Source of the DNA: Natranaerobius thermophilus JW/NM-WN-LF | Lineage (GTDB): Bacteria > Bacillota > Natranaerobiia > Natranaerobiales > Natranaerobiaceae | DNA: 64,000 nucleotides | Reading direction: 5' to 3' | Assembly (NCBI RefSeq): GCF_000020005.1 | Contig: NC_010718.1 | Span: 501,001 to 565,000 of the forward strand | Shown: positions 1 through 64,000 of the stretch, in pieces | Numbering within the stretch: the stretch's first letter is position 1 | How the letters are laid out: each line of letters starts with the position of its first letter | Program-made: the position numbers and the translations under genes | The notes under the pieces: model-generated | The model's input: the letters and a program-made list of their open reading frames with translations, nothing else | Told to the model about the DNA's origin: nothing | Databases searched by the model: none

Positions 1-638
1 TAGATGCAAAAGAAATTATTCCTACCTGCATCTATCCTACAGAAGTATTAGATGGGGCTATAGTTAGTGGTAACTGTGTATCAGCCTGCGACAAAAATAC
101 TACTTACCATCATTTAAACAACCCAATAATTAAAGATCTATATGCCAGACATGGAAAGGATATAAATTTCTGTGGAGTAATTTTGACTAATGAAAACGTC
201 ACTTTGGCTGCTAAGGAACGTTCTTCAGGATATACGGCTAAACTTGCTGAAATGTTAGGCCTTGACGGAGTCATTGTTTCTCAAGAAGGTTTTGGTAACC
301 CCGATACAGACTTGATCATGAATTGTGTCAAGATTGAAGATAAGGGAATTAAGACAGTTTTAGTCACAGATGAGTATGCCGGTAGAGATGGGGCGTCTCA
401 GTCCTTGGCTGACGCAGACCCTAAAGCTGATGCAGTTGTTACTGCAGGTAATGCCAATGAAACCATAGTACTGCCTCCTATGGATAAAGTTGTTGGCATC
501 CTGGAGACTGCAGATTCTATTGCTGGTGGTTTTGAAGGGAGCTTAAGACACGACAAAAGTATTGAGGTGGAATTACAAACAATCACAGGTGCTACAAATC
601 AACTTGGATTTAACAAGCTCGGAGCTATAGAAGCTTAA
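1..638 (+). CDS. grdE: Glycine reductase component B, alpha/beta proprotein GrdE (5' partial)
   Basis: C-terminal 211 residues, open from base 3 to the TAA at 636-638; the N-terminus lies before the window. GrdE is the pyruvoyl-containing part of selenoprotein B, which binds glycine as a Schiff base during reductive deamination to acetyl phosphate. The visible part carries the family motif GNCVSACDKN; its first Cys (codon 75-77) sits 187 residues from the end, matching the size of the beta chain made when GrdE proproteins self-cleave before a Cys and convert it to the pyruvoyl group. That this Cys is the cleavage point is inferred from family knowledge. The following gene order A-B-C-D is that of glycine reductase operons rather than the sarcosine or betaine paralogues. 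Confidence 0.93.
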   Translation, partial: DAKEIIPTCIYPTEVLDGAIVSGNCVSACDKNTTYHHLNNPIIKDLYARHGKDINFCGVILTNENVTLAAKERSSGYTAKLAEMLGLDGVIVSQEGFGNPDTDLIMNCVKIEDKGIKTVLVTDEYAGRDGASQSLADADPKADAVVTAGNANETIVLPPMDKVVGILETADSIAGGFEGSLRHDKSIEVELQTITGATNQLGFNKLGAIEA

Positions 639-695
639 CTTTAAATTAACATATACCTGAATTTAAAGATATTACTATTAAGTGGAGGTGAGTTT

Positions 696-1163
696 ATGTT
701 TGAAGGTAAAAAAGTAGTTATCTTAGGTGATCGCGATGGCATCCCTGGCCCTGCTATTGAAGAGTGCATCAAAACAACAGGAGCAGAAGTTGTATACAGC
801 ACTACTGAATGTTTCGTCTGAACGTCCGCAGGTGCCATGGACCTTGAAAATCAAAAGCGGGTCAAAGAATTAACTGACAAACACGGTCCTGAAAACTTGA
901 TTGTAATCATAGGAGGAGCAGATGCAGAAGGTTCAGGACTAGCAACTGAAACTGTTACTAATGGTGACCCAACTTTTGCAGGTCCATTGGCGGGAGTCCA
1001 GTTAGGACTCAAATGTTATCACATAGTAGAACCGGAAGTGAAGGAAGCTGTAGATTCTTCGGTGTACGAAGAACAGGTAGAAATGATGGAAATGGTACTT
1101 GAAGTTGATGAAATTATACAAGAGGTCAAAGAGTATCGGGAAAAGTATTGTAAGTTCTTGTAA
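696..1163 (+). CDS. grdA: Glycine reductase selenoprotein A (GrdA), Sec at in-frame TGA 819-821
   Basis: GrdA, 155 residues including selenocysteine, carries the carboxymethyl group from protein B to protein C as a Se-carboxymethyl-selenocysteine and is re-reduced by thioredoxin. Reading starts at ATG 696 behind GGAGGTGA (684-691). It passes an in-frame TGA at 819-821 inside the family signature CFVU-TSAGAMD, and continues in the same frame to TAA at 1161-1163. Sequence on both sides of the TGA is clearly GrdA, so this is recoding and not a broken gene. A conventional gene caller would report only the part from ATG 837. It lies 57 bases after grdE and 27 before grdB, so the genes are probably co-transcribed. 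Confidence 0.97.
822..846 (+). promoter_or_regulatory. Putative SECIS region of grdA
   Basis: Bacterial SECIS hairpins lie just after the UGA and bind SelB. Here two alternative small stems are possible: GTCCG (824-828) with TGGAC (838-842), or AGGT (830-833) with ACCT (841-844). The first leaves AGGTG in the apical loop, resembling the GGU loop of known elements. Neither stem is long, so the exact fold is uncertain; the location is fixed by the UGA at 819-821. Confidence 0.4.
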
Positions 1164-1190
1164 TTTCCCCTGAAGAAAGGAGGGACGAAG

Positions 1191-2498
1191 GTGTCTAAAA
1201 AAATAGTCCATTATATAAACCAGTTCTTTGGCCAGATCGGTGGTGAGGAAAAGGCTGATACGGCGCCATTTGTGAAGGAAGAACCTGTTGGACCTGGAAC
1301 CGCTTTAAATGGTCAATTAGGAGATGAAGGTGAAATTGTTGCCACTATCATTTGTGGTGATGATTATTTCTCTTCTAATACCGAAGAGGCTAAAGAAGAA
1401 ATTCGTAAAGTCTTACGGGATTATGACCCTGATCTGGTAATTACTGGTCCAGCCTTTAATGCTGGGAGATATGGAACAGCAGCTGGCGGCGTTGCTGAAC
1501 TGGCTGCAACTGAGTTTGAACTACCTGTAGTTTCAGGTATGTATCCGGAGAACCCCGGTGTTGATATGTACAAAAAGTATGCCTATATAATTGAAACATC
1601 AGATTCCGCTGCTGGCATGAGAAAAGCTGCTCCAGCCATAGCCGAATTATCTAAGAAAATTCTTAGAGGCGAAGAACTGGGAACTCCTAAGGAAGAAGGT
1701 TATATCCCCCGAGGAATTCGCAAAAATGTCTTTTTTGAGGAGCGCGGTTCCAAACGGGGTGTGGATATGCTGGTTAAAAAACTTAATCAAGAGAAGTTCG
1801 ACACAGAATATCCCATGCCAGACTTTGATCGGGTTGATCCTCAACCTGCTATAAAAGATATGGCAAATGCTAAAATTGCCTTGGTAACTTCAGGTGGAAT
1901 TGTACCTAAAGGAAATCCCGATGGAATTGAGTCATCCAGTGCTTCTAAATATGGAAAATATGAATTAAAAGGCATGGATACTTTGACAGCAGAAAGCCAT
2001 GAAACTGCACATGGTGGTTATGATCCAACTTATGCCAATGAAAATCCCAATAGAGTTCTTCCCTTGGATGCGGCTAGGAAACTTGAACAAGAGGGTCGAA
2101 TTGCTGAGTTACATGAATACTTCTATTCTACAGTAGGAAATGGAACTTCTGTTGGAAATGCTCAACAATATGCGGCTGAAATAGCAGAGGATCTAAAGAA
2201 TCACGGTGTGGATGCTGTTATACAGACTTCCACCTGAGGCACATGTACTCGTTGCGGTGCAACGATGGTTAAAGAATACGAGCGTGCTGGTTTACCAGCG
2301 GTTCATGTGGCCTCAATAGTGCCGATTTCAAAGACTGTGGGAGCTAATAGAATAGTTCCAGCTGTAGCTATTCCACATCCACTGGGCAATCCAAAACTAG
2401 ACGAAGAGGAAGAATTTAAGGTGAGAAAGGATCTGGTTGATAAAGCACTCAAAGCTTTAGAAACCGAGCTAGAAACTCAAACTGTTTTTGAGGACTAG
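1191..2498 (+). CDS. grdB: Glycine reductase component B, selenoprotein GrdB, Sec at in-frame TGA 2235-2237
   Basis: GrdB (435 residues including Sec) is the substrate-specific gamma subunit of protein B. It works with GrdE to bind glycine and transfer the carboxymethyl group to GrdA. GTG start at 1191 follows AAGGAGG (1177-1183). The frame runs to TGA 2235-2237 in the signature TST-U-GTCTRCGATM, then on to TAG at 2496-2498. U-x2-C-x2-C is the conserved redox motif of this family. Order E-A-B-C-D indicates the glycine-type operon; the sarcosine (GrdF) and betaine (GrdH) paralogues are similar in sequence, so specificity rests mainly on context. Confidence 0.96.
2250..2264 (+). promoter_or_regulatory. 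SECIS hairpin of grdB
   Basis: A perfect 6-bp stem CGTTGC (2250-2255) / GCAACG (2259-2264) closes a GGT loop 19 bases after the UGA at 2235-2237. Spacing and the G-U loop match bacterial SelB-binding SECIS elements. The stem is coding sequence (TRCGAT), as expected for bacteria. Confidence 0.7.
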
Positions 2499-2529
2499 TG
2501 ACAATTGATGGAATGTGTTTGCTATTTAT

Positions 2530-2562
2530 AAGGGGATAAGTATCTATGCTTATCCCCTTTAT
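2530..2562 (+). terminator. Hairpin between grdB and grdC (attenuating terminator or processing signal)
   Basis: Stem AAGGGGATAAG (2530-2540) and CTTATCCCCTT (2549-2559) with an 8-base loop, followed by a weak TTTATT tract. It lies inside an operon whose downstream genes are needed for the same pathway, so it probably causes partial termination or protects the upstream mRNA that encodes the selenoproteins. Confidence 0.65.
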
Positions 2563-2617
2563 TCGAGATAAAGGACAAGGACTTCTTAGTAATTAAGATG
2601 AGATGGAGGTGACTTAT

Positions 2618-4171
2618 ATGGCGGCTTCCGTAGTTGGTGGTAACAGTTATATTCTTGTGCATGCTCCCAATACGATGAAATATCATGGTTCGACCCAGCA
2701 ATCAGATAGACACAAAAACCCAGAAAGTGATTATTTAAAAAATCTTCCTAATTACATGCGTTCTTTTGAAGATGCCGTTAAATACCCCCCTAATCAAACT
2801 TACATTGGAAATATCTCTCCTGATGAACTAGCTCAAATAGAAAAACCTTGGTATCAAAACCTTGATCAAGGTGATAGGTATAGTGACTGGGGAGAAATCA
2901 TGCCAGAGGATGAGTTTTTCGGTTTAGTTCAAATTAGTGATTCATTTGATTTGGTTAAATTGGAAGAAAATTTTGTTAACGAAATCAAACCTAAATTGGA
3001 AAAAAACCCTGTAATAACAAAAGACCATGTGGCGAAACTCTCTGGAACAAATAAAGATGAAATAAAGGAGATAGTTGATAATGGTAATGGAGAACCTCTA
3101 TATATAGATGATAATTTGGTGGGTTGTGTTAAATCTGCCCACGAAACCGACCAAAATTTAAATGCTCATGTTATGCTTGAAAATTTAATGGCAAAAGCTT
3201 CAGGTTCTTTGGCATTACTGCACTTAGGGAATCAGCAAGGAGTAGATTTATCACAAACTGACTATGTAATGGAGGTCAGTGAAGAAGCATGTGGAGATGT
3301 TAACCAAAGAGGTGGAGGCAATTTTGCCAAGGCAATAGCAGAAATAGCTGGTTGTGAAAATGCTACTGGTTCCGATGTAAGGACATTTTGTTCTGCTCCT
3401 GCCCATGCAATGATTAATGCAGCTGCACTAGTAGAAGCAGGAGTATATGAACAAGTAGCTATCGTAGCAGGTGGGGCAGTTGCAAAACTCGGAATGAATG
3501 GTAAGGATCATGTTAAGCAGGAAATGCCTGTGCTTGAAGACTGTTTAGGAGGATTGGCACTTTTAATAAGTAAAAATGATGGTCAAAACCCCATTATCAG
3601 AACTGATGCTATAGGTAAACACAATGTAGGTACAGGTTCTGCTCCTCAAGCTGTGATTTCCTCTTTAACAACAACTCCTTTAGAAAAATTGGGATTAACG
3701 GTTACAGATATAGATAAATATTCGGTAGAAATGCAAAACCCTGAACTGACTCAACCTGCCGGTGCCGGTGATGTACCAGCTTCTAATTATAAGATGATTG
3801 GTGCCTTAGGTGTTAAAAAAGGTCAGTTAGAGAAGAAAGACATGATGAATTTTGTGCAGGAACGAGGCATGCCAGGTTTTGCACCTACTCAAGGACATAT
3901 TCCTTCAGGTGTCCCCTTTGTTGGTCACGCTAGGCGTATGCTTGATAAGGGCGAGATAAGTAAAGCCATGATAATTGGAAAAGGTAGTTTATTCTTAGGG
4001 CGACTGACTAACTTATTTGATGGAATTTCTTTTGTAATGGAACCTAATCAAGGTGATGTAGATGAGGAAGGAACAGTTTCAAAAGAGGAAATCAAACAAA
4101 TAGTAGCTGGTTCGTTACGGGACTTAGCAGATTCTTTATCTGAAAATGCAGATAACGAGTCAGACAGTTAG
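2618..4171 (+). CDS. grdC: Glycine reductase component C, beta subunit GrdC
   Basis: GrdC (517 residues) and GrdD form protein C, which takes the carboxymethyl group from GrdA, produces a protein-bound acetyl thioester and releases acetyl phosphate. GrdC resembles FabH/ketoacyl synthases; a candidate nucleophile is Cys258 in TFCSAPAHA. ATG 2618 is preferred over the in-frame ATG 2603: the SD sequence GGAGGTGA (2605-2612) overlaps ATG 2603 and is properly spaced for 2618, giving MAASVVGGNS, typical of the family. The stop at 4169-4171 is 11 bases before grdD. Confidence 0.95.
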   Translation: MAASVVGGNSYILVHAPNTMKYHGSTQQSDRHKNPESDYLKNLPNYMRSFEDAVKYPPNQTYIGNISPDELAQIEKPWYQNLDQGDRYSDWGEIMPEDEFFGLVQISDSFDLVKLEENFVNEIKPKLEKNPVITKDHVAKLSGTNKDEIKEIVDNGNGEPLYIDDNLVGCVKSAHETDQNLNAHVMLENLMAKASGSLALLHLGNQQGVDLSQTDYVMEVSEEACGDVNQRGGGNFAKAIAEIAGCENATGSDVRTFCSAPAHAMINAAALVEAGVYEQVAIVAGGAVAKLGMNGKDHVKQEMPVLEDCLGGLALLISKNDGQNPIIRTDAIGKHNVGTGSAPQAVISSLTTTPLEKLGLTVTDIDKYSVEMQNPELTQPAGAGDVPASNYKMIGALGVKKGQLEKKDMMNFVQERGMPGFAPTQGHIPSGVPFVGHARRMLDKGEISKAMIIGKGSLFLGRLTNLFDGISFVMEPNQGDVDEEGTVSKEEIKQIVAGSLRDLADSLSENADNESDS

Positions 4172-4182
4172 GGGGTGAAATC

Positions 4183-5343
4183 TTGTCTCAAAAAGTTAAA
4201 AATCAATTATCAGAAGTTTTTCATGAACTTGCTGAAGCTTTAGAGTCCGGTCAATACGGTAAAAAATCTAAAATTTGTGTAACAACTTTGGGAAGTGAAC
4301 ATGGTCCTGAAGAAGTGGTTAAAGGTGCAGAATTGGCAAAGCAACAAAACCCAGGAATAGATATTACTCTAGTTGGGCCTAAAGTAGACACTAAACTAAC
4401 ATATGCTAAAGAGACAGACTGTGAGGAAACTGTCCACAAAACTATGGAAGATTTGTTATCAAAAGGGGAAGCCGATGCATCAGTAACTATGCATTACAAT
4501 TTCCCAGTTGGAACGGCCACAGTAGGAAAGGTGATCACCCCTGGGTTAGGTAAAGAAATGTTAATAGCCACGACTACAGGTACAGCCGGAATGAATCGGA
4601 TTGAGGCCATGATTAAAAATGCCATTTACGGTGTGATTACTGCCAAGGCCTTAGGTAACCCTGATCCTAAAATTGGGATACTGAATGTGGATGGAGCCAA
4701 ACAAGTAGAAAAGGCACTTATTGACTTAAAAGAAAATGGTTATTCTATTGAGTTTGCAGAATCGGCCAGACAAGATGGTGGCTTCGTCATGAGAGGAAAC
4801 GATCTACTAGCAGGTTCAGCTGATGTAATGGTCACTGATACATTAACAGGAAACCTTCTAATGAAAATCTTCTCAGCCTATACCACAGGTGGAAGTTACG
4901 AGTCTTTAGGTTATGGTTATGGGCCTGGAGTTGGTAAAGATCAAAAGCAAGTCGTGAACATTATCTCTAGGGCTTCTGGTGCCCCAGTGATTGCCGGTGC
5001 TATTAAATTTGCAGCAGAAGCTAGTGCCGGTGGCATAGTTAAATTAACTAATGAAGAATTTAAAAAAGCGGAACAGGCTGGCTTAAATGAGATACTAGAA
5101 GGATCGAAATCTAGTCAAGATGCAGGAGAAACAGAAGAAGTCACACCACCTCCCAAAAAACCTGTTAGTGAAGAAATCTCAGGTATGGACATCATGATTT
5201 TAGAAGATGCTCGAAAGGTTTTATGGAAAGAAGACGTTTATGCAGAAACGGGAATGGGCTGTGCTGGTCCCGTAGTCATGGTTGCTCCTGAAGATAAAGA
5301 AGAAGCAGAAAAAATCCTCAGAGAACATGGTTATCTAAGTTAA
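4183..5343 (+). CDS. grdD: Glycine reductase component C, alpha subunit GrdD
   Basis: GrdD (386 residues) is the acetyl-transferring subunit of protein C and resembles PlsX/phosphotransacetylase-like proteins. It catalyses phosphorolysis of the acetyl thioester to acetyl phosphate. A Cys near the C-terminus, in GMGCAGPVV at about residue 360, fits the Cys reported to carry the acetyl group in studied GrdD proteins. TTG start at 4183 follows GGGGGTGA. A Pro/Glu-rich linker (about residues 305-335) precedes the C-terminal Cys segment. Last gene of the operon; a GC-rich hairpin follows directly. Confidence 0.95.
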   Translation: MSQKVKNQLSEVFHELAEALESGQYGKKSKICVTTLGSEHGPEEVVKGAELAKQQNPGIDITLVGPKVDTKLTYAKETDCEETVHKTMEDLLSKGEADASVTMHYNFPVGTATVGKVITPGLGKEMLIATTTGTAGMNRIEAMIKNAIYGVITAKALGNPDPKIGILNVDGAKQVEKALIDLKENGYSIEFAESARQDGGFVMRGNDLLAGSADVMVTDTLTGNLLMKIFSAYTTGGSYESLGYGYGPGVGKDQKQVVNIISRASGAPVIAGAIKFAAEASAGGIVKLTNEEFKKAEQAGLNEILEGSKSSQDAGETEEVTPPPKKPVSEEISGMDIMILEDARKVLWKEDVYAETGMGCAGPVVMVAPEDKEEAEKILREHGYLS

Positions 5344-5350
5344 ATAAAAT

Positions 5351-5372
5351 ACCGGCCGCATTGGCGGCCGGT
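5351..5372 (+). terminator. GC-rich hairpin after grdD
   Basis: Perfect 9-bp stem ACCGGCCGC (5351-5359) / GCGGCCGGT (5364-5372) with an ATTG loop. It is strikingly GC-rich for its AT-rich surroundings. There is no immediate T-run, so it could be a pausing or mRNA-protecting hairpin rather than a classical intrinsic terminator. Confidence 0.55.
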
Positions 5373-5503
5373 TGCAGTCTACAAATCTATTTACTTTATT
5401 TGAAAAAGTTCTCTTTAAATATAACAATTAAATACTAAGATTGTTAAAAAATTTTAAAAAATTAAAAACTTAACCAAAAAGTTAAAAAAGATAGTAAAAT
5501 GTA

Positions 5504-5532
5504 TTGCATATCCTAATGCTATTTATTATAAT
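5504..5532 (+). promoter_or_regulatory. Sigma-A-type promoter driving the structured RNA
   Basis: TTGCAT (5504-5509), 17-base spacer, TATAAT (5527-5532). Start of transcription would be near 5539, about 60 bases before the structured segment. Confidence 0.65.
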
Positions 5533-5538
5533 ATATGC

Positions 5539-5793
5539 AAATATTTAATAAATCGGAAATAAAAAGTAAAAGTTTTAATTAATTAAAGGGTTGTTAGCGA
5601 ATTGAGTTATCCCGAACATAAATTTATGAACTAGATATTGCGTAATCGCAGTTAGTTAAATTACCAATAACTCAGATGAGTCACTGGTCTAGCTTCCAAG
5701 GAACTAAAGTTGATGGAAAATTTAGATTACTATTTTCGATTTTTCTCTGAATTATGTTAGCACATACTCGTTGTACATGCTCACATTTTTTTT
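5539..5793 (+). ncRNA. Candidate structured noncoding RNA or leader (unrecognised)
   Basis: No coding gene is seen here. From the promoter at 5504-5532 the predicted transcript has a closing stem TGAGTTAT (5603-5610) / ATAACTCA (5667-5674). This encloses two hairpins, CATA-AATT-TATG (5617-5628) and a bulged 11-bp hairpin (AACTA 5629-5633 / TAGTT 5653-5657 and ATTGCG 5637-5642 / CGCAGT 5647-5652, TAAT loop). Together they make a three-way junction. A third hairpin (5690-5706) follows, then a terminator-like hairpin with eight Ts. I tried glycine, SAM, TPP, FMN, purine, lysine, cobalamin and T-box consensus motifs and hammerhead cores from memory, and none fit. It may be a trans-acting small RNA or a leader that attenuates the downstream opp operon. 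Confidence 0.5.
5759..5793 (+). terminator. Terminator of the structured RNA
   Basis: Stem AGCA (5759-5762)/TGCT (5778-5781) plus inner TAC/GTA around a 5-base loop, separated by a CA/CA internal loop, then TTTTTTTT at 5786-5793. The stem is modest but the T-run is strong. Confidence 0.5.
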
Positions 5794-6156
5794 AAGACAG
5801 TAACAAAAATCTTCTATTTATAATCTCTTGGCTAAAATCTATTCGATATTCTTTGAAAATTGATATTTATTTAATTATTCTTAAAAGTTACTAACACTGT
5901 AAGATAACTCCAACTTTACCTCATATTCTATCATTGCCAAATCGAGTATGTAATATACATCCTTCCTTTGTATTAAATTCTTATTTGCTTAGTTTAGTAT
6001 AATTTAATAACTTTAATCACTTTTTAAAACAAAGGAGGGGGCATGTATATTTTTTGAAAAATTGAAATTTGAGGAGGTGATTTCAAAAAGTAGTGAGATA
6101 AAATAAAGTGTCAAAATACGGACAGAACCAAAATATCAGATGAGGGGGATTTTTCA
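5794..6156 (+). promoter_or_regulatory. Untranslated leader region of the opp operon
   Basis: AT-rich and gene-free. TATAAT at 5998-6003 lacks a good -35. A strong SD (AAAGGAGGGG, 6031-6040) precedes ATG 6043, a four-codon ORF (MYIF, stop TGA 6055-6057). Directly after it, TTTTTGAAA (6051-6059) can pair with TTTCAAAAA (6081-6089), placing a second perfect SD, GAGGAGGTGA (6071-6080), in the loop. That second SD has no sensible ORF. The arrangement resembles a translational leader, but its function is not known. Confidence 0.35.
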
Positions 6157-7878
6157 ATGAGTAGCAGAAAGTTATTTGTATTATTTCTGGCATTGATGTT
6201 TGCTACTGCTGTAGCCATCGGTGGCTGTGCACCTCCAGAAGAAGCTAAAGAGGAGGATCCAGAAGCAGAGGAAGAAGAAGAGGCTCCAGCAGAAGTAGAT
6301 AATCCTGCTGTAGAAAGACCTAATGAAATTGTAATTGGAGGTCCAGATCTAGAAGGAATTTTCAATCCAGTTTTATACAGTGGTGTTTATGACTCCTGGG
6401 TTTTAGGTATGATTTTTGATTCACTACTTACAGTAGATGAAAATGGACAGTTAACAACTGATCAGAGATCAGTTGCCAAAGATTATGAAATCTCAGAAGA
6501 TGGCACTGTATACACTTTCCACTTACGTGAAGGATGGGAATTTCACGATGGAGAAGAGATAACTGCCGAAGATGTGGCCTTTTCTTTAGAAGTTACTGCT
6601 CACCCTGATTACGACGGACCACGCTCCAGCTTTTCCGACGATATAGTGGGTGTAGATGAATTTCGAGAAGGAGAAACTGACGAGCTAGAAGGAATTACAG
6701 TAGAAGATGATTATACCTTGGTAGTTGAAGCTCAAGAACCTAGTGCTGATAACATATTTGATTTTGCAGTAATGATAATGCCAAAACATTATTATGATTT
6801 TGAAAACTATGAAGACTTCCAGGATTTAACAGACGACCCAATGGGAAGTGGTCCCTTCGAACTTGTAGAATACAGTCCGGATCAACATGCTATCTTAGAA
6901 TCCTTTGAAGACTATTACCATGGTGCACCAAATGTGGATCGAATAATCTACGAAGAAACTGAAACTGAACAACAAATTCCAATGGTTGAAACAGGAGAAG
7001 CTGATATTGTCCAGGTAAGTTCAACTCCAGAAAATATGGAAATGTTAGAAGATATAGACCATCAGGAAGCATTAACTTTCTTTGATAATGCCTATACTTA
7101 TATTGGTTTGAACCACGAAGATGAACACTTGCAGCATCAAGAGGTTAGGCAGGCATTAGCTTATGCCCTTGATATCGAAGCTTTCCTTGATGGAATGTTT
7201 GGAGATGAATTGGCTCAACCGATATACACTCCGTTTTCACCCGTATCATGGGCATATCCCGATGAAGACGATATGAACGATTATGCTTATGACCCTGATA
7301 AGGCCAATGAACTACTTGATGAAGCGGGTTATGAGTGGGATGACAATGAAGAGTATCGAGTAAATGAAGACGGAGAGAGACTATCCTTTACATGGGAAAC
7401 CATTGCTGACAACGAATGGTCCGAACATTTAACTACTCTAGCCTTAGAACAATGGCCACAAATAGGAGTAGAACTAGAAATCGAAAACTACGATTTCAAT
7501 ACCTTGACCGACAGAATTGATCAGGACCGCGGAGATGTAGATATGTGGAATATGGGTTGGTCACTATCAGCCGAACCCGATCCATCTAATATCTTTAGTG
7601 TAGAATATGCCGATGCTGGCTTAAACTACGGAATGTATCACAACGAAGAAGCAGAAGAATTGATGCAAGAAGGTCTTGAAACCTTTGATCAAGATGAAAG
7701 AGCAGAAGTTTACAATGAACTAGGTGTACTATTTAATGAAGATCTACCCTATATCTTTGTCTACAGTAACAAAGAGATTTGGTCCACAAATGACCGAGTT
7801 GAAAACTATGAACCAACTGCATTCCAACACTTGACATGGAATATCCACGAGTGGGAAGTAACAGACTACGAAGAATAA
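6157..7878 (+). CDS. ABC transporter substrate-binding lipoprotein, peptide/OppA (SBP_bac_5) family
   Basis: Extracytoplasmic solute-binding lipoprotein of 573 residues. Residues 1-24 form a lipoprotein signal ending in the lipobox AIGGC with the lipidated Cys at 24. A very acidic linker follows (about residues 25-50, mainly Glu/Asp/Ala/Pro), then the SBP_bac_5 fold beginning near ERPNEIVIGG. Length and composition match OppA/DppA proteins. The whole mature protein is rich in Asp/Glu, as in halophile surface proteins. ATG 6157 follows GAGGGGG. It heads a five-gene importer operon; a strong hairpin separates it from the first permease. The ligand (oligopeptide, dipeptide or other) cannot be read from sequence. 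Confidence 0.9.
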   Translation: MSSRKLFVLFLALMFATAVAIGGCAPPEEAKEEDPEAEEEEEAPAEVDNPAVERPNEIVIGGPDLEGIFNPVLYSGVYDSWVLGMIFDSLLTVDENGQLTTDQRSVAKDYEISEDGTVYTFHLREGWEFHDGEEITAEDVAFSLEVTAHPDYDGPRSSFSDDIVGVDEFREGETDELEGITVEDDYTLVVEAQEPSADNIFDFAVMIMPKHYYDFENYEDFQDLTDDPMGSGPFELVEYSPDQHAILESFEDYYHGAPNVDRIIYEETETEQQIPMVETGEADIVQVSSTPENMEMLEDIDHQEALTFFDNAYTYIGLNHEDEHLQHQEVRQALAYALDIEAFLDGMFGDELAQPIYTPFSPVSWAYPDEDDMNDYAYDPDKANELLDEAGYEWDDNEEYRVNEDGERLSFTWETIADNEWSEHLTTLALEQWPQIGVELEIENYDFNTLTDRIDQDRGDVDMWNMGWSLSAEPDPSNIFSVEYADAGLNYGMYHNEEAEELMQEGLETFDQDERAEVYNELGVLFNEDLPYIFVYSNKEIWSTNDRVENYEPTAFQHLTWNIHEWEVTDYEE

Positions 7879-7914
7879 TTAGAAATAAGTAGCTAAGATA
7901 GCGAGTACAACCCC

Positions 7915-7945
7915 ATCTGGGCATGTGCCACTCACATGCCCAGAT
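7915..7945 (+). terminator. Intercistronic hairpin between binding protein and permease
   Basis: Perfect 13-bp stem ATCTGGGCATGTG (7915-7927) / CACATGCCCAGAT (7933-7945) with a 5-base loop and no long T-run. Such hairpins after binding-protein genes usually stabilise that mRNA segment and lower expression of downstream permease genes; that role is inferred. Confidence 0.65.
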
Positions 7946-7989
7946 TATTAAAACAATTATTCAGGCTAAAATAAAGGGGTGATATACTT

Positions 7990-8955
7990 TTGGGAACTTA
8001 TATAGTTAGGCGAGTACTGATAATGATCCCTGTGTTACTAGGAATTACTGTCTTTCTCTTTAGCTTGTTTCAATTAGCACCTGGAAATCCCTTGGCTAGT
8101 TTACATCAAGACCCGGATATGACACCAGAAGCTCGAGAGCGTATTGAAGAACAATACGGATTAAATCAACCCGTACATATACAGTACTTAGATTATATGG
8201 GAAATCTATTCCAAGGCGATATGGGTATGTCGTTTCAGTACAGAAGAGATGTAAGTTTTCTCATAGCTCATAGAATAGGGCCTACTTTTATATTATCATT
8301 TGGTGCATTCTTATTAGCTCTAGTAGTAGCCATACCAGCAGGGATTATATCGGCTACCCGCCAATATACCAGTGTTGATAATGCCTTTACGGTGTTTGCC
8401 TTAATCGGTGTATCTATTCCTAACTTTTTCTTTGGATTGGTGATGATGCGCGTCTTCGCAGTTGCTCTGGGGTGGTTCCCCACTGGGGGAATGCAGACCT
8501 CTGGAGCGGACTTTCCCTTTCCGTGGAATATATTAGACGTAGCAAATCACCTTGTTTTACCTGCTATTGTATTAGGCCTTAGCAGTGCTGCACATTTTAT
8601 GCGTTACACCAGATCTAGTATGCTAGAAGTTATCAGACAGGATTATATTCGGACTGCCCGTGCTAAAGGTTTAAAAGAAAGAATCGTTATATACAAACAC
8701 GCTCTTAGAAATGCATTGATTCCAATTATCACTTTAATGGGCTTTCAGTTACCCATGCTCTTTTCAGGTTCACTAGTAGTAGAAATTGTCTTTGGCTGGC
8801 CTGGTATGGGAAGGTTGGCTTATAATGCAGTTATGCAGCGTGACTATCCACTAATGATGGGAGTAAACTTGTTCCTTGCCATATTTATATTACTCGGAAA
8901 TCTACTAGCTGATATTGCCTATGCCTTTGTAGATCCCAGAATCAGGTATGATTAA
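7990..8955 (+). CDS. oppB: Peptide ABC transporter permease, OppB/DppB family
   Basis: Integral membrane permease of 321 residues with about six membrane segments, the first in residues 8-28. The cytoplasmic EAA loop is seen in DYIRTARAKGLKERIV, which docks onto the ATPases. The N-terminal motif with YGLNQPVHIQYL is typical of OppB/DppB. TTG start at 7990 lies 8 bases after AGGGGTGAT. It pairs with the OppC-type permease that follows and receives substrate from the binding protein upstream. Confidence 0.92.
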   Translation: MGTYIVRRVLIMIPVLLGITVFLFSLFQLAPGNPLASLHQDPDMTPEARERIEEQYGLNQPVHIQYLDYMGNLFQGDMGMSFQYRRDVSFLIAHRIGPTFILSFGAFLLALVVAIPAGIISATRQYTSVDNAFTVFALIGVSIPNFFFGLVMMRVFAVALGWFPTGGMQTSGADFPFPWNILDVANHLVLPAIVLGLSSAAHFMRYTRSSMLEVIRQDYIRTARAKGLKERIVIYKHALRNALIPIITLMGFQLPMLFSGSLVVEIVFGWPGMGRLAYNAVMQRDYPLMMGVNLFLAIFILLGNLLADIAYAFVDPRIRYD

Positions 8956-9017
8956 TTTCTTTAAAAAATAATTTATTTATAATACTTGATATCTGTATGC
9001 CTAAAGGGGGGAATGAC

Positions 9018-9932
9018 TTGGCTAAAAATGAACTGAATGAAAGTACAAGTCAAGAAGTTCAATCTCATGGCTTGTCTGAGGAAGTTGAAAGTCCTATTAA
9101 ACTTATATGGAGACGCTTTAAGAGAAATAGATTAGCTTTGATCGGGCTGATTGTTTTATTAATACTGGTTTTTGGAGCGGTTTTTGCTCCATTTTTGACG
9201 CCCCATGATAGGGATACTATTGACTATGCTAATGCCGATGCCGAGCCAGATAGTGAACACATTCTAGGGACCGACGACAGGGGCAGAGATATGTTTACCA
9301 GGCTTTTGTATGCAGGTAGAGTTTCCTTATCTGTGGGTATTTTTGCTACTTTACTGCGGATTTTGATCGGTGTAACTTTGGGAGGTATCGCAGGTTACTA
9401 CGGAGGAGCAGTTGATAATGTTATCATGCGGATAGCCGACGTCTTTATGTCCTTTCCATTTTTACCAATTGCCTTAACTTTCGTCGCCATACTGGGACCA
9501 AGTATTTACAATATCATGCTGGTAATAGCAATTATTGGTTGGCCGGGTATCTGCAGGATTGTAAGAGCGGAAATTCTATCCTTGAGAGAACAAGAATTTA
9601 TTGAAGCTGCTAAAGCTCTAGGTCTTAGTGACCGTACCCAAATAATAAAACACTTGATTCCCAATACTATGGCTCCAATTATCGTTTCGGCTACTTTAGG
9701 TATAGCGGGTGCGATATTAACTGAATCATTTCTCAGCTATTTGGGATTAGGGGTAAGTCCACCAACTCCCACCTGGGGCAATTTGCTATCTGCTGCCCAA
9801 GAATCCTATATTATTCGAAATAGATGGTGGCAGTGGGTACCACCGGGTATTATGATTTTCTTGGCTGTTATGAGTCTAAACTTACTGGGAGATGGGCTGA
9901 GAGATGCTCTTGATCCTAAACTTAAAGAGTAG
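9018..9932 (+). CDS. oppC: Peptide ABC transporter permease, OppC/DppC family
   Basis: Second permease, 304 residues. An N-terminal hydrophilic stretch is followed by SPIKLIWRRFKRNRLALIG leading into the first membrane segment, the OppC N-terminal domain. The typical HILGTDDRGRDMFTRLLYAG and an EAA loop (EFIEAAKALGLSD) follow. TTG 9018 is chosen over ATG 8997 because the SD AAAGGGGGG (9003-9010) lies between them. The stop is 12 bases before the ATPase gene. Confidence 0.92.
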   Translation: MAKNELNESTSQEVQSHGLSEEVESPIKLIWRRFKRNRLALIGLIVLLILVFGAVFAPFLTPHDRDTIDYANADAEPDSEHILGTDDRGRDMFTRLLYAGRVSLSVGIFATLLRILIGVTLGGIAGYYGGAVDNVIMRIADVFMSFPFLPIALTFVAILGPSIYNIMLVIAIIGWPGICRIVRAEILSLREQEFIEAAKALGLSDRTQIIKHLIPNTMAPIIVSATLGIAGAILTESFLSYLGLGVSPPTPTWGNLLSAAQESYIIRNRWWQWVPPGIMIFLAVMSLNLLGDGLRDALDPKLKE

Positions 9933-9944
9933 GGGGTGCACTTT

Positions 9945-10928
9945 TTGTCCGACACACTTTTGGAAGTAAAGGGTTTACAGACCTATTTTTATACAGAAGA
10001 TGGCACCGTTAAAGCTGTGGACGGAGTAGACTTTCACGTAAATCGCGGAGAAATTTTAGGAATTGTCGGTGAATCAGGATGTGGAAAAAGTGTCAGTAAC
10101 ATGTCGATATTGAGACTCATCCAAGATCCACCGGGGAAAATAGTAGGTGGTGAAATTAACTTCGAAGGTACTAATTTGCTAGAGTTACCAGAAAATAAAA
10201 TGAGAAATATTCGTGGTAATGATATTGCTATGATTTTTCAGGAACCCATGACATCACTAAACCCTGTCTTTACAGTGGGAGATCAAATTATGGAAGCATT
10301 ACTGCTTCACAGAAATATGTCTATGGAAGAAGCACGCAATCATGCCGTTGAGATGTTAAAAACAGTTGGCATTCCCCGTGCCAATGAAGCCATTGATGAG
10401 TATCCGCATCAGTTTAGTGGTGGTATGAGACAAAGAGCTATGATCGCCATGGCACTATCTTGTAATCCTAGTCTACTACTGGCTGACGAACCTACCACAG
10501 CTTTGGATGTTACTATCCAAAAACAGATTTTAGAGCTCATTAAGGATATGAAAGAACAGTATGACACTGGAATAACCCTTATAACTCACGATTTAGGGGT
10601 AATTGCAGATATGGCTGACCGGGTTGTAGTTATGTATGCTGGCAAAGTTGTAGAACAAGCTGATATTTTTGAAATCTTTGATAAGCCACTTCATCCTTAT
10701 ACAAGTGGATTACATGAATCGATACCAACAATGGATACAGAAGCCGAGCGGTTAAAAGTTATTAGAGGAGTTGTTCCCAATCCATTGACTATGCCAGAAG
10801 GTTGTCCCTTCCATCCCAGGTGTGATCATGAAATGACTAAATGTAGAGAAAAGATGCCACCCCTTATGGATTTAAATGGTCGCCAGGTGAGATGCTGGTT
10901 GTATTCGGAAGATAAGGAGGTGGGCTAA
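9945..10928 (+). CDS. oppD: Peptide ABC transporter ATP-binding protein, OppD/DppD family
   Basis: ABC ATPase of 327 residues that energises peptide import. Walker [10 protein letters not shown]-loop [10 protein letters not shown], signature FSGGMRQR, Walker [13 protein letters not shown] and the C-terminal oligopeptide-ABC extension with Cys motif ([14 protein letters not shown]) typical of OppD/DppD. TTG 9945 is preferred over the in-frame GTG 9936, which overlaps the SD GGGGGTG. It ends 3 bases before the partner ATPase gene. Confidence 0.92.
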
Positions 10929-10931
10929 TAA

Positions 10932-11933
10932 ATGCAGGAAGCAGTTAACAGAATGCCAGAAGCAGGAGAAAATATCCTCGAAGTTAATAATTTAAAAAAA
11001 CACTTCCCTGTTAGGGGTGGACTACTAAAAAAGGTAGTTGGACACGTGAAAGCTGTGGACGGCGTTTCATTTAATATAAAAAGAGGGCAAACTTTGGGTT
11101 TGGTAGGAGAATCAGGTTGTGGTAAATCAACAACAGGTAGAACCATTCTAAGGTTATTAGAAAAAACTCAAGGGGAAGTATTCTATCAAGGTCAAGATGT
11201 TTATAATTTGAATAAACATGAAATGAAAAATTTGCGTCAAAAAATGCAGATAATTTTTCAAGACCCCTATAGTTCTTTAAATCCCAGGTTAAATGTGTCA
11301 GAAATTGTTGGTGAATCTTTAAAAGAACACGGAATTGCTCGAGGCAAAGAACTAAGAGATCGGGTAAAAGATGCTATTGAGAAGAGTGGCTTACAGGGTC
11401 ACCATGTTCGTCGTTATCCCCACGAATTTAGTGGAGGTCAGAGACAACGGATTGGAATAGCTAGAGCCCTGGCATTAAATCCAGAATTTATAGTAGCTGA
11501 TGAACCTGTGTCTGCCCTTGATGTTTCCATTCAATCCCAGATATTGAATTTGATGATGGATCTACAAGAAGAGATGGGACTAACTTATTTATTTATTGCT
11601 CACGATTTAGGTGTAGTAAAGCATATCAGTGATCGGATTGGTGTTATGTATCTAGGGAATTTAGTTGAACTGGCAGACAAGAAAGCGTTGTTTGACAATC
11701 CACATCATCCATATACAAGAGCGCTGCTATCAGCTATACCGCCTTCTCATCCTAGAAATAGAGGGGCTAGAGAACAAATAGTTCTAAAAGGGACTATACC
11801 CAGTCCTGCAAATCCACCTTCGGGTTGTAAATTTCATCCGCGCTGTCCAGAAGCAGAAGAGAGATGTTCCCAAGAAGTTCCGGAATTTAAAGAGGTTGCT
11901 CCAGATCACTATGTGGAGTGCCATTTATATTAA
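10932..11933 (+). CDS. oppF: Peptide ABC transporter ATP-binding protein, OppF/DppF family
   Basis: Second ABC ATPase, 333 residues, forming the heterodimer with OppD. Residues about 20-45 carry the OppF-type entry ([20 protein letters not shown]). Walker [10 protein letters not shown], signature FSGGQRQR, Walker [13 protein letters not shown] and a C-terminal Cys-containing oligopeptide-transporter extension ([14 protein letters not shown]) are present. ATG 10932 sits behind AAGGAGGTG, which overlaps the end of oppD. Very tight coupling implies translational coupling in one operon. Confidence 0.92.
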
Positions 11934-11950
11934 ATTGTGGGGGGAATCCC

Positions 11951-12166
11951 ATGTTTTTTGAAGATAGAGCTAGAGTAAAAAAAGATAAAAATGAGGATTT
12001 AGACAGCGAAACTCAACAAATAGTTCAAGATAATGTGGATGACATGGACTGGAAAGATGCCGTAGCTTTAACAGTGGCAGCAGCGAGTGTTCTCGCTCCG
12101 CGATTCCTTATAATTTTGTTTAGTTACTTATTCTTGATTATGCTCTTTTTTCTGATCTTTGTTTAA
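11951..12166 (+). CDS. Small membrane protein of unknown function
   Basis: 71 residues, unrecognised. The N-terminal half (1-35) is highly charged with many Asp/Glu/Lys. The C-terminal half (about 38-71) is hydrophobic and would form one or two membrane segments ending in LFFLIFV. ATG 11951 follows GTGGGGGGAAT, making a longer start at 11918 unlikely because it would overlap oppF. It lies 17 bases after oppF and before the operon terminators, so it is probably the last gene of the transporter operon. A role in the transporter is only a guess from position. Confidence 0.6.
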   Translation: MFFEDRARVKKDKNEDLDSETQQIVQDNVDDMDWKDAVALTVAAASVLAPRFLIILFSYLFLIMLFFLIFV

Positions 12167-12177
12167 CTTTGATTAAT

Positions 12178-12206
12178 AAACTGTCATGTCAGTGACTGTT
12201 TTTTAA
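12178..12206 (+). terminator. First terminator after the opp operon
   Basis: AAACTGTCA (12178-12186) pairs with TGACTGTTT (12193-12201) with one mismatch, followed by a run of six Ts. Confidence 0.6.
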
Positions 12207-12220
12207 AAGCACATTCTAAA

Positions 12221-12270
12221 AAACACAGCTACTGCCAGTCAATTACTGGTAATAGCTGTGTTTTTATTTT
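12221..12270 (+). terminator. Second terminator after the opp operon
   Basis: Long hairpin: AAACACAGCTA (12221-12231) / TAGCTGTGTTT (12253-12263) with an inner CCAGT/ACTGG stem and a T-rich tail. Confidence 0.8.
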
Positions 12271-12311
12271 ATAATAAAAAATAGTTAACTTTCATAAAGG
12301 GGGATATTTCT

Positions 12312-12899
12312 GTGCAATCCTATACCCATTTAACAGATTTAGAATCGCTAAAGAAAGAAGCACTTATATGTAAAAATTGTCACTTAAGGGAAACTTGTAA
12401 TGGGGTAGTATTTGGTGAAGGGGACGAACAAGCCGATATTATGTTAATAGGTGAAGGTCCCGGGGCAAAAGAGGATGAACTGCAACGCCCCTTTGTTGGA
12501 CCGGCGGGAGAATTATTGACAAAAATGTTAGCAGCTATAAATTTTTCTAGAGATGATGTTTATATTACTAATATAGTCAAATGCCGACCACCTAATAATA
12601 GAACCCCGAATCAAGAAGAGATGGATACTTGTTTACCTATATTACGACAGCAGATCCGCTTAATTCAATCTAAAATTATAGTTATCTTGGGAGGAGCCGC
12701 ATTAAAGGGGTTAATAGACAAAAATATGAAAATTACTAAAGCCCGAGGAAGTTGGTTAGAACGCAAAGGAATACATATCTTGCCTACATACCATCCAGCT
12801 TATTTACTGAGGAATCCAGCCAAAAAAAAGGAATCATGGGAAGATCTACAAAATTTAAAAGCAAAATATATGGAATTAACTAACAATGACATCGATTAA
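12312..12899 (+). CDS. Type-4 (Fe-S) uracil-DNA glycosylase
   Basis: DNA-repair enzyme of 195 residues that removes uracil produced by cytosine deamination, an important lesion at high temperature. The family-4 motif A GEGPGAKEDELQRPFVGPAG and motif B HPAYLLR are both present. Fe-S ligand Cys residues occur in ICKNC near the N-terminus, VKCRPP and DTCLP. GTG 12312 follows AAGGGGGAT. It appears monocistronic, with hairpins on both sides. Confidence 0.92.
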   Translation: MQSYTHLTDLESLKKEALICKNCHLRETCNGVVFGEGDEQADIMLIGEGPGAKEDELQRPFVGPAGELLTKMLAAINFSRDDVYITNIVKCRPPNNRTPNQEEMDTCLPILRQQIRLIQSKIIVILGGAALKGLIDKNMKITKARGSWLERKGIHILPTYHPAYLLRNPAKKKESWEDLQNLKAKYMELTNNDID

Positions 12900-12960
12900 C
12901 TTGTAATTTGGTATGCGAAAAAAACATCTTAACCACCTTGCTATAGACCTTTAATTAAAA

Positions 12961-12986
12961 AACGACCCTCCAAAAGGAGAGTCGTT
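12961..12986. terminator. Terminator hairpin serving convergent genes
   Basis: AACGACcCTCC / GGAGaGTCGTT around an AAAA loop, with an A-run on the left that becomes a T-run for the minus-strand hydrolase gene. Confidence 0.75.
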
Positions 12987-12991
12987 AATGC

Positions 12992-13693
12992 TTAATAGGC
13001 AAATACATGGCTTCCAATTTGTTTAATTGTCGTTCTAGTGAAAATCCAGCTTGATGTAGCGGTGATGGGATTGTAAAAGAAGGTCGCTCCATCACTGGGA
13101 TCCCAACCTTTGAGTGCATCTTCTACAGCATCGTAGGCAGTTTGATTTGGTGTTAGCCAGAATTGGCCATTATGAACAGGTGTAAATGCTAATGGTTCAA
13201 ATATTACCCCTTCTACATTGTTTGGCCATCGATTATCGAGAACTCTGTTGATAACTACTGAGGCAACAGCTACTTGCCCTTCATAGGGTTCTCCCCTGGC
13301 TTCACTATAAACTATACGGGCGATTAAGTCTCGTTCATAACTAGATATATCTAGTCTGCGCCAACTAGATTCACTTTCAGTGTCCTGGCTCTCACTATTA
13401 GATCCCTCGGTTTCAGTTTCCTGAATCTCATTACTGGATTCCTTGGTTTCAGTTTCCTGACCTGATGGAATTGTTAAAGTTTGTCCAGGATAAATATAAT
13501 TGTGCCATATGTTGTTTACACTTCTCAAATCTTCCAAGGATACATCATACCACTGGGAAATTCTCCAAAGAGTTTCCCCGGAAGATACTGTGTGGGTTTC
13601 AGAAGCTGCCTGAACTTGGCCACCTCCTAAGGATGTGAATAATAACCCACTGACTAACAGACAAACTACTAGCACTTTTGAAACTCGTAACAA
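12992..13693 (-). CDS. LysM-domain cell wall hydrolase, SleB/Hydrolase_2 family
   Basis: Secreted peptidoglycan hydrolase of 233 residues. A signal peptide ends near VQAASE; one LysM repeat follows (THTVSSGETLWRISQWYDVS... to TLTIPSG). A Ser/Glu/Thr-rich linker with imperfect ETE repeats comes next, then a SleB-type catalytic domain (IARIVYSEARGEPYEGQVAV) whose Glu in SEARGEP is the probable catalytic residue. Known relatives are spore cortex-lytic or germination enzymes. TTG 13693 is chosen because the upstream in-frame ATG at 13732 lies immediately next to the -10 box, while AAAGGGGGG precedes the TTG. Confidence 0.88.
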   Translation of the reverse strand: MLRVSKVLVVCLLVSGLLFTSLGGGQVQAASETHTVSSGETLWRISQWYDVSLEDLRSVNNIWHNYIYPGQTLTIPSGQETETKESSNEIQETETEGSNSESQDTESESSWRRLDISSYERDLIARIVYSEARGEPYEGQVAVASVVINRVLDNRWPNNVEGVIFEPLAFTPVHNGQFWLTPNQTAYDAVEDALKGWDPSDGATFFYNPITATSSWIFTRTTIKQIGSHVFAY

Positions 13694-13734
13694 TCTGATC
13701 CCCCCTTTTGTTAACATAAAATTGTACTCCATCG

Positions 13735-13763
13735 ATTATAACAGGGGGGGTACAAGCTTACAA
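13735..13763 (-). promoter_or_regulatory. Promoter of the SleB/LysM gene
   Basis: On the minus strand TTGTAA (13763-13758), 17-base spacer that contains C7, TATAAT (13740-13735). It places the transcript start near 13728 and supports the TTG start at 13693. Confidence 0.7.
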
Positions 13764-13887
13764 ATCAGTAAAATTTCCTGTATAGTAATCTAAACAGAAT
13801 GTGATTAAAAAACATCTTCAAACTTATTTTGTTAACATAATATTAGATCTTGGGTTAATATGGTTTGGTTGCCAAGAATATAAAAAA

Positions 13888-13912
13888 GACCGCCATCCTT
13901 AGGCGGTCTCTC
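13888..13912 (-). terminator. Terminator of the DUF378 gene
   Basis: GACCGCC (13888-13894) / GGCGGTC (13902-13908) with a 7-base loop. The A-run at 13882-13887 gives a U-tract on the minus strand. Confidence 0.75.
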
Positions 13913-13925
13913 ACATAAATAAAAA

Positions 13926-14120
13926 TTAAACTTGTTCTCTGTCTCGAACCAACAATGAAATTGAATATAAACCTGCTAACCCGACAAGGCCATATATTAT
14001 TCTACTTAGTGGAGCCAACTGACCTCCGAATAGGTTAGCAACTAAATCAAAACCGAAAAAGCCAATAAGCCCCCAATTAATGGCTCCAATAATCATCAGT
14101 ATAAGAGCTACTCTATCCAT
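13926..14120 (-). CDS. DUF378 family small membrane protein
   Basis: 64 residues with two membrane segments and the family features GAINWGLIG and IIYGLVGLAGLY, as in Bacillus YuzA. Function of the family is unknown. ATG 14120 is preferred over GTG 14129 because the latter overlaps the SD AAAGGAG. Monocistronic, with its own candidate promoter and terminator. Confidence 0.88.
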   Translation of the reverse strand: MDRVALILMIIGAINWGLIGFFGFDLVANLFGGQLAPLSRIIYGLVGLAGLYSISLLVRDREQV

Positions 14121-14183
14121 TGTTTTCACTCCTTTAAGTATGTTTTAGTAAATTGACCTCACAAGTATTATTCCCAGGAAAAT

Positions 14184-14212
14184 TTTATATATTACATAAT
14201 AAATAGAATCAA
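14184..14212 (-). promoter_or_regulatory. Candidate promoter of the DUF378 gene
   Basis: Minus strand TTGATT (14212-14207), 17-base spacer, TATAAA (14189-14184). Confidence 0.5.
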
Positions 14213-14308
14213 AATGACTTAACTATCTATGAATTTTTTGATATCATTATATAGCAAACTAAGAAAGAGAAGGTTTCAACTAATATATTGATTGAGGGGA
14301 ATAATTTT

Positions 14309-14905
14309 ATGAGAAGTAACACTAATCAGCCTGGCATACAATCCGTAGAAGGTCATTCCAGCAATCAAGAACAATTAATGAGAAATAATTATTTTTTTTA
14401 TCCTAAGAAATCTTTTGGATGGTTATCACTTTTATTGTTGACATTGTTATTTGCGTTTTTAAGTTGGGTTGCATTTCTGTCTTATCGAATTACAGGAGGA
14501 CTAGGTGCATTAGTATCCATTGGAATTTTTATTATCCTTGCTATATGTGGCATTCTATTGTTAATATGGTTTTTCAATATGAAATATGAACTTTCGGGAG
14601 ATAAATTAGTATTACATTTTGGCCCTTTTGCTTACCAAATTGATTTATATTTGGTCAATGAGGTGGAAATCAAAAGTTTGGTTCCTTCTCTAGGAATAGG
14701 TGTGATAGTTCCGGGTTTTGCCCAGTGGGTCAACTCATATCGCGGCGAAGGTAAAATTTTCATGTGTTCAACTAGGGCAATGAAAGATATAGTGTTGATT
14801 AGAACAAAAAGTGGAATCATTGGTATAAGCCCACAAAATGAAGCTGAATTTATTGAGGAAATCAATAAAAGGGTACAGTTTATTCGACTTCTCGAACCAG
14901 AATAA
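14309..14905 (+). CDS. Membrane protein with PH-like domain, function unknown
   Basis: 198 residues. A hydrophilic N-terminus (1-35) is followed by two membrane segments (about 38-60 and 65-90) and a C-terminal domain. That domain resembles bacterial PH-domain proteins: KYELSGDKLVLHFGPFAYQI followed by VNEVEIKSL and IGISPQNEAEFIEEI. ATG 14309 follows GAGGGG; a TTG at 14288 precedes that SD and was rejected. The gene converges on the next one and their 3' ends overlap by 26 bases. No specific function can be assigned. Confidence 0.65.
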   Translation: MRSNTNQPGIQSVEGHSSNQEQLMRNNYFFYPKKSFGWLSLLLLTLLFAFLSWVAFLSYRITGGLGALVSIGIFIILAICGILLLIWFFNMKYELSGDKLVLHFGPFAYQIDLYLVNEVEIKSLVPSLGIGVIVPGFAQWVNSYRGEGKIFMCSTRAMKDIVLIRTKSGIIGISPQNEAEFIEEINKRVQFIRLLEPE

Positions 14906-15590
14906 AGGGAGTTTGCTCATTACTTTGACCAGCCGGATTATCCTGTAAGATTTGTTTGATAGTGTCATCAGATAAATATACACCTTGAGATTTACCAAGT
15001 ATTTCCACATTAATGTCATTGGCATCAACTATAATAGTTTTAATTCCAAGTTCATTTTGAATTACATTACAAATTTCAGTTGGATTTTCAGGCGTCAAGA
15101 CTCCTTTATCGTCATAATAGTCAAAGGCCAGATCATTAAATCCATCTATTGCCCAAACTTCATTACCTACCACTTTATAAAATATTCCTTTGATACCTAA
15201 GGGCCGAGTAATTGCTGCTAATAAAGCACCTATTAAGATACGTAAAACTCCAGCTGATTCTATGGCTACTTGCATCTTATAAGGATTACCTACACCTTTA
15301 CCGGCAGGAGTAACATGGACAAATTTTGACAGTATTTTAGCCAGTGTACCAACTCTGATATGGGACTTATAAACTAAACGATTTTGTGTAACGGAAATGA
15401 CTTTTTCACTTACGGCTAAAATATCATTTTCCCGATGAATAGGCCCTACGTATTTATGAATAATATCTAAATAACTATCTTGGGTAGTTATAAAATGTGT
15501 TTTGATGGCTTTACGCATAAATTTTTGATTGTTAACTGTTACAGTTAGAGGTTTTCCAGCCATTGTTTTATTAGGATTATCTGCAGTCAT
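14880..15590 (-). CDS. CofE-like protein (coenzyme F420:L-glutamate ligase superfamily)
   Basis: 236 residues, similar along its length to the F420-0:gamma-glutamyl ligase superfamily. Visible hallmarks are NDILAVSEKVISVTQNR near residues 50-70, VTPAGKGVGNPYKMQ and the DANDINVE segment near the C-terminus. In F420 producers CofE adds glutamates to F420-0. Clostridia frequently carry this stand-alone homologue without evidence of F420, so the substrate here is uncertain. ATG 15590 follows GAGGAG. Confidence 0.7.
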   Translation of the reverse strand: MTADNPNKTMAGKPLTVTVNNQKFMRKAIKTHFITTQDSYLDIIHKYVGPIHRENDILAVSEKVISVTQNRLVYKSHIRVGTLAKILSKFVHVTPAGKGVGNPYKMQVAIESAGVLRILIGALLAAITRPLGIKGIFYKVVGNEVWAIDGFNDLAFDYYDDKGVLTPENPTEICNVIQNELGIKTIIVDANDINVEILGKSQGVYLSDDTIKQILQDNPAGQSNEQTPFILVREVE

Positions 15591-15763
15591 TTTCGACAAC
15601 TCCTCGACTTAATTCTCAATAGCTTATTATTCCCTGTTTGAACACAATATATCAGGATACAGGAAATAAGCACTAAAGTTTATTATGATTTAGGCCTGGC
15701 TGCTCATTTTGTCGAAAAATTAATAAATGAGAAGGAAAAATTAAAAAAACCTCGAAATATAAG

Positions 15764-15793
15764 TTGACTGTAGACGAATTTTGCAGATAAAAA
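15764..15793 (+). promoter_or_regulatory. Candidate promoter of the GNAT gene
   Basis: TTGACT (15764-15769), 18-base spacer, TAAAAA (15788-15793). The rest of the 15591-15841 gap is AT-rich and holds nothing else I recognise. Confidence 0.45.
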
Positions 15794-15841
15794 TACTTTG
15801 TAGGATATTAACGTGGTTCAGAAAGGGGTGATGAGGTCAGC

Positions 15842-16390
15842 ATGGCAGTTTCATGTCAATCCCTAGGTAAAGTTTATTTAAGACCCCCAAAAATGGCCGA
15901 CCTTGTTTATTATCAAAAGTGGTGGCAAGAACCTTTGTCAAATTATTTAGACTTAGGTAGGCAAAATAGTAAACCTTCCAGTAAAGCTGTTGCTGACTTC
16001 AAGAAACAGGTTAAAACACGTTATGTACCTGGTTGGTTTACCATTGTTATGTGGGATGATTTTTTTAAAGAAATTCCTGTAGGTTATATCAGGTATAGAC
16101 AAGTTGAATGGAAAAAGCGGCGCACTGAAATAGCTATTAGACTAGGGCGCGATCATTGGGGCAAAGAAATAGGGCAAGTTGCTATTGGCGAGTTATTAGC
16201 TTATTTATTTTTCGAAAAAGGTCTAGAAGAAGCCTGGTTAAAAGTGGCATCTTTTAATCAAAGAGCTATTAGATTATATGAAAAATGTGGCTTTATAGAA
16301 ACAGGGAAGATGATGGATTCGGAATATCCCGAGTTAACCTGGAAGATTATGAGCATTCATAAAACTAAATTTGCTAGATTGTCACCATAA
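15842..16390 (+). CDS. GNAT family N-acetyltransferase (RimJ/RimL-like)
   Basis: 182-residue acetyl-CoA-dependent N-acyltransferase. It begins with VYLRPPKMADLVYYQKWWQEP, typical of RimJ/RimL-type proteins. The acetyl-CoA-binding region (RLGRDHWGKEIGQVAIGELL) and the C-terminal FNQRAIRLYEKCGF motif are present. Substrate is unknown; it may be a protein N-terminus or a small amine. ATG 15842 follows GAAAGGGGTGATGAGG. It is alone between its promoter and a bidirectional terminator. Confidence 0.82.
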   Translation: MAVSCQSLGKVYLRPPKMADLVYYQKWWQEPLSNYLDLGRQNSKPSSKAVADFKKQVKTRYVPGWFTIVMWDDFFKEIPVGYIRYRQVEWKKRRTEIAIRLGRDHWGKEIGQVAIGELLAYLFFEKGLEEAWLKVASFNQRAIRLYEKCGFIETGKMMDSEYPELTWKIMSIHKTKFARLSP

Positions 16391-16437
16391 ATAGAAATTG
16401 AACTAATAACTAATACGATTTATACATTTATACACAT

Positions 16438-16471
16438 AAAAGAAAGCAGGGTATATACCCTGCTTTCTTTT
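16438..16471. terminator. Bidirectional terminator
   Basis: Perfect 12-bp stem AGAAAGCAGGGT (16441-16452) / ACCCTGCTTTCT (16457-16468), ATAT loop, with A's on the left and T's on the right. It serves the GNAT gene and the converging GH18 gene. Confidence 0.85.
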
Positions 16472-16472
16472 A

Positions 16473-18212
16473 TCAATCAGTTATTTTAGATCCCGGATCC
16501 TTAGGGATTCCCATCTTGTTTTTAATTACCTCCCAGATTTCCTCTTTTTCAAATCCTCTTCTCCAAGAGGCAACACCTGCCAAGTTATATTCATGAACTA
16601 AATTTAACCTTTTTTTAATTGACTCTTCAGTTTCAAGCCAGGTCCTGTATCGTGTGTCGTTATCTTCATATTCAGCGTAATATTGCTTAGTATCGTCATC
16701 AAAGGTGATATCTGCATCATTGTTTTCTAATATGTTTTTGATCTGTTCCATACCATAGGCAGATGAAGACACTGAAATTGAGCCATCATCGTTCTTTTCT
16801 TCTTCCCATAATCTAGTATAAAAAGGGATACCTAAGATAAGTTGATCATTGGGAACCACCGATAAAATTTCTTCTAAATTCTCTTCTACCCAGGGAAGAC
16901 TTGATACTGAACCTGCTACCGGGCTATCCCCCCAATGTTCATCATATGCCATAACCATAATATAGTCTACGGTCTTGCTAAAAGCATGTCTATCGTAACT
17001 TAAAGACCAATTTTCGCTTTGAGATATAAAGGTCACATCAATTGAAACCACTAACCCCTGTTCCCTTAAAAAAGGCGAAATTTCTCTGACAAACTGAGTA
17101 TAGGCATCTCTATCATCGATATGAATATTTTCAAAGTCTAAGTTGATACCGTCTAAATTATATATATCAGAATAAAGCAAAATTTGTTCAATTGCATTCC
17201 TTCTTGCCTCAGGGTCTTCTAAAAACTCAGAAGTTAGATCTGGATCAAAGTTATTGGAGAACAACCCCCATACTTGCATATCATTATCATGGGCCCAATT
17301 TACGTAAGATTTATCTGCTTGGTTGACAATATTACCTTCCGGATCTTGCAAGTGAAACCAGGTGGGACTGATCACATTCACCCCTGGTAAATCAGGGAGA
17401 TCATTGGGATTTGGATTTTCACTGATTACATGTTCCCAGGTCAAATTAATGGGTTCCCCGAAGGGACGGCTAGGGGGATCAACATCATCGTCTTCAATAT
17501 GTTTTTCTCTAATTGAAAGTTCATCTAAAGTTATATCACTACTTTGAACATAACCTAAATAACCCTTTTCGGTCCGTATAAAAAACCAATCTCCACTTTG
17601 ATGATATATGGTTATCTTAGATTGCTTGTCCAAACTTTCTATGATTCCAGTTCGAATACTTGGTTCTTCTCTAACCCTTGTTTCGTTTTCTTTGGCATAT
17701 CCTTTAAGTACCTGTTTTTCTAAATTATCTATTAAGACTAAATTATCATCTTGATTATGTTGGACAGTGATAGGGTAGAGTTCTTCCAAAATATCCGAGG
17801 GAAGAAAAGGCTCACCTTGGATAAGTTTTGGAGAGAACTGTAATTCTCTTTCTTCATCATTCACTGCAGCAGTTAAATTATCTGTTTGCATTTGGAAAAA
17901 TTTATTTTTGGTAGTTATTGTTATGTAGTCACCCTGATCATCGTAATATATGTAGGGGTCTAATGACTTCTCAATAAAACTTTTTGACAAATAAACTTCA
18001 TCTTCTACTAAAGCAGTATTTTCAGTTCCTAAATCTTGGTCTTCGTAAATGAGTCGTGTTTGTTCTGAGTCCGGATAGGGTTCTACCTTTTGGCGACTAG
18101 GTGTGAGGTAGAGATAAGTAAGTAAACTAGCCAAGATTAAAATGAAAATAATCAATCCTAAAATTAAAGTTGGAATATTAAATTTTAAAACAGTCTTTTT
18201 TTGAACTTCCAT
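16473..18212 (-). CDS. Membrane-anchored glycoside hydrolase family 18 protein with SH3-like domain
   Basis: 579 residues. One N-terminal membrane segment (about 15-40) anchors the protein outside the cell. Residues about 60-170 resemble the beta-rich copper-amine-oxidase-type N-terminal domain found in such proteins. An SH3b-like segment follows (NETRVREEPSIRTGIIESL through GYLGYVQSSD). The GH18 barrel has the catalytic DxxDxDxE-type motif as DGINLDFENI, and YIMVMAYDEHWG. Relatives include spore and peptidoglycan hydrolases such as YdhD/YaaH. ATG 18212 follows GAAAGGAAG; the in-frame ATG 18245 is upstream of that SD. Confidence 0.85.
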   Translation of the reverse strand: MEVQKKTVLKFNIPTLILGLIIFILILASLLTYLYLTPSRQKVEPYPDSEQTRLIYEDQDLGTENTALVEDEVYLSKSFIEKSLDPYIYYDDQGDYITITTKNKFFQMQTDNLTAAVNDEERELQFSPKLIQGEPFLPSDILEELYPITVQHNQDDNLVLIDNLEKQVLKGYAKENETRVREEPSIRTGIIESLDKQSKITIYHQSGDWFFIRTEKGYLGYVQSSDITLDELSIREKHIEDDDVDPPSRPFGEPINLTWEHVISENPNPNDLPDLPGVNVISPTWFHLQDPEGNIVNQADKSYVNWAHDNDMQVWGLFSNNFDPDLTSEFLEDPEARRNAIEQILLYSDIYNLDGINLDFENIHIDDRDAYTQFVREISPFLREQGLVVSIDVTFISQSENWSLSYDRHAFSKTVDYIMVMAYDEHWGDSPVAGSVSSLPWVEENLEEILSVVPNDQLILGIPFYTRLWEEEKNDDGSISVSSSAYGMEQIKNILENNDADITFDDDTKQYYAEYEDNDTRYRTWLETEESIKKRLNLVHEYNLAGVASWRRGFEKEEIWEVIKNKMGIPKDPGSKITD

Positions 18213-18333
18213 TATTTTTGACTTCCTTTCTTTAATATTTGTCATAATTATAGCATAAAAAATGGTAACTTTGAGAACCTTAGAAACGAGTTACTTGATT
18301 AATTATTAAGAACATGAAAAGGGGGAACATATT

Positions 18334-18522
18334 TTGAGAGTTGAAGTTGATCAAGATCTATGTATAAGTTGTGGTCTCTGTGTAGATGAGTGTCCTGAGG
18401 TTTTTGAATGGAATGATGATGGAAAGGCTGAGGAAAAAGCAAAAGAAGTACCTGAAAATAGCCAAACAGAAGCTAAACAGGCGGTAGAAGGATGTCCTAC
18501 CGATGCTATTAAAGAATTATAA
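18334..18522 (+). CDS. Ferredoxin, single [4Fe-4S]
   Basis: 62-residue electron carrier. [12 protein letters not shown] gives the first three ligands (C-x2-C-x2-C) and the C-terminal EGCPTDAI the fourth, the pattern of one-cluster clostridial or Thermotoga-type ferredoxins. It is strongly acidic. TTG 18334 follows AAAGGGGGAA. It is monocistronic and could supply Rnf and other ferredoxin-dependent enzymes encoded nearby. Confidence 0.9.
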
Positions 18523-18557
18523 CTAACTTTAAAGTTATATCGTTTTGGATACCTTAT

Positions 18558-18597
18558 AGAGAGGCTGTTCTCAATAGTTTTGGAACAGCCTCTCTTA
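18558..18597 (+). terminator. Terminator after ferredoxin gene
   Basis: 13-bp stem AGAGAGGCTGTTC (18558-18570) / GAACAGCCTCTCT (18583-18595), then TTAT. Confidence 0.75.
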
Positions 18598-18757
18598 TAT
18601 TGGTGAAATTGTATTTGGTGGGCTAGTATCATTGTTGCTTTATCATTCATATTCTAGTATTATTACAGGAGAATATCCCGGAAAAATAGAAGACTTTTCT
18701 TGCAAAATTGCTAGTAAGATGTTTAAATTGCTAGTTAGAAGTTTGAGGGGCGATTTT

Positions 18758-19696
18758 ATGGGAAGCAACAAAATTAATAGTTCATCAACTCAAAAAGTTT
18801 CCTTGGTAACTATTACAGTTAACGGTGCTTTAGCAATTTTCAAAGCCATATTTGGCATTTTCTTTAATAGTGCTGCTTTGTTGGCCGATGCATTTCACTC
18901 CATCAGCGATATCCTATCTAGTGGAATAGTTTTTTTGGGTATAAAATTTGCCAATAAACCCGCGGACAACTCTCACCATTACGGTCATGGTAAACTTGAA
19001 TCAGTGGCTTCTAAAGTAGTTGCTCTGGTGTTAATTGTAACAGCTTTGCTACTTGGACATAATGCCATCAATATGTTTTTTCAACCGGCTACTTTGCCTG
19101 GAACAGGGGCATTGATAGGAGCTTTTGTTTCAATAATAGTGAAAGAATTACTTTATCGTTACAATATTACAATGGGTGAACGCTATCAAAGTAGTGCTTT
19201 AAAGGCTGACGCATGGCACAATCGTTCTGATGCTATCACTTCAGTTGCAGCCTTGATCGGGGTTGCAGGGGCTCGTCTAGGTTTTCCCGCTTTAGACCCT
19301 TTAGGAGCTTTGATAGTATCTGTTTTAATACTTAAAGTAGGTATAGAAATATATTTAACATCAATTAAAGAATTAATTGATACAGCCCCTACAACACAAG
19401 TGATTTCGGAAATTGAAAGAATCGTAAATGAAACTGAGGGGATAGAAAATGTACATGATATAAAGGCTAGATATCATGGTACCGACGTATTTGTTGATAT
19501 TAAAGTGTGTGTTGATAGAAATAAAACTGTGGCCCAGGGACACCATTATGCAGGAACTGCTAAACACAAGATTATCCATGAAATACCACAAATTAGAGAT
19601 GTTTTAATTCATGTAAATCCTTGCAAAGATGATGTTCCTCAATGTAGTGACTGCCATGAAGCTATTTGCAGTGAGGCTAAGGAGAGAACATCTTGA
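18758..19696 (+). CDS. Cation diffusion facilitator family transporter
   Basis: Metal2+/H+ antiporter of 312 residues with six membrane segments and a C-terminal cytoplasmic domain. Metal-site motifs are ADAFHSISD in the second membrane segment and ADAWHNRSD in the fifth; a His-rich linker HHYGHGKLES joins helices. C-terminal Cys/His-rich tail (CSDCHEAICSEA). ATG 18758 follows GAGGGG. An in-frame ATG at 18632 would add 42 residues but lacks this SD. The 3' end is close to nth; metal specificity (Zn, Fe, Mn) is not readable. Confidence 0.9.
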   Translation: MGSNKINSSSTQKVSLVTITVNGALAIFKAIFGIFFNSAALLADAFHSISDILSSGIVFLGIKFANKPADNSHHYGHGKLESVASKVVALVLIVTALLLGHNAINMFFQPATLPGTGALIGAFVSIIVKELLYRYNITMGERYQSSALKADAWHNRSDAITSVAALIGVAGARLGFPALDPLGALIVSVLILKVGIEIYLTSIKELIDTAPTTQVISEIERIVNETEGIENVHDIKARYHGTDVFVDIKVCVDRNKTVAQGHHYAGTAKHKIIHEIPQIRDVLIHVNPCKDDVPQCSDCHEAICSEAKERTS

Positions 19697-19730
19697 AAAT
19701 AAGGATGATGTGTTAAAGGATGATGTATTT

Positions 19731-20387
19731 ATGGAGAAAAAAGAGGCTGAACAAATATTATCTAAGTTGAAAGCTAATTACCCTAGTGCGAGAACTGCCT
19801 TAAAGTTTAACTCACCTTTTGAGTTGTTAATTGCAACAATCTTATCGGCTCAGTGTACTGATATTAGGGTTAATGAAATTACTAAAGAACTATTTGAATT
19901 AGCTAATACTCCTCAAGATATTTTAAAACTTGGCCGCCCACGACTAATACAAATAATAAAAGGGGCTGGCTTATATAAAAACAAAAGTAAAAACATCCTG
20001 GAAACATGTGAAATTTTAGTAGATGAATATGAAGGAGAAGTTCCTGCTAAGAGAGAAGAATTGGAAAAACTACCGGGAGTAGGTAGAAAAACGGCTAATG
20101 TAGTTTTGGCTAATGCTTTTAACATTCCTGCCTTTGCGGTAGATACTCATGTTTTACGGGTGTCCAAAAGATTGGGATTGACTGATAAAGAGGACCCCCG
20201 CGGAGTGGAACAAGACCTTATGTCAGTATTTGATAGAGATGACTGGAATGTAGGACATCATTTATTAATATACCACGGACGAGCAGTATGTAAGGCCAGG
20301 AAGCCTCAATGTGAAAATTGCAGTATTATAGAACATTGTAAGTACTATCATGATAACTATCAATATCCAAACAGTACGGGGAGATAA
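19731..20387 (+). CDS. nth: Endonuclease III
   Basis: 218-residue bifunctional DNA glycosylase/AP lyase removing oxidised pyrimidines. Helix-hairpin-helix ELEKLPGVGRKTANVV contains the catalytic Lys, followed by the catalytic Asp in AVDTHVLRV. The C-terminal [4Fe-4S] loop is C-x6-C-x2-C-x5-C (CKARKPQCENCSIIEHC). ATG 19731 gives the standard length; longer in-frame starts would overlap the CDF gene. queG follows 1 base after the stop, so the two are likely co-transcribed. Confidence 0.94.
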   Translation: MEKKEAEQILSKLKANYPSARTALKFNSPFELLIATILSAQCTDIRVNEITKELFELANTPQDILKLGRPRLIQIIKGAGLYKNKSKNILETCEILVDEYEGEVPAKREELEKLPGVGRKTANVVLANAFNIPAFAVDTHVLRVSKRLGLTDKEDPRGVEQDLMSVFDRDDWNVGHHLLIYHGRAVCKARKPQCENCSIIEHCKYYHDNYQYPNSTGR

Positions 20388-20388
20388 T

Positions 20389-21603
20389 ATGAACAGCTTA
20401 AGCAAACTGCGACAAATGGCTTTAAATAATGGCTTTGTTTCTACTGGAGTCATTTCTCCTGATGAGTATAAAGAAGGGAAATCAAGACAGGAGCAAGCTC
20501 AAGCTCGAGGGCATCTGATGCCATTTATCAATAAATCACAAAATTTAGCTACTAGAGTAAATCCTTCTAAATACGCAAATTGGGTAAAAACTGTCATTTT
20601 AGTCCTATATCCTTACGGCGGGTCTAATGGGAATCATCCCCCAAAGCCAGATGATGGCGTGTTACGAGGTAGATTTTCGAAAATTTCCTGGGGAAGAGAC
20701 TATCACTTAGTAGTTAAGAAAGCTTTGCAAGATTTAGCTAGTGATTTGGTAAATGAGGATATCATCTCGGAGACTTATGAAACATTTATTGACACCAGCC
20801 CTTTTGCTGAGCGAGAACTTGCCTTTAGAGCTGGATTAGGTTACCCAGGCAGACATGGTTGTTTAATTAATCCAACTTATGGCTCCTTTGTGGTAATTGG
20901 TGGAATTTTAACTGATACAATGTTACCTACTAATGAACAACCTGTCGATGAGATTTTTTCTACTTGTAAATCTTGTGATGAATGTATTACAGTATGTCCT
21001 GGGAAAGCCCTGGAAGACTCTAATCATGAGAGTAAAATACAACTAGAAAATTGCGCAGCTTACCTAACAGTGGTCAAAGGAATAATTCCTCGCAAGAAAC
21101 GTCCTATTATTAAAGATTATTTATATGGCTGTGATGAGTGTCAGAATGTTTGCCCTGAAAATTCAAGTAATAATTTTGGTTCCACTAATAATGATTGCGT
21201 AAAAACCTTTTCTTTGCCAAAATGGGATGAACAACACCTGACAATAGAAGATCTGTATCCTCAAATAACTAAAATTTTAAATTTAAGCAATCAAACATTT
21301 AGAAAAAAGTATAAGGATAATGCAGTCTTTTGGCGCGGCAAACAAGTTCTTAAGAGAAATGCTGTTATTGCTTTGGGAAATTTAAAAGATCCCAAGGGAT
21401 TACCACTTATACTAGAAACATTAGCTAATCCAAGTCCTATTATCAGGGCGCATGTACCCTGGTCTCTGGAACAAATTAGTACCCAATTGCCTATTCATAA
21501 AAAGAGTTGGATATATCACAAATTGGAGCAGCAATATTTGAAAGAATCAGACCCGCTAGTAATTGATGAACTGAAGTCTTCACTGTTAAATTTGTCGAAA
21601 TAA
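20389..21603 (+). CDS. queG: Epoxyqueuosine reductase QueG
   Basis: 404-residue cobalamin- and Fe-S-dependent enzyme for the last step of queuosine synthesis in tRNA. Two [4Fe-4S] ferredoxin motifs occur as CKSCDECITVCPGKAL and CDECQNVCPEN, and the region around FAERELAFRAGLGYPGRHG is the family's core. A HEAT-like C-terminal tail (about residues 325-400) is present, as in longer QueG forms. ATG 20389 follows GGGGA and overlaps nothing. It belongs to the nth unit. Confidence 0.9.
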   Translation: MNSLSKLRQMALNNGFVSTGVISPDEYKEGKSRQEQAQARGHLMPFINKSQNLATRVNPSKYANWVKTVILVLYPYGGSNGNHPPKPDDGVLRGRFSKISWGRDYHLVVKKALQDLASDLVNEDIISETYETFIDTSPFAERELAFRAGLGYPGRHGCLINPTYGSFVVIGGILTDTMLPTNEQPVDEIFSTCKSCDECITVCPGKALEDSNHESKIQLENCAAYLTVVKGIIPRKKRPIIKDYLYGCDECQNVCPENSSNNFGSTNNDCVKTFSLPKWDEQHLTIEDLYPQITKILNLSNQTFRKKYKDNAVFWRGKQVLKRNAVIALGNLKDPKGLPLILETLANPSPIIRAHVPWSLEQISTQLPIHKKSWIYHKLEQQYLKESDPLVIDELKSSLLNLSK

Positions 21604-21704
21604 GTCTTTTATTAAAATATAGCTTATGATAAAATACTTTATTGTGATGAGTTTGTTATATTTTTTATCTAAATCGAGAAATCTTTAACAAGGGAGGGTA
21701 AGTG

Positions 21705-23027
21705 ATGGCTAATCAAACTTTTCCAGGTGGCATTTCTCCTGGTCATTTTAAAGATACTAAGGACAAGCCTATAGAATCCTTGGAACTTCCCAAAAAAGTT
21801 TATATACCTATGGAGCAGCATATTGGTGCCCCCTGCACTCCAACTGTGGAAGTTGGGGATTATGTAAAAACAGGTCAAAAGATTGGAGAAAGTGATAAAT
21901 TTGTATCAGCTCCAGTCCATGCCAGCATATCTGGTGAAGTTGTGGACATTGTTCAGTATAATCATCCTTTAGGTAACACATCTCAAACTGTAGTAATTGA
22001 ATCTGATGGGCAGGATGAACCGGATTATCAGGATGAAGAACAAACAGTTAATTTGGATAGCTTCTCAGCTGAAGAAATTAAAAATGTAGTCAAAGAAGCC
22101 GGAATCGTCGGCTTAGGAGGTGCTACATTTCCAACTCATGTTAAAATTTCTCCTCCTGAGGACAAGCCTATTGATACGGTGTTGATTAATGGTGCTGAAT
22201 GTGAACCTTTTTTAACATCAGACCACAGGCTCATGGTTGAGCAAGCAGAAAAAATTATATTTGGGTTGCGGGCTATTATGAAAGCCGTCAACTGTGACAG
22301 AGGCATAATTGCCATTGAAGATAATAAACCTGATGCTGTTGAGGCTATGAATTCCTTGGTAACTGATGATGACTCTTTAGAAGTGATGACTTTTGAAACT
22401 AAATATCCTCAGGGAGCGGAAAAACAGCTGATCAAAGCAGCCTTAGATAGAGAGGTTCCCTCAGGCGGACTCCCCATGGATGTAGGTTGTGTTGTAAATA
22501 ATACCGGCACTGCTTTAGCTGTGGCTGATGCTTTAAGGACTAATAAACCAATTTTGGAGAGAGTTGTAACTATTTCTGGTCCTGGAATCGAACAATCGGG
22601 TAACTTTATGGTTAGACTTGGAACCCTGGCTTCAGATTTGATTGAACAGCTAGGTGGAATGGGGGATCAAACGAGAAAAATCATTATGGGTGGCCCTATG
22701 ATGGGAATTAGTCAGCCAAATGCTGATTTTCCAGTGATTAAAGGAACATCCGGTGTCTTACTTCTAACTGATCAAGAGGTACAGATTTTTGAAGAAAGAC
22801 CATGTATAAACTGTGGCCGTTGTGTTGACAGTTGTCCGATTTCTTTATTGCCCAATTTACTAGGGACTTTTATGGAGCATGAACGCCCAGACAAAGCAGA
22901 GGATTTTAATGCTCTCGACTGTATTGAATGTGGTTGTTGTACCTATATCTGCCCTGCTCGACGTCCCCTAGTACATTATATCAGGGTGGCTAAAGGCGAA
23001 ATAATGGCAAAACGGCAAAACAAGTAA
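21705..23027 (+). CDS. rnfC: Rnf complex subunit RnfC
   Basis: Peripheral cytoplasmic NADH-binding subunit of the Rnf ferredoxin:NAD+ oxidoreductase, 440 residues. N-terminal biotinyl/barrel-sandwich-like segment HIGAPCTPTVEVGDYVKTGQ, NADH/FMN-binding region GIVGLGGATFPTHVK, NGAECEPFLTSDHR, and two C-terminal [4Fe-4S] motifs CINCGRCVDSCP and CIECGCCTYICPA. ATG 21705 is behind GGGAGGGTAAG. First gene of the C-D-G-E-A-B cluster. A second RnfC is encoded at 60520. Confidence 0.95.
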   Translation: MANQTFPGGISPGHFKDTKDKPIESLELPKKVYIPMEQHIGAPCTPTVEVGDYVKTGQKIGESDKFVSAPVHASISGEVVDIVQYNHPLGNTSQTVVIESDGQDEPDYQDEEQTVNLDSFSAEEIKNVVKEAGIVGLGGATFPTHVKISPPEDKPIDTVLINGAECEPFLTSDHRLMVEQAEKIIFGLRAIMKAVNCDRGIIAIEDNKPDAVEAMNSLVTDDDSLEVMTFETKYPQGAEKQLIKAALDREVPSGGLPMDVGCVVNNTGTALAVADALRTNKPILERVVTISGPGIEQSGNFMVRLGTLASDLIEQLGGMGDQTRKIIMGGPMMGISQPNADFPVIKGTSGVLLLTDQEVQIFEERPCINCGRCVDSCPISLLPNLLGTFMEHERPDKAEDFNALDCIECGCCTYICPARRPLVHYIRVAKGEIMAKRQNK

Positions 23028-23061
23028 ATTCTAATTAAGAAGAGATTGGAGGGTAGTTAGA

Positions 23062-23988
23062 ATGGCGAATAAATTAGTAGTATCTTCTTCACCACACTTG
23101 CGAACACCTGAATCAGTAGACAGTATAATGAGAGATGTTTTGATTGCTCTGATTCCACCATTAATAGTCAGTGCCTGGTTATTTAGTTTATATTCAATTT
23201 GGATGGTAGTTGTGGCTACGGTGGTTTGCATGGTGAGCGAAGCAGTTATGGTTCATAAATCTGTAAGTCTTTCTAAAATTAAAGGCGATTGGAGTGCCGC
23301 CGTAACAGGGGTTATTTATGGATTGAGCTTGCCGCCTGGAACTCCGTGGTGGGTAGTAGCCATTGGAGCGTTTATAGCTATCTCTGTAGGAAAACATGTA
23401 TTTGGTGGATTAGGCTACAATATTTTCAATCCAGCACTTGTAGGGCGAGCTTTTGTTGTGCTAGCATGGCCCAGTTACTTAACACATTGGACAGAGCCAT
23501 TCCAAGCCGTTGATTTTGATTCAGCAACAGCGGCTACTCCACTAGTAGTGGATTCCGATGCGGTATCCTTGTCTGATTTGTTTGTAGGAACCACTGGGGG
23601 TTCTATTGGTGAGACATCAATATTAGCAATTTTACTAGGTGCTGTATTCCTGCTGGTAAAAGGTCATATTGATATTAGAATACCGGCAGCATATATGGGT
23701 GCTGTAGCTGTAATGGCCTTAGTAACTGGCCAGGATATTATGTATCATTTATTTAGCGGCAGTGCTTTTTTTGCTGCGGTTTATATGGCTACTTGTATGG
23801 TAACCTCACCTTATACTAAGACTGGTAAATTGATATTTGGTTTCGGTTGTGGCCTCTTCACAGCATTGTTCAGGATGTTCGGATCTGCACCTGAAGGAGT
23901 GACATATGCAATCTTGCTGATGAATGCCCTAGTGCCATTTATTAACAAGTATACCAGGCCCAAAATTTATGGGGAGGTGTCCAACTAA
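23062..23988 (+). CDS. rnfD: Rnf complex subunit RnfD
   Basis: Membrane subunit (308 residues, many membrane segments) related to NqrB. The covalent FMN site fits the ApbE target pattern Dxx(S/T)xAT, seen here as DSATAATPL at about residues 153-161; it differs from the common SGAT form. GGLGYNIFNPALVGRAF is a family hallmark. Its stop is immediately followed by the rnfG ATG. RnfD relays electrons from RnfG to RnfC while helping ion translocation. Confidence 0.94.
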   Translation: MANKLVVSSSPHLRTPESVDSIMRDVLIALIPPLIVSAWLFSLYSIWMVVVATVVCMVSEAVMVHKSVSLSKIKGDWSAAVTGVIYGLSLPPGTPWWVVAIGAFIAISVGKHVFGGLGYNIFNPALVGRAFVVLAWPSYLTHWTEPFQAVDFDSATAATPLVVDSDAVSLSDLFVGTTGGSIGETSILAILLGAVFLLVKGHIDIRIPAAYMGAVAVMALVTGQDIMYHLFSGSAFFAAVYMATCMVTSPYTKTGKLIFGFGCGLFTALFRMFGSAPEGVTYAILLMNALVPFINKYTRPKIYGEVSN

Positions 23989-24522
23989 ATGAAACTTAAT
24001 GATCTGTTAAAATTAGGTGGAGTTTTAATGGTGGTTGCTGCGCTCTCAGCCACCTTGCTAGGTTTTTCCAATTCTTATACTGATCCCATCATCCAGGAAA
24101 GGCGAATGGAGCAACTGGAAAACTCCATGTTTGAATTCTTTCCTGAAGCAGAAGAATTTATCATCGACGAGATTGATGAACAAGAATATTATGTAGTGAA
24201 AACAGAGGGTGAAGTGAGCGGAGTAGCTACTGTAGTTGATCCAGGAGGATACGGAGGAAGAATTGAAATGATGGTTGCTGCCGATGCAGAAGGTACCGTT
24301 AGTGGTGTTGATATATTATCTCATGCTGAAACACCTGGACTTGGTAGTGAAATAGAGGAACCCGAGTGGTTACAACAATTTATCGGTTTATCTGCCTCAC
24401 AAGATATCATGGGAGAGGAAAAAGTAGATATAATCTCAGGTGCTACAGTGAGCAGTGAAGCTGTAATAGAAGGTGTCGAATTGGCCCTTGACAATATAGT
24501 TGAAGATTATTTAGGAAACTAA
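23989..24522 (+). CDS. rnfG: Rnf complex subunit RnfG
   Basis: 177-residue FMN-binding subunit with one N-terminal membrane segment (about 9-28) and an extracytoplasmic FMN_bind domain. The covalent attachment site is DIISGATVSS (target Thr). The mature domain is strongly acidic. It starts at the base after the rnfD stop, so translation is coupled. ApbE, needed for FMN attachment, is encoded at 33614. Confidence 0.94.
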   Translation: MKLNDLLKLGGVLMVVAALSATLLGFSNSYTDPIIQERRMEQLENSMFEFFPEAEEFIIDEIDEQEYYVVKTEGEVSGVATVVDPGGYGGRIEMMVAADAEGTVSGVDILSHAETPGLGSEIEEPEWLQQFIGLSASQDIMGEEKVDIISGATVSSEAVIEGVELALDNIVEDYLGN

Positions 24523-24560
24523 TGAAAACTGACTAAATGCAGGAAACGGGGGTGACTTTA

Positions 24561-25181
24561 TTGAAATTTAGTGAAGCTTTTACGCAAGGTTTACTAAAAG
24601 AAAATGGTTTGTATAGGCAACTTTTAGGACTGTGCCCAGCCTTGGCTGTTACACAAACTGCTATGAATAGCTTGGGTTTAGGTGCCGCTACAATGGCTGT
24701 TTTGCTTGCTGCCAATATAGTGATTTCTTTAGTTAAAAATCTTATTCCCAAAAAAATAAGAATTCCTTCATATATAGTCATTATAGCAACCTTTGTTACT
24801 ATAGTAGACATGTTCTTAGAAGCTTTCACACCGGATCTTCACGCTGCTTTGGGAATATTTATTCCATTAATTGTCACCAACTGCTTAATCTTGGGACGAG
24901 CTGAGGCCTTTGCCTCCAAAGAAAAAGTAACTTCAGCCATTGGAGACGCTTTGGGTATGGGTATTGGCTTTACCTTGGGGTTACTGTCCCTAGGAGTAGT
25001 TAGAGAGCTATTCGGTAAAGGTAGCTTGTTTGGTTGGCCTGTACTCCATGAACTATTCGGGGCTTTTGGATTAGAATTTCAGCCAGCCTTGATTTTCATC
25101 CAACCAGCTGGTGCATTCTTTGCCCTAGGTATCCTTCTAGCCCTAATGAATATAGTCTACAAGCGTTTGCAGTATGATTAA
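24561..25181 (+). CDS. rnfE: Rnf complex subunit RnfE
   Basis: 206-residue membrane subunit with six segments. It forms, with RnfA, the intramembrane Fe-S site that passes electrons across the membrane. LLGLCPALAVTQTA and IVTNCLILGRAEAFA provide the conserved Cys residues. TTG 24561 is preferred over ATG 24537 since the SD GGGGGTGA lies between them and gives the usual N-terminus. A 109-base gap separates it from rnfA. Confidence 0.93.
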   Translation: MKFSEAFTQGLLKENGLYRQLLGLCPALAVTQTAMNSLGLGAATMAVLLAANIVISLVKNLIPKKIRIPSYIVIIATFVTIVDMFLEAFTPDLHAALGIFIPLIVTNCLILGRAEAFASKEKVTSAIGDALGMGIGFTLGLLSLGVVRELFGKGSLFGWPVLHELFGAFGLEFQPALIFIQPAGAFFALGILLALMNIVYKRLQYD

Positions 25182-25290
25182 TAAGAAACGGCTGCTATTA
25201 CTTAAAGTACCTTGTAAGTCGATATAGTAATACAGGGAGAGTAAGTGATTACTGAGTTGGTAGTAACTAGAGTGGAAAGGGGGCTTAATA

Positions 25291-25866
25291 ATGGAAGAAT
25301 TATTGGCGATATTTATTGGCGCCATTTTTGTCAATAATATAGTATTGATTCAGTTTTTGGGAATATGTCCTTTTTTAGGAGTTTCCAAAAAAGTAGAAAC
25401 AGCAGTGGGAATGGGCTTAGCCGTAACTTTTATTATGACCTTGGCTTCAATTATTACCTGGTTAATCCATGAAATGATTTTGGTGCCCTTTGAAGCTGAG
25501 TATCTAGAATATGTTGCATATATTCTAGTAATTGCTTCCCTAGTACAGTTTATTGAGATGTTACTTGAAAAGGTAAGTCCTAATTTATATAAAGCACTTG
25601 GGATCTATTTGCCTTTAATAACTACCAACTGTGCTATTTTAGGCCTAGCTTTGCAAAACATTTTAGAAGGTTACAACTTACTAGAATCTACAATTCATGG
25701 CGTTGGAGCTGGCATAGGCTTTACTGTAGCCCTGGTAGTTATGGCAGGTATTAGAGAACAGTTGGAATTCGCTAAAATGCCCAATTTATTTCAAGGTGCT
25801 TCAGTGGCATTTATTATAGCAGGAATTCTTTCCATTGCTTTTACTGGTTTTCTTGGTGTAATATAA
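25291..25866 (+). CDS. rnfA: Rnf complex subunit RnfA
   Basis: 191-residue partner of RnfE with six membrane segments in inverted topology. Conserved FLGICPFLGVSKK and LITTNCAILGLAL carry the Cys ligands of the shared Fe-S centre. ATG 25291 is behind GGAAAGGGGG. The order after RnfE and before RnfB is standard. Confidence 0.94.
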   Translation: MEELLAIFIGAIFVNNIVLIQFLGICPFLGVSKKVETAVGMGLAVTFIMTLASIITWLIHEMILVPFEAEYLEYVAYILVIASLVQFIEMLLEKVSPNLYKALGIYLPLITTNCAILGLALQNILEGYNLLESTIHGVGAGIGFTVALVVMAGIREQLEFAKMPNLFQGASVAFIIAGILSIAFTGFLGVI

Positions 25867-25904
25867 TGAATAGAGGTAGAGGTTGAACTTGGGAGGTGAA
25901 ATAA

Positions 25905-26711
25905 TTGTATGCAGCAGTACTGAGTCTAGGAGGATTAGGGCTGTTTTTTGGCCTGGTGCTAGCTTATGCTTCCCAAAAATTCGCAGTAGAGGTAGATCCA
26001 AAAGTGGAAGCCATTGATGAGAGCTTACCTGGCGCTAATTGTGGGGCTTGTGGTTATCCCGGTTGCGGCGCTTTTGCAGAAGCTGTAGCTAATGGAGAAG
26101 CTCCTATTGACGGGTGTACTCCAGGCGGAGAAAATACAGCCCAGACTATTGCGGACATTTTAGGAGTTAGCCATGAGGAATCTGAGGAAAGATATGTAGC
26201 CGAAGTGGCATGCCTTGGTGGAAGTGAACATTGTAAGGAACAATTTGATTACGATGGTGTTCAGGACTGCAGAGCAGCTATGATGTATGCTAACGGATTT
26301 AAAGCTTGCGATTATGGTTGCTTAGGTTTAGGTACTTGTGAACACATCTGTCCTTTTGATGCCATTGAAATGCAAGATAATGGGATACCTCATATTGATC
26401 CAGAAAAATGTACAGGATGTAATAAGTGTGCTAATACTTGCCCCAAAGATGTCATTAAAATGATTAATGCAAATACTAAACACCATGTTAGATGTAATTC
26501 ATGTGACAAGGGGAAAACAGTTAGACAGGTTTGTGAAGTTGGTTGTATCGGATGTGGTGTTTGTGCCAAGGTTTGTCCTGTTGATGCTATTACTATTGAA
26601 AATAACCTGGCCTATATAGACAGCCACGAATGCGTTAACTGTGGAAAATGTAAGGAAAAATGCCCTAGAGATTGTATAACTAGTGATCTAGAATATACTA
26701 CAAAGGCATAA
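25905..26711 (+). CDS. rnfB: Rnf complex subunit RnfB
   Basis: Ferredoxin-accepting subunit, 268 residues: N-terminal membrane anchor (about 3-22), then the Fe-S domain LPGANCGACGYPGCGAF with a later Cys (DGCTPGG). Several [4Fe-4S] motifs follow (CEHICPFDAI, CTGCNKCANTCPKDV, CIGCGVCAKVCPVDAI, CVNCGKCKEKCPRDC). TTG 25905 follows GGGAGGTG. A strong terminator ends the operon directly downstream. Confidence 0.95.
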   Translation: MYAAVLSLGGLGLFFGLVLAYASQKFAVEVDPKVEAIDESLPGANCGACGYPGCGAFAEAVANGEAPIDGCTPGGENTAQTIADILGVSHEESEERYVAEVACLGGSEHCKEQFDYDGVQDCRAAMMYANGFKACDYGCLGLGTCEHICPFDAIEMQDNGIPHIDPEKCTGCNKCANTCPKDVIKMINANTKHHVRCNSCDKGKTVRQVCEVGCIGCGVCAKVCPVDAITIENNLAYIDSHECVNCGKCKEKCPRDCITSDLEYTTKA

Positions 26712-26727
26712 TATTAAGTACAAGGGA

Positions 26728-26764
26728 CAGTGCGATTGGGGTTACCCCTTTCGCACTGCTTTTG
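26728..26764 (+). terminator. Terminator of the rnf operon
   Basis: CAGTGCGA (26728-26735) / TCGCACTG (26751-26758) with an inner GGGGT/ACCCC stem, followed by CTTTTG. Confidence 0.8.
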
Positions 26765-26785
26765 TTATTGGGAGGTGTTAAATTC

Positions 26786-27265
26786 ATGGTTGATGAATTT
26801 ACCCATTTAGATAATCAAGGAAAGGCTAGAATGGTAGAAATTAATCAAAAACCTGATACAAGTCGTAGGGCAGTTGCTCGTGGATCTATCTACATGAAAG
26901 CTAATACACTACAAAAAGTTAAAACTAACGAAATGGAAAAAGGTGATGTACTAGGAGTGGCTCGTGTGGCAGCTATAATGGGGACTAAAAGAACGGGAGA
27001 TCTTATTCCCATGTGCCATCCTTTGATGTTAACTGGAATTGAAGTAAACTTTAATTTTGATGAAGAAAATTGTAAAATAGATATTGAAGTGATTGTTAAA
27101 ACTACAGGGAAAACTGGAGTCGAAATGGAAGCTTTGACAGGGGTTAGTTTGGCTGCTTTAACCATTTATGATATGTGCAAATCTATTGATAAAACTATGA
27201 AGATAGAGCATATACGATTGGCCAAAAAATCTGGTGGTCAAAGTGGTGAAATAGAAAATGAGTAA
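26786..27265 (+). CDS. moaC: Cyclic pyranopterin monophosphate synthase MoaC
   Basis: 159-residue molybdenum-cofactor enzyme converting the MoaA product to cPMP. Hallmarks: MCHPLMLTG, and TGVEMEALTGVSLAALTIYD with the catalytic region near the C-terminus (KKSGGQSG). ATG 26786 follows GGGAGGTG. It stands alone between the rnf terminator and the mrp cluster; other moa genes are not in the window. Confidence 0.94.
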   Translation: MVDEFTHLDNQGKARMVEINQKPDTSRRAVARGSIYMKANTLQKVKTNEMEKGDVLGVARVAAIMGTKRTGDLIPMCHPLMLTGIEVNFNFDEENCKIDIEVIVKTTGKTGVEMEALTGVSLAALTIYDMCKSIDKTMKIEHIRLAKKSGGQSGEIENE

Positions 27266-27342
27266 AAATCCCCTGTTGTGTTTTTTTGGACAAAGGAGTA
27301 AACTATTAGTGACAATAATATAATTCAAAGGGGTTTTCCTTT

Positions 27343-27849
27343 ATGAAGGGACGAGATTATACTTATCTGGGTACTGCTTGCTTACTGTTAGTGTTTTGGT
27401 TAATTATGGTCAGTGAGCTCAGTTCCTTTGGGATAGTAGTAGGCTCTATTGCCAGTATTGGAATTGTGTACTTATTCAGTGAACATCTGTTGACTGTGGA
27501 ATATCGCTTCCCTTTAATATTTCGGAATATTGGCAGATTGATAATATATATTGGTAGTTTAATCTATGAAATAATAATTGCCAATATTCAGGTAGCCAAA
27601 ATTGTATTATCAATCAATATGGACTTATCGCCGACCTTTGTAAGATTCAAAGGTAAGCTAAATACCGATACTTCTAAAGCCATATTAGGTAATTCCATCA
27701 CTCTGACTCCTGGTACTTTAACCGTAGAGATAGAAGAGGACGAGTTTATAATTCACGGATTGACAAAATCCCATGTTCAAGGATTGTTGGATTGGTATAT
27801 GATAGATTACCTGGTAAAGATGGAGGAGGAAGGTAAACATGGTAGGTAA
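27343..27849 (+). CDS. mrpE: Na+/H+ antiporter subunit MrpE
   Basis: 168 residues with about three membrane segments and the C-terminal domain typical of MrpE (NSITLTPGTLTVEIEEDEFIIHGL). First gene of a nine-gene antiporter cluster. Upstream TATAAT at 27319-27324 has no convincing -35. Its end overlaps the next start by 11 bases. Confidence 0.92.
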   Translation: MKGRDYTYLGTACLLLVFWLIMVSELSSFGIVVGSIASIGIVYLFSEHLLTVEYRFPLIFRNIGRLIIYIGSLIYEIIIANIQVAKIVLSINMDLSPTFVRFKGKLNTDTSKAILGNSITLTPGTLTVEIEEDEFIIHGLTKSHVQGLLDWYMIDYLVKMEEEGKHGR

Positions 27850-28102
27850 CTTTTTTATGTATACGGCAATAGCCCTAGCCATTTTAATCATGGTGAGTTT
27901 GTACAGGGCTTATGTAGGACCAGCCTGCTTTGATCGTGTTGTGGCTATAAATATAATTAGTACCAAAGTTGTGACTATCATTGCCCTGGTATCTTATATT
28001 TATCAACAAGAGTTCTTCTTAGATGTAGCACTAGTTTATGCACTGATCAGTTATGTGACGGTAGTTGGAATTGCCAAGTATGTAGAACACGGTAGCTGCT
28101 GA
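27839..28102 (+). CDS. mrpF: Na+/H+ antiporter subunit MrpF
   Basis: 87-residue membrane protein with three segments; RAYVGPACFDRVVAINIIST is the MrpF/MbhB signature. It overlaps mrpE and is followed after 13 bases by mrpG. Confidence 0.92.
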   Translation: MVGNFFMYTAIALAILIMVSLYRAYVGPACFDRVVAINIISTKVVTIIALVSYIYQQEFFLDVALVYALISYVTVVGIAKYVEHGSC

Positions 28103-28115
28103 TGGAGGGGTAAAA

Positions 28116-28448
28116 ATGTTAGATATATTGATAATTTTATTGTTAATCAGTGGAACATTCTTTTTCTTTATCGGAGTAGTGGGTTTGATTCGATTGCCGG
28201 ATGTTTATACCAGAATGCATGCCACTACAAAATGTGATACTTTGGGTGCTGGTTTGCTTTTGTTAGCCTTAATTTTGGCACAACCATTAACTATTGCCAC
28301 TCTTAAGACCGTTTTTATAATAGTTTTTATCTGGATAACTCATCCCACGGCGGCCCATATTATTGCTCGAGCTTCTTACCACACTAGAATGCCCCAGTAT
28401 CCCGATACTCAATATATAGATATGACAGAAGAGGAGGGCAATTCATGA
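28116..28448 (+). CDS. mrpG: Na+/H+ antiporter subunit MrpG
   Basis: 110 residues with three membrane segments; GVVGLIRLPDVYTRMHATTK and ITHPTAAHIIARA identify MrpG/MbhC. ATG 28116 follows GGAGGGG. It overlaps the next gene by 4 bases. Confidence 0.93.
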   Translation: MLDILIILLLISGTFFFFIGVVGLIRLPDVYTRMHATTKCDTLGAGLLLLALILAQPLTIATLKTVFIIVFIWITHPTAAHIIARASYHTRMPQYPDTQYIDMTEEEGNS

Positions 28449-28690
28449 TACATCATGTGCTGAATATTTTACTGCTATCATTTTTAGTTGTTTGTGCCCT
28501 TGCTGTAGAACGGACTAAGGATTTATTGAGTGCTGTGATAATTTTTAGTGCCTACAGCCTGGTAATGGCTGTAACCTGGGAACAACTTCATGCCCCTGAT
28601 GTAGCAATTACCGAAGCTGCCATTGGTGCAGGAGTAACTTCTCTGGTTTTCGTTGTCACTATCAGCAGAACGAGGAGGTATGAAGATTGA
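28445..28690 (+). CDS. MbhD-like (DUF4040) antiporter subunit
   Basis: 81 residues, three membrane segments. LLSAVIIFSAYSLVMAVTWE and APDVAITEAAIGAGVTSLVF match the DUF4040 segment. In Bacillus-type Mrp this is fused into the C-terminal part of MrpA, while in Mbh/Mbs complexes it is separate MbhD. It overlaps neighbours by 4 bases on each side. Confidence 0.82.
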   Translation: MIHHVLNILLLSFLVVCALAVERTKDLLSAVIIFSAYSLVMAVTWEQLHAPDVAITEAAIGAGVTSLVFVVTISRTRRYED

Positions 28691-28968
28691 TTAAGCAACT
28701 CTTTACAATCGGGTTACTCTTAATGATAGGATATTCTATGCTGTTAGTGGTTGCTGAACTACCCGAATTTGGTGTAGAAGATAATCCGGCTTTCAATGAA
28801 GTGTCCGAAAGGTATTTAGAACAGGGTCCTGAAGAAACGGAAAATAGTAATATTGTTTCGGCAGTACTGGTAGAATACCGGGCTTTTGATACCTTCGGTG
28901 AAATCACAGTATTATACACGGCTATTACCGGAGTACTGCTGGTAATGGAAGGCAATAAGAAGGAGTGA
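28687..28968 (+). CDS. MbhE-like antiporter subunit (MrpA C-terminal homologue)
   Basis: 93 residues: an N-terminal membrane segment, an acidic extracytoplasmic loop (about residues 25-58), then NIVSAVLVEYRAFDTFGEITVLYTAI, which is the MbhE/MrpA C-terminal motif. TTG 28687 overlaps the previous gene. With the upstream MbhD-like gene it forms the detached tail of MrpA. Confidence 0.8.
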   Translation: MIKQLFTIGLLLMIGYSMLLVVAELPEFGVEDNPAFNEVSERYLEQGPEETENSNIVSAVLVEYRAFDTFGEITVLYTAITGVLLVMEGNKKE

Positions 28969-28972
28969 TACC

Positions 28973-29425
28973 ATGAGAGACCTTATACTCAGAGTCGTTG
29001 CCAGGGCACTGATCCCCTTTGTGATAATGTATGGTTTATACGTAATAGTTTTTGGACACGTCTCTCCAGGTGGAGGTTTTTCCGGAGGAGCAACTCTGGG
29101 AGCTGGGTTAATATTGTATCGATTAACATATAAAGGGGCTGAAGTAGACCCTGGAATCACGATAAACTCAAAAATGAAAGTATTTTCTGATATGCTTGAG
29201 CACAAAGGCATGATGATGCAAGCTATAACAGGTTTATATACGTTTTTGATCGGGATAATCTTTTTGATAATTATCTTTCCTGTACCGATCTCATTACATG
29301 GAAACTGGTTTAATGTGGCTAATGGCTTTAAAGTAGCTCTTAGTTTGGTGAAATTATTCTACTTATTAAGTACTCTCGAAAGCGAGGATGGTAAAATTGG
29401 GTCTATTACAAAGCATAGCCGCTAA
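28973..29425 (+). CDS. mrpB: Na+/H+ antiporter subunit MrpB
   Basis: 150 residues, four membrane segments; LIPFVIMYGLYVIVFGHVSPGGGFSG is the MrpB/MbhF signature (described in part: GHVSPGGGFSGGA). ATG 28973 follows AAGGAGTGAT. Its end overlaps the mrpC start by 38 bases. Confidence 0.92.
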   Translation: MRDLILRVVARALIPFVIMYGLYVIVFGHVSPGGGFSGGATLGAGLILYRLTYKGAEVDPGITINSKMKVFSDMLEHKGMMMQAITGLYTFLIGIIFLIIIFPVPISLHGNWFNVANGFKVALSLVKLFYLLSTLESEDGKIGSITKHSR

Positions 29426-29756
29426 TTACTATTTTTTGTTTGCAATTCTATTATTTTTGATTGGTATCTATACCATGTTGACTCATCCTAATTTATTAAA
29501 AAAGGTAATTGGGCTCAATATCATGGAAACATCAGTTTTTTTACTGTTCGTTTCTGGTGGATATGTTGCCGGTGGACGGGCACCTATAGTCACCGGAAAT
29601 GAAGAGGTATATGTAAATCCTCTTCCCCACGCATTAATACTAACTGGTATTGTCATAGCAATTAGTATTACTTCATTGTTACTTAGCTTAATTGTGAAAA
29701 TATACAAATATTATGGCACTTTGAATGCGGACAAAATTTCCAAAATGAGGGGTTGA
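29388..29756 (+). CDS. mrpC: Na+/H+ antiporter subunit MrpC (NuoK-like)
   Basis: 122 residues with three membrane segments; GLNIMETSVFLLFVS and DPLPHALILTG-like VNPLPHALILTGIVIAIS identify MrpC/NuoK. ATG 29388 lies inside mrpB; TTG 29397 is a possible alternative start. Confidence 0.92.
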   Translation: MVKLGLLQSIAANYYFLFAILLFLIGIYTMLTHPNLLKKVIGLNIMETSVFLLFVSGGYVAGGRAPIVTGNEEVYVNPLPHALILTGIVIAISITSLLLSLIVKIYKYYGTLNADKISKMRG

Positions 29757-29762
29757 TTTTAA

Positions 29763-31262
29763 TTGGAAGGCCATTTTCACCTGCCAATCATTATAGTTTT
29801 AATCGGTATTTTCGTATCATTTATATTACCGGGATTACATTTTATCAAAAAAAATCTAAATGAATATGTTTCACTCTCTGCCATGATTTTGATGCTGGTA
29901 ATAGCTATTTATCTTGTAATAGAAGTTTCCAGTAATGGACCCTTTACCTACGTTGTAGGTGAATGGGCCCCGCCCTGGGGGATTGAGTTTAATGTAGATT
30001 ATCTAGGTGTATATATGACACTTATTATAACAGGGATAGGTTTTCTCGCTTTATTGTATGCTTCTCGTGATTTACATCATGAATTGCAGGAAAATGCTTT
30101 ATCATTATATTATCCTTTATACATGTTATTAATGGCTTCTATGATAGGAATGGTTCTAACCAATGATATTTTCAACTTATTCGTATTATTAGAAATAACT
30201 TTATTGACTTCGGTTGCCATAATATGCGTTAAAGAAAATAAAGATACCATTGAAGCAAGCTTAAAGTATCTAATGTTAAATGCCTTGGGTTCTGCAACGG
30301 TTTTGATGGGGATTGCATTGCTATATATCATTACTGGTCATTTAAATATGACATATATTGCTCAAGAATTGGCGGTTAATTTTGAGCAATATCCGACTGT
30401 AATTATGGCCATTGTGGCGCTGTTCTTTGTGGGATTTGGAGTCAAAAGTGCATTGTTTCCTATGCATGTATGGTTGCCGGATGCTCACGGTTCTGCTCCA
30501 TCCCCTTCTAGTGCAGTATTGAGTGGATTAGTTATTAAAGTTTATGTAGTATCTTTAATAAGATTCTATTTTATTGTTCTTCCTGAAGAAATTTTGGAGT
30601 TAATGCCAGTTGGAGAAATTCTTCTTTGGTTTGCTGCTGCTGGTATGATTCTGGGCTCCATGTTTGCTATTGCTCAGGAAGATATTAAAAAAATGTTGGC
30701 ATACTCTTCTGTTGCTCAGATAAGTTATGTTTTTTTAGGAATAGGATTATTGAGTCTTACTAGTTTTCAAGGTGGATTGCTTCACATTTTAAATCACGCT
30801 ATAATTAAATCTATGCTATTTTTAATTGCAGGGGCTATCATATATACTTCGGGTATCCGCAAGATATCTCATATGCATGGTGTGGGCTTGCGTTATCCCT
30901 TAATCATGATATGTTTCACTTTAGGAGCCTTTGCTATGATTGGGATTCCGGGAACTAATGGCTTTATAAGTAAATGGTACTTGGCCTTAGGAGCCTTAGA
31001 TGCGGGGAGGCCTTTTTTTGTACTAGTTATTCTAGTGAGTAGTTTGTTAAATGGTGTCTATTATTTGCCGATAGTTGTCAACAGTTTTTTTGGAGATATG
31101 CAGGATGCAGACATTAATTTTATAAAATGTAACAAGCTACCCTGGCAAATGTTTTTTCCCATCGTTTTATGTGGTTTTTTGATTATTTTTATCGGATTAT
31201 ATCCGGCACTTCCCTTGAGCTTGGTAGAACCTGCTGTAGAATTTTTAATGCCGGAATTGTAA
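29763..31262 (+). CDS. mrpD: Na+/H+ antiporter subunit MrpD (NuoN/NuoM-like)
   Basis: 499-residue ion-translocating subunit with about 14 membrane segments. The key Glu in FNLFVLLEITLL and the Lys in GVKSALFPMHVWLPDAH are present, as in proton-pumping antiporter-like subunits. SSAVLSGLVIKVYV and the MLAYSSVAQISY helix follow. TTG 29763 follows AGGGGTTGAT. It precedes a second antiporter-like subunit. Confidence 0.92.
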   Translation: MEGHFHLPIIIVLIGIFVSFILPGLHFIKKNLNEYVSLSAMILMLVIAIYLVIEVSSNGPFTYVVGEWAPPWGIEFNVDYLGVYMTLIITGIGFLALLYASRDLHHELQENALSLYYPLYMLLMASMIGMVLTNDIFNLFVLLEITLLTSVAIICVKENKDTIEASLKYLMLNALGSATVLMGIALLYIITGHLNMTYIAQELAVNFEQYPTVIMAIVALFFVGFGVKSALFPMHVWLPDAHGSAPSPSSAVLSGLVIKVYVVSLIRFYFIVLPEEILELMPVGEILLWFAAAGMILGSMFAIAQEDIKKMLAYSSVAQISYVFLGIGLLSLTSFQGGLLHILNHAIIKSMLFLIAGAIIYTSGIRKISHMHGVGLRYPLIMICFTLGAFAMIGIPGTNGFISKWYLALGALDAGRPFFVLVILVSSLLNGVYYLPIVVNSFFGDMQDADINFIKCNKLPWQMFFPIVLCGFLIIFIGLYPALPLSLVEPAVEFLMPEL

Positions 31263-31281
31263 TTTAAAGGGGGCGTTGTCC

Positions 31282-33528
31282 ATGACGGATCTGGTAACAG
31301 AACAAGCAGAATTTACGTCAATATTGCCTATATTAATTATATTTGTCCCCTTATTGGGATCTTTTGGCGTTATTTTAATAAGTTCTGTTTCAGAAAAGCT
31401 TAGAGATATCTATACAGTCATTATTTCTGCTGTCCCTCTTGTACTGTTAGCAGTGATGTATCCATTGGTACAACAGGGAATAGTTCAGTATAATATAGAG
31501 TGGTTTTTAGAAATTGGTTTGATTTTTAGATTGGACTCACTTGGTTTCTTATTTACGGCTCTAATTTCATTGATTTGGTTTTTAGCGACTTTATATGCAA
31601 CAGAATATATCAGTCATGAACATAATCGCAATCGGTTTTACTTTTTTTGGTTGTTCACCTTTGGTGCTACTTTAGGTGTATTTGTAACAGGAGACTTGTT
31701 TGGTCTGTTTGTATTTTTTGAAATGATGAGTTTGACCAGTTATGTCCTTGTAATTCATGAAGAAGATAAAGATGCTATGAGAGCAGGTAATCTATTCCTA
31801 TTTTTAGGGATAGGTGGCGGTTTGGCTATATTATTTGGATTATTTATTATGTACTTTAACCTGGAAACTCTGGAAATCGCTCCTATGTTAGGAGATATGG
31901 TGGCAGCTGGAGTTAATATTCCTGTTCTGTTATTATTATTTATTATCGGTTTTGGAATTAAAGCCGGGATTGTACCATTGCATATATGGTTGCCTAAAGC
32001 TCATCCAGTAGCTCCTACACCTGCTAGTGCAATCTTGTCGGGCTTATTGATAAAAACAGGTGTATATGGTTTGTGGCGGGTATTTTTGATGGTTATGGGA
32101 CCGGCTTCAAGCCAAGAGGTGGAACTGTACCAGCAATATATTACAAATTGGGGTATGGGACTATTTTGGATCGGTATTATTACAATGGTTTTGGGAGCCT
32201 TAATGGCTTTATTACAAACCAGTGCTAAAAAAATGTTAGCTTACAGTAGCGTGAGTCAAGTCGGTTTTATTATTATGGGTTTAGGTGCTGCTGTATACTT
32301 GGGTACAGATGGTCCCATAGGATTTGCTGGTGGAATTATGCATGTAATAAATCACGCGCTCTTCAAAGCTTGTTTATTTTTAATAGTCGGTGCTATATTT
32401 ATCAGGACTCATCTCTTAGATATAGACAGGGTAAGAGGTATGTTCAAACAAATGCCATTTATGGGAATTGCTTTTATCATTGCTGCACTAGGAATAGCTG
32501 GTGTGCCTCTTTTCAATGGTTATGCTAGTAAAACCATATTGCATCATGCATTATCTGAAGTTTCGTATTTAACACCAGGGACGGCTATGTTTATTGCTGA
32601 TAAAATTTTTGTATTTACAAGTGCCTTAACAGTATCCTATTTTATTAAATTGTTTAGGGGGTTATTTTTGGGGAAACTACCTCAAGAATGGCAAAACACC
32701 AATTTTTCTGTAGCCCCTATAATTAAAGTTGTGGTATCAGTATTCGTAGTGTTAATAATCGCTATCGGTGTTTTCCCGAATTTTGTTTTGGAACAGTTCG
32801 TTATGCCTACTATGGCAGGCTTTCCTTACGAAAGTGAAGTTGTGACTTCACAATTACAAGGTATGGATTTGTTTACAAGTAAAGATCTGTCCAAGGTAGT
32901 TGTTGTATTTTTAATTGCTGGCACAATAACTCTTGCTGATCAAAAATTCCACTGGTCTAGAATTACTCCGCCCTATTGGTTAAGTATAGAAGCCTTAGTT
33001 TATCGAAATGCCATTACAAAACTTATGTCAGGGATTGAAAAATTAGGAACCACCTTTGATGTTTCAGTGCAAGATTTTTATGAAACTACTGGAAGGACCT
33101 CTGTTAAGGTCTGTCGAAAATTAAGTGAACTGGACAAAACTCTAACTGATGCGTATGATAAGAGTGGTGAAGGCGCTATGAAGTTATCAGAAAAGACTGG
33201 TCAATTAGACCGTCAGCTTGATAGATTCTATGATTCAACAGGTGAAAAAGCAAGCTCTATGACAGTTCTTTGGCCTGTTTCAAAAGATGGAGATAAAACT
33301 TTAGCCCAAAAAGAGTTTGAAGCAGAACTTGAAAAGGCTTCTAGTAAACAGGGAAAGGTAAGTAAGTATGTTACCCGGGATAGAAAAGCCAGGACTGGTT
33401 TCTTGGGTAAGATTAATTTTGATCCATCAAAATTAACGGTTAAAAATCTAAACTTTGATTCTTTTGTGATAGCTTTTATGCTAGGAATTTCTTTACTGAT
33501 CTTAATTTTTTACCATAGAATATTTTAG
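31282..33528 (+). CDS. Second antiporter-like subunit (MrpA/NuoL N-terminal type) with unusual C-terminal extension
   Basis: 748 residues. Residues about 1-560 are a NuoL/MrpA-type channel with 14 or more membrane segments, the Glu in LFVFFEMMSLTSY and the Lys in GFGIKAGIVPLHIWLPKAH. Instead of the MrpA tail (encoded separately at 28445-28968) there is a soluble stretch at about 590-700. It holds three imperfect repeats around (F/A)Y(D/E)xxGE, e.g. DAYDKSGEGAMK and DRFYDSTGEKAS, then a final membrane segment (about 725-745). ATG 31282 follows AAAGGGGGCG. The body is certain; the extension is of unknown function. Confidence 0.88.
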   Translation: MTDLVTEQAEFTSILPILIIFVPLLGSFGVILISSVSEKLRDIYTVIISAVPLVLLAVMYPLVQQGIVQYNIEWFLEIGLIFRLDSLGFLFTALISLIWFLATLYATEYISHEHNRNRFYFFWLFTFGATLGVFVTGDLFGLFVFFEMMSLTSYVLVIHEEDKDAMRAGNLFLFLGIGGGLAILFGLFIMYFNLETLEIAPMLGDMVAAGVNIPVLLLLFIIGFGIKAGIVPLHIWLPKAHPVAPTPASAILSGLLIKTGVYGLWRVFLMVMGPASSQEVELYQQYITNWGMGLFWIGIITMVLGALMALLQTSAKKMLAYSSVSQVGFIIMGLGAAVYLGTDGPIGFAGGIMHVINHALFKACLFLIVGAIFIRTHLLDIDRVRGMFKQMPFMGIAFIIAALGIAGVPLFNGYASKTILHHALSEVSYLTPGTAMFIADKIFVFTSALTVSYFIKLFRGLFLGKLPQEWQNTNFSVAPIIKVVVSVFVVLIIAIGVFPNFVLEQFVMPTMAGFPYESEVVTSQLQGMDLFTSKDLSKVVVVFLIAGTITLADQKFHWSRITPPYWLSIEALVYRNAITKLMSGIEKLGTTFDVSVQDFYETTGRTSVKVCRKLSELDKTLTDAYDKSGEGAMKLSEKTGQLDRQLDRFYDSTGEKASSMTVLWPVSKDGDKTLAQKEFEAELEKASSKQGKVSKYVTRDRKARTGFLGKINFDPSKLTVKNLNFDSFVIAFMLGISLLILIFYHRIF

Positions 33529-33613
33529 TTGAAAATATTGGCAAAGATAACCCCGTAATTTTTTATCAATTTAAACGTTTTTAATGTTATGATATCTCTA
33601 AGGAGGTTACTAT

Positions 33614-34675
33614 ATGAATACAAACAAATCTCAATCTAGAGCCAAGCTAATTAAACTGTTAACTATATTTACAATACTGCTAGTTATGATGACTTCATTG
33701 ATGGCTTGTGACTACGAAGTAGAAGAATATAGAGATACAGGAATCTATATGGACACCAGGGTTGATATTATTGTTGAAGCTAGGAATGAGTCTATTGCCG
33801 ATGAAGCAATTGATGCAGCTAAAGATGAAATCAATCGCCTAGAAAACAAAATGTCAAGACATGTAGCTGGTAGTGAAATAGATGAAGTTAATCGCAATGC
33901 TGGTGAACAACCTATTCAAGTATCCCAAGAAACCTGGGAAGTAGTTGCTGAATCAATAGAATTAGGTGAACAGATGGACGGGTATTTTGATGTAACCATT
34001 GCTCCCCTGTTAACACTTTGGGGTTTTGGAGAAGATGAACATCACTTACCAAGTGATGAAGAAATTTCTGAATTACTTCCTCTTGTAAATCATAATGAAA
34101 TTGAAATGGATGAGGAAAAACACACTATTTATTTACCTGACTCAGATATGAGGCTTGATTTAGGTGGAGCTGCAAAGGGTTATATTGTAGATAGAGCCAC
34201 CGAGGTTTTAGCAGAACATGATATCGAATCTGGTTTGGTCGATGCAGGTGGAGATATCAATACAGTTGGTCCAAAACACGATGACGAGCCTTGGAGGATA
34301 GGTGTTACTCACCCCAGAGATCGACAAAATTACTTTGCAGTTTTAGAATTGAATGGAGAAGCTGTGGACACTTCTGGGGATTATGAGCGGTATTTTGAAG
34401 AGGACGGGGTTAAATATCATCACATTCTCGATCCTTATACCGGTTACCCAACCGAAGGTATGATTAGTGCCACAGTTATGGCAGATAATGCTATTAGGGC
34501 GGATATTTTGTCAACTGGAGCTTTTGGACTGGGTTTAGAAGGAAGTTTAGAACTTTTTGAAGAACTGGATGACGTTGAAGCTATTATAGTAGATGATAAC
34601 GGTGAATATCATATGACTTCTGGTTTGGATGGGATTGAAATTCCCGATCAATACAAAGATCAACAGTTAAAATAA
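33614..34675 (+). CDS. apbE: FAD:protein FMN transferase ApbE
   Basis: 353-residue lipoprotein (lipobox LMAC at about residue 33) that attaches FMN through a phosphoester to Thr in Dxx(S/T)GAT sites. Motifs: YMDTRVDI near the start of the mature protein, MRLDLGGAAKGYIVDRA (FAD/Mg site), GLVDAGGDINTVG and HHILDPYTGYPTEG. ATG 33614 follows AAGGAGG. RnfG and both RnfD proteins encoded in this window carry candidate target sites. Confidence 0.94.
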   Translation: MNTNKSQSRAKLIKLLTIFTILLVMMTSLMACDYEVEEYRDTGIYMDTRVDIIVEARNESIADEAIDAAKDEINRLENKMSRHVAGSEIDEVNRNAGEQPIQVSQETWEVVAESIELGEQMDGYFDVTIAPLLTLWGFGEDEHHLPSDEEISELLPLVNHNEIEMDEEKHTIYLPDSDMRLDLGGAAKGYIVDRATEVLAEHDIESGLVDAGGDINTVGPKHDDEPWRIGVTHPRDRQNYFAVLELNGEAVDTSGDYERYFEEDGVKYHHILDPYTGYPTEGMISATVMADNAIRADILSTGAFGLGLEGSLELFEELDDVEAIIVDDNGEYHMTSGLDGIEIPDQYKDQQLK

Positions 34676-34705
34676 TATTATATTTCTAGTAAAGGAAGTT
34701 GTCCC

Positions 34706-35239
34706 ATGAATAAAAACTTATCGAAGCTGATATATTTAGGATTACTGGTAACTTTTGGCTTGGTATTGCACTTAGTTGAACAAGCTATTCCTAATCCATT
34801 CCCTTTACCTGGGGCCAAACTGGGACTTGCTAACATCATAACCCTGGTAGCCCTTGTGCTATATGGTGCCAAGGATGCTATGTTCGTTGCAGTTCTAAGG
34901 GTCTTCTTAGGAAGCTTGCTTGGGGGTACTATTTTAGGATTTCCCTTTTACCTTAGTTTAACAGGTGCGGTACTGAGTATGGCAGTTATGGCGATAACTA
35001 TCCCGTTAAAAAATAAAGGTATTCTTAGTTTGGTAGGTATAAGCTTATTAGGGGCAGTCACGCATAATGTAGCTCAACTATTTGTGGCAAGCTTGCTTAT
35101 GGAACAACTGGGAATTTTGTTTTTATACCTACCCTATTTGCTGATTTTTGCTATCCCCACGGGACTTTTTACAGGTTTGGTCTCTACTTTGATAATTGAT
35201 GTTATTTATACTAACTTGCAACATGTTACCAGGGTATAA
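34706..35239 (+). CDS. Gx transporter family protein (Hpre_diP_synt_I, ECF S-component-like)
   Basis: 177 residues with five or six membrane segments. FPLPGAKLGLANIITLVALV and RVFLGSLLGGTILGFPFYLSL are typical of the family once called heptaprenyl diphosphate synthase component I. These are now viewed as ECF-type substrate-binding membrane proteins. It often travels with apbE and Rnf genes in Firmicutes, as it does here; the substrate is unknown. Confidence 0.82.
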   Translation: MNKNLSKLIYLGLLVTFGLVLHLVEQAIPNPFPLPGAKLGLANIITLVALVLYGAKDAMFVAVLRVFLGSLLGGTILGFPFYLSLTGAVLSMAVMAITIPLKNKGILSLVGISLLGAVTHNVAQLFVASLLMEQLGILFLYLPYLLIFAIPTGLFTGLVSTLIIDVIYTNLQHVTRV

Positions 35240-35269
35240 GGGTCTAGATGCCATTAGGGAGGAATTTAA

Positions 35270-35533
35270 TTGGCAATGCATAAAGGATCGTCAGGAACTA
35301 ATTTTCTGTTATTACTGCTTATCTTTGCTGTAGGAGGGATCTTGGGTAATTTAATTGGGGAATTTTTTGGGCAATATTTTCCTTTACTACAGATAAGCAG
35401 GGAGGTAGGATTTACAAGCCCTGTAGAACTAGATCTCAATTTCATTTATTTACAATTTTCGTTATTAATAAAATTAAATTTGGCGGGAGTTATAGGTCTT
35501 CTGCTCGCAATTTGGTTGTTTAGAAGATTGTAA
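35270..35533 (+). CDS. DUF4321 family membrane protein
   Basis: 87 residues, two membrane segments around residues 11-30 and 65-85; LDLNFIYLQFSLLIKLNLAG fits DUF4321 proteins that are commonly encoded just before maf in Clostridia. TTG 35270 behind AGGGAGGA. Function unknown. Confidence 0.72.
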   Translation: MAMHKGSSGTNFLLLLLIFAVGGILGNLIGEFFGQYFPLLQISREVGFTSPVELDLNFIYLQFSLLIKLNLAGVIGLLLAIWLFRRL

Positions 35534-35552
35534 TATGCTAGGAGGTCCATTG

Positions 35553-36131
35553 ATGACAAATTTGTGTCTTGCATCTGCTTCACCTCGGCGTAAGGAATTA
35601 TTACAACAATTGAATTTGGATTTTACCGTTTGTCCAAGTAATATCAATGAAGACAAATTTTATCAGCTACCAATAGAAAAACGAGCTGTGGAATTGGCTA
35701 AGGCGAAAGCCAATGATGTGGCTAATAAACAGTCAGAAGGATTGGTTATTGGAGCTGACACAATGGTGGTTTTTGGCAATAGAATTCTTGAAAAACCAAG
35801 ATCTGAGACTGACGCTAAAGAAATGTTGTCTACTTTGAGCGGTAACAAGCATAAAGTAATAACAGGTGTAGCTCTTGTAAATGCAAGTGATAAAATTATT
35901 TTAACAGATCGAGGAATAACTGACGTGTGGTTTAGGAATGTAAAGGCCTTTGAAATAGAAAATTATATTGCTACTGGTGAACCCATGGATAAAGCAGGAG
36001 CATATGGTATTCAGGGTTATGGATCGTTATTCGTAGATAAGATTTACGGCTGTTATTATAATGTGGTAGGTCTTCCGCTGTCTGTGCTTGCTAAAATGCT
36101 GGAAGCCTTTGGTGTACAGGTACTCAAGTAG
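35553..36131 (+). CDS. maf: Maf nucleoside triphosphate pyrophosphatase
   Basis: 192 residues; hydrolyses dTTP/UTP or modified nucleotides. N-terminal CLASASPRRKELL and the later GADTMV, EKPRSETDAKEML and GAYGIQGYGSLF motifs are all present. ATG 35553 follows AGGAGGTCC; an in-frame ATG at 35535 precedes that SD. The order maf-radC-mreBCD is classical. Confidence 0.94.
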   Translation: MTNLCLASASPRRKELLQQLNLDFTVCPSNINEDKFYQLPIEKRAVELAKAKANDVANKQSEGLVIGADTMVVFGNRILEKPRSETDAKEMLSTLSGNKHKVITGVALVNASDKIILTDRGITDVWFRNVKAFEIENYIATGEPMDKAGAYGIQGYGSLFVDKIYGCYYNVVGLPLSVLAKMLEAFGVQVLK

Positions 36132-36171
36132 TTGGAATTTGGAAGTTGACTATAATTTTAGAGGTGAGGGC

Positions 36172-36864
36172 GTGAAAAAAACACCATATAGGACAATTAA
36201 ATCTCTCCCAGAAGCTGATCGTCCTAGGGAGAGATTTTTAAAACTGGGGCCCGAAGCTATTTCCGATTCTGAATTGATTGCTATAATTTTAGGTACTGGC
36301 ACTAAACAAAGCTCGGCTTTAGACCTGGCAAATTCTATTCTTTCAAATTATGTGAGTATTTTTAACCTTTTACAGGCAACTATCTCTGAATTATGTGAAA
36401 TTCCAGGGATTGGTTATGCAAAATCAATTAAATTGAAAGCAGCCTTTGAATTAGCTAACAGATGTATGGCTAGAGAACAATTGACCATGGACAAAATTAC
36501 AAGCCCCGAAGATATTTTTCGGCTGATGAATTTTAGGTTAAAAACCGAAACTAGAGAACACTTTCTGGCAGTAATGCTAAATACCAAAAGTTATCTATTA
36601 AAAATAGATTTGATATCTATAGGAAGCTTAAATGCAACAATAGTTCATCCACGTGAAGTCTTTAATAGGGCGATTAGAGCTTCAGCTTGCGGCGTTATAC
36701 TAGTTCATAATCATCCTAGTGGTGATCCTGAACCAAGTCAAGATGATATCAAATTAACAAATCGGTTGGTGGCAGCTGGTGATTTACTTGGAATACCTAT
36801 CATGGATCACGTTATTATTGGTCATCAAAAGTTTTATAGTTTTTCCAGAGAAAATCACTTATGA
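36172..36864 (+). CDS. radC: RadC family protein (JAMM/MPN-like, UPF0758)
   Basis: 230 residues. An N-terminal helix-hairpin-helix region (ELCEIPGIGYAKSIKLKAA) is followed by a C-terminal JAMM-like metal site HNHPSGDPEPSQDD. Family members are widespread, sometimes on mobile elements; a DNA-repair role is disputed. GTG 36172 follows GAGGTGAGG and gives the standard start KKTPYRTIKSLPEADRPRE. Confidence 0.92.
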   Translation: MKKTPYRTIKSLPEADRPRERFLKLGPEAISDSELIAIILGTGTKQSSALDLANSILSNYVSIFNLLQATISELCEIPGIGYAKSIKLKAAFELANRCMAREQLTMDKITSPEDIFRLMNFRLKTETREHFLAVMLNTKSYLLKIDLISIGSLNATIVHPREVFNRAIRASACGVILVHNHPSGDPEPSQDDIKLTNRLVAAGDLLGIPIMDHVIIGHQKFYSFSRENHL

Positions 36865-36877
36865 CATATCATACCTA

Positions 36878-36907
36878 TTGCTATTTTGAAACAAAGATTG
36901 GTATAAT
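36878..36907 (+). promoter_or_regulatory. Candidate promoter of the mre operon
   Basis: TTGCTA (36878-36883), 18-base spacer, TATAAT (36902-36907), about 65 bases before the mreB start. Confidence 0.5.
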
Positions 36908-36977
36908 TTAATTTAGCTATAACTGGGCTAATAAAAGCGTAAAAATATTATCTTAATCTCCCGAAAGGAGCTTGAAC

Positions 36978-38009
36978 ATGAAATTTATTGCAAATTATTT
37001 TTCAAAAGATATCGGTATTGATCTGGGAACAGCAAATACACTTGTATATGTTAAAGGCAAAGATGTAGTTCTGAGAGAACCCTCTGTTGTTGCTATTAGA
37101 AAAAATAGCGGAGAAATTCTAGCTGTCGGATCTGAAGCTAAAAATATGATCGGGCGTACACCCGGTAATATTGTGGCCATAAGGCCTATGAAAGATGGAG
37201 TTATTGCGGATTTTGATGTGACGCAAACAATGTTAAGACATTTTATAAATAAGGCTTATAAGCGAATGACTGTTTTTCGACCTAGAGTGATGGTTTGCGT
37301 TCCATCTGGAGTTACTGAAGTTGAAAAACGAGCAGTATTAGACGCTACCAATCAAGCGGGCGCCCGGGAAGCTCATTTAATAGAGGAACCCATGGCTGCT
37401 GCCATAGGAGCTGGGCTTCCTGTAGAAGAACCCACGGGAAGTATGGTGGTAGATATTGGCGGTGGCACAACAGAAGTAGCCATAATTTCTCTGGGAGGAA
37501 TAGTCACTTCCAAGTCGATTAGGCTTGGTGGCGATGAACTAGATGAAGCTCTAATACAATATGTTAAGAAAAAATATAACCTAATGATAGGAGATAGAAC
37601 AGCCGAAGAAATTAAAATGACAATTGGAAGTGCTTATCTTGAAGAGAATACTCATATGGAAATCAGGGGAAGAGACTTGGTTTCAGGGCTTCCACATAAT
37701 CAAACTATTACAGCAGAAGAAATAGCTTCAGCTTTAAAAGAGCCGGTAAATAATATTTTGGAAATAATAAAATTAACTTTAGAACAGACTCCGCCTGAGT
37801 TATCTTCTGATGTAATGGACAAGGGGATTGTCCTGACAGGTGGAGGTAGCTTACTCCATGGTTTGGATAAGTTAGTTGCTCAAGAGACTGGAATGCCCGT
37901 AGTTATTGCTGAGGACCCCTTAGACTGCGTTGCCCTTGGTACAGGTAAGGCTTTAAATCAACTTGACTTGTTAAAAAGGGTAACAATTACCTCAAAAAAG
38001 ATTAGTTAG
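36978..38009 (+). CDS. mreB: Rod shape-determining protein MreB
   Basis: 343-residue bacterial actin that organises lateral wall synthesis with MreC, MreD, RodA and PBP2, all encoded downstream. ATP-binding motifs: [17 protein letters not shown] (phosphate 1), [14 protein letters not shown] (phosphate 2), [16 protein letters not shown] (adenosine). The N-terminal FIANYFSKD may be a membrane-binding amphipathic segment. ATG 36978 is behind AAAGGAG. Confidence 0.96.
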
Positions 38010-38023
38010 GAGTGACAAGCGCC

Positions 38024-38977
38024 TTGTTTGCTCCCTTTAGAAAATTTCAAAGAGCAATTGGTTTAGTAGTTATAGTTATTTTTTTACTTACGATTATTGG
38101 TTGGACCAAGCAGGAGCGGGAACAATTAACTTTTGTTGAAGAAGCTGTGATCGAAATAACTGCTCCCTTTCAAGGAATTGTTAGCGGTATAGGTGGCCGG
38201 ATACAGGCTGCCTATACTTTTATTGCAGAGTTACAAGAATTAAGTGAAGAAAATAGGGAACTTCGAGACAAGTTATCAGAATATGAACGGTTAGAAGTTG
38301 AAGTTGAAGAACTTCGCCAAGAAAACCAACGGTTACGGGATATGCTTGGATTTGAGGAGCGAGAAGCATACGAATTGAAACCTGCTAAAGTAATTGGTCG
38401 GTCCGCTGATAACTGGAACAGAACTATTGTGTTGAATAAAGGAAGGCAAGACGGTGTTGAACTAAATATGCCAGTAGTCACTGATAACGGTTTAGTAGGC
38501 CAGATTATTTCTGTAAGCAGATCTTCTAGCAAAGTATTGTTACTGATAGACCCTGATAGTGCTGTCAGTGGTTTAATCCAAGACACTCGGGAAATGGGCA
38601 TTGTTGAAGGTAAAGATGAAGTTTCAGGAGATTTACAAATGATCAATATTCCTAAGGATGCCGAATTGTCCGATGGAGACAAAATTATTTCTTCTGGACT
38701 TGGACCTGTATTTCCTAAGGGATTGGTAATTGGAGAAGTAGTTGAGCTTAAAGAAGAGATGAGTGGATTTACCAATAAAGCAATAATAAAACCATCAGTA
38801 AATTTTTCTAGATTAGAAGAGGTTTTCTTGATTCAAGATGGAGGTAAGTATATTGACGAAGAAGACTACCAAGACTTGCAAGAGTTAGAGGAGTCCGAGG
38901 ATGAATCTCTTCAACAAGATGATGGGTACCAAGATGGGGAACAAGAATATAATGAGGAAGATGGGATGGAAGAATGA
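38024..38977 (+). CDS. mreC: Rod shape-determining protein MreC
   Basis: 317 residues: cytoplasmic tip, one membrane segment (about 10-28), a coiled coil (about 65-105, rich in Glu/Leu/Arg), then the MreC beta-barrel domains with PAKVIGRSADNWNRTIVLNKG. An extra acidic C-terminal tail (last 40 residues) is outside the membrane. TTG 38024 fits the SD TAGGAGTG (38007-38014); GTG 38012 overlaps that SD. Confidence 0.92.
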   Translation: MFAPFRKFQRAIGLVVIVIFLLTIIGWTKQEREQLTFVEEAVIEITAPFQGIVSGIGGRIQAAYTFIAELQELSEENRELRDKLSEYERLEVEVEELRQENQRLRDMLGFEEREAYELKPAKVIGRSADNWNRTIVLNKGRQDGVELNMPVVTDNGLVGQIISVSRSSSKVLLLIDPDSAVSGLIQDTREMGIVEGKDEVSGDLQMINIPKDAELSDGDKIISSGLGPVFPKGLVIGEVVELKEEMSGFTNKAIIKPSVNFSRLEEVFLIQDGGKYIDEEDYQDLQELEESEDESLQQDDGYQDGEQEYNEEDGMEE

Positions 38978-39465
38978 AACATCTTTATTTCTTGTTAGCA
39001 ATTGTTATGGTTAATATTGTTCGTATAGGCTTGGGCCCTTATATAGAGTTACCAGAATTGGGTTTACTATTAGTACTGATCTATTCGGTTATGATGGGTC
39101 GAGTTGCAGGAGGAACAATGGGCCTGGCCGTAGGATTAATTCAAGATATTATGATTGGCAGGGCAATAGGTTTTTTTGCTATTTCATACTTACTGGCTGC
39201 ATACTTGATAGGTTATCTATCACTTTATAAGGCTATTTATGGGAACTTGCTTAATTTGTTTCTGGCTATATTTTTCAGTAATATCATCTTTGAACTAACA
39301 TATTGGGCTTTAATGGAATTGTTCTATGAGACAGGAATTACTTTCGCCAACATAGCTAAACTTGAGTTTTGGGCTATTATATTACTGCAAAGCCTAATTG
39401 GTATAATTTTGTATTCATATATTAAACCTTTATTTAAAAAAGGCGGCTACTTATTTAAGTATTAG
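38974..39465 (+). CDS. mreD: Rod shape-determining protein MreD
   Basis: 163-residue membrane protein of five or six segments, recognised by position and hydrophobicity pattern (LGPYIELPELGLLLVLIYS; GLIQDIMIGRAIGFFA). It overlaps mreC by 4 bases, so translation is coupled. Confidence 0.9.
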   Translation: MKHLYFLLAIVMVNIVRIGLGPYIELPELGLLLVLIYSVMMGRVAGGTMGLAVGLIQDIMIGRAIGFFAISYLLAAYLIGYLSLYKAIYGNLLNLFLAIFFSNIIFELTYWALMELFYETGITFANIAKLEFWAIILLQSLIGIILYSYIKPLFKKGGYLFKY

Positions 39466-39475
39466 ACAGAGGTGG

Positions 39476-41356
39476 ATGATGCTAATGTCTGAAGAGAAAG
39501 ATAAAGTTATTTTTAAAAGAATACAGGCTTTTTTTGTAATTACAATTTTTTTGTGTTTCATACTGGTAGCGCGCCTTGCCTATCTACAGGTATTAGAAGG
39601 GGATTATTACGAACAAGTTTCAGAAGAAAACCGCATGCGTAGGATAACTATTGACCCACCGAGAGGAGAAATTTATGGTCGGGATGGCGAATTGTTGGCT
39701 AAAAACACCCCTGGGTATACGGTATCTCTTATGGATGTAGGTGGAGCTGACGAAGAAAAGGTGGTCTATTTTTTAAGTGATTACCTGGAAATTGAAGAAC
39801 AAGAAATAAAGGATAAGATTGATTCGCAACGATTTCGTCAATTTGAACCTATACGAATAAAATCAGGATTGAGTTATGAACAGGTAGCACACTTGGCAGA
39901 AAAAAGGACGGAATTACCAGGAGTTATTCTCGAAATACAGCCAGATAGAATCTATACACAGGACAAATTATTAGGTCATGTGTTAGGTTATACCGGTGAA
40001 ATCACCAGGACACAGTTAGATAGAGGCATGGGGGAAGAAGGTTATAGGCCAGGTGATATTGTAGGCCAATCGGGGCTAGAAAAAACATACCAAGAAGAGC
40101 TGCGGGGAGAACCTGGATTTCGCCAGGTAGAAGTTAATAGATTCGGTCGAGTGATCAATAATATGGGTGAAGAAGAACCAATTCCAGGTAATAACCTGCA
40201 CCTAACCATCGATGTTGAACTTCAAGAATTTGTGTCGGAATCCTTGGACCATGCCATTGAAACCATCCGCGAAGAAGAAGGGGAAGAATATGAAGATCAC
40301 CTAGGAGGGGCCTCTGCTGTTGTTATGAATCCTGATAATGGTGAAATACTTTCGATGGTCAGCTTACCTAAGTATGATCCCAATACATTATACGAGAATT
40401 ATGCTGATTTGATAGAAGATAGCACACGGCCACTCAGAAATAGAGCTATTTCTGAAACCTATCCACCAGGCTCAACCTACAAGATGGTAACAGCCTTAGC
40501 TGCCCTTGAAGAAAATGAGCTGGCAGCCGAAGAAACAATTTTAGATGAAGGTAGATACTGGAATCCGCCAAGACCGAGGAACTTTCAAAATCGTGCCCTT
40601 GGTAGAATAGACGTAGTTGATGCCTTGAAATATTCTTCTAACGTGTTCTTTTCTGAAATGGGACATCGCTTAGGTATCAATCTACTATCCGAATGGAGTA
40701 GGAATTTTGGATTTGGTGCGACTACTGGTCTTGAGGATTTAGATGGTGAACATACCGGGATAGTAGCCGGGGTAGAATATAAAGAGCGACATTTTCAAGA
40801 AGCAGAACAGCAGGTTTGGTATCCGGGAGAAACCATCATAGCTGCTATGGGCCAGGGTTATCATACTTATACTCCTTTACAATTAGCTAATTATGCTGCT
40901 ATGTTAGCAAATGAAGGAATCCACTACCGGCCTCATCTAGTTAGTGAAGTGACTGACTCTCAAGGTGAAATTGTAGAAAAAACCGGCACTGAAACTCTTA
41001 ATGAGTTGGATATCTCTCAAGGAAATTGGGATTTGGTAAAAGAAGGGATGCGACAAGTGGCCCAACCTGGAGGCACTGCTGGCTGGATGTTTGATGATCT
41101 AGAATTTGATGTCGGATTAAAGACAGGGACAGCGGAAGTGGCAGGAAGGCCGTCTCATGGTTGGATAGTAGGATTTGCTCCTTATGAAGATCCGGAAATA
41201 GCTTTTAGTATTTTTATTGAACACGGTGGCGGTTCAAGTAGAGTTACTCCTGTTGCAAGGGCTTTAATTGATTACTATTTTGACTTAATGGAGGAAGATG
41301 AAGAAGAACCTGAAGAATTAGATATGGATACTGACTCAGGCTATGTTGATGAATAA
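39476..41356 (+). CDS. Penicillin-binding protein 2 (MrdA-type transpeptidase)
   Basis: 626-residue class B PBP that crosslinks lateral wall peptidoglycan with RodA. One N-terminal membrane segment (about 18-38), the dimerisation domain starting RRITIDPPRGEIYGRDGELL, and transpeptidase motifs PPGSTYKM (catalytic Ser), SSNVFFSEM and KTGTAEVAG. The last 25 residues are an acidic tail. Starts at 39476, 39479 and 39485 are all in frame; the SD AGAGGTGG favours 39479 or 39485. Last gene before a strong terminator. Confidence 0.94.
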   Translation: MMLMSEEKDKVIFKRIQAFFVITIFLCFILVARLAYLQVLEGDYYEQVSEENRMRRITIDPPRGEIYGRDGELLAKNTPGYTVSLMDVGGADEEKVVYFLSDYLEIEEQEIKDKIDSQRFRQFEPIRIKSGLSYEQVAHLAEKRTELPGVILEIQPDRIYTQDKLLGHVLGYTGEITRTQLDRGMGEEGYRPGDIVGQSGLEKTYQEELRGEPGFRQVEVNRFGRVINNMGEEEPIPGNNLHLTIDVELQEFVSESLDHAIETIREEEGEEYEDHLGGASAVVMNPDNGEILSMVSLPKYDPNTLYENYADLIEDSTRPLRNRAISETYPPGSTYKMVTALAALEENELAAEETILDEGRYWNPPRPRNFQNRALGRIDVVDALKYSSNVFFSEMGHRLGINLLSEWSRNFGFGATTGLEDLDGEHTGIVAGVEYKERHFQEAEQQVWYPGETIIAAMGQGYHTYTPLQLANYAAMLANEGIHYRPHLVSEVTDSQGEIVEKTGTETLNELDISQGNWDLVKEGMRQVAQPGGTAGWMFDDLEFDVGLKTGTAEVAGRPSHGWIVGFAPYEDPEIAFSIFIEHGGGSSRVTPVARALIDYYFDLMEEDEEEPEELDMDTDSGYVDE

Positions 41357-41373
41357 TTCTGAAAAATAAAATT

Positions 41374-41398
41374 AAGGGGCTTGTAGGCCCCTTTTTTT
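41374..41398 (+). terminator. Terminator of the mre-pbp2 operon
   Basis: GGGGC (41376-41380) / GCCCC (41387-41391), extended by flanking AA/TT, followed by seven Ts. Confidence 0.85.
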
Positions 41399-41497
41399 AT
41401 TAGCTTGGCAGGAAAATTTTAAAGATAAAAAGAATAATTACCTAATAGATAAATATTTGTCAAAAATAATGGATCTATTTTGAGGTGGGAGTAGTAT

Positions 41498-42184
41498 ATG
41501 ATCAACAAAGAGCATCAACCTGTTGAATTTAAAGGAACTAAAAAGGGACTTTTAATTTTACTAGATGGCGAATATCCCTTTGATGAATTGTTAGAAATTA
41601 TGTATACAAAGCTTCAGCAATCTGAAAATTTTTTTCAAGAGGGTCAAGTCAAAGTTCAAGTAAAAAACAAGCAGTTAAATTCCAATGAATTAAATCTTAT
41701 TACTCGGCTATTTTCAGAAAAAACACGTTTAGAACTTGGAGAAATCATTTCAGATTCTGGAGAAGTTTTAGTTAGCTTTCCATCAACATTTCGGAAAGAA
41801 CTAGGTAAACAAGAATCTCAAGATTATCGTATCAATAATAGCTTGGTAATCCGACGGACTATTAGATCTGGGCAAAAAGTTGAATTTCCCGGAACGATTA
41901 TTATAATAGGCAACGTTAATCCGGGAGCAGAATTAATAGCCAATGGAGATATTATTGTGTTTGGAGAACTAAAAGGTATTTGTCATGCAGGAGTAGATGG
42001 TGATTCGGAAGCCTCTGTTATGGCACTACGGTTAATGGCTAGCCAATTAAGAATAGCTGATATAGTTTCCCGTGCCCCTGACGATGCTCAGCCAGTTCCC
42101 CAATATCCGGAGCGGGCATTTATTAACGGTAATCAAATAGTTGTCGAAGATATAGACCAAAAAACTCTGACTGATAAATTGTAA
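41498..42184 (+). CDS. minC: Septum site-determining protein MinC
   Basis: 228-residue inhibitor of FtsZ ring assembly. N-terminal domain binds FtsZ; C-terminal beta-helix (LVIRRTIRSGQKVEFPGTII, GNVNPGAELIANGDIIVFG, LKGICHAGVDGD) dimerises and binds MinD. ATG 41498 follows GAGGTGGG. First gene of minCDE. Confidence 0.94.
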   Translation: MINKEHQPVEFKGTKKGLLILLDGEYPFDELLEIMYTKLQQSENFFQEGQVKVQVKNKQLNSNELNLITRLFSEKTRLELGEIISDSGEVLVSFPSTFRKELGKQESQDYRINNSLVIRRTIRSGQKVEFPGTIIIIGNVNPGAELIANGDIIVFGELKGICHAGVDGDSEASVMALRLMASQLRIADIVSRAPDDAQPVPQYPERAFINGNQIVVEDIDQKTLTDKL

Positions 42185-42198
42185 GGAGGTCTAATTGT

Positions 42199-42996
42199 AT
42201 GGGAGAGGTTATTGTTGTTACCAGTGGTAAGGGTGGTGTCGGTAAAACTACAACTGTGGCCAATGTAGGCACTGGTTTAGCTTTAAAAAACAAAAGTGTA
42301 GCTTTATTGGATGCCGATATAGGTTTACGTAACTTGGATGTAATTTTGGGTTTAGAAAATCGGATAGTATATGATATGGTTGATGTAACACAGGGACAAG
42401 CCAAACTAAATCAAGCCTTAATTAAAGATAAGCGTTTCCCTGATCTCTATTTGCTTCCTGCACCTCAAACTAAGGATAAAACAGCTATTAATCCAGATGA
42501 AATGAGAAATTTATGTGGCGAATTGAAGAGTAAGTTTGATTACGTAATAGTAGACTCACCGGCCGGTATAGAACAGGGATTTCAAAATGCAATAGCAGGT
42601 GCAGATAGGGCAATTGTAGTAACTACTCCAGAAGTTACAGCTGCAAGGGATGCAGATAGAATAATTGGTTTATTGGAAGCTGAAGAAATTAATGACCATA
42701 AATTAATAATCAATCGAATTAGACCTGATATGGTACATAGAAATGATATGTTGGACATAGATGATATTATAGGTTTGTTGTCAATTGAATTGCTGGGAGT
42801 AGTACCTGACGATGAACAGGTGATTGTTTCCACTAACAAGGGAGAACCACTAGCAAGTCAGACGGGTAAAAAGGCTAGTCGTGCATACCAAAATATAACA
42901 AGGAGGATAATGGGAGAAAAAGTGCCTCTCATGACTTTAGATCATGACTCTGGGATTATGAATAAATTGAAAAAATTTATCGGATTAGCTAATTAG
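42199..42996 (+). CDS. minD: Septum site-determining ATPase MinD
   Basis: 265-residue membrane-associating ATPase. Deviant Walker A SGKGGVGKTTTVANVG, switch VIVDSPAGIEQGF, and an amphipathic C-terminal membrane-targeting helix (MNKLKKFIGLAN). It recruits MinC; MinE controls its cycle. ATG 42199 follows AAGGAGG. Confidence 0.97.
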   Translation: MGEVIVVTSGKGGVGKTTTVANVGTGLALKNKSVALLDADIGLRNLDVILGLENRIVYDMVDVTQGQAKLNQALIKDKRFPDLYLLPAPQTKDKTAINPDEMRNLCGELKSKFDYVIVDSPAGIEQGFQNAIAGADRAIVVTTPEVTAARDADRIIGLLEAEEINDHKLIINRIRPDMVHRNDMLDIDDIIGLLSIELLGVVPDDEQVIVSTNKGEPLASQTGKKASRAYQNITRRIMGEKVPLMTLDHDSGIMNKLKKFIGLAN

Positions 42997-43009
42997 GGGG
43001 TAGTGTAGA

Positions 43010-43249
43010 ATGTTAAGAAAAAATATGAGTAAAGATATTGCTAAAGACCGGTTGCGTCTTTTACTTGTTCACGATCGGGCCAACATGTCTCCGGAGCTAT
43101 TACAAGAAGTTAAACAGGAAATTATTGACGTTATTAATAAGTATATGGAAATTGATGAGGAATCAAGTGAAGTGAATCTTACAAGAGGTAGAAATTCTGC
43201 CCAACTAGAGGCTAATATGATGGTAAAAAGTATCAAAAGACAGAAATAG
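43010..43249 (+). CDS. minE: Cell division topological specificity factor MinE
   Basis: 79 residues; the anti-MinCD region RLRLLLVHDRANMSPELLQ and the C-terminal dimerisation part are recognisable. Presence of MinE means this organism uses the oscillating-type Min system rather than relying on DivIVA alone. ATG 43010 is behind GGGGG. Confidence 0.94.
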   Translation: MLRKNMSKDIAKDRLRLLLVHDRANMSPELLQEVKQEIIDVINKYMEIDEESSEVNLTRGRNSAQLEANMMVKSIKRQK

Positions 43250-43274
43250 CCCATCTTTTACATAGATGGGCTAT
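43246..43274 (+). terminator. Terminator of minCDE
   Basis: ATAGCCCATCT (43246-43256) / AGATGGGCTAT (43264-43274), followed by TTGATAT; the T-run is weak. Confidence 0.7.
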
Positions 43275-43286
43275 TTGATATATAAT
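43257..43286 (+). promoter_or_regulatory. Candidate promoter of rodA
   Basis: TTTACA (43257-43262), 18-base spacer, TATAAT (43281-43286). The -35 box lies in the loop of the min terminator. Confidence 0.5.
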
Positions 43287-43325
43287 ATATAAAGTAAATA
43301 AAATCGAAGTGGGGTTAGCAGAGAT

Positions 43326-44444
43326 ATGTTTGATAAAAAATTGTTGCGAAATTTTGATTACACGTTATTGATAGTAGTATTACTTATATCAGTTATTGGG
43401 GTAATTATAATTACAAGTGCTACCCAGCTAAATCCCACGGGTGATTCCTATTATTATACAAGGCGGCAAATTGCTTATATTGCGGCAGGGTTATTAGTTT
43501 TATTAACTATGTTGAGTATTGACTATCATAGCATATTAAGAATAGCTAAACCACTATATATAATCAATCTGTTATTGCTAACTGCAGTTTTTGTACCAGG
43601 ATTGGGTAGAGCAGCAGGGGGTGGTGCCCAGCGTTGGTTGAGTTTAGGTATTATCGATATTCAACCAGCAGAATTTGCCAAAATAATTATAATTATAACT
43701 TTAGCTAAATTTTTAGTTGATCAAAAGAATGGTATTGAAGATATTTACGACTTAATACTTCCTATAGGTCATGTGCTAGTGCCCATGGGTCTGATTTTTT
43801 TACAACCTGATCTAGGAACTGCCATGGTCTTTATAGCTATTTTATTTGGAGGATTGTTTTTTTATCGAGTTAAATTAAAATTACTTGGTTATTTAATTGG
43901 TGCAGGAATTTTAGTAGGAGTTCCATCTTTTTGGTTATTACTTCATGAATATCAAAGGCAAAGACTTATTGTATTTTTGAATCCGTCCAATATTGACCCT
44001 TTGGGAGATGGTTTTCACCTATGGCAATCCATGGTGGCAATTGGTTCGGGAGGAATTACGGGTAAAGGTCTATTTGAAGGAACTCAAAATAAGTTGGAAT
44101 TTTTACCAGAAGCTCATACCGATTTTGTTTTCTCGGTGATTGGTGAGGAATTTGGCCTGATTGGTGCATCCATTGTCTTGTTGTTATTTTTGATTTTAAT
44201 ATACAGGATTTTAAAAATAGCTTATTTGTCTAAAGACTTTTACGGAACGGTTATTTGTGGAGGAGTGGCTACTATGTTGTTATTCCAAATGGTAGTGAAT
44301 GTAGCTATGACTGTTAGTATGATGCCAGTTACTGGCTTACCCCTGCCCTTTATTAGTTATGGGGGGAGTGGTTATCTGATGAATATGATGGCCATTGGAT
44401 TAGTTCTTAACGTAGGTATGCGAAGACATAAAATAATGTTCTGA
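43326..44444 (+). CDS. rodA: Peptidoglycan glycosyltransferase RodA (SEDS family)
   Basis: 372 residues with about ten membrane segments. SEDS hallmarks: GRAAGGGAQRWLSLGIIDIQPAEFAK (described by its GAQRWL and QPAEFAK parts), DLGTAMVF, and the C-terminal TGLPLPFISYGGSGYLMNM. It polymerises lipid II with the PBP2 encoded upstream. It lies after minCDE, so RodA and PBP2 are in separate transcription units. Confidence 0.93.
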   Translation: MFDKKLLRNFDYTLLIVVLLISVIGVIIITSATQLNPTGDSYYYTRRQIAYIAAGLLVLLTMLSIDYHSILRIAKPLYIINLLLLTAVFVPGLGRAAGGGAQRWLSLGIIDIQPAEFAKIIIIITLAKFLVDQKNGIEDIYDLILPIGHVLVPMGLIFLQPDLGTAMVFIAILFGGLFFYRVKLKLLGYLIGAGILVGVPSFWLLLHEYQRQRLIVFLNPSNIDPLGDGFHLWQSMVAIGSGGITGKGLFEGTQNKLEFLPEAHTDFVFSVIGEEFGLIGASIVLLLFLILIYRILKIAYLSKDFYGTVICGGVATMLLFQMVVNVAMTVSMMPVTGLPLPFISYGGSGYLMNMMAIGLVLNVGMRRHKIMF

Positions 44445-44448
44445 ATTC

Positions 44449-44491
44449 AAGTCCTTCTCATGGGGATGTCCCACTTGAGAAGGACTTTTTT
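44449..44491 (+). terminator. Terminator after rodA
   Basis: AAGTCCTTCTCA (44449-44460) / TGAGAAGGACTT (44476-44487), with inner GGG/CCC, followed by T5. Confidence 0.85.
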
Positions 44492-44561
44492 AATTCATAA
44501 AATATCTCAAGATTTATATACATAAATATAGAAGGATAGATTCAAAGGATGGTGACAAGCT

Positions 44562-44963
44562 ATGAAAATGTTTTCTGGAACTACAAGTAAAAAACGACCA
44601 GCATTACGGTCTCGCCTAAAGCGTCACCAGGTCAGAAGAACAAGTGGTGTATCGCGAAAATCACGTTCATATGATAAGGAAGATTCCTTTATAAAAAAGG
44701 TTTTTTGGGAAATCCATCGTGACTTGCCAAGAAAAATAGTATTGTCAATTATAATCTTCTTGATGATATATTTTACCTATCAAATAAATCAGGGTTGGTC
44801 TCGCCAAGTAATAGAATTTGTCCACCGGGTTACTACTCAACAACCAGATTACTCACGGATAGTTAATCAAATAGTTGAAGATGACGGAGTATTAGATGAA
44901 ATAGAAATACTTCCTGTGATAGATGATGATAGTGAAGAAGAGGTGTTTGATATAGACAACTAA
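44562..44963 (+). CDS. SpoIVFA-like membrane protein lacking the peptidase (LytM) domain
   Basis: 133 residues. A very basic cytoplasmic N-terminus (about residues 9-48, mostly Lys/Arg/Ser) precedes one membrane segment (about 66-84) and a short acidic external tail ending in DDDSEEEVFDIDN. Position directly before the SpoIVFB-type protease matches SpoIVFA/M23 genes in other Clostridia. Here the M23/LytM domain is absent and the reading frame simply ends. The assignment rests on context and topology; sequence similarity is not evident by eye. Confidence 0.45.
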   Translation: MKMFSGTTSKKRPALRSRLKRHQVRRTSGVSRKSRSYDKEDSFIKKVFWEIHRDLPRKIVLSIIIFLMIYFTYQINQGWSRQVIEFVHRVTTQQPDYSRIVNQIVEDDGVLDEIEILPVIDDDSEEEVFDIDN

Positions 44964-44995
44964 AATTTTAATCTAAATCAGGATAGGTGATAGCT

Positions 44996-45844
44996 TTGAA
45001 TTTTAGAGTTCATTGGACTTTGATTTTATTTGGAATTGTTTATCTATTTACCGGTTTTTTACAGGAGATAGGTATTTTTTTTGTTTTAGTAATATTACAT
45101 GAATTGTCTCATACGATTGTGGCTATCAGCCACGGTTTTAAAGTAGAGGAAACAGTCCTTTATCCCTTTGGAGGGCGGGCAAAAATTGATGGATTAATTG
45201 AAGAAGATCCTTACAGGGAATTACATATCGCCCTAGCTGGTCCTTTAACTAATATATTACTTGCTATTCTCTTTTTATCCTTGGATCAATATTCAATCTT
45301 TTCTGAAGAAATAATTTTGTTTGCCGTAAGGGCAAATATAATCCTGGCATTGTTCAATTTATTTCCTGGCCTTCCCCTGGATGGTGGCAGAGTGTTGAGA
45401 GCTAGCTTGAGTAAGAGAATGAGCTTTCGTGAAGCCACTCATTACGCTTGTCAGGGTGGGAAACTGGTTGGGATTTTACTAGTTATCTTTGGAATTGTAG
45501 TGGGTATAGTGTGGCAATATATTAATATAACTTTTTTCCTTGCCGGATTATTTGTTTTTATAGTTGCTTTAAGAGAAGAAAAAGAGGCAACTTATCTTTA
45601 TTACAGGCATCTCACTAGAAAAAAGCAACTTTTGACTCAAGAAGGAGTCCTTCCCTGTGAAATCTTAATTGCCTTTGAAGCTACATCATTAAAAGAAGTT
45701 ACCAGTCTATTTCGCCCCAAAAAATATCATATTTTGCATGTAATTGACGCAAACTGGGAAAAAAAGGCTATCATAGAAGAAAAAGATATTATTGATGCCA
45801 TGTTTACTAGAGGTCCTCATATAAAAATTTCACAGATTTTATGA
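44996..45844 (+). CDS. SpoIVFB-like M50 site-2 intramembrane metalloprotease
   Basis: 282 residues. Zinc motif HELSH at residues 35-39 within a membrane helix, and the second motif NLFPGLPLDGGRVLRA giving the Asp ligand. A C-terminal soluble region (about 200-282) resembles the CBS domain of SpoIVFB. In Bacillus SpoIVFB cleaves pro-sigma-K in the mother cell. TTG 44996 lies 9 bases after AGGTGAT; GTG 44987 overlaps that SD. Confidence 0.85.
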   Translation: MNFRVHWTLILFGIVYLFTGFLQEIGIFFVLVILHELSHTIVAISHGFKVEETVLYPFGGRAKIDGLIEEDPYRELHIALAGPLTNILLAILFLSLDQYSIFSEEIILFAVRANIILALFNLFPGLPLDGGRVLRASLSKRMSFREATHYACQGGKLVGILLVIFGIVVGIVWQYINITFFLAGLFVFIVALREEKEATYLYYRHLTRKKQLLTQEGVLPCEILIAFEATSLKEVTSLFRPKKYHILHVIDANWEKKAIIEEKDIIDAMFTRGPHIKISQIL

Positions 45845-45872
45845 ATTGGCTGTATTAAATAAGAATGTTGAT

Positions 45873-45888
45873 AACTGAAATTTCAGTT
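45873..45888. repeat. Perfect 16-bp palindrome upstream of the radical SAM gene
   Basis: AACTGAAATTTCAGTT at 45873-45888, about 160 bases before the start codon. It could be an operator or just a small hairpin; no regulator is known. Confidence 0.3.
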
Positions 45889-46044
45889 TCACAGGATCAA
45901 CAAAAGAATATAATAGCGCCTATGAATTGAGCTATGAATATTCATCCATGGAATGAAGCCAAGGTTTTAGACAATGTCATGAAATTGGGTTACAATATTC
46001 CTAGTCAGGATCAAGCTATGAGATTACAAAAAGGGGAGATTATA

Positions 46045-47907
46045 ATGCCACGTAAGCAATTATCCTTTGAAGATATTGAAAGGATTTTACCTCATATTGA
46101 GAAACCAGGTAGATATATAGGAAATGAGTATAATTCAGTAGTTAAAGACTGGGAAGATAAGCTTAGTTTGGCTTTGATTTTTCCCGATGTCTATGAAGTT
46201 GGTATGAGTAATTTAGGATTGAAAATTTTATACCATCATGTAAATAAACTCGATTGGGCTGTAGCCGAACGCGCTTTTTCCCCTTGGATAGATATGGAAA
46301 GGGAATTAAGAGATAATGAAATCCCTCTATATTCTTTAGAAACTTTTACTCCCTTATCTCAATTTGATGTGGTAGGATTTTCACTACAGTATGAGCTCAG
46401 TTATAGTAATGTACTGACTGCTTTAGATTTGGGGGATATTCCCGTCACTAGTATTGATCGGGGAGAAGAAGATCCAATTGTAATGGCAGGGGGACCTAAT
46501 GCTTTTTCACCTGAACCCCTGGCTGAATTTATTGACTTATTTGTAGTAGGTGAAGGTGAAATTGTTTTAATCGACGTACTTGAGCAAATCAAAGAATTAC
46601 AGCAAAAGGGCTACTCTAGAGAAGATTTGTTATTTAAAATGACGGAGATAAAAGGTGTTTATGTTCCTCGATTTTACGAAGAACAATATGAAAATGGTGA
46701 ATACATGGGAGTTAAGCCTGTGAAATCCGATATACCTGAAGTAATCCATAAACGCTTAATTCGGGATTTAGATGAAATTGAGTATCCTACAGAGATGATA
46801 GTCCCAAATATTGATATAGTTCATAATCGGGCCTTTGTGGAACTTTTTAGGGGATGTACCCAGGGATGTAGATTTTGTCAAGCAGGCATGATTTATAGGC
46901 CTGTTAGGGATAGATCTCCCGCTAATCTAGTAGACCTTTCTCAACAGATAGTTTCCAAGACGGGGTATGAAGAACTATCACTCACTTCCCTGTCTACTGC
47001 AGATTACCCGCAAATCGATAGTTTGTTAGATAGTTTGAATGATTGCTTTCAAAATGATATTGCCTTGTCACTACCTTCATTAAGAGCTGATTCCTTTTCC
47101 GTTGATTTAGCCAAAAAGGTTCAACAAGGCAAAAAAACGGGGCTGACATTTGCTCCTGAAGCGGGTACACCACGGTTACGAAATGTAATCAATAAAAAAG
47201 TTCACGAAGAAGACATGATGAAAGCAGCAGAAGCAGCTTTTAAAAGCGGGTGGGACAAGATTAAGCTTTATTTTATGATTGGATTACCTACTGAAAGAGA
47301 AGAAGATTTAGAAGGAATAGTAGAACTATCCAACAAAGTAATTAAACTATATAAACAAATTACAGGGAAAAATAGATTAAAACTGAATGTTAGTACATCA
47401 ACTTTTGTACCTAAACCTCACACTCCTTTTCAATGGATGGGACAGCTTTCTAGAGAAGAAATAAACAGGCGTCAAAAATATTTAAAACAGAATCTTAATC
47501 ATCCTGCTATCAATTACAGCTGGACAGACCCGAATCCCAGTTTTTTAGAGGCTTGTATAGCAAAAGGGGACAGGAAAATCGGTAAGGTTCTTTATCAGGC
47601 TTATCTCAATGGTGTCAGATTTGACGGTTGGAGTGATCAGTTTGACTTTAAACTATGGGAACAGGCTTTTTCAGAACTCGGTGTAAACCCTGAAGATTAT
47701 GCCAATAAGGACTTGGACTTAGGGCAAACATTATCATGGGACCATATCAGTCCCATGATTAAAAAAAGTTTTTTAAAGCGTGAATACAAACGAGCTATAG
47801 AGGAAAAAACAACCAGTGACTGTGACCATAATTTGGATAATTGTAGCTTTTGTAATATTTGTATGGAAACAGAACTGCTTCCATCAAAGGAAGGGAGGAG
47901 GAACTAG
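46045..47907 (+). CDS. B12-binding-like radical SAM protein, TIGR03960 family
   Basis: 620 residues. The N-terminal region (about 30-200) resembles B12-binding radical SAM proteins. The cluster motif RGCTQGCRFCQAG (C-x3-C-x2-C) binds the SAM [4Fe-4S] cluster; a C-terminal Cys-rich stretch (CDHNLDNCSFCNIC) may hold another centre. Family function is unknown, but it is nearly always paired with a DUF2344 protein, as here. ATG 46045 follows AAAAGGGGAG. The stop overlaps the next GTG start by 1 base. Confidence 0.9.
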   Translation: MPRKQLSFEDIERILPHIEKPGRYIGNEYNSVVKDWEDKLSLALIFPDVYEVGMSNLGLKILYHHVNKLDWAVAERAFSPWIDMERELRDNEIPLYSLETFTPLSQFDVVGFSLQYELSYSNVLTALDLGDIPVTSIDRGEEDPIVMAGGPNAFSPEPLAEFIDLFVVGEGEIVLIDVLEQIKELQQKGYSREDLLFKMTEIKGVYVPRFYEEQYENGEYMGVKPVKSDIPEVIHKRLIRDLDEIEYPTEMIVPNIDIVHNRAFVELFRGCTQGCRFCQAGMIYRPVRDRSPANLVDLSQQIVSKTGYEELSLTSLSTADYPQIDSLLDSLNDCFQNDIALSLPSLRADSFSVDLAKKVQQGKKTGLTFAPEAGTPRLRNVINKKVHEEDMMKAAEAAFKSGWDKIKLYFMIGLPTEREEDLEGIVELSNKVIKLYKQITGKNRLKLNVSTSTFVPKPHTPFQWMGQLSREEINRRQKYLKQNLNHPAINYSWTDPNPSFLEACIAKGDRKIGKVLYQAYLNGVRFDGWSDQFDFKLWEQAFSELGVNPEDYANKDLDLGQTLSWDHISPMIKKSFLKREYKRAIEEKTTSDCDHNLDNCSFCNICMETELLPSKEGRRN

Positions 47908-48623
47908 TGAAACTATGGTTTAGTTTTGAAAAAATAGATAAGATGAAATATATTTCATACTTAGATCTTTTGAATGTGTTCGCTCGGGCTATTAAACGGG
48001 CGGGAATAGAGCCAGCCATGAGCAAGGGGTTTAATCCCCAACCGAAAGTTTCCTTTGCCCAGCCCTTGCCCTTAGGAGTTAACTCTCTTAGGGATTATGG
48101 AGAACTTGAAATTGTCAGCAAACCTAATTCATGGGATATGGCTGATATGATATCAGGTATTAATAAAGAGCTCCCTAAAGGTTTTAACATTTTTGAACTG
48201 AAGGAACCTGAGCATTCAAAACCACCTAAATTAATGTCTTTGGTGGTGGCCGCCGATTATAGGTTTAATTGTAGCTCATTAGCAAAAGAAAATGAACTAG
48301 TTGAACTGTGTGGACGGTTAAAAAAGGGCGAAGATTTATATATTGATAAATGGCATAAAAAACGCAAGGAGTATGTTAAGAAAAATATTACACCTATGAT
48401 TTATCAAATAAAGACAGAAGGTCAAGACATCTACGGTACTTTTCAAGCTGGAAGTAGTGGTAACCTACGTCCAGATGATTTTATTTCTGCACTATTGAAT
48501 GATCAAAAGGCTTTTACAAAAATCTCTTGTGATAGATTAGAATTGTTTTGTGAAAACAACAAAAGCCAAAAGAATTTGATCCCCCTTTGGGAATGGGATA
48601 GGTTAAATGTCAATGTTCTTTGA
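47907..48623 (+). CDS. DUF2344 (TIGR03936) protein, C-terminus altered by an IS insertion
   Basis: 238 residues; begins KLWFSFEKIDKMKYISYLDLLN and has MSKGFNPQPKVSFAQPLPLG, both family hallmarks. Function unknown; partner of the upstream radical SAM protein. GTG 47907 is behind GGGAGGAGG. The last four codons (VNVL) and the stop come from the insertion sequence. Joining the flanks across the element shows that the uninterrupted gene ended at TGA right after ...WDRLN, so little was lost. Confidence 0.88.
   Translation: MKLWFSFEKIDKMKYISYLDLLNVFARAIKRAGIEPAMSKGFNPQPKVSFAQPLPLGVNSLRDYGELEIVSKPNSWDMADMISGINKELPKGFNIFELKEPEHSKPPKLMSLVVAADYRFNCSSLAKENELVELCGRLKKGEDLYIDKWHKKRKEYVKKNITPMIYQIKTEGQDIYGTFQAGSSGNLRPDDFISALLNDQKAFTKISCDRLELFCENNKSQKNLIPLWEWDRLNVNVL
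48591..48607. repeat. Left target-site duplication of the IS
   Basis: GAATGGGATAGGTTAAA, repeated exactly at 50089-50105 on the other side of the element. 17 bp is long for most IS families but normal for the IS1202 group. Confidence 0.85.
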
Positions 48624-48682
48624 AAATGTCACCTAAAAACGCATAAATTTGTTCAGAGAAAATGTCACCCCCCAGGAAGGTA

Positions 48683-48703
48683 GACCGAGTTTTAAACTCG
48701 GTC
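48683..48703 (-). terminator. Hairpin at the transposase 3' end
   Basis: GACCGAG / CTCGGTC with a 7-base AT loop. The transposase stop codon (48692-48694) lies inside it. It may stop transcripts leaving or entering the element. Confidence 0.5.
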
Positions 48704-50011
48704 CCTGGTATTTAGTATAGTATCTAAAAGTTCTTGATCAGTCAGGTCGTAGTTAAGATTTGTTCTTTCACTTTGTTTTCTCCAAGGGTGATTTTCATCT
48801 GGGACTATTCTATTTTTAGGTGATTGCGTTGTTTTAACTTTTTTGGTCATTTTAGTAGTTGAAGGCTTGTCCACAATTTGAGTTTCAAACACCATATCTT
48901 TATATTTTACTTTAACTCCAAATTTAGGATTAGATAGGACAGTAACTTTAGATTTAGGAACCAGTTGACTATTTTTATCTAAAATTTGATAGTAACTTCC
49001 TTCAAAAGAGAAAGTGGCACTGTTGTCCACAGTTCTTTTGAATTTAGAACAAAGTATATGATCAAGATTAATATCTTGATTTAAACAGGTAAAAGCCGAT
49101 AGCTCATTTTCGGGCTTTAGGGCAAATCTTTTATTAAAATCAGGCAAGAAATCTTTTTGTAAAAATTCATTAGCTTTCTCCATGGTAGTTATATTGTGTA
49201 GCTTAAAAAGTGTGGGCAGTCTGCTTTGTAAAGTATCAAAAAGCCTTTCAACTCGTCCTTTTGCTTGTGGAGAGTTAGCAGGTATAATAGTGACTCCTAA
49301 CTCTTCCATAGCTGCACCAAATTGAGTAGGCTTAACTTGTTTACCTGCGAGCTGTTCATCAATCGAAAGCTTGTCCGATTTAGGTGATCTAAAAATAGTG
49401 TGCTTATCGCTATAAAGACTTGCAGGAATACCATAGTTTGAAATTAACTGATGCATAATCTGAAAGTATCCCTCAAGACATTCATTTTCAACAAAAAATA
49501 ATCCTAGCAAAGCTCCTGTGGCATCATCGATAGCAGCGTGTAAATCACAATCAAAGCCAGTGTCAAACCAGTCATAAGGTGAGGCGTCTATTTGTACTAA
49601 AAGTCCCATTCTGTCCTTGCGTTTGCGTCTGTGGTGACTCTTACTCTTTTTATGTTTTTTAGGACTAGAAATTCCAGCTTTACTAAGAATTCTATGAACA
49701 ACTGGCCTACTGATAGAGATTTTTTCTCGCTCGTTTAAAAGTTCTGTAAAATGAGTGAAATTTGCATTTGGGTATTTTTCTAACTTTAGAGAAATGATAT
49801 GTTTTTCAGTACTTTCAGGAACAGAATGATCAGGCTTTTTACCTCGGCTTTTATGTATGACAAAACTGGGTCCTTCTAGTTGCACTCCTTTCTTCAGTCG
49901 TTTAATTTGTCGATCACTGAGGTTCAAAGCTCGTGCTGCATCTCTAATGGTTAAGTAGCCATCAATTGTTTGATTGATAATATTTAGTTTTTTAATTTCT
50001 TCTTGGGTCAT
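48692..50011 (-). CDS. DDE transposase, IS1202/ISNCY type
   Basis: 439 residues. An N-terminal helix-turn-helix (LTIRDAARALNLSDRQIKRL) and a basic linker (KKHKKSKSHHRRKRKD) precede an RNase H-like rve core. Core acidic residues are visible in VQIDASPYDWF, LYSDKHTIF and NSPQAKGRVERLF (D, D, E). ATG 50011 follows AAGGTGA. An in-frame TTG at 50083 would start inside the terminal repeat and is unlikely. No frameshift or stop, so it is probably active. Confidence 0.9.
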   Translation of the reverse strand: MTQEEIKKLNIINQTIDGYLTIRDAARALNLSDRQIKRLKKGVQLEGPSFVIHKSRGKKPDHSVPESTEKHIISLKLEKYPNANFTHFTELLNEREKISISRPVVHRILSKAGISSPKKHKKSKSHHRRKRKDRMGLLVQIDASPYDWFDTGFDCDLHAAIDDATGALLGLFFVENECLEGYFQIMHQLISNYGIPASLYSDKHTIFRSPKSDKLSIDEQLAGKQVKPTQFGAAMEELGVTIIPANSPQAKGRVERLFDTLQSRLPTLFKLHNITTMEKANEFLQKDFLPDFNKRFALKPENELSAFTCLNQDINLDHILCSKFKRTVDNSATFSFEGSYYQILDKNSQLVPKSKVTVLSNPKFGVKVKYKDMVFETQIVDKPSTTKMTKKVKTTQSPKNRIVPDENHPWRKQSERTNLNYDLTDQELLDTILNTRDRV

Positions 50012-50088
50012 TTGATATGTCACCTTTTTAGTCATAGTGACATTTTCACAGAACATTCTAGGGGTGACAATATCACAGAACAATTACA

Positions 50089-50105
50089 GAATGGGATAGG
50101 TTAAA
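50089..50105. repeat. Right target-site duplication of the IS
   Basis: Second copy of the 17-bp repeat of 48591-48607; the base after it begins the -35 box of the rplU promoter. Confidence 0.85.
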
Positions 50106-50134
50106 TTGACATCCAGTATGTAACATGATAAAAT
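50106..50134 (+). promoter_or_regulatory. Strong promoter of the rplU operon
   Basis: TTGACA (50106-50111), exactly 17 bases, TAAAAT (50129-50134). It also overlaps the original stop of the DUF2344 gene and survived the IS insertion intact. Confidence 0.85.
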
Positions 50135-50140
50135 ACGGAT

Positions 50141-50239
50141 TGTTATAAACTGCAGGAAAGTCTGCACTGAAACCGCACGGAATGGGTTGCAAACATAATG
50201 ACCTTATTCCGGCGAGTCTTACGAGCAGGAGGTGTAATT
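50141..50239 (+). promoter_or_regulatory. L21 leader-like structured 5' UTR of rplU
   Basis: Between the promoter and rplU lie TGCAG/CTGCA and a longer stem GGAATGGGT paired with ACC..ATTCC, closing a loop of about 13 bases, then the SD GCAGGAGGTG. In Firmicutes this position holds the L21 leader thought to be bound by L21 for autoregulation. The match is by position and general shape; I could not align it to the consensus. Confidence 0.55.
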
Positions 50240-50557
50240 ATGTACGCTGTGATTGAAACTGGAGGAAAACAGTACAAAGTATCTGAAGGCGATGTTTTAG
50301 AAATTGAAAAGCTTTCTCAAGAAACGGAAGAACAGGTAACTTTTGACAAAGTATTGTTAGTTAAAGACGACGAAAATGTCAAAGTTGGTACACCTGTATT
50401 AGAAGAAGCGCAAGTTGAAGGAACTGTTTTAGAACATGGCAAGGGAGAAAAAGTTACCGTGTTTAAGTACAAACCTAAGAAAAACTATCGTAGAAAACAA
50501 GGACATCGTCAGCCATTCAGCAAGGTTAAAATTGACAAAATTAAACTTAACGGTTAA
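50240..50557 (+). CDS. rplU: 50S ribosomal protein L21
   Basis: 105 residues; starts [18 protein letters not shown] and ends with the RNA-binding [18 protein letters not shown] region. ATG 50240 follows AGGAGGTG; longer in-frame starts fall in the leader. First gene of rplU-prp-rpmA. Confidence 0.97.
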
Positions 50558-50566
50558 TTTAATGCT

Positions 50567-50914
50567 ATGATACAGGTTGAAGTATATCGCAAAAAAGGTA
50601 AAATTTGTGGTTTTAAGGTTGAAGGACACGCAGATTATGCCCGGGAAGGTGAGGATATAGTTTGTGCAGCCATATCAGCACTTAGTCTGACAGGAGTTTT
50701 TGCCAGTGAAAAACTGTGTAATCTGAGCAAACAGATAACTCAACCTGAAGAGGGTCTATTGTCTTTAGAAATGCCTACCGGGTTAGATGAACAACAACAA
50801 CAAACCTACGAAATTATTCTTGAGACTGTGATTATAGGTATTTATGAAACAGCTAAAAATTATCCGGATTACATTAATATAGAGGATGAAGGGGGGGAAT
50901 ACTCATGGAATTAA
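50567..50914 (+). CDS. prp: Ribosomal-processing cysteine protease Prp
   Basis: 115 residues; [18 protein letters not shown] contains the catalytic His and Cys. Prp removes the N-terminal extension of L27 in Firmicutes. The matching L27 extension is encoded immediately downstream. The gene overlaps rpmA by 10 bases. Confidence 0.93.
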
Positions 50915-51201
50915 AAATGAATCTACAGCTGTTTGCCCAGAAAAAAGGTACAGGCAGTTCCAAAAACGGTAGAGACAGTATTAGTAAACGTTTAGGAGTT
51001 AAAAGGCACGGAGGCCAACAAGTTAATGCCGGAAACATTATTGTGCGCCAGAGAGGTACTAAATTCCATCCTGGTGAAAATGTAGGGATTGGTAAAGACG
51101 ACACATTGTTTGCTAAAGCGGATGGAGTAGTAACTTTCGAACAAGTTGGTAAAAAGAAGAAGCGGGTTTGTGTCTATCCGGAACCGGCTATGGCAGAATA
51201 A
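50905..51201 (+). CDS. rpmA: 50S ribosomal protein L27 with cleavable N-terminal extension
   Basis: 98 residues. N-terminal [11 protein letters not shown] holds the Prp cleavage motif; the mature protein probably begins after LQLFA. Body [19 protein letters not shown] is typical. ATG 50905 behind AGGGGGGG; ATG 50917 is a possible internal start. Confidence 0.97.
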
Positions 51202-51233
51202 CCCCTTTAAAAGAAAGCCATAAAATGTGCTAA

Positions 51234-51278
51234 TTAAAAAGCTGCCAATCTTTGTATTGGTAGCTTTTTAATATTTTT
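51234..51278 (+). terminator. Terminator of rplU-prp-rpmA
   Basis: TTAAAAAGCTgCCAAT (51234-51249) / ATTGGtAGCTTTTTAA (51256-51271), followed by TATTTTT. Confidence 0.85.
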
Positions 51279-51394
51279 ATGTAAAATTACAAGGAAATTA
51301 CTTGCCTAATATAAAATAATTAGATAAGAATTTGAAGTAAAGGAACGAGTTTTAGAAGATTGAAGTTAATATGTCCCGGTAGGAGGAAAACGTA

Positions 51395-52174
51395 GTGGAT
51401 CAGAAGGGATTTCAGCAGGGGATCTGTGGTGTGATAATTGGGATTGTAGTAACTTTTTTAATACCGTTGATGGCAGATTTGATTACCCCTTATTTATTAT
51501 TTTTAACTCCCGTTGTCATAATTTATTGGCTAATAGTTTACAAATATCTAAAAAAACAATACCATCAGGAGTTAAATAAACGGGTATCTGAAATAAAAGA
51601 ACGCAATTATCAACAATTGACTAATGACATTAGGCGGATACGACATGATATCGTTAATCATTTCCAGATAGTATATAGCCTTGCCCAATTATCAGGAGAA
51701 CAAAGGTTGATAAAACATTTAAAGAAGATTAAGTTTTTAGATGTTTTATACGGTGAAATCCTAAAACTACCTCAATACGATTTGACTGCATTCTATTTGA
51801 ATCAATTTGTTAAAACCTTGGATTCGGGAGGTCAATTTTATTTTCGTAATACAGCAAATATAAATGAATTTGACTTAGGGAAAACAACGGCGGAGTTATT
51901 ACAAAATATTTGTGATGAAATTAATTTATTTAAAAATACTGATACTTCACTGAAGATTAATTGGGAATTGAGGGAAGATGAGGATTGTTATATTATTGTA
52001 TTAGATGTTTATGATTCTCAAAGAACTTGGAAAACTATAGATGAAAACTTCTTTATTGCTTTACAAGATAAATTTGATGAGTTAAAATTTAATTTTGAAT
52101 ATTTTACCTTTAAAACTCAAATTTGGATTAAGTTATGTATTTATAAGAACACAGACAAAAGTAGTTTGCAATAA
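51395..52174 (+). CDS. Membrane-bound Spo0B-like phosphotransferase or kinase
   Basis: 259 residues. Two membrane segments (about 10-48), then a helical hairpin with the phospho-acceptor motif RRIRHDIVNHFQIV (His84), matching the Spo0B four-helix domain. The C-terminal part (about 150-250) lacks recognisable N/G ATP-binding boxes, as in Spo0B. It sits between rpmA and obg, the spo0B position in Bacillus. Bacillus Spo0B is soluble, so the membrane anchor is unusual. Role in sporulation phosphorelay is inferred. Confidence 0.7.
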   Translation: MDQKGFQQGICGVIIGIVVTFLIPLMADLITPYLLFLTPVVIIYWLIVYKYLKKQYHQELNKRVSEIKERNYQQLTNDIRRIRHDIVNHFQIVYSLAQLSGEQRLIKHLKKIKFLDVLYGEILKLPQYDLTAFYLNQFVKTLDSGGQFYFRNTANINEFDLGKTTAELLQNICDEINLFKNTDTSLKINWELREDEDCYIIVLDVYDSQRTWKTIDENFFIALQDKFDELKFNFEYFTFKTQIWIKLCIYKNTDKSSLQ

Positions 52175-52214
52175 AGATATTTTACGAATCTATTAAATGA
52201 AGGGGTAATCGAAT

Positions 52215-53573
52215 ATGTTTATAGATCGAGCGAAAATATACGTAAAAGGTGGAGATGGAGGCAATGGTATAGTTGCTTTTAGGCGCGAAAAATACGTGCC
52301 TGATGGTGGTCCCAGTGGTGGAGATGGCGGCAAAGGTGGAAACGTAATTTTGGAAGTCGACCCAGGACTCAAATCTCTAATGGATTATAAGTATAACATC
52401 CATATCAAAGGGAAACGAGGAGAACATGGTCAAGGGAGCAATCAACACGGAAAATCTGGTCAGGATAAAGTGATTAAAGTACCACCGGGTACAGTAGTGA
52501 AAGAGGCTACTTCAGGAAAAGTTTTAGCTGACTTAGTTCATGAACATGATAGCTACATAGCTGCTGAAGGTGGCCGAGGGGGAAGAGGGAATACCCGGTT
52601 TGCTAATCCCAAAAATAAAGCTCCCAGATTCAGTGAGGACGGCAAGCCAGGTGAAGAGAAATGGATTGTACTAGAGTTAAAGGTTATGGCAGAAGTGGGT
52701 TTAATTGGTTATCCCAATGTGGGTAAATCTACTTTATTAAGTCAAGTCACCAAGGCTAGTCCCAAAATTGACAGTTATCACTTTACCACCCTCAATCCCA
52801 ATTTGGGTGTAGTTGAATTAGAAGAGGGTAGTAGATTTGTCATGGCAGATATACCTGGTCTAATCGAAGGCGCTCATCAAGGAAGAGGATTAGGAGATCA
52901 ATTTTTAAGGCATATAGAAAGAACGAAAATGTTAATTCACGTGATTGATATTGCCTCTATCGAGGGTAGAGATCCTGTTTTAGATATCGAAACAATCAAT
53001 GAAGAATTAAAGGGTTATAATAGTAGGGTGATGGATAAACCTCAGGTGATCGCTGCTAATAAAATGGATTTAGGGGATCAGGCAGAAGAAAACCTCCAAA
53101 GATTGCTAGATAAAGTTAATTCAGACGAAATCCTGATACCTGAACAATACAAAAAAATCTTTCCTATCTCGGCTGCAACTGGAGAAGGGCTGAGGGAATT
53201 ATTAGATTTTGTGGCAGAAAAAGTAGCACAACTACCTGATACTCATGATACCTTCGATATTGACTTGGAACTACCTGAATCTGAAGAAAACACTGACACA
53301 GAACAAGAAGCTTTATTCACCATGTCTCAAGATGATAAAATTGAAGAAAAACCAAAATCAGATTTTGGGATCAGAAAAGAAGGAGATATTTTCATTGTTA
53401 AACATGAAAAATTAGAGAAAATATTAAACGAAATAGATGTTCATACAGAGAAGGGAAGGCATTACTTTCAGGCTAAAGTTGACGAGTTTGGATTGGAAGA
53501 AGCTTTAGTAGATAAAGGAATCAAACCAGGTGATACTGTCAAAATTGGTAATGTAGAATTTGAATATCAGTAA
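52215..53573 (+). CDS. obg: GTPase Obg (CgtA)
   Basis: 452 residues: Gly-rich Obg fold (1-158), G domain with GYPNVGKST, ADIPGLIEGAHQGRGLG and ANKMD, then a C-terminal OCT domain (FGIRKEGDIFIVKHEKLEKI). Between G and OCT domains there is an acidic linker (about 345-375). It acts in 50S maturation and stress response. ATG 52215 follows GAAGGGG. Confidence 0.96.
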   Translation: MFIDRAKIYVKGGDGGNGIVAFRREKYVPDGGPSGGDGGKGGNVILEVDPGLKSLMDYKYNIHIKGKRGEHGQGSNQHGKSGQDKVIKVPPGTVVKEATSGKVLADLVHEHDSYIAAEGGRGGRGNTRFANPKNKAPRFSEDGKPGEEKWIVLELKVMAEVGLIGYPNVGKSTLLSQVTKASPKIDSYHFTTLNPNLGVVELEEGSRFVMADIPGLIEGAHQGRGLGDQFLRHIERTKMLIHVIDIASIEGRDPVLDIETINEELKGYNSRVMDKPQVIAANKMDLGDQAEENLQRLLDKVNSDEILIPEQYKKIFPISAATGEGLRELLDFVAEKVAQLPDTHDTFDIDLELPESEENTDTEQEALFTMSQDDKIEEKPKSDFGIRKEGDIFIVKHEKLEKILNEIDVHTEKGRHYFQAKVDEFGLEEALVDKGIKPGDTVKIGNVEFEYQ

Positions 53574-53621
53574 TTAAACTAGTTAACTTAAATTATCTGT
53601 TATAGAGTGGGGGAGTTATAT

Positions 53622-54254
53622 ATGGAAAATAATACTTTTAACGCAAGCAGGATTGCAATTATGGGTGGCACCTTTGACCCTATACATTTAGGTCATTTAA
53701 TGGTAGCAGAAGAAGCACGTCAGAAGTTCTCTCTAGACAAGGTCATTTTTGTCCCTGTGGGTATACCTCCCCATAAATCTGCGGAAAATATCACGCCATC
53801 TTATCACAGATATATGATGACATTACTAGCGACAAATAATCATCCCCATTTTTTCGTTAGTAATTTTGAAATAGATCGAAATCAGCCCTCTTATTCCATT
53901 GAAACACTGAGATATTTTCGTGACTTATATGATAGTGAGACTTCTTTATACTTTATCACAGGGACTGATACTATTTTGGATATATTAACATGGAAAGATT
54001 ATCATGAATTACCCCAGTTATGTGACTTTATTTGTGCAACCAGGCCAAATTTTTCTGTCGAAGAACTGGAAACCAGAGTATATCGCTATTTTCCTGAATT
54101 AAAACCCCATGTTCACTATCTCCAAATACCTTTAATAGAAATTTCTTCAACTGAAATCAGAAATAAAAGATTTAATGAACAAGATATTACCTTCATGGTG
54201 CCAGAAACTGTTGAAAATTATATTTTAAAAGAAAATTTATTTAAAGGGGACTGA
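53622..54254 (+). CDS. nadD: Nicotinate-nucleotide adenylyltransferase
   Basis: 210 residues; nucleotidylyltransferase motif GGTFDPIHLGHL and ISSTEIR. Makes nicotinate adenine dinucleotide in NAD synthesis. ATG 53622 follows GTGGGGGAG; GTG/ATG starts further up precede the SD. Followed by yqeK as in most Firmicutes. Confidence 0.94.
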   Translation: MENNTFNASRIAIMGGTFDPIHLGHLMVAEEARQKFSLDKVIFVPVGIPPHKSAENITPSYHRYMMTLLATNNHPHFFVSNFEIDRNQPSYSIETLRYFRDLYDSETSLYFITGTDTILDILTWKDYHELPQLCDFICATRPNFSVEELETRVYRYFPELKPHVHYLQIPLIEISSTEIRNKRFNEQDITFMVPETVENYILKENLFKGD

Positions 54255-54273
54255 TTAGGAGGTAAAATAGTAA

Positions 54274-54873
54274 ATGGACTATAATAGTATATACAATTAT
54301 TATAATGATCAATTACAAAAAATACTGACACCTGCCAGGTATACCCACTCTATGAGAGTTGTTCAGACTTCCTTAAAATTAGCTCCTAAATTTGATGCAG
54401 ATTATCAAAAAACTGCTTTGGCTGCTTTAGTTCACGACCGTGGTAAAGAGATCGGGGTTAACCAATTGATTAAAATTGCGGAACAAGCAGGGTTAATCTT
54501 AGATGAAGCAGAAACATCTCATCCGGGATTACTTCACGGACCAGTAGGCGCCTACCTCCTTAAACAAGAAGGTAAAATAAATGATGAAGACATTTTACAG
54601 GCTGTGCGCTTCCATACCACAGGACGGCCTGGCATGAGCTCGATAGAAAAAGCTGTTTTTTTAGCAGATTTGATAGAGCCAGGTCGTGACTATCCTAATG
54701 TGGATATATTGAGAAAACTCAGTTTTAATGAACCTTATCTAGGATTAGTAAAAGCCCTTGATTGGACCCTGGAATACCTAATGAGAATGGGCTGGGTAAT
54801 TCATCCTTTAACAGTAAAGACTAGGAACTATTATCTCCAAAAAAGAGGCACTACCAGATCTCTAAAGATTTAG
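54274..54873 (+). CDS. yqeK: YqeK family HD-domain hydrolase (Ap4A hydrolase type)
   Basis: 199 residues. HD metal-site residues include YTHSMRV and LVHDRGKEI, with later LLHGPVGAYLL and FHTTGRPGM. Characterised YqeK proteins cleave diadenosine tetraphosphate to ADP. It lies 19 bases after nadD. Confidence 0.9.
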   Translation: MDYNSIYNYYNDQLQKILTPARYTHSMRVVQTSLKLAPKFDADYQKTALAALVHDRGKEIGVNQLIKIAEQAGLILDEAETSHPGLLHGPVGAYLLKQEGKINDEDILQAVRFHTTGRPGMSSIEKAVFLADLIEPGRDYPNVDILRKLSFNEPYLGLVKALDWTLEYLMRMGWVIHPLTVKTRNYYLQKRGTTRSLKI

Positions 54874-54934
54874 AATCGGGTTGTTCCCAAGAAGATTTTA
54901 TGCTTAAAAGCAAATAACTTTGGGGGGCCAAGTT

Positions 54935-56143
54935 ATGGAGAATTTAGATAAGTATCGTAAATCTAATAATAGAAGGAAGAAGCGACGCAAGCGAACGAAA
55001 ATAAAAAAGAATAGGTTAGTAGCTGTTTTGGTTTTGGTGATTTTATTTTTCTTTGCAGGTTTTGTTTCCAGATATCTGTTAATTGGCAGTACTTTAAAAA
55101 CAGAGGCTAATTGGGTTACTGCTTTGGCTTCCCAGGATACACAGGAATATGACAATACCATGATTAGTGTAATAAATCGAGAAAATAATTTATTAGAATA
55201 CGTAGTCATTATTAACCAACAGCAAGCAGAATCGGACTTCCAAGAACCAAAAGACTTAAATTTGCTCTTTGTTCCCGGTGAAACTTATTTAGATACACCT
55301 GGTAATGACATTGAAACTTATATGGAAAGCTATCACGATGGTGTGGGAAAATTATTACAAACAACAAAAGAGTACTTTGGGATTTCCATACATAATTTTA
55401 TTCAAGTAGATCAACGCACTTTTGAACATTTGAATCACCAATTAGAATTAGAGCAACAAATTGAATTAGAAGAATTGGGTTATAAGTTTCTAGATAGTGG
55501 ACTTGAGAGAGATGAATTCCAAACTAAGTTTAATGATACCATGGAATCGCTAGTATCCTTTTATTTACAAGTAAGAAATGAACTCGGGCTTTTTAACAGA
55601 CCAGCTATTCGTTCATATGTAGGTGATAAGGTTGAAACTAATTTAACATGGGAAGAACTTACAGAATACATTGAACTATACAATAATGCATTTGAAAATG
55701 AAGCTTTTAATCTTTACACAATACCGGGAGAACGAGATCAGGTAAATGATCATGAGTATTTGGTACTTGATAACGATGACTTGGGAATCATGGTTGAACA
55801 GTACTTTTCCGGAGAAGTTGGGTCTATCCCCCAAGAAGATATAACAGTTGAAATTTTAAATGGTTGTGGCATAGATGGAGCTGCAACTGATCTTAAAAGT
55901 GAATTAGAAGATCAGGGCTTCCAAGTAGTTAGGATAGGTAATGCAGACCACTTTGAATATCAATCATCTCAAGTAATAGCTAGAACGGATTTAATAGAAG
56001 CAGCTAAGGAAGTGGCGTTAGAGATTTCTGGAGCAGATTTATTGCATGACCAACAAGATGATCCAGAAGCTCAAGTAACTGTAATAATAGGAGAAAATTA
56101 TGTTCAAAACAACTCTGAAGAAAAGGAAAACAACTTTGAATAG
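54935..56143 (+). CDS. LCP-like/LytR C-terminal domain protein with degenerate catalytic region
   Basis: 402 residues. Very basic N-terminus (about 5-25), one membrane segment (about 29-48), an LCP-like extracellular domain (about 65-270) and a LytR_C domain (about 305-395, DITVEILNGCGIDGAATDL). LCP enzymes attach wall polymers to peptidoglycan using conserved Arg/Asp residues. Here the usual IPRDT motif reads VPGETYLD and the GxDxR motif is not visible, suggesting loss of transferase activity. ATG 54935 follows GGGGGGCC. Confidence 0.75.
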   Translation: MENLDKYRKSNNRRKKRRKRTKIKKNRLVAVLVLVILFFFAGFVSRYLLIGSTLKTEANWVTALASQDTQEYDNTMISVINRENNLLEYVVIINQQQAESDFQEPKDLNLLFVPGETYLDTPGNDIETYMESYHDGVGKLLQTTKEYFGISIHNFIQVDQRTFEHLNHQLELEQQIELEELGYKFLDSGLERDEFQTKFNDTMESLVSFYLQVRNELGLFNRPAIRSYVGDKVETNLTWEELTEYIELYNNAFENEAFNLYTIPGERDQVNDHEYLVLDNDDLGIMVEQYFSGEVGSIPQEDITVEILNGCGIDGAATDLKSELEDQGFQVVRIGNADHFEYQSSQVIARTDLIEAAKEVALEISGADLLHDQQDDPEAQVTVIIGENYVQNNSEEKENNFE

Positions 56144-56154
56144 GAGGGATCTAT

Positions 56155-56499
56155 TTGCAAGATTCTCTGCAATTAGCAAAAAACATAGCTAAAAAATTAG
56201 ATGACAAGAAGGGAAAGGATATTGTACTTCTAAAAGTCAAGGATATCACCTTGATTGCTGATTATTTTGTGATTGTTACGGGAACTAGTACTACTCATAT
56301 TCAATCCCTGGCGGAGAACCTGATTTCTTCATTGAAGGAAGAGGATGATTTTTCACCCTTACACAAAGAGGGCTTGGCAGAAGGGAATTGGATTTTGTTA
56401 GATTACGATTCTGTGTTAGTGCATATTTTCTTAGAGGATACAAGAGAGTTTTACAATTTGGAAAGACTATGGGGAGAAGCTGAAGAAATTACTCTTTAA
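56155..56499 (+). CDS. rsfS: Ribosomal silencing factor RsfS
   Basis: 114 residues; KDIVLLKVKDITLIADYFVIVTGTS is the family core (in parts: ADYFVIVTG), ending with DTREFYNLERLWGEA. Binds L14 and blocks subunit joining when nutrients are scarce. TTG 56155 is behind GGAGGGAT, 11 bases after the upstream gene. Confidence 0.94.
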   Translation: MQDSLQLAKNIAKKLDDKKGKDIVLLKVKDITLIADYFVIVTGTSTTHIQSLAENLISSLKEEDDFSPLHKEGLAEGNWILLDYDSVLVHIFLEDTREFYNLERLWGEAEEITL

Positions 56500-56505
56500 A
56501 TATGT

Positions 56506-56534
56506 TTGACATGAAAGTTAGAATTTTATATAAT
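56506..56534 (+). promoter_or_regulatory. Consensus promoter of leuS
   Basis: TTGACA (56506-56511), 17-base spacer, TATAAT (56529-56534), both boxes perfect. Confidence 0.88.
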
Positions 56535-56569
56535 TTTATCAAACTAAAAACTCAGAATTTTAAAGGCAA

Positions 56570-56792
56570 TGAAAGAGAGTAGTAATCGAGAGCAGGATTA
56601 CAGCGAGCCGGTGGTTGGTGTGAACCGGTATCCGACTTCGATGAACTCGCTCTGGAGCTGTGAGGTGAACGGTAAAACCAAGTAACTGATCCGGCTAATT
56701 TAGCCGTTACCTAAAAGAGTGGGCCAATTAGGCCAAATTGGGTGGTACCACGGGAATAACTTCTCGTCCCTTAAGGGAGAGAAGTTTTTTTA
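56570..56792 (+). promoter_or_regulatory. T-box riboswitch of leuS (leucine CUC specifier)
   Basis: Stem I region begins near GAAAGAGAGTAG; the specifier CTC (56646-56648, in GAACTCGC) encodes Leu. The T-box sequence TGGGTGGTACCACGGG is at 56739-56754; its variable base T would pair with discriminator A of tRNA-Leu. Uncharged tRNA-Leu stabilises the antiterminator so leuS is transcribed when leucine is short. The competing terminator follows. Confidence 0.93.
56758..56791 (+). terminator. T-box-controlled terminator
   Basis: AACTTCTCgTCCCT / AGGGAGAGAAGTT with one bulged G, followed by a run of seven or more Ts. Confidence 0.9.
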
Positions 56793-56855
56793 TTTCTCCT
56801 AGAATTTAAACGATAAATGTAGTTAGCCACAAAAACAAAGTGAGGAGGGTTAACC

Positions 56856-59336
56856 ATGAAAGAGTATCAGCCACAAAAAATTGAATCTAAATGGCAAAAA
56901 CGTTGGCAAGATGAAATTTCCTATGAAACCGAAGTTGACCATAATAAAGACAAATATTATGTACTAGAGATGTTTCCTTATCCTTCTGGGAAACTTCATA
57001 TGGGTCATATGAGGGTGTATTCAATTGGAGATGTGCTAGCCCGGTTTCAACGTATGAGAGGTTATAATGTACTCCATCCTATGGGCTGGGATGCCTTTGG
57101 TTTACCAGCGGAAAATGCGGCTATTGAAAATCAAGATTTGCCATCAAGATGGACCTACGCCAATATTGATAATATGAAAGATCAGTTACAAGCTCTTGGA
57201 ACTAGTTACGATTGGAAACGGGAAGTATCCACCTGTTCTCCCGATTACTATAAATGGACTCAGTGGATGTTTTTACAATTGTATAAAAATGGCCTAGCCT
57301 ATAAGAAGAAAGCACCCGTTAATTGGTGCCCAGAGTGTGAAACAGTATTGGCCAATGAACAGGTAGAAAATGGAGCTTGCTGGCGTTGTGATAGTATGGT
57401 AGAGCAAAAACAATTGTCTCAGTGGTTTTTTAAGATCACGGAATATGCCGATCGCTTGGATCAAGATTTAGAGCTGTTGGAAGAATGGCCTGATCGGGTT
57501 AAGACAATGCAAAAAAATTGGATTGGCAAAAGTCAAGGAACTGAAATTGACTTTCCGGTAAAAGGTTCTCGAGAAAAAATCAGGGCATTTACTACTCGTC
57601 CTGATACCATTTTTGGAGCTACTTACATGGTGCTTGCTCCGGAGCACCCTATGACAGAGCAATTGGTTCAAGGTACCGATCAAGAGAAGGAAGTTATGGA
57701 CTTTATCAAAGGAGTCCACGAAATGGGGAAAGAAGCCAGGGAAGCAGAAGATCTTGAAAAAGAAGGCGTCTTCACTGGCAGATGGGCTATTAATCCCTTA
57801 AATGGTGAAGAGATCCCTATTTTGGTAGGTAATTACGTATTAATGGAATATGGAACTGGTGCTATTATGGCAGTTCCAGCTCACGATCAGAGGGACTTCC
57901 AATTTGCTCACAAATATAATCTACCAATAAAGGAAGTAGTTACACCCCCAGAGGGAGAGGGTAAAACAGAGTCAGAAACTCATGACGAGCTCAAAAAAGC
58001 TTATACAGATCATGGTATTTTAATAAATTCTCCGGGATACAATGGCATGACATCTGAGCAAGCTATTGAACAGATTACCAGAGACATAGAAAATAAAGGG
58101 ATTGGAGCAGGTGTGACAACTTATCGGTTGAGAGATTGGCTAGTCTCTAGGCAGAGATACTGGGGAGCGCCAATACCCGTTCTTTACTGTGATCAATGCG
58201 GAATTCTACCAGTCCCGGAAGATGAGTTGCCTGTTCAGCTACCTGAAGATGTGGACTTTAGTCAGGGAAGTCGTAATGTACTGGCAGCTAGACAGGATTT
58301 TGTTGAAACTAGTTGTCCCCAGTGCGGAGGTTCAGCCCAGAGGGAAACCGACACTATGGATACCTTTGTTTGTTCTTCATGGTACTTCTTAAGGTATACT
58401 ACCCCCTGGGATAATGAAGTTCCTTTCCGTCAAGAAGATGTAAATTACTGGATGCCTGTAGACCAGTATATCGGTGGGATAGAACACGCTGTACTTCATC
58501 TACTTTATGCCAGATTTTTTACTAAGGTAATGTATGATCAGGGCTATACTAATTTCAAAGAACCCTTTTCACGTTTGTTAGCCCAAGGAATGGTCAATAA
58601 AGATGGAGCCAAGATGAGTAAATCAAAGGGCAATGTGGTATCACCTGATGAAATACTACGGACCTACGGAGCAGATACAGGTAGACTATTTATATTGTTT
58701 GCAGCTCCACCTGAAAAAGATCTAGACTGGAATGATGAAGGTGTGGAAGGTTGTTATCGCTTTCTACAAAGATTGTATCGATTGGTTAATGACAACCAAA
58801 ACTTAGTGGATCTGCAATTGGATGATACAAAGTTTACCAAAGAGGATAAAGAATATCATCGCTTGATTCATAAAACAATTAAGAAGGTTACTGACGATAT
58901 TTCTGAGAGACATAACTTCAATACAGCTATTAGCGCTATTATGGAATTAACAAATGCCAGCAGTAAATATAAAGAACAAAAAGAGGTTAACGAATCATTA
59001 CTGCGTACTGGTTTGGAAACTATCGTGATGTTGCTGGCTCCCTTTACCCCTCATATAGCAGAAGAATTATGGGAAACTTTAGGTTACCAAGATAGTGTAC
59101 ACAAATTGAATTGGCCTAGCTATGACGAAAAAGCAATGGTTGCTGAAGAAGCGGAGATGGTTGTTCAAGTAAATGGAAAAGTTAGGGATCATCTAACAGT
59201 ACCTGCAGATTCCAGTGAAGAAACAATTAAAGAAAAGGCGTTGGAAAGAGAAAAAGTTCAAAAATATATATCAGGAGCTGAGATCAAAAAGGTAATTGTG
59301 ATTCCCCAAAAATTGGTAAATATTGTTTGCAAATAA
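56856..59336 (+). CDS. leuS: Leucyl-tRNA synthetase
   Basis: 826-residue class I synthetase. HIGH-type motif [14 protein letters not shown], zinc-like [15 protein letters not shown]1 editing domain ([20 protein letters not shown] in parts: [11 protein letters not shown]), KMSKSKGN and C-terminal anticodon-binding region. ATG 56856 follows GAGGAGGG. Controlled by the T-box upstream, terminated by a strong hairpin. Confidence 0.97.
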
Positions 59337-59373
59337 ATACAGAACTAAAATTATCTCCGTATTTTAATTAAAA

Positions 59374-59398
59374 GCGCACCCTTTGGTGCGCCTTTTTT
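59374..59398 (+). terminator. Terminator of leuS
   Basis: GCGCACC (59374-59380) / GGTGCGC (59385-59391), CTTT loop, then CTTTTTT. Confidence 0.88.
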
Positions 59399-59552
59399 AG
59401 TAATAGGATATTTAATTAATTAATAACTATCACATAAAAAAAGGTTATGGAATAATTGATATCGATTTGTTATAATTGTATTAGTGATAAAAGTATTCAT
59501 TAATTTTTATTCTTAACTCATTATTTTGAATTTTTATGCTTTAATTAGTGAC

Positions 59553-59575
59553 AGATGTAACAGCAAGATGTAACA
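59553..59575 (+). promoter_or_regulatory. Direct repeat upstream of the mini-Rnf operon (possible operator)
   Basis: AGATGTAACA occurs twice (59553-59562 and 59566-59575), spaced 13 bases start to start, 57 bases before the first gene. Tandem spacing fits a dimeric regulator site. TATAAT at 59471-59476 has no good -35. No regulator gene is adjacent. Confidence 0.35.
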
Positions 59576-59631
59576 ATTAAACCGCTTCTAGTATTAGCTG
59601 AATTTTATTAGATGGGAGGGAGAAAGGGAAT

Positions 59632-60486
59632 ATGAAAGAGAACAAGGGGTTTAAGCTCAAAAGACGTCAATTTATTCAGTCTATGGCTGGTACAGGCTTA
59701 TTAGCAGGTCTTAGCCTTTCAGCTCCGCGCATAGCTGAAGCTGGTGAAAATAACGGATCCGAGTATGCAATGATGGTTGACAAAACGGAATGCGTTGGTT
59801 GTAACGCTTGTACCAGGGTGTGTTCAGAAGCTTATGAATTGTCTGAAGGTATTTTAAGAACTGAGATCCACAGATTCAAAGATGATGAAGACGAAGAATA
59901 CTTTAAGAAAAATGCTTGTCTTCACTGTAATGAGGCTAGCTGTGTCATGGCTTGTCCTGCAGATGCAATTTATAAAGATGATTTGGGATTAACCCAAATT
60001 GATAACAGTATTTGTGTTAATTGTGGTTATTGCGTATCTGCTTGCCCTTACAACGCTATTAAGTATGATCGCAAAAAAGGTGTTAATGAGAAATGTACTT
60101 TATGTACTGAACTTATTAATGCTGGAAGTGAACCTTTGTGTAAGCAAGAATGTCCTGTAGATGCTATTTACTTTGGTACTAGAGAAGAAATGCTAGAGCT
60201 GGGACGAGAAAAAGTTTCCGATTTAAAAGACCAGGGATATGATAAAGCCATGTTATATGGTGATGATGAATTTGATGGTTTGGCAGTTTTAGGAGTTTTA
60301 CATGATGAGCCCCAAGAGTACGAGTTGCCAAAGGATCCTCAAATACCTATGCAATTAAGGGTATGGAATCAAATACCTTTTGCACCAGCCTTTTTAGTAG
60401 TAGGTGGGGCGGCTATGGTATTTAATTTCTTACATTCAAGAAAAACCAAAGCCGAATTAGAACAACCAGAAGAAGATGAAGAATAA
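59632..60486 (+). CDS. Tat-exported, membrane-anchored 4x[4Fe-4S] ferredoxin-like protein (HybA/NrfC type)
   Basis: 284 residues. Twin-arginine signal KRRQFIQ at residues 10-16 plus hydrophobic h-region; cleavage likely near AEAGE (about 37). Four cluster motifs: Cys54-57-60-64 (CVGCNACTRVC), CLHCNEASCVMAC, CVNCGYCVSAC, and CTLCTEL...CKQEC. This is the fold of HybA, DmsB and NrfC electron-transfer subunits. A C-terminal membrane helix (about 248-268) anchors it. No molybdoenzyme or hydrogenase catalytic subunit is encoded beside it; its partners are RnfC2 and RnfD2. ATG 59632 follows GGGAGGGAG. Confidence 0.88.
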   Translation: MKENKGFKLKRRQFIQSMAGTGLLAGLSLSAPRIAEAGENNGSEYAMMVDKTECVGCNACTRVCSEAYELSEGILRTEIHRFKDDEDEEYFKKNACLHCNEASCVMACPADAIYKDDLGLTQIDNSICVNCGYCVSACPYNAIKYDRKKGVNEKCTLCTELINAGSEPLCKQECPVDAIYFGTREEMLELGREKVSDLKDQGYDKAMLYGDDEFDGLAVLGVLHDEPQEYELPKDPQIPMQLRVWNQIPFAPAFLVVGGAAMVFNFLHSRKTKAELEQPEEDEE

Positions 60487-60519
60487 ATCTTAATTTTACT
60501 TAACTAGGGGGTGGAGAGT

Positions 60520-61836
60520 ATGGAAGCTAAAACTTTTCCGGGAGGAGCATATATACCTCATTATAAATTTACTGACGACAAGCCGATTGAGGACATGTCT
60601 ATTCCCGAAGAGATAGTAATTCCCTTAGCCCAGCATATTGGATCCCCATGTGAACCGCTGGTAAAAGTTGGTGATAGGGTTGAAGTTGGTCAAAAAATTG
60701 GTGATTCAGAGGAATATATTACCGCACCAGTACATGCCAGCGTTTCAGGAGAAGTTGTGGCTATAGAGGAAAGGCCGTTTTTTGAAGGGGATGAAGTTGA
60801 AAGCATTGTCATTAAGCCTGATAGTGAACAGCAGGAGTTTTCTTATGATGAGAAGAATATTGAAGATATGAGCTTAGATGATATGAAAGATAGAATTAGA
60901 GAAGCAGGAGTAGTAGGAATGGGTGGTGCAGCTTTCCCGACTTATGTAAACATCAATCAATCTAAGCCCATCGATAGTTTGTTGATCAATGGAGCTGAAT
61001 GTGAACCATTTCTAACATGCGATCATAGACAAATGGTCGAGCGCAGTGAGGAATTAGTTATCGGAGCAGAAATTCTAATGAATATTATAGGTGCCAAAAA
61101 ATGCTATTTTGGTATTGAAGAAAATAAACCTGATGCAATTGATGCAGTTTCCAAGCAAATCGAGGGTAAAGACGGTATGGAAGTTGTTCCTCTTAAGACA
61201 AAATATCCTCAAGGATATAAAGTTAATGTAATCCATGCATGCACCGGTCGAGATGTTCCTCGGGGAGTCAGATCCGCTGACTTAGGTTGTATAGTTAGAA
61301 ATGTAGGAACCACTATTGCTACCTATGAAGCCGTCAAATACGGTAAACCATTAATGGAACGAGTTGTAACTGTAAGTGGTTATAATATTCCTGAAGCTGG
61401 TAACTACAATATTAAAATTGGCACACCCGTTGAGCATGTTTTAAGAGAGTGTGGAGTAGATAACTTTGAAAATCAGAAGGTGATTCTTGGTGGGCCAATG
61501 ACTGGTACCGCTGTCAAAGATATCAGATCTTCAGTAGTAAAAAATAGCACAGGTTTATTACTATTTCCTGAAGATATGACCTGGGACTACACCGACTACA
61601 ATGAATGTGTCCGTTGTGGTAAATGTGTAGAACGATGTCCTGTTCATCTATATCCCAATAAGATAGGGATGTATGCTGAACACAAACAATACAGTAAAGC
61701 CGAGGAATGGGATATAATGGACTGTGGTGAGTGTGGTACATGTGTATACTTCTGTCCTGCTAACCGACCAATTTTAATGTGGATCCAGCAAGTTAAGCCC
61801 ACTGTTAAAAGGAGACAACGGCAACGAAGTAAATAG
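60520..61836 (+). CDS. Second RnfC homologue
   Basis: 438 residues, full length. Opening EAKTFPGGAYIPHYKF and HIGSPCEPLVKVGDRVEVGQ match RnfC, as do the nucleotide/FMN region GVVGMGGAAFPTYVN, NGAECEPFLTCDHR, and [4Fe-4S] motifs CVRCGKCVERCPVHLYP and CGECGTCVYFCPANRP. It is intact, clearly diverged from the RnfC at 21705, and lacks RnfG/E/A/B neighbours. ATG 60520 follows AGGGGGTGG. Cytoplasmic NAD(H)-reacting role is inferred from the family. Confidence 0.9.
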   Translation: MEAKTFPGGAYIPHYKFTDDKPIEDMSIPEEIVIPLAQHIGSPCEPLVKVGDRVEVGQKIGDSEEYITAPVHASVSGEVVAIEERPFFEGDEVESIVIKPDSEQQEFSYDEKNIEDMSLDDMKDRIREAGVVGMGGAAFPTYVNINQSKPIDSLLINGAECEPFLTCDHRQMVERSEELVIGAEILMNIIGAKKCYFGIEENKPDAIDAVSKQIEGKDGMEVVPLKTKYPQGYKVNVIHACTGRDVPRGVRSADLGCIVRNVGTTIATYEAVKYGKPLMERVVTVSGYNIPEAGNYNIKIGTPVEHVLRECGVDNFENQKVILGGPMTGTAVKDIRSSVVKNSTGLLLFPEDMTWDYTDYNECVRCGKCVERCPVHLYPNKIGMYAEHKQYSKAEEWDIMDCGECGTCVYFCPANRPILMWIQQVKPTVKRRQRQRSK

Positions 61837-61904
61837 ATTAGAAGTTAGAACCTGAGTATTGTGAAGAAATCGTGTTGTAATTTTTGGAGAAGGGGGAATC
61901 CACA

Positions 61905-62882
61905 GTGGAATCGAATAAAACCATTGTTTCACCGTCACCGCACTTAAAAGCCGATCTCTCTGTGTCAAAATCTATGAGAGATGTAATTATCGCTTTAATA
62001 CCTATAATCCTTGTAACTTTATATTTCAATGGTATGCAGGCTTTGTCCTTAATAGCAGTTTCAGTTGTCACAGCAGCGGTGACAGAAGTGGTATTTCGAA
62101 AAATAATGGGGAAACAACCATCCTTGGCAGATTTAAGTGCAGTTCTTACAGGGTTATTTGTAGCTTTAGTGTTACCAGTTGCAACATCACCTATTAGGGC
62201 CATAATAGCTACTGTTATAGCAGTAGGTATAGCCAAAGAATTAATGGGTAGTTTGGGTTGGAACCGATATAACCCTGCTTTATTTGGGTATGTAACTACA
62301 TTGTTGATGGGAGCATGGCTTCCATTCATGGAAACTGGATTTCAGTCACTACCGGCTTTAGATTCAGTTAGCGGGGCCACCCCTCTGGCTATGTTGACTC
62401 AAGGGATGGAAATGCCCGGTTATGGAAGTATGTTGTTAGGACATGGCGAGGCAGGGTCTCTTGCTGAAGCTTCTGCCTTAGCAGTTATAATTGGCGGCTT
62501 ATATTTACTCTATAAGAAACATATTAACTGGAGAACTCCAGTGGGAATGATAGCTACAGTATTCATCATCAGCTTGATTTTTGGCGTTGATCCAATTTAT
62601 GCAGTTTTAGGTGGAGGAGTTCTTTTTGGAGCTTTCTTCATGGCAACTGACTGGGTTACTTGCCCTATCAATAATAAAGGTAAACTAGTCTTTGGAATTT
62701 GTGTCGGCTTACTAATTTGCATATTTAGATATGCACTACCAGCCACAGGTGGGGTTGCTTTTTCTATCTTAATTATGAATGGCTTCACACCAATGATAGA
62801 GAAATTTACCCAGCACCCATCTTTTATGGAGCCACGTAAGACTTCTGAACCTGCTTCCGGAGGTAAAACGGCTAGTAGCTAA
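61905..62882 (+). CDS. Second RnfD homologue
   Basis: 325 residues with about ten membrane segments. Starts IVSPSPHLKADLSVSKSM like RnfD; GSLGWNRYNPALFGYV and the covalent-FMN site DSVSGATPLAM are present, the latter a better consensus than in RnfD1. GTG 61905 follows GAAGGGGGA. Last gene of the three-gene unit before a strong terminator. It probably carries electrons between RnfC2 inside and the anchored Fe-S protein outside. Confidence 0.9.
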   Translation: MESNKTIVSPSPHLKADLSVSKSMRDVIIALIPIILVTLYFNGMQALSLIAVSVVTAAVTEVVFRKIMGKQPSLADLSAVLTGLFVALVLPVATSPIRAIIATVIAVGIAKELMGSLGWNRYNPALFGYVTTLLMGAWLPFMETGFQSLPALDSVSGATPLAMLTQGMEMPGYGSMLLGHGEAGSLAEASALAVIIGGLYLLYKKHINWRTPVGMIATVFIISLIFGVDPIYAVLGGGVLFGAFFMATDWVTCPINNKGKLVFGICVGLLICIFRYALPATGGVAFSILIMNGFTPMIEKFTQHPSFMEPRKTSEPASGGKTASS

Positions 62883-62936
62883 AAATTTAGATTTGCAATG
62901 AATTTTTAATAGGGGATTTCATGAAGACTAAAGCAT

Positions 62937-62971
62937 AAAACACGGCAGGTTTATACCACCTGCCGTGTTTT
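62937..62971 (+). terminator. Terminator of the mini-Rnf operon
   Basis: 14-bp perfect stem AAAACACGGCAGGT (62937-62950) / ACCTGCCGTGTTTT (62958-62971). Confidence 0.88.
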
Positions 62972-62980
62972 ATAAGGATA

Positions 62981-63009
62981 TTGTTATATTTTAATATGAA
63001 TATTATAAT
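62981..63009 (+). promoter_or_regulatory. Candidate promoter of trmL
   Basis: TTGTTA (62981-62986), 17-base spacer, TATAAT (63004-63009). Confidence 0.6.
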
Positions 63010-63059
63010 AGGTATTGAGTAATATAAATACTTTCTTTTTTAATGGAGGCGAGCTGGCA

Positions 63060-63518
63060 ATGCATGTAGTACTAGTGGAACCTGAAATCCCACCTAATAC
63101 AGGTAATATTTCCAGGACTTGTGCAGTCAGTAATACAACTTTACATTTAGTTGAACCTTTGGGTTTTTCAATTTCCGACCGGGAGTTAAAAAGGGCAGGT
63201 CTCGATTACTGGGACAAATTATCATATCAAGTTCATGAAAATTTCACATCTGTTGAAAACTTATTACAAACACATCCCATTTATATTGCAACAACTCGAG
63301 GTAAAAATTATTATTATGATATAGAATATCCCCGTGATAGTGTTTTGGTATTTGGAAAAGAGACTGAAGGTTTGCCGGATTGGATTATTAATAAGTATTA
63401 TGAAAACTCCATTCGAATACCAATGGCTCCAGATTTTAGATCCCTTAATTTGAGTAACTCTGTTGCTGTTGTATTGTTTGAAGCTTTGCGACAGCAAAGT
63501 TTCCCAGGATTAAATTAA
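63060..63518 (+). CDS. trmL: tRNA (cytidine(34)-2'-O)-methyltransferase TrmL
   Basis: 152-residue SPOUT methyltransferase acting on the wobble base of tRNA-Leu. Motifs EPEIPPNTGNISRTC, VFGKETEGLPDWI and RIPMAPDFRSLNLSNSVAV are diagnostic. ATG 63060 follows GGAGGCGAG. An upstream in-frame ATG at 63015 would overlap the likely transcript start region. Confidence 0.94.
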   Translation: MHVVLVEPEIPPNTGNISRTCAVSNTTLHLVEPLGFSISDRELKRAGLDYWDKLSYQVHENFTSVENLLQTHPIYIATTRGKNYYYDIEYPRDSVLVFGKETEGLPDWIINKYYENSIRIPMAPDFRSLNLSNSVAVVLFEALRQQSFPGLN

Positions 63519-63543
63519 AATTGTCAACGAAAAGGAGAATTGT

Positions 63544-64000
63544 ATGGGAAAATTTACAGCTATTTTGTTTGACTTAGATGGAACTTTGTTGCCTGTAGAT
63601 ACTAAGGTGTTTATTTACAAATATTTTGAATTGATGAAAAAAAGCGTCTCAAACTTATATGATCCAGAAGTCTTTGTAAAGCATGTTTGGGAAGGCAGCA
63701 AAAAGATGATTAACAGTAATGATTCAAAAACTACCAATCAGCAAGTTTTTTTCCAATATTTTAATCAAGCTATAGATTTACCTTTAGAGCAAATTGAATC
63801 CTTTTTTGATGATTTTTATAACAATAAATTTCCTGAGCTACGAAATTGTGTAGGAGAAACAGAGATAAATAGGTATGAGCTGATCAGTTCATTAAAAAAA
63901 GCTGGATATCAGGTTATTATAGCTACAAATCCTATCTTTCCTAAGGAAGCTATAGAACACCGCCTTGATTGGATTGGATTAAGCAGATCTGATTTTGATT
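63544..64000 (+). CDS. HAD superfamily hydrolase (3' partial)
   Basis: 152 residues visible, running off the window end. N-terminal motif I LFDLDGTLLPVD with the nucleophilic Asp and a motif II-like IIATNPIFPKE. A cap-type helical insert lies between them. Substrate not readable. ATG 63544 follows AAAAGGAG and lies 25 bases after trmL, so the two may be co-transcribed. Confidence 0.88.
   Translation, partial: MGKFTAILFDLDGTLLPVDTKVFIYKYFELMKKSVSNLYDPEVFVKHVWEGSKKMINSNDSKTTNQQVFFQYFNQAIDLPLEQIESFFDDFYNNKFPELRNCVGETEINRYELISSLKKAGYQVIIATNPIFPKEAIEHRLDWIGLSRSDFD

Follow-up and report, generated by a model that had tools for sequence, protein, structure and literature searches.

The Rnf complex (RnfABCDGE) is represented by solved structures such as those of A. 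woodii (9eri) and C. tetanomorphum (7zc6), in which the order of the cofactors has been established (PMC12174285). In contrast, formate dehydrogenase N (FdnGHI), Psr/Phs and Hyd-2 (HybOABC) consist of an exported catalytic subunit with a Tat signal, a four-cluster B subunit with a C-terminal helix, and a quinone-binding membrane subunit (cytochrome b, NrfD type or HybB). RnfC and RnfD beside a formate dehydrogenase were noted once, in unFirm_1, and were read as a 'truncated Rnf' and not as a recurrent complex, with RnfC and the dehydrogenase both detected in the metaproteome (Frank et al. 2016, PMC5080403). In addition, Nqr/Rnf-like systems with a shortened NqrB/RnfD-based path from NAD(P)H to extracytosolic redox proteins have been described (Meheust et al. 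2021, PMC8238504; a 2024 preprint, PMC10979944). Genome papers on soda-lake syntrophs left an exported formate dehydrogenase without a described membrane partner, one of them alongside an 'Rnf' of which only C, D and G were found (PMC6295475, PMC10608574).

We analysed a stretch of 64,000 nucleotides of the Natranaerobius thermophilus genome (hereafter, the window), in which an earlier note had described three intact, tightly spaced genes encoding an exported Fe-S protein, RnfC2 and RnfD2 without rnfA, B, E or G, separate from a classical rnfCDGEAB set. This observation was confirmed in our analysis. Three intact ORFs were found on the forward strand: the Fe-S protein at 59632–60486 (284 aa), the RnfC2 ORF at 60511–61836 and the RnfD2 ORF at 61884–62882. 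Based on the ribosome-binding sites in the DNA, the likely true starts are ATG at 60520 for RnfC2 (60520–61836, 438 aa) and GTG at 61905 for RnfD2 (61905–62882, 325 aa), giving gaps of 33 and 68 bp. A 17-pair inverted repeat resembling a terminator lies at 62934–62974, closing the three-gene unit, and another terminator-like hairpin lies upstream at 59374–59391 (+), after leuS. No rnfA, B, E or G was detected beside the trio, and no ferredoxin-accepting RnfB is present. The canonical rnfCDGEAB operon is located at 21702–26711 (+), and a second full set lies at about 1.14 Mb in the same genome.

The Fe-S protein fits the FDH-beta/HybA/NrfC profile models, but remains under their cut-offs. Its nearest solved structure is E. 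coli FdnH (1kqf_B, E=1.9e-44), the alignment running through the C-terminal helix, and 1kqf_B was also the top Foldseek hit of the predicted structure (pLDDT 81.8). Sixteen cysteines for four [4Fe-4S] clusters are invariant among relatives. The predicted C-terminal transmembrane helix is encoded at 60373–60459 (+) (residues 248–276, hydropathy 1.77; helix 251–276 in the model). The predicted Tat signal peptide, encoded at 59632–59745 (+) (residues 1–38), consists of the motif KRRQFIQ followed by a hydrophobic stretch, although it scored under the TIGR01409 cut-off (14.5 against 16.7 bits). Such a signal is absent from most B subunits of relatives.

RnfC2 and RnfD2 both exceeded the curated cut-offs of their family models (TIGR01945, E=1e-145, 485 bits, and TIGR01946, E=2e-69, respectively). 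RnfC2 matched A. woodii RnfC (9eri_C, E=4e-107), and carries the FMN/NADH motifs GMGGAAFP, NGAECEP and YPQG together with two C-terminal [4Fe-4S] motifs. RnfD2, an integral membrane flavoprotein by prediction, holds only PF03116 (297 bits) and matched A. woodii RnfD (9eri_D, E=5e-60), with which its model aligned at a TM of 0.81. The codon of the predicted FMN-bearing threonine, within SGATPL, lies at 62379–62381 (+), and this column is T in 46 of 49 module RnfDs (S in 3) and T in 32 of 35 canonical RnfDs (S in 3). The only ApbE flavin transferase of the genome is encoded within the window at 33749–34588 (+) (positions 534749–535588 of contig C2 of this genome, G000), and is inferred to attach FMN to RnfD2.

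Compared with the Rnf complex, the locus retains RnfC and RnfD with the same cofactor motifs and fold, that is, the NAD(H) half of the electron path, but the ferredoxin side is missing, and an FdnH-type Fe-S protein, predicted to be Tat-exported, stands where the FMN of RnfG would deliver electrons. Compared with FdnGHI, Psr/Phs and Hyd-2, the locus has the four-cluster B subunit with a C-terminal helix, but neither a molybdopterin catalytic subunit nor any membrane-protein gene other than those of the trio, RnfC and RnfD taking the place of the quinone-binding subunit, so that the inner partner should be NAD(H) and not quinone. Compared with the Nqr/Rnf-like systems, which use an NqrB–NqrF fusion plus an FMN-bind protein and lack the RnfD flavinylation site, the locus has a separate RnfC, a conserved FMN site and an Fe-S protein, and no FMN-bind gene was found in the unit.

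Next, we examined the distribution of this gene arrangement. Among the 79 best loci of a scan of 85,000 species, 4 are canonical rnf and 75 lack rnfA/E, of which 74 also lack rnfG. Of those 75 loci, 57 carry an exported oxidoreductase, mostly a selenocysteine formate dehydrogenase, and otherwise a PhsA/PsrA-type enzyme or a [NiFe] hydrogenase. These counts were made by tblastn, since genes in several loci (our loci L085, L143 and L150, and RnfC and RnfD of L109) are hidden by long antisense frames from an ORF-based count. All 40 complete catalytic subunits checked carry RRx[FLVIM], and all 57 B subunits have a C-terminal hydrophobic segment. The [NiFe]-hydrogenase versions have a Tat-bearing HybA-like B subunit, while an apparent Tat signal on the B subunit of another locus, L090, resulted from a wrong start. 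In three loci, an [FeFe] hydrogenase is fused to RnfC, and the fusion has lost the NADH/FMN motifs but kept both [4Fe-4S] sites. A complete FdhAB–RnfCD is encoded in the same genome as the window, and PhsAB–RnfCD versions occur in Anoxynatronum buryatiense and Natronincola. The RnfD and RnfC of the module group apart from all sampled canonical copies, with branch supports of 100 and 86, respectively, and group-specific residues were identified in RnfD, such as E119 (49 of 49, against 1 canonical row) and W257 (49 of 49, against 5 of 35). The window trio belongs to this group, which we refer to as the RnfCD-coupled exported oxidoreductase family, by having RnfC and RnfD of the separate group next to an FdnH-type B subunit without rnfABEG. 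However, among the genomes compared, which include only one of this genus, no other locus had exactly the form of the window copy, with a Tat-bearing PhsB-type protein and no catalytic gene.

The interpretation in the earlier note was supported only in part. Two outcomes that would have spoken against it did not occur, in that neighbours elsewhere do not include rnfABEG, and the trees separate these copies from canonical ones. The trio is an added, widely conserved system and not a recent copy of the local Rnf, and the proposed NAD(H)-linked transmembrane electron path remains the best reading. In contrast, two points are amended, the note having known of no described complex with exactly this composition. 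In most relatives the same trio is part of a larger complex with a catalytic subunit, suggesting that the window trio most likely lacks its catalytic partner locally, and the composition is not wholly undescribed, as the locus of PMC5080403 is apparently the formate dehydrogenase member of this family. We found no description of the family as such, although two papers mentioning RnfC (PMC12542636, PMC9430772) lay outside the literature examined.

We consider it likely that RnfC2, RnfD2 and the Fe-S protein form the NAD(H)-linked membrane module of an exported oxidoreductase. The sequences establish an RnfC with FMN/NADH and two [4Fe-4S] sites, an RnfD with its FMN site, an FdnH-type four-cluster protein with a predicted Tat signal, and membership of the family, while the formation of a complex, the electron path, its activity and direction, the covalent attachment of FMN, any ion coupling and the identity of the partner are inferred. 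In this view, electrons would pass, reversibly, from NADH through the FMN and two [4Fe-4S] clusters of RnfC, the riboflavin (inner side) and covalent FMN (outer side) of RnfD, and the four [4Fe-4S] clusters of the Fe-S protein to an active site outside the membrane. RnfG, A, E and B would not be needed, because electrons would enter or leave the outer FMN of RnfD through the Fe-S protein. The [FeFe]-hydrogenase–RnfC fusion, with the NADH/FMN motifs lost but both [4Fe-4S] sites kept, is as expected if the clusters of RnfC feed RnfD and its FMN is only the NADH port, and provides independent evidence on the electron path of RnfC. However, no biochemistry for any such complex was found, and adjacency and co-inheritance do not prove a complex. 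If correct, this reading would explain how anaerobes lacking quinones can connect NADH to formate, sulfur, hydrogen or arsenate chemistry outside the membrane, with RnfC and RnfD, half of the Rnf sodium pump, serving as a reusable module in a widespread but barely noticed family.

Because no catalytic gene is adjacent and the Fe-S protein appears to have its own export signal, the partner of the window copy is probably encoded elsewhere. In profile searches of the genome, NrfD and PF02621 were absent and the best MenD-like match (74.7 bits) was far below the 244-bit cut-off, arguing against an NrfD or menaquinone route, while TatC was present. No [NiFe] hydrogenase was found that could serve as the partner. 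The exported ArrAB at 665 kb, which has no membrane subunit and whose ArrA fits 6cz7_A with 1011 bits, is the best candidate, but this inference is tentative, since it is not supported by proximity and ArrB is already the four-cluster subunit of ArrA.

As an addition to this explanation and not an alternative to it, the family might be a sodium pump in its own right, with electron flow through RnfD alone moving Na+, although we regard this as doubtful. RnfD has been proposed as the Na+ path (PMC12174285), and the acidic position equivalent to NqrB D397, and E56 (aligned to NqrB E144), are largely conserved in the module RnfDs. However, these residues are also conserved in canonical RnfD and may serve structure, and the rival model places Na+ transport in RnfA/E (PMC12174285), which are absent here. 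The positions of the NqrB gate residues F338/F342 did not separate the groups. The family offers a natural experiment on this debate, as a complex with RnfD but without RnfA/E either pumps or does not. A broader reading is not excluded but is unlikely on present evidence, namely, that RnfC and RnfD constitute a self-sufficient, quinone-free respiratory module that recurs with at least three kinds of exported enzyme, pumps Na+ or otherwise conserves energy through RnfD alone, and in this organism supports NADH-driven reduction of an external acceptor such as arsenate.

Among the alternatives, the one that survives best, though improbable, is a self-contained electron exit, in which the trio works without a catalytic subunit and the exported Fe-S protein itself passes electrons to soluble or mineral acceptors outside. 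The absence of an adjacent catalytic gene, the Tat signal of the Fe-S protein, the absence of a [NiFe] hydrogenase and the small number of Tat substrates in the genome are in line with this possibility. However, the Fe-S protein is most like B subunits of catalytic complexes (about 40–50% to PhsB-type), and a catalytic subunit is present in most relatives. Less likely still, the trio may be a relic of a PhsAB–RnfCD complex that lost its catalytic subunit and is on its way out. Its RnfD groups with PhsA-type relatives that keep the catalytic gene, and the same genome contains a decayed rnf operon next to arrAB, but all three ORFs are full length with the cofactor residues kept, and decay does not explain a Tat signal that the related PhsB-type subunits lack. 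That RnfC2 and RnfD2 replace RnfC and RnfD in the six-subunit Rnf under some condition is very unlikely despite their shared folds and cofactor motifs, given the separate grouping in both trees, the group-specific residues and the joining of RnfC to a hydrogenase in relatives. Recent duplication of the local rnfC and rnfD was rejected by the trees, and an Rnf operon broken by assembly was also rejected, because the unit is bounded by terminator-like hairpins in a 3.2 Mb genome of 3 contigs and recurs elsewhere.

The window carries three tightly spaced intact genes between leuS and a SpoU-family methylase gene, bounded by terminator-like hairpins and encoding a 284-aa Fe-S protein, RnfC2 and RnfD2. 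Judged from the ribosome-binding sites, the likely starts are ATG 60520 for RnfC2 and GTG 61905 for RnfD2, slightly inside the mechanical ORFs. The family scores were far beyond chance. The Fe-S protein has a twin-arginine (Tat) signal, weak by model but clear by eye, 16 cysteines for four clusters and a C-terminal helix, and both its best solved relative and its best structural match is FdnH of Escherichia coli formate dehydrogenase N. RnfC2 keeps the FMN/NADH motifs and two [4Fe-4S] motifs, while RnfD2 keeps the FMN threonine. Two complete rnf operons exist in the same genome, one of them in this window.

The genome has a fourth full-length RnfD, at 2.785 Mb, where RnfC and RnfD follow a Tat-bearing selenocysteine formate dehydrogenase and its B subunit. 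A tRNA-Sec is present, and the nearest solved relatives of the dehydrogenase are periplasmic formate dehydrogenases and FdnG. In 399 genomes of the phylum, the RnfDs nearest to RnfD2 sit in similar clusters without rnfABEG. A scan of about 85,000 species returned 79 best loci (individual loci carry the prefix L below). By tblastn, 41 of these loci have a formate dehydrogenase, nine a PhsA/PsrA-type enzyme, two both, two a PhsA-type enzyme with a hydrogenase–RnfC fusion, and three a [NiFe] hydrogenase (one of these, L150, also a formate dehydrogenase); 10 show only the B subunit, seven are cut by the contig end, one has only RnfG and four are canonical rnf. Seventy-five of the 79 loci therefore lack RnfA/E. 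As this is a selected, top-scoring set obtained with one RnfD query, the fractions describe the relatives of RnfD2 and not RnfDs at large. Most records are Bacillota, many of them MAGs, including soda-lake sediment sets, and Actinomycetota and a few Chloroflexota are present. Single records labelled Desulfovibrio, Thioalkalivibrio and Hydrogenedentota are MAGs and may be binning errors.

Next, we analysed the relationship of the module proteins to their canonical counterparts. RnfDs from module loci were separated from canonical ones by a branch with SH-aLRT 100 (88 rows), and RnfCs gave the same split at 86 (82 rows). These were quick searches without an outgroup, indicating a split and not a rooted clade. 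The window RnfD2 was nearest to PhsA-type copies (support 93 and 81). Addition of the RnfG-only locus L157 made the split less clean. This locus, from a Dethiobacter MAG, carries RnfG-RnfC-RnfD without rnfA, B or E at positions 6875–9984, possibly a further short form, and its RnfD has a long branch and no firm place in the tree. The module RnfDs share E119 (49 of 49, against one canonical row) and W257 (49 of 49, against 5 of 35), and keep the FMN threonine (46 T, 3 S).

In three loci, namely, L066 (9992–13015), L088 (Natronincola peptidivorans; 5881 onwards) and L098 (4553 onwards), an [FeFe] hydrogenase is joined to RnfC in a protein of 1007–1027 aa, next to RnfD, a PhsA-type enzyme and its B subunit. 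The hydrogenase keeps its H-cluster motifs. In contrast, the RnfC part has lost the FMN/NADH motifs but kept both [4Fe-4S] motifs, as expected if the clusters of RnfC hand electrons to RnfD while its FMN is only the port for NADH.

One case of such an arrangement was recorded previously: RnfC and RnfD were noted beside a formate dehydrogenase in one syntroph MAG, where the Rnf was called truncated, and RnfC and the dehydrogenase were seen in the metaproteome (Frank et al. 2016, PMC5080403). The Nqr/Rnf-like systems (PMC8238504, PMC10979944) are built differently. In the open-licence literature, to which our search was confined, we found no description of the recurrent family, of the PhsA, [NiFe] or hydrogenase-fusion forms, or of the window form.

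The order of cofactors in solved Rnf is RnfG FMN, RnfD FMN (outer side), RnfD riboflavin (inner side), the two [4Fe-4S] clusters of RnfC, RnfC FMN and NAD+ (PMC12174285). Whereas gene content, motifs and tree splits were observed directly, what follows from this order is inference, and the activity, the complex and its topology are inferred from sequence alone. In this view, RnfC plus RnfD is the complete NAD(H) half, and we propose that the Fe-S protein takes the place of RnfG at the outer FMN. The path could run either way, set by potentials. From standard potentials, electron transfer from formate outside to NAD+ inside would be downhill and would move electrons inward, building the membrane potential, while the reverse, from NADH to CO2 outside, could be driven by that potential. 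This would suit syntrophs said to have an exported formate dehydrogenase and no formate transporter (PMC6295475, PMC10608574).

In the case of the window copy, no catalytic gene is adjacent, and its Fe-S protein carries its own Tat signal. Among the relatives, only the two [NiFe]-hydrogenase loci L109 (10028–13682) and L117 (10055–13683) have a Tat-bearing B subunit; there, RnfC-RnfD is followed by a Tat-bearing HybA-like protein and the [NiFe] hydrogenase small and large subunits with maturation genes, suggesting an RnfCD-linked exported hydrogenase. Modules with no catalytic gene in view are not unique to the window, since L129 and L090 also show none. In L090 (140–1766), a short contig of a Tepidimicrobium MAG, a TatC-like gene lies directly upstream of the Fe-S protein, RnfC and RnfD genes.

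Finally, we searched the window's genome for candidate partners. NrfD, the futalosine-pathway family PF02621 and [NiFe] hydrogenase are absent from this genome, and MenD was not found over its cut-off. Candidate Tat substrates are few: the formate dehydrogenase (with its own RnfCD), ArrA, an Fe-S protein beside an aldehyde oxidoreductase-like gene, the window protein and one weak match. The third of these is a Tat-exported Fe-S protein of 226 aa; in the region of about 2,422,500–2,426,800 of contig C2 of this genome, it lies next to an aldehyde:ferredoxin oxidoreductase-like gene and a 347-aa ferredoxin-like protein. ArrA is full length against Shewanella ArrA (1011 bits), although its score against the NCBIfam ArrA model, 1165 bits, is under the cut-off of 1600, and it sits with ArrB and a TorD-like chaperone but no membrane subunit. 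Two-subunit Arr enzymes elsewhere take electrons through other membrane proteins (PMC2500031). The window trio could do that here, but this is suggested only by elimination. In the region of about 665,167–677,700 of the same contig, the arrA-arrB-torD-moeA-like genes lie next to genes for a PhnD-type binding protein, a sensor kinase and a regulator, and next to the remains of a third rnf operon (RnfD and RnfA fragments) with an intact 580-aa RnfG-like protein that appears to hold several FMN-binding domains.
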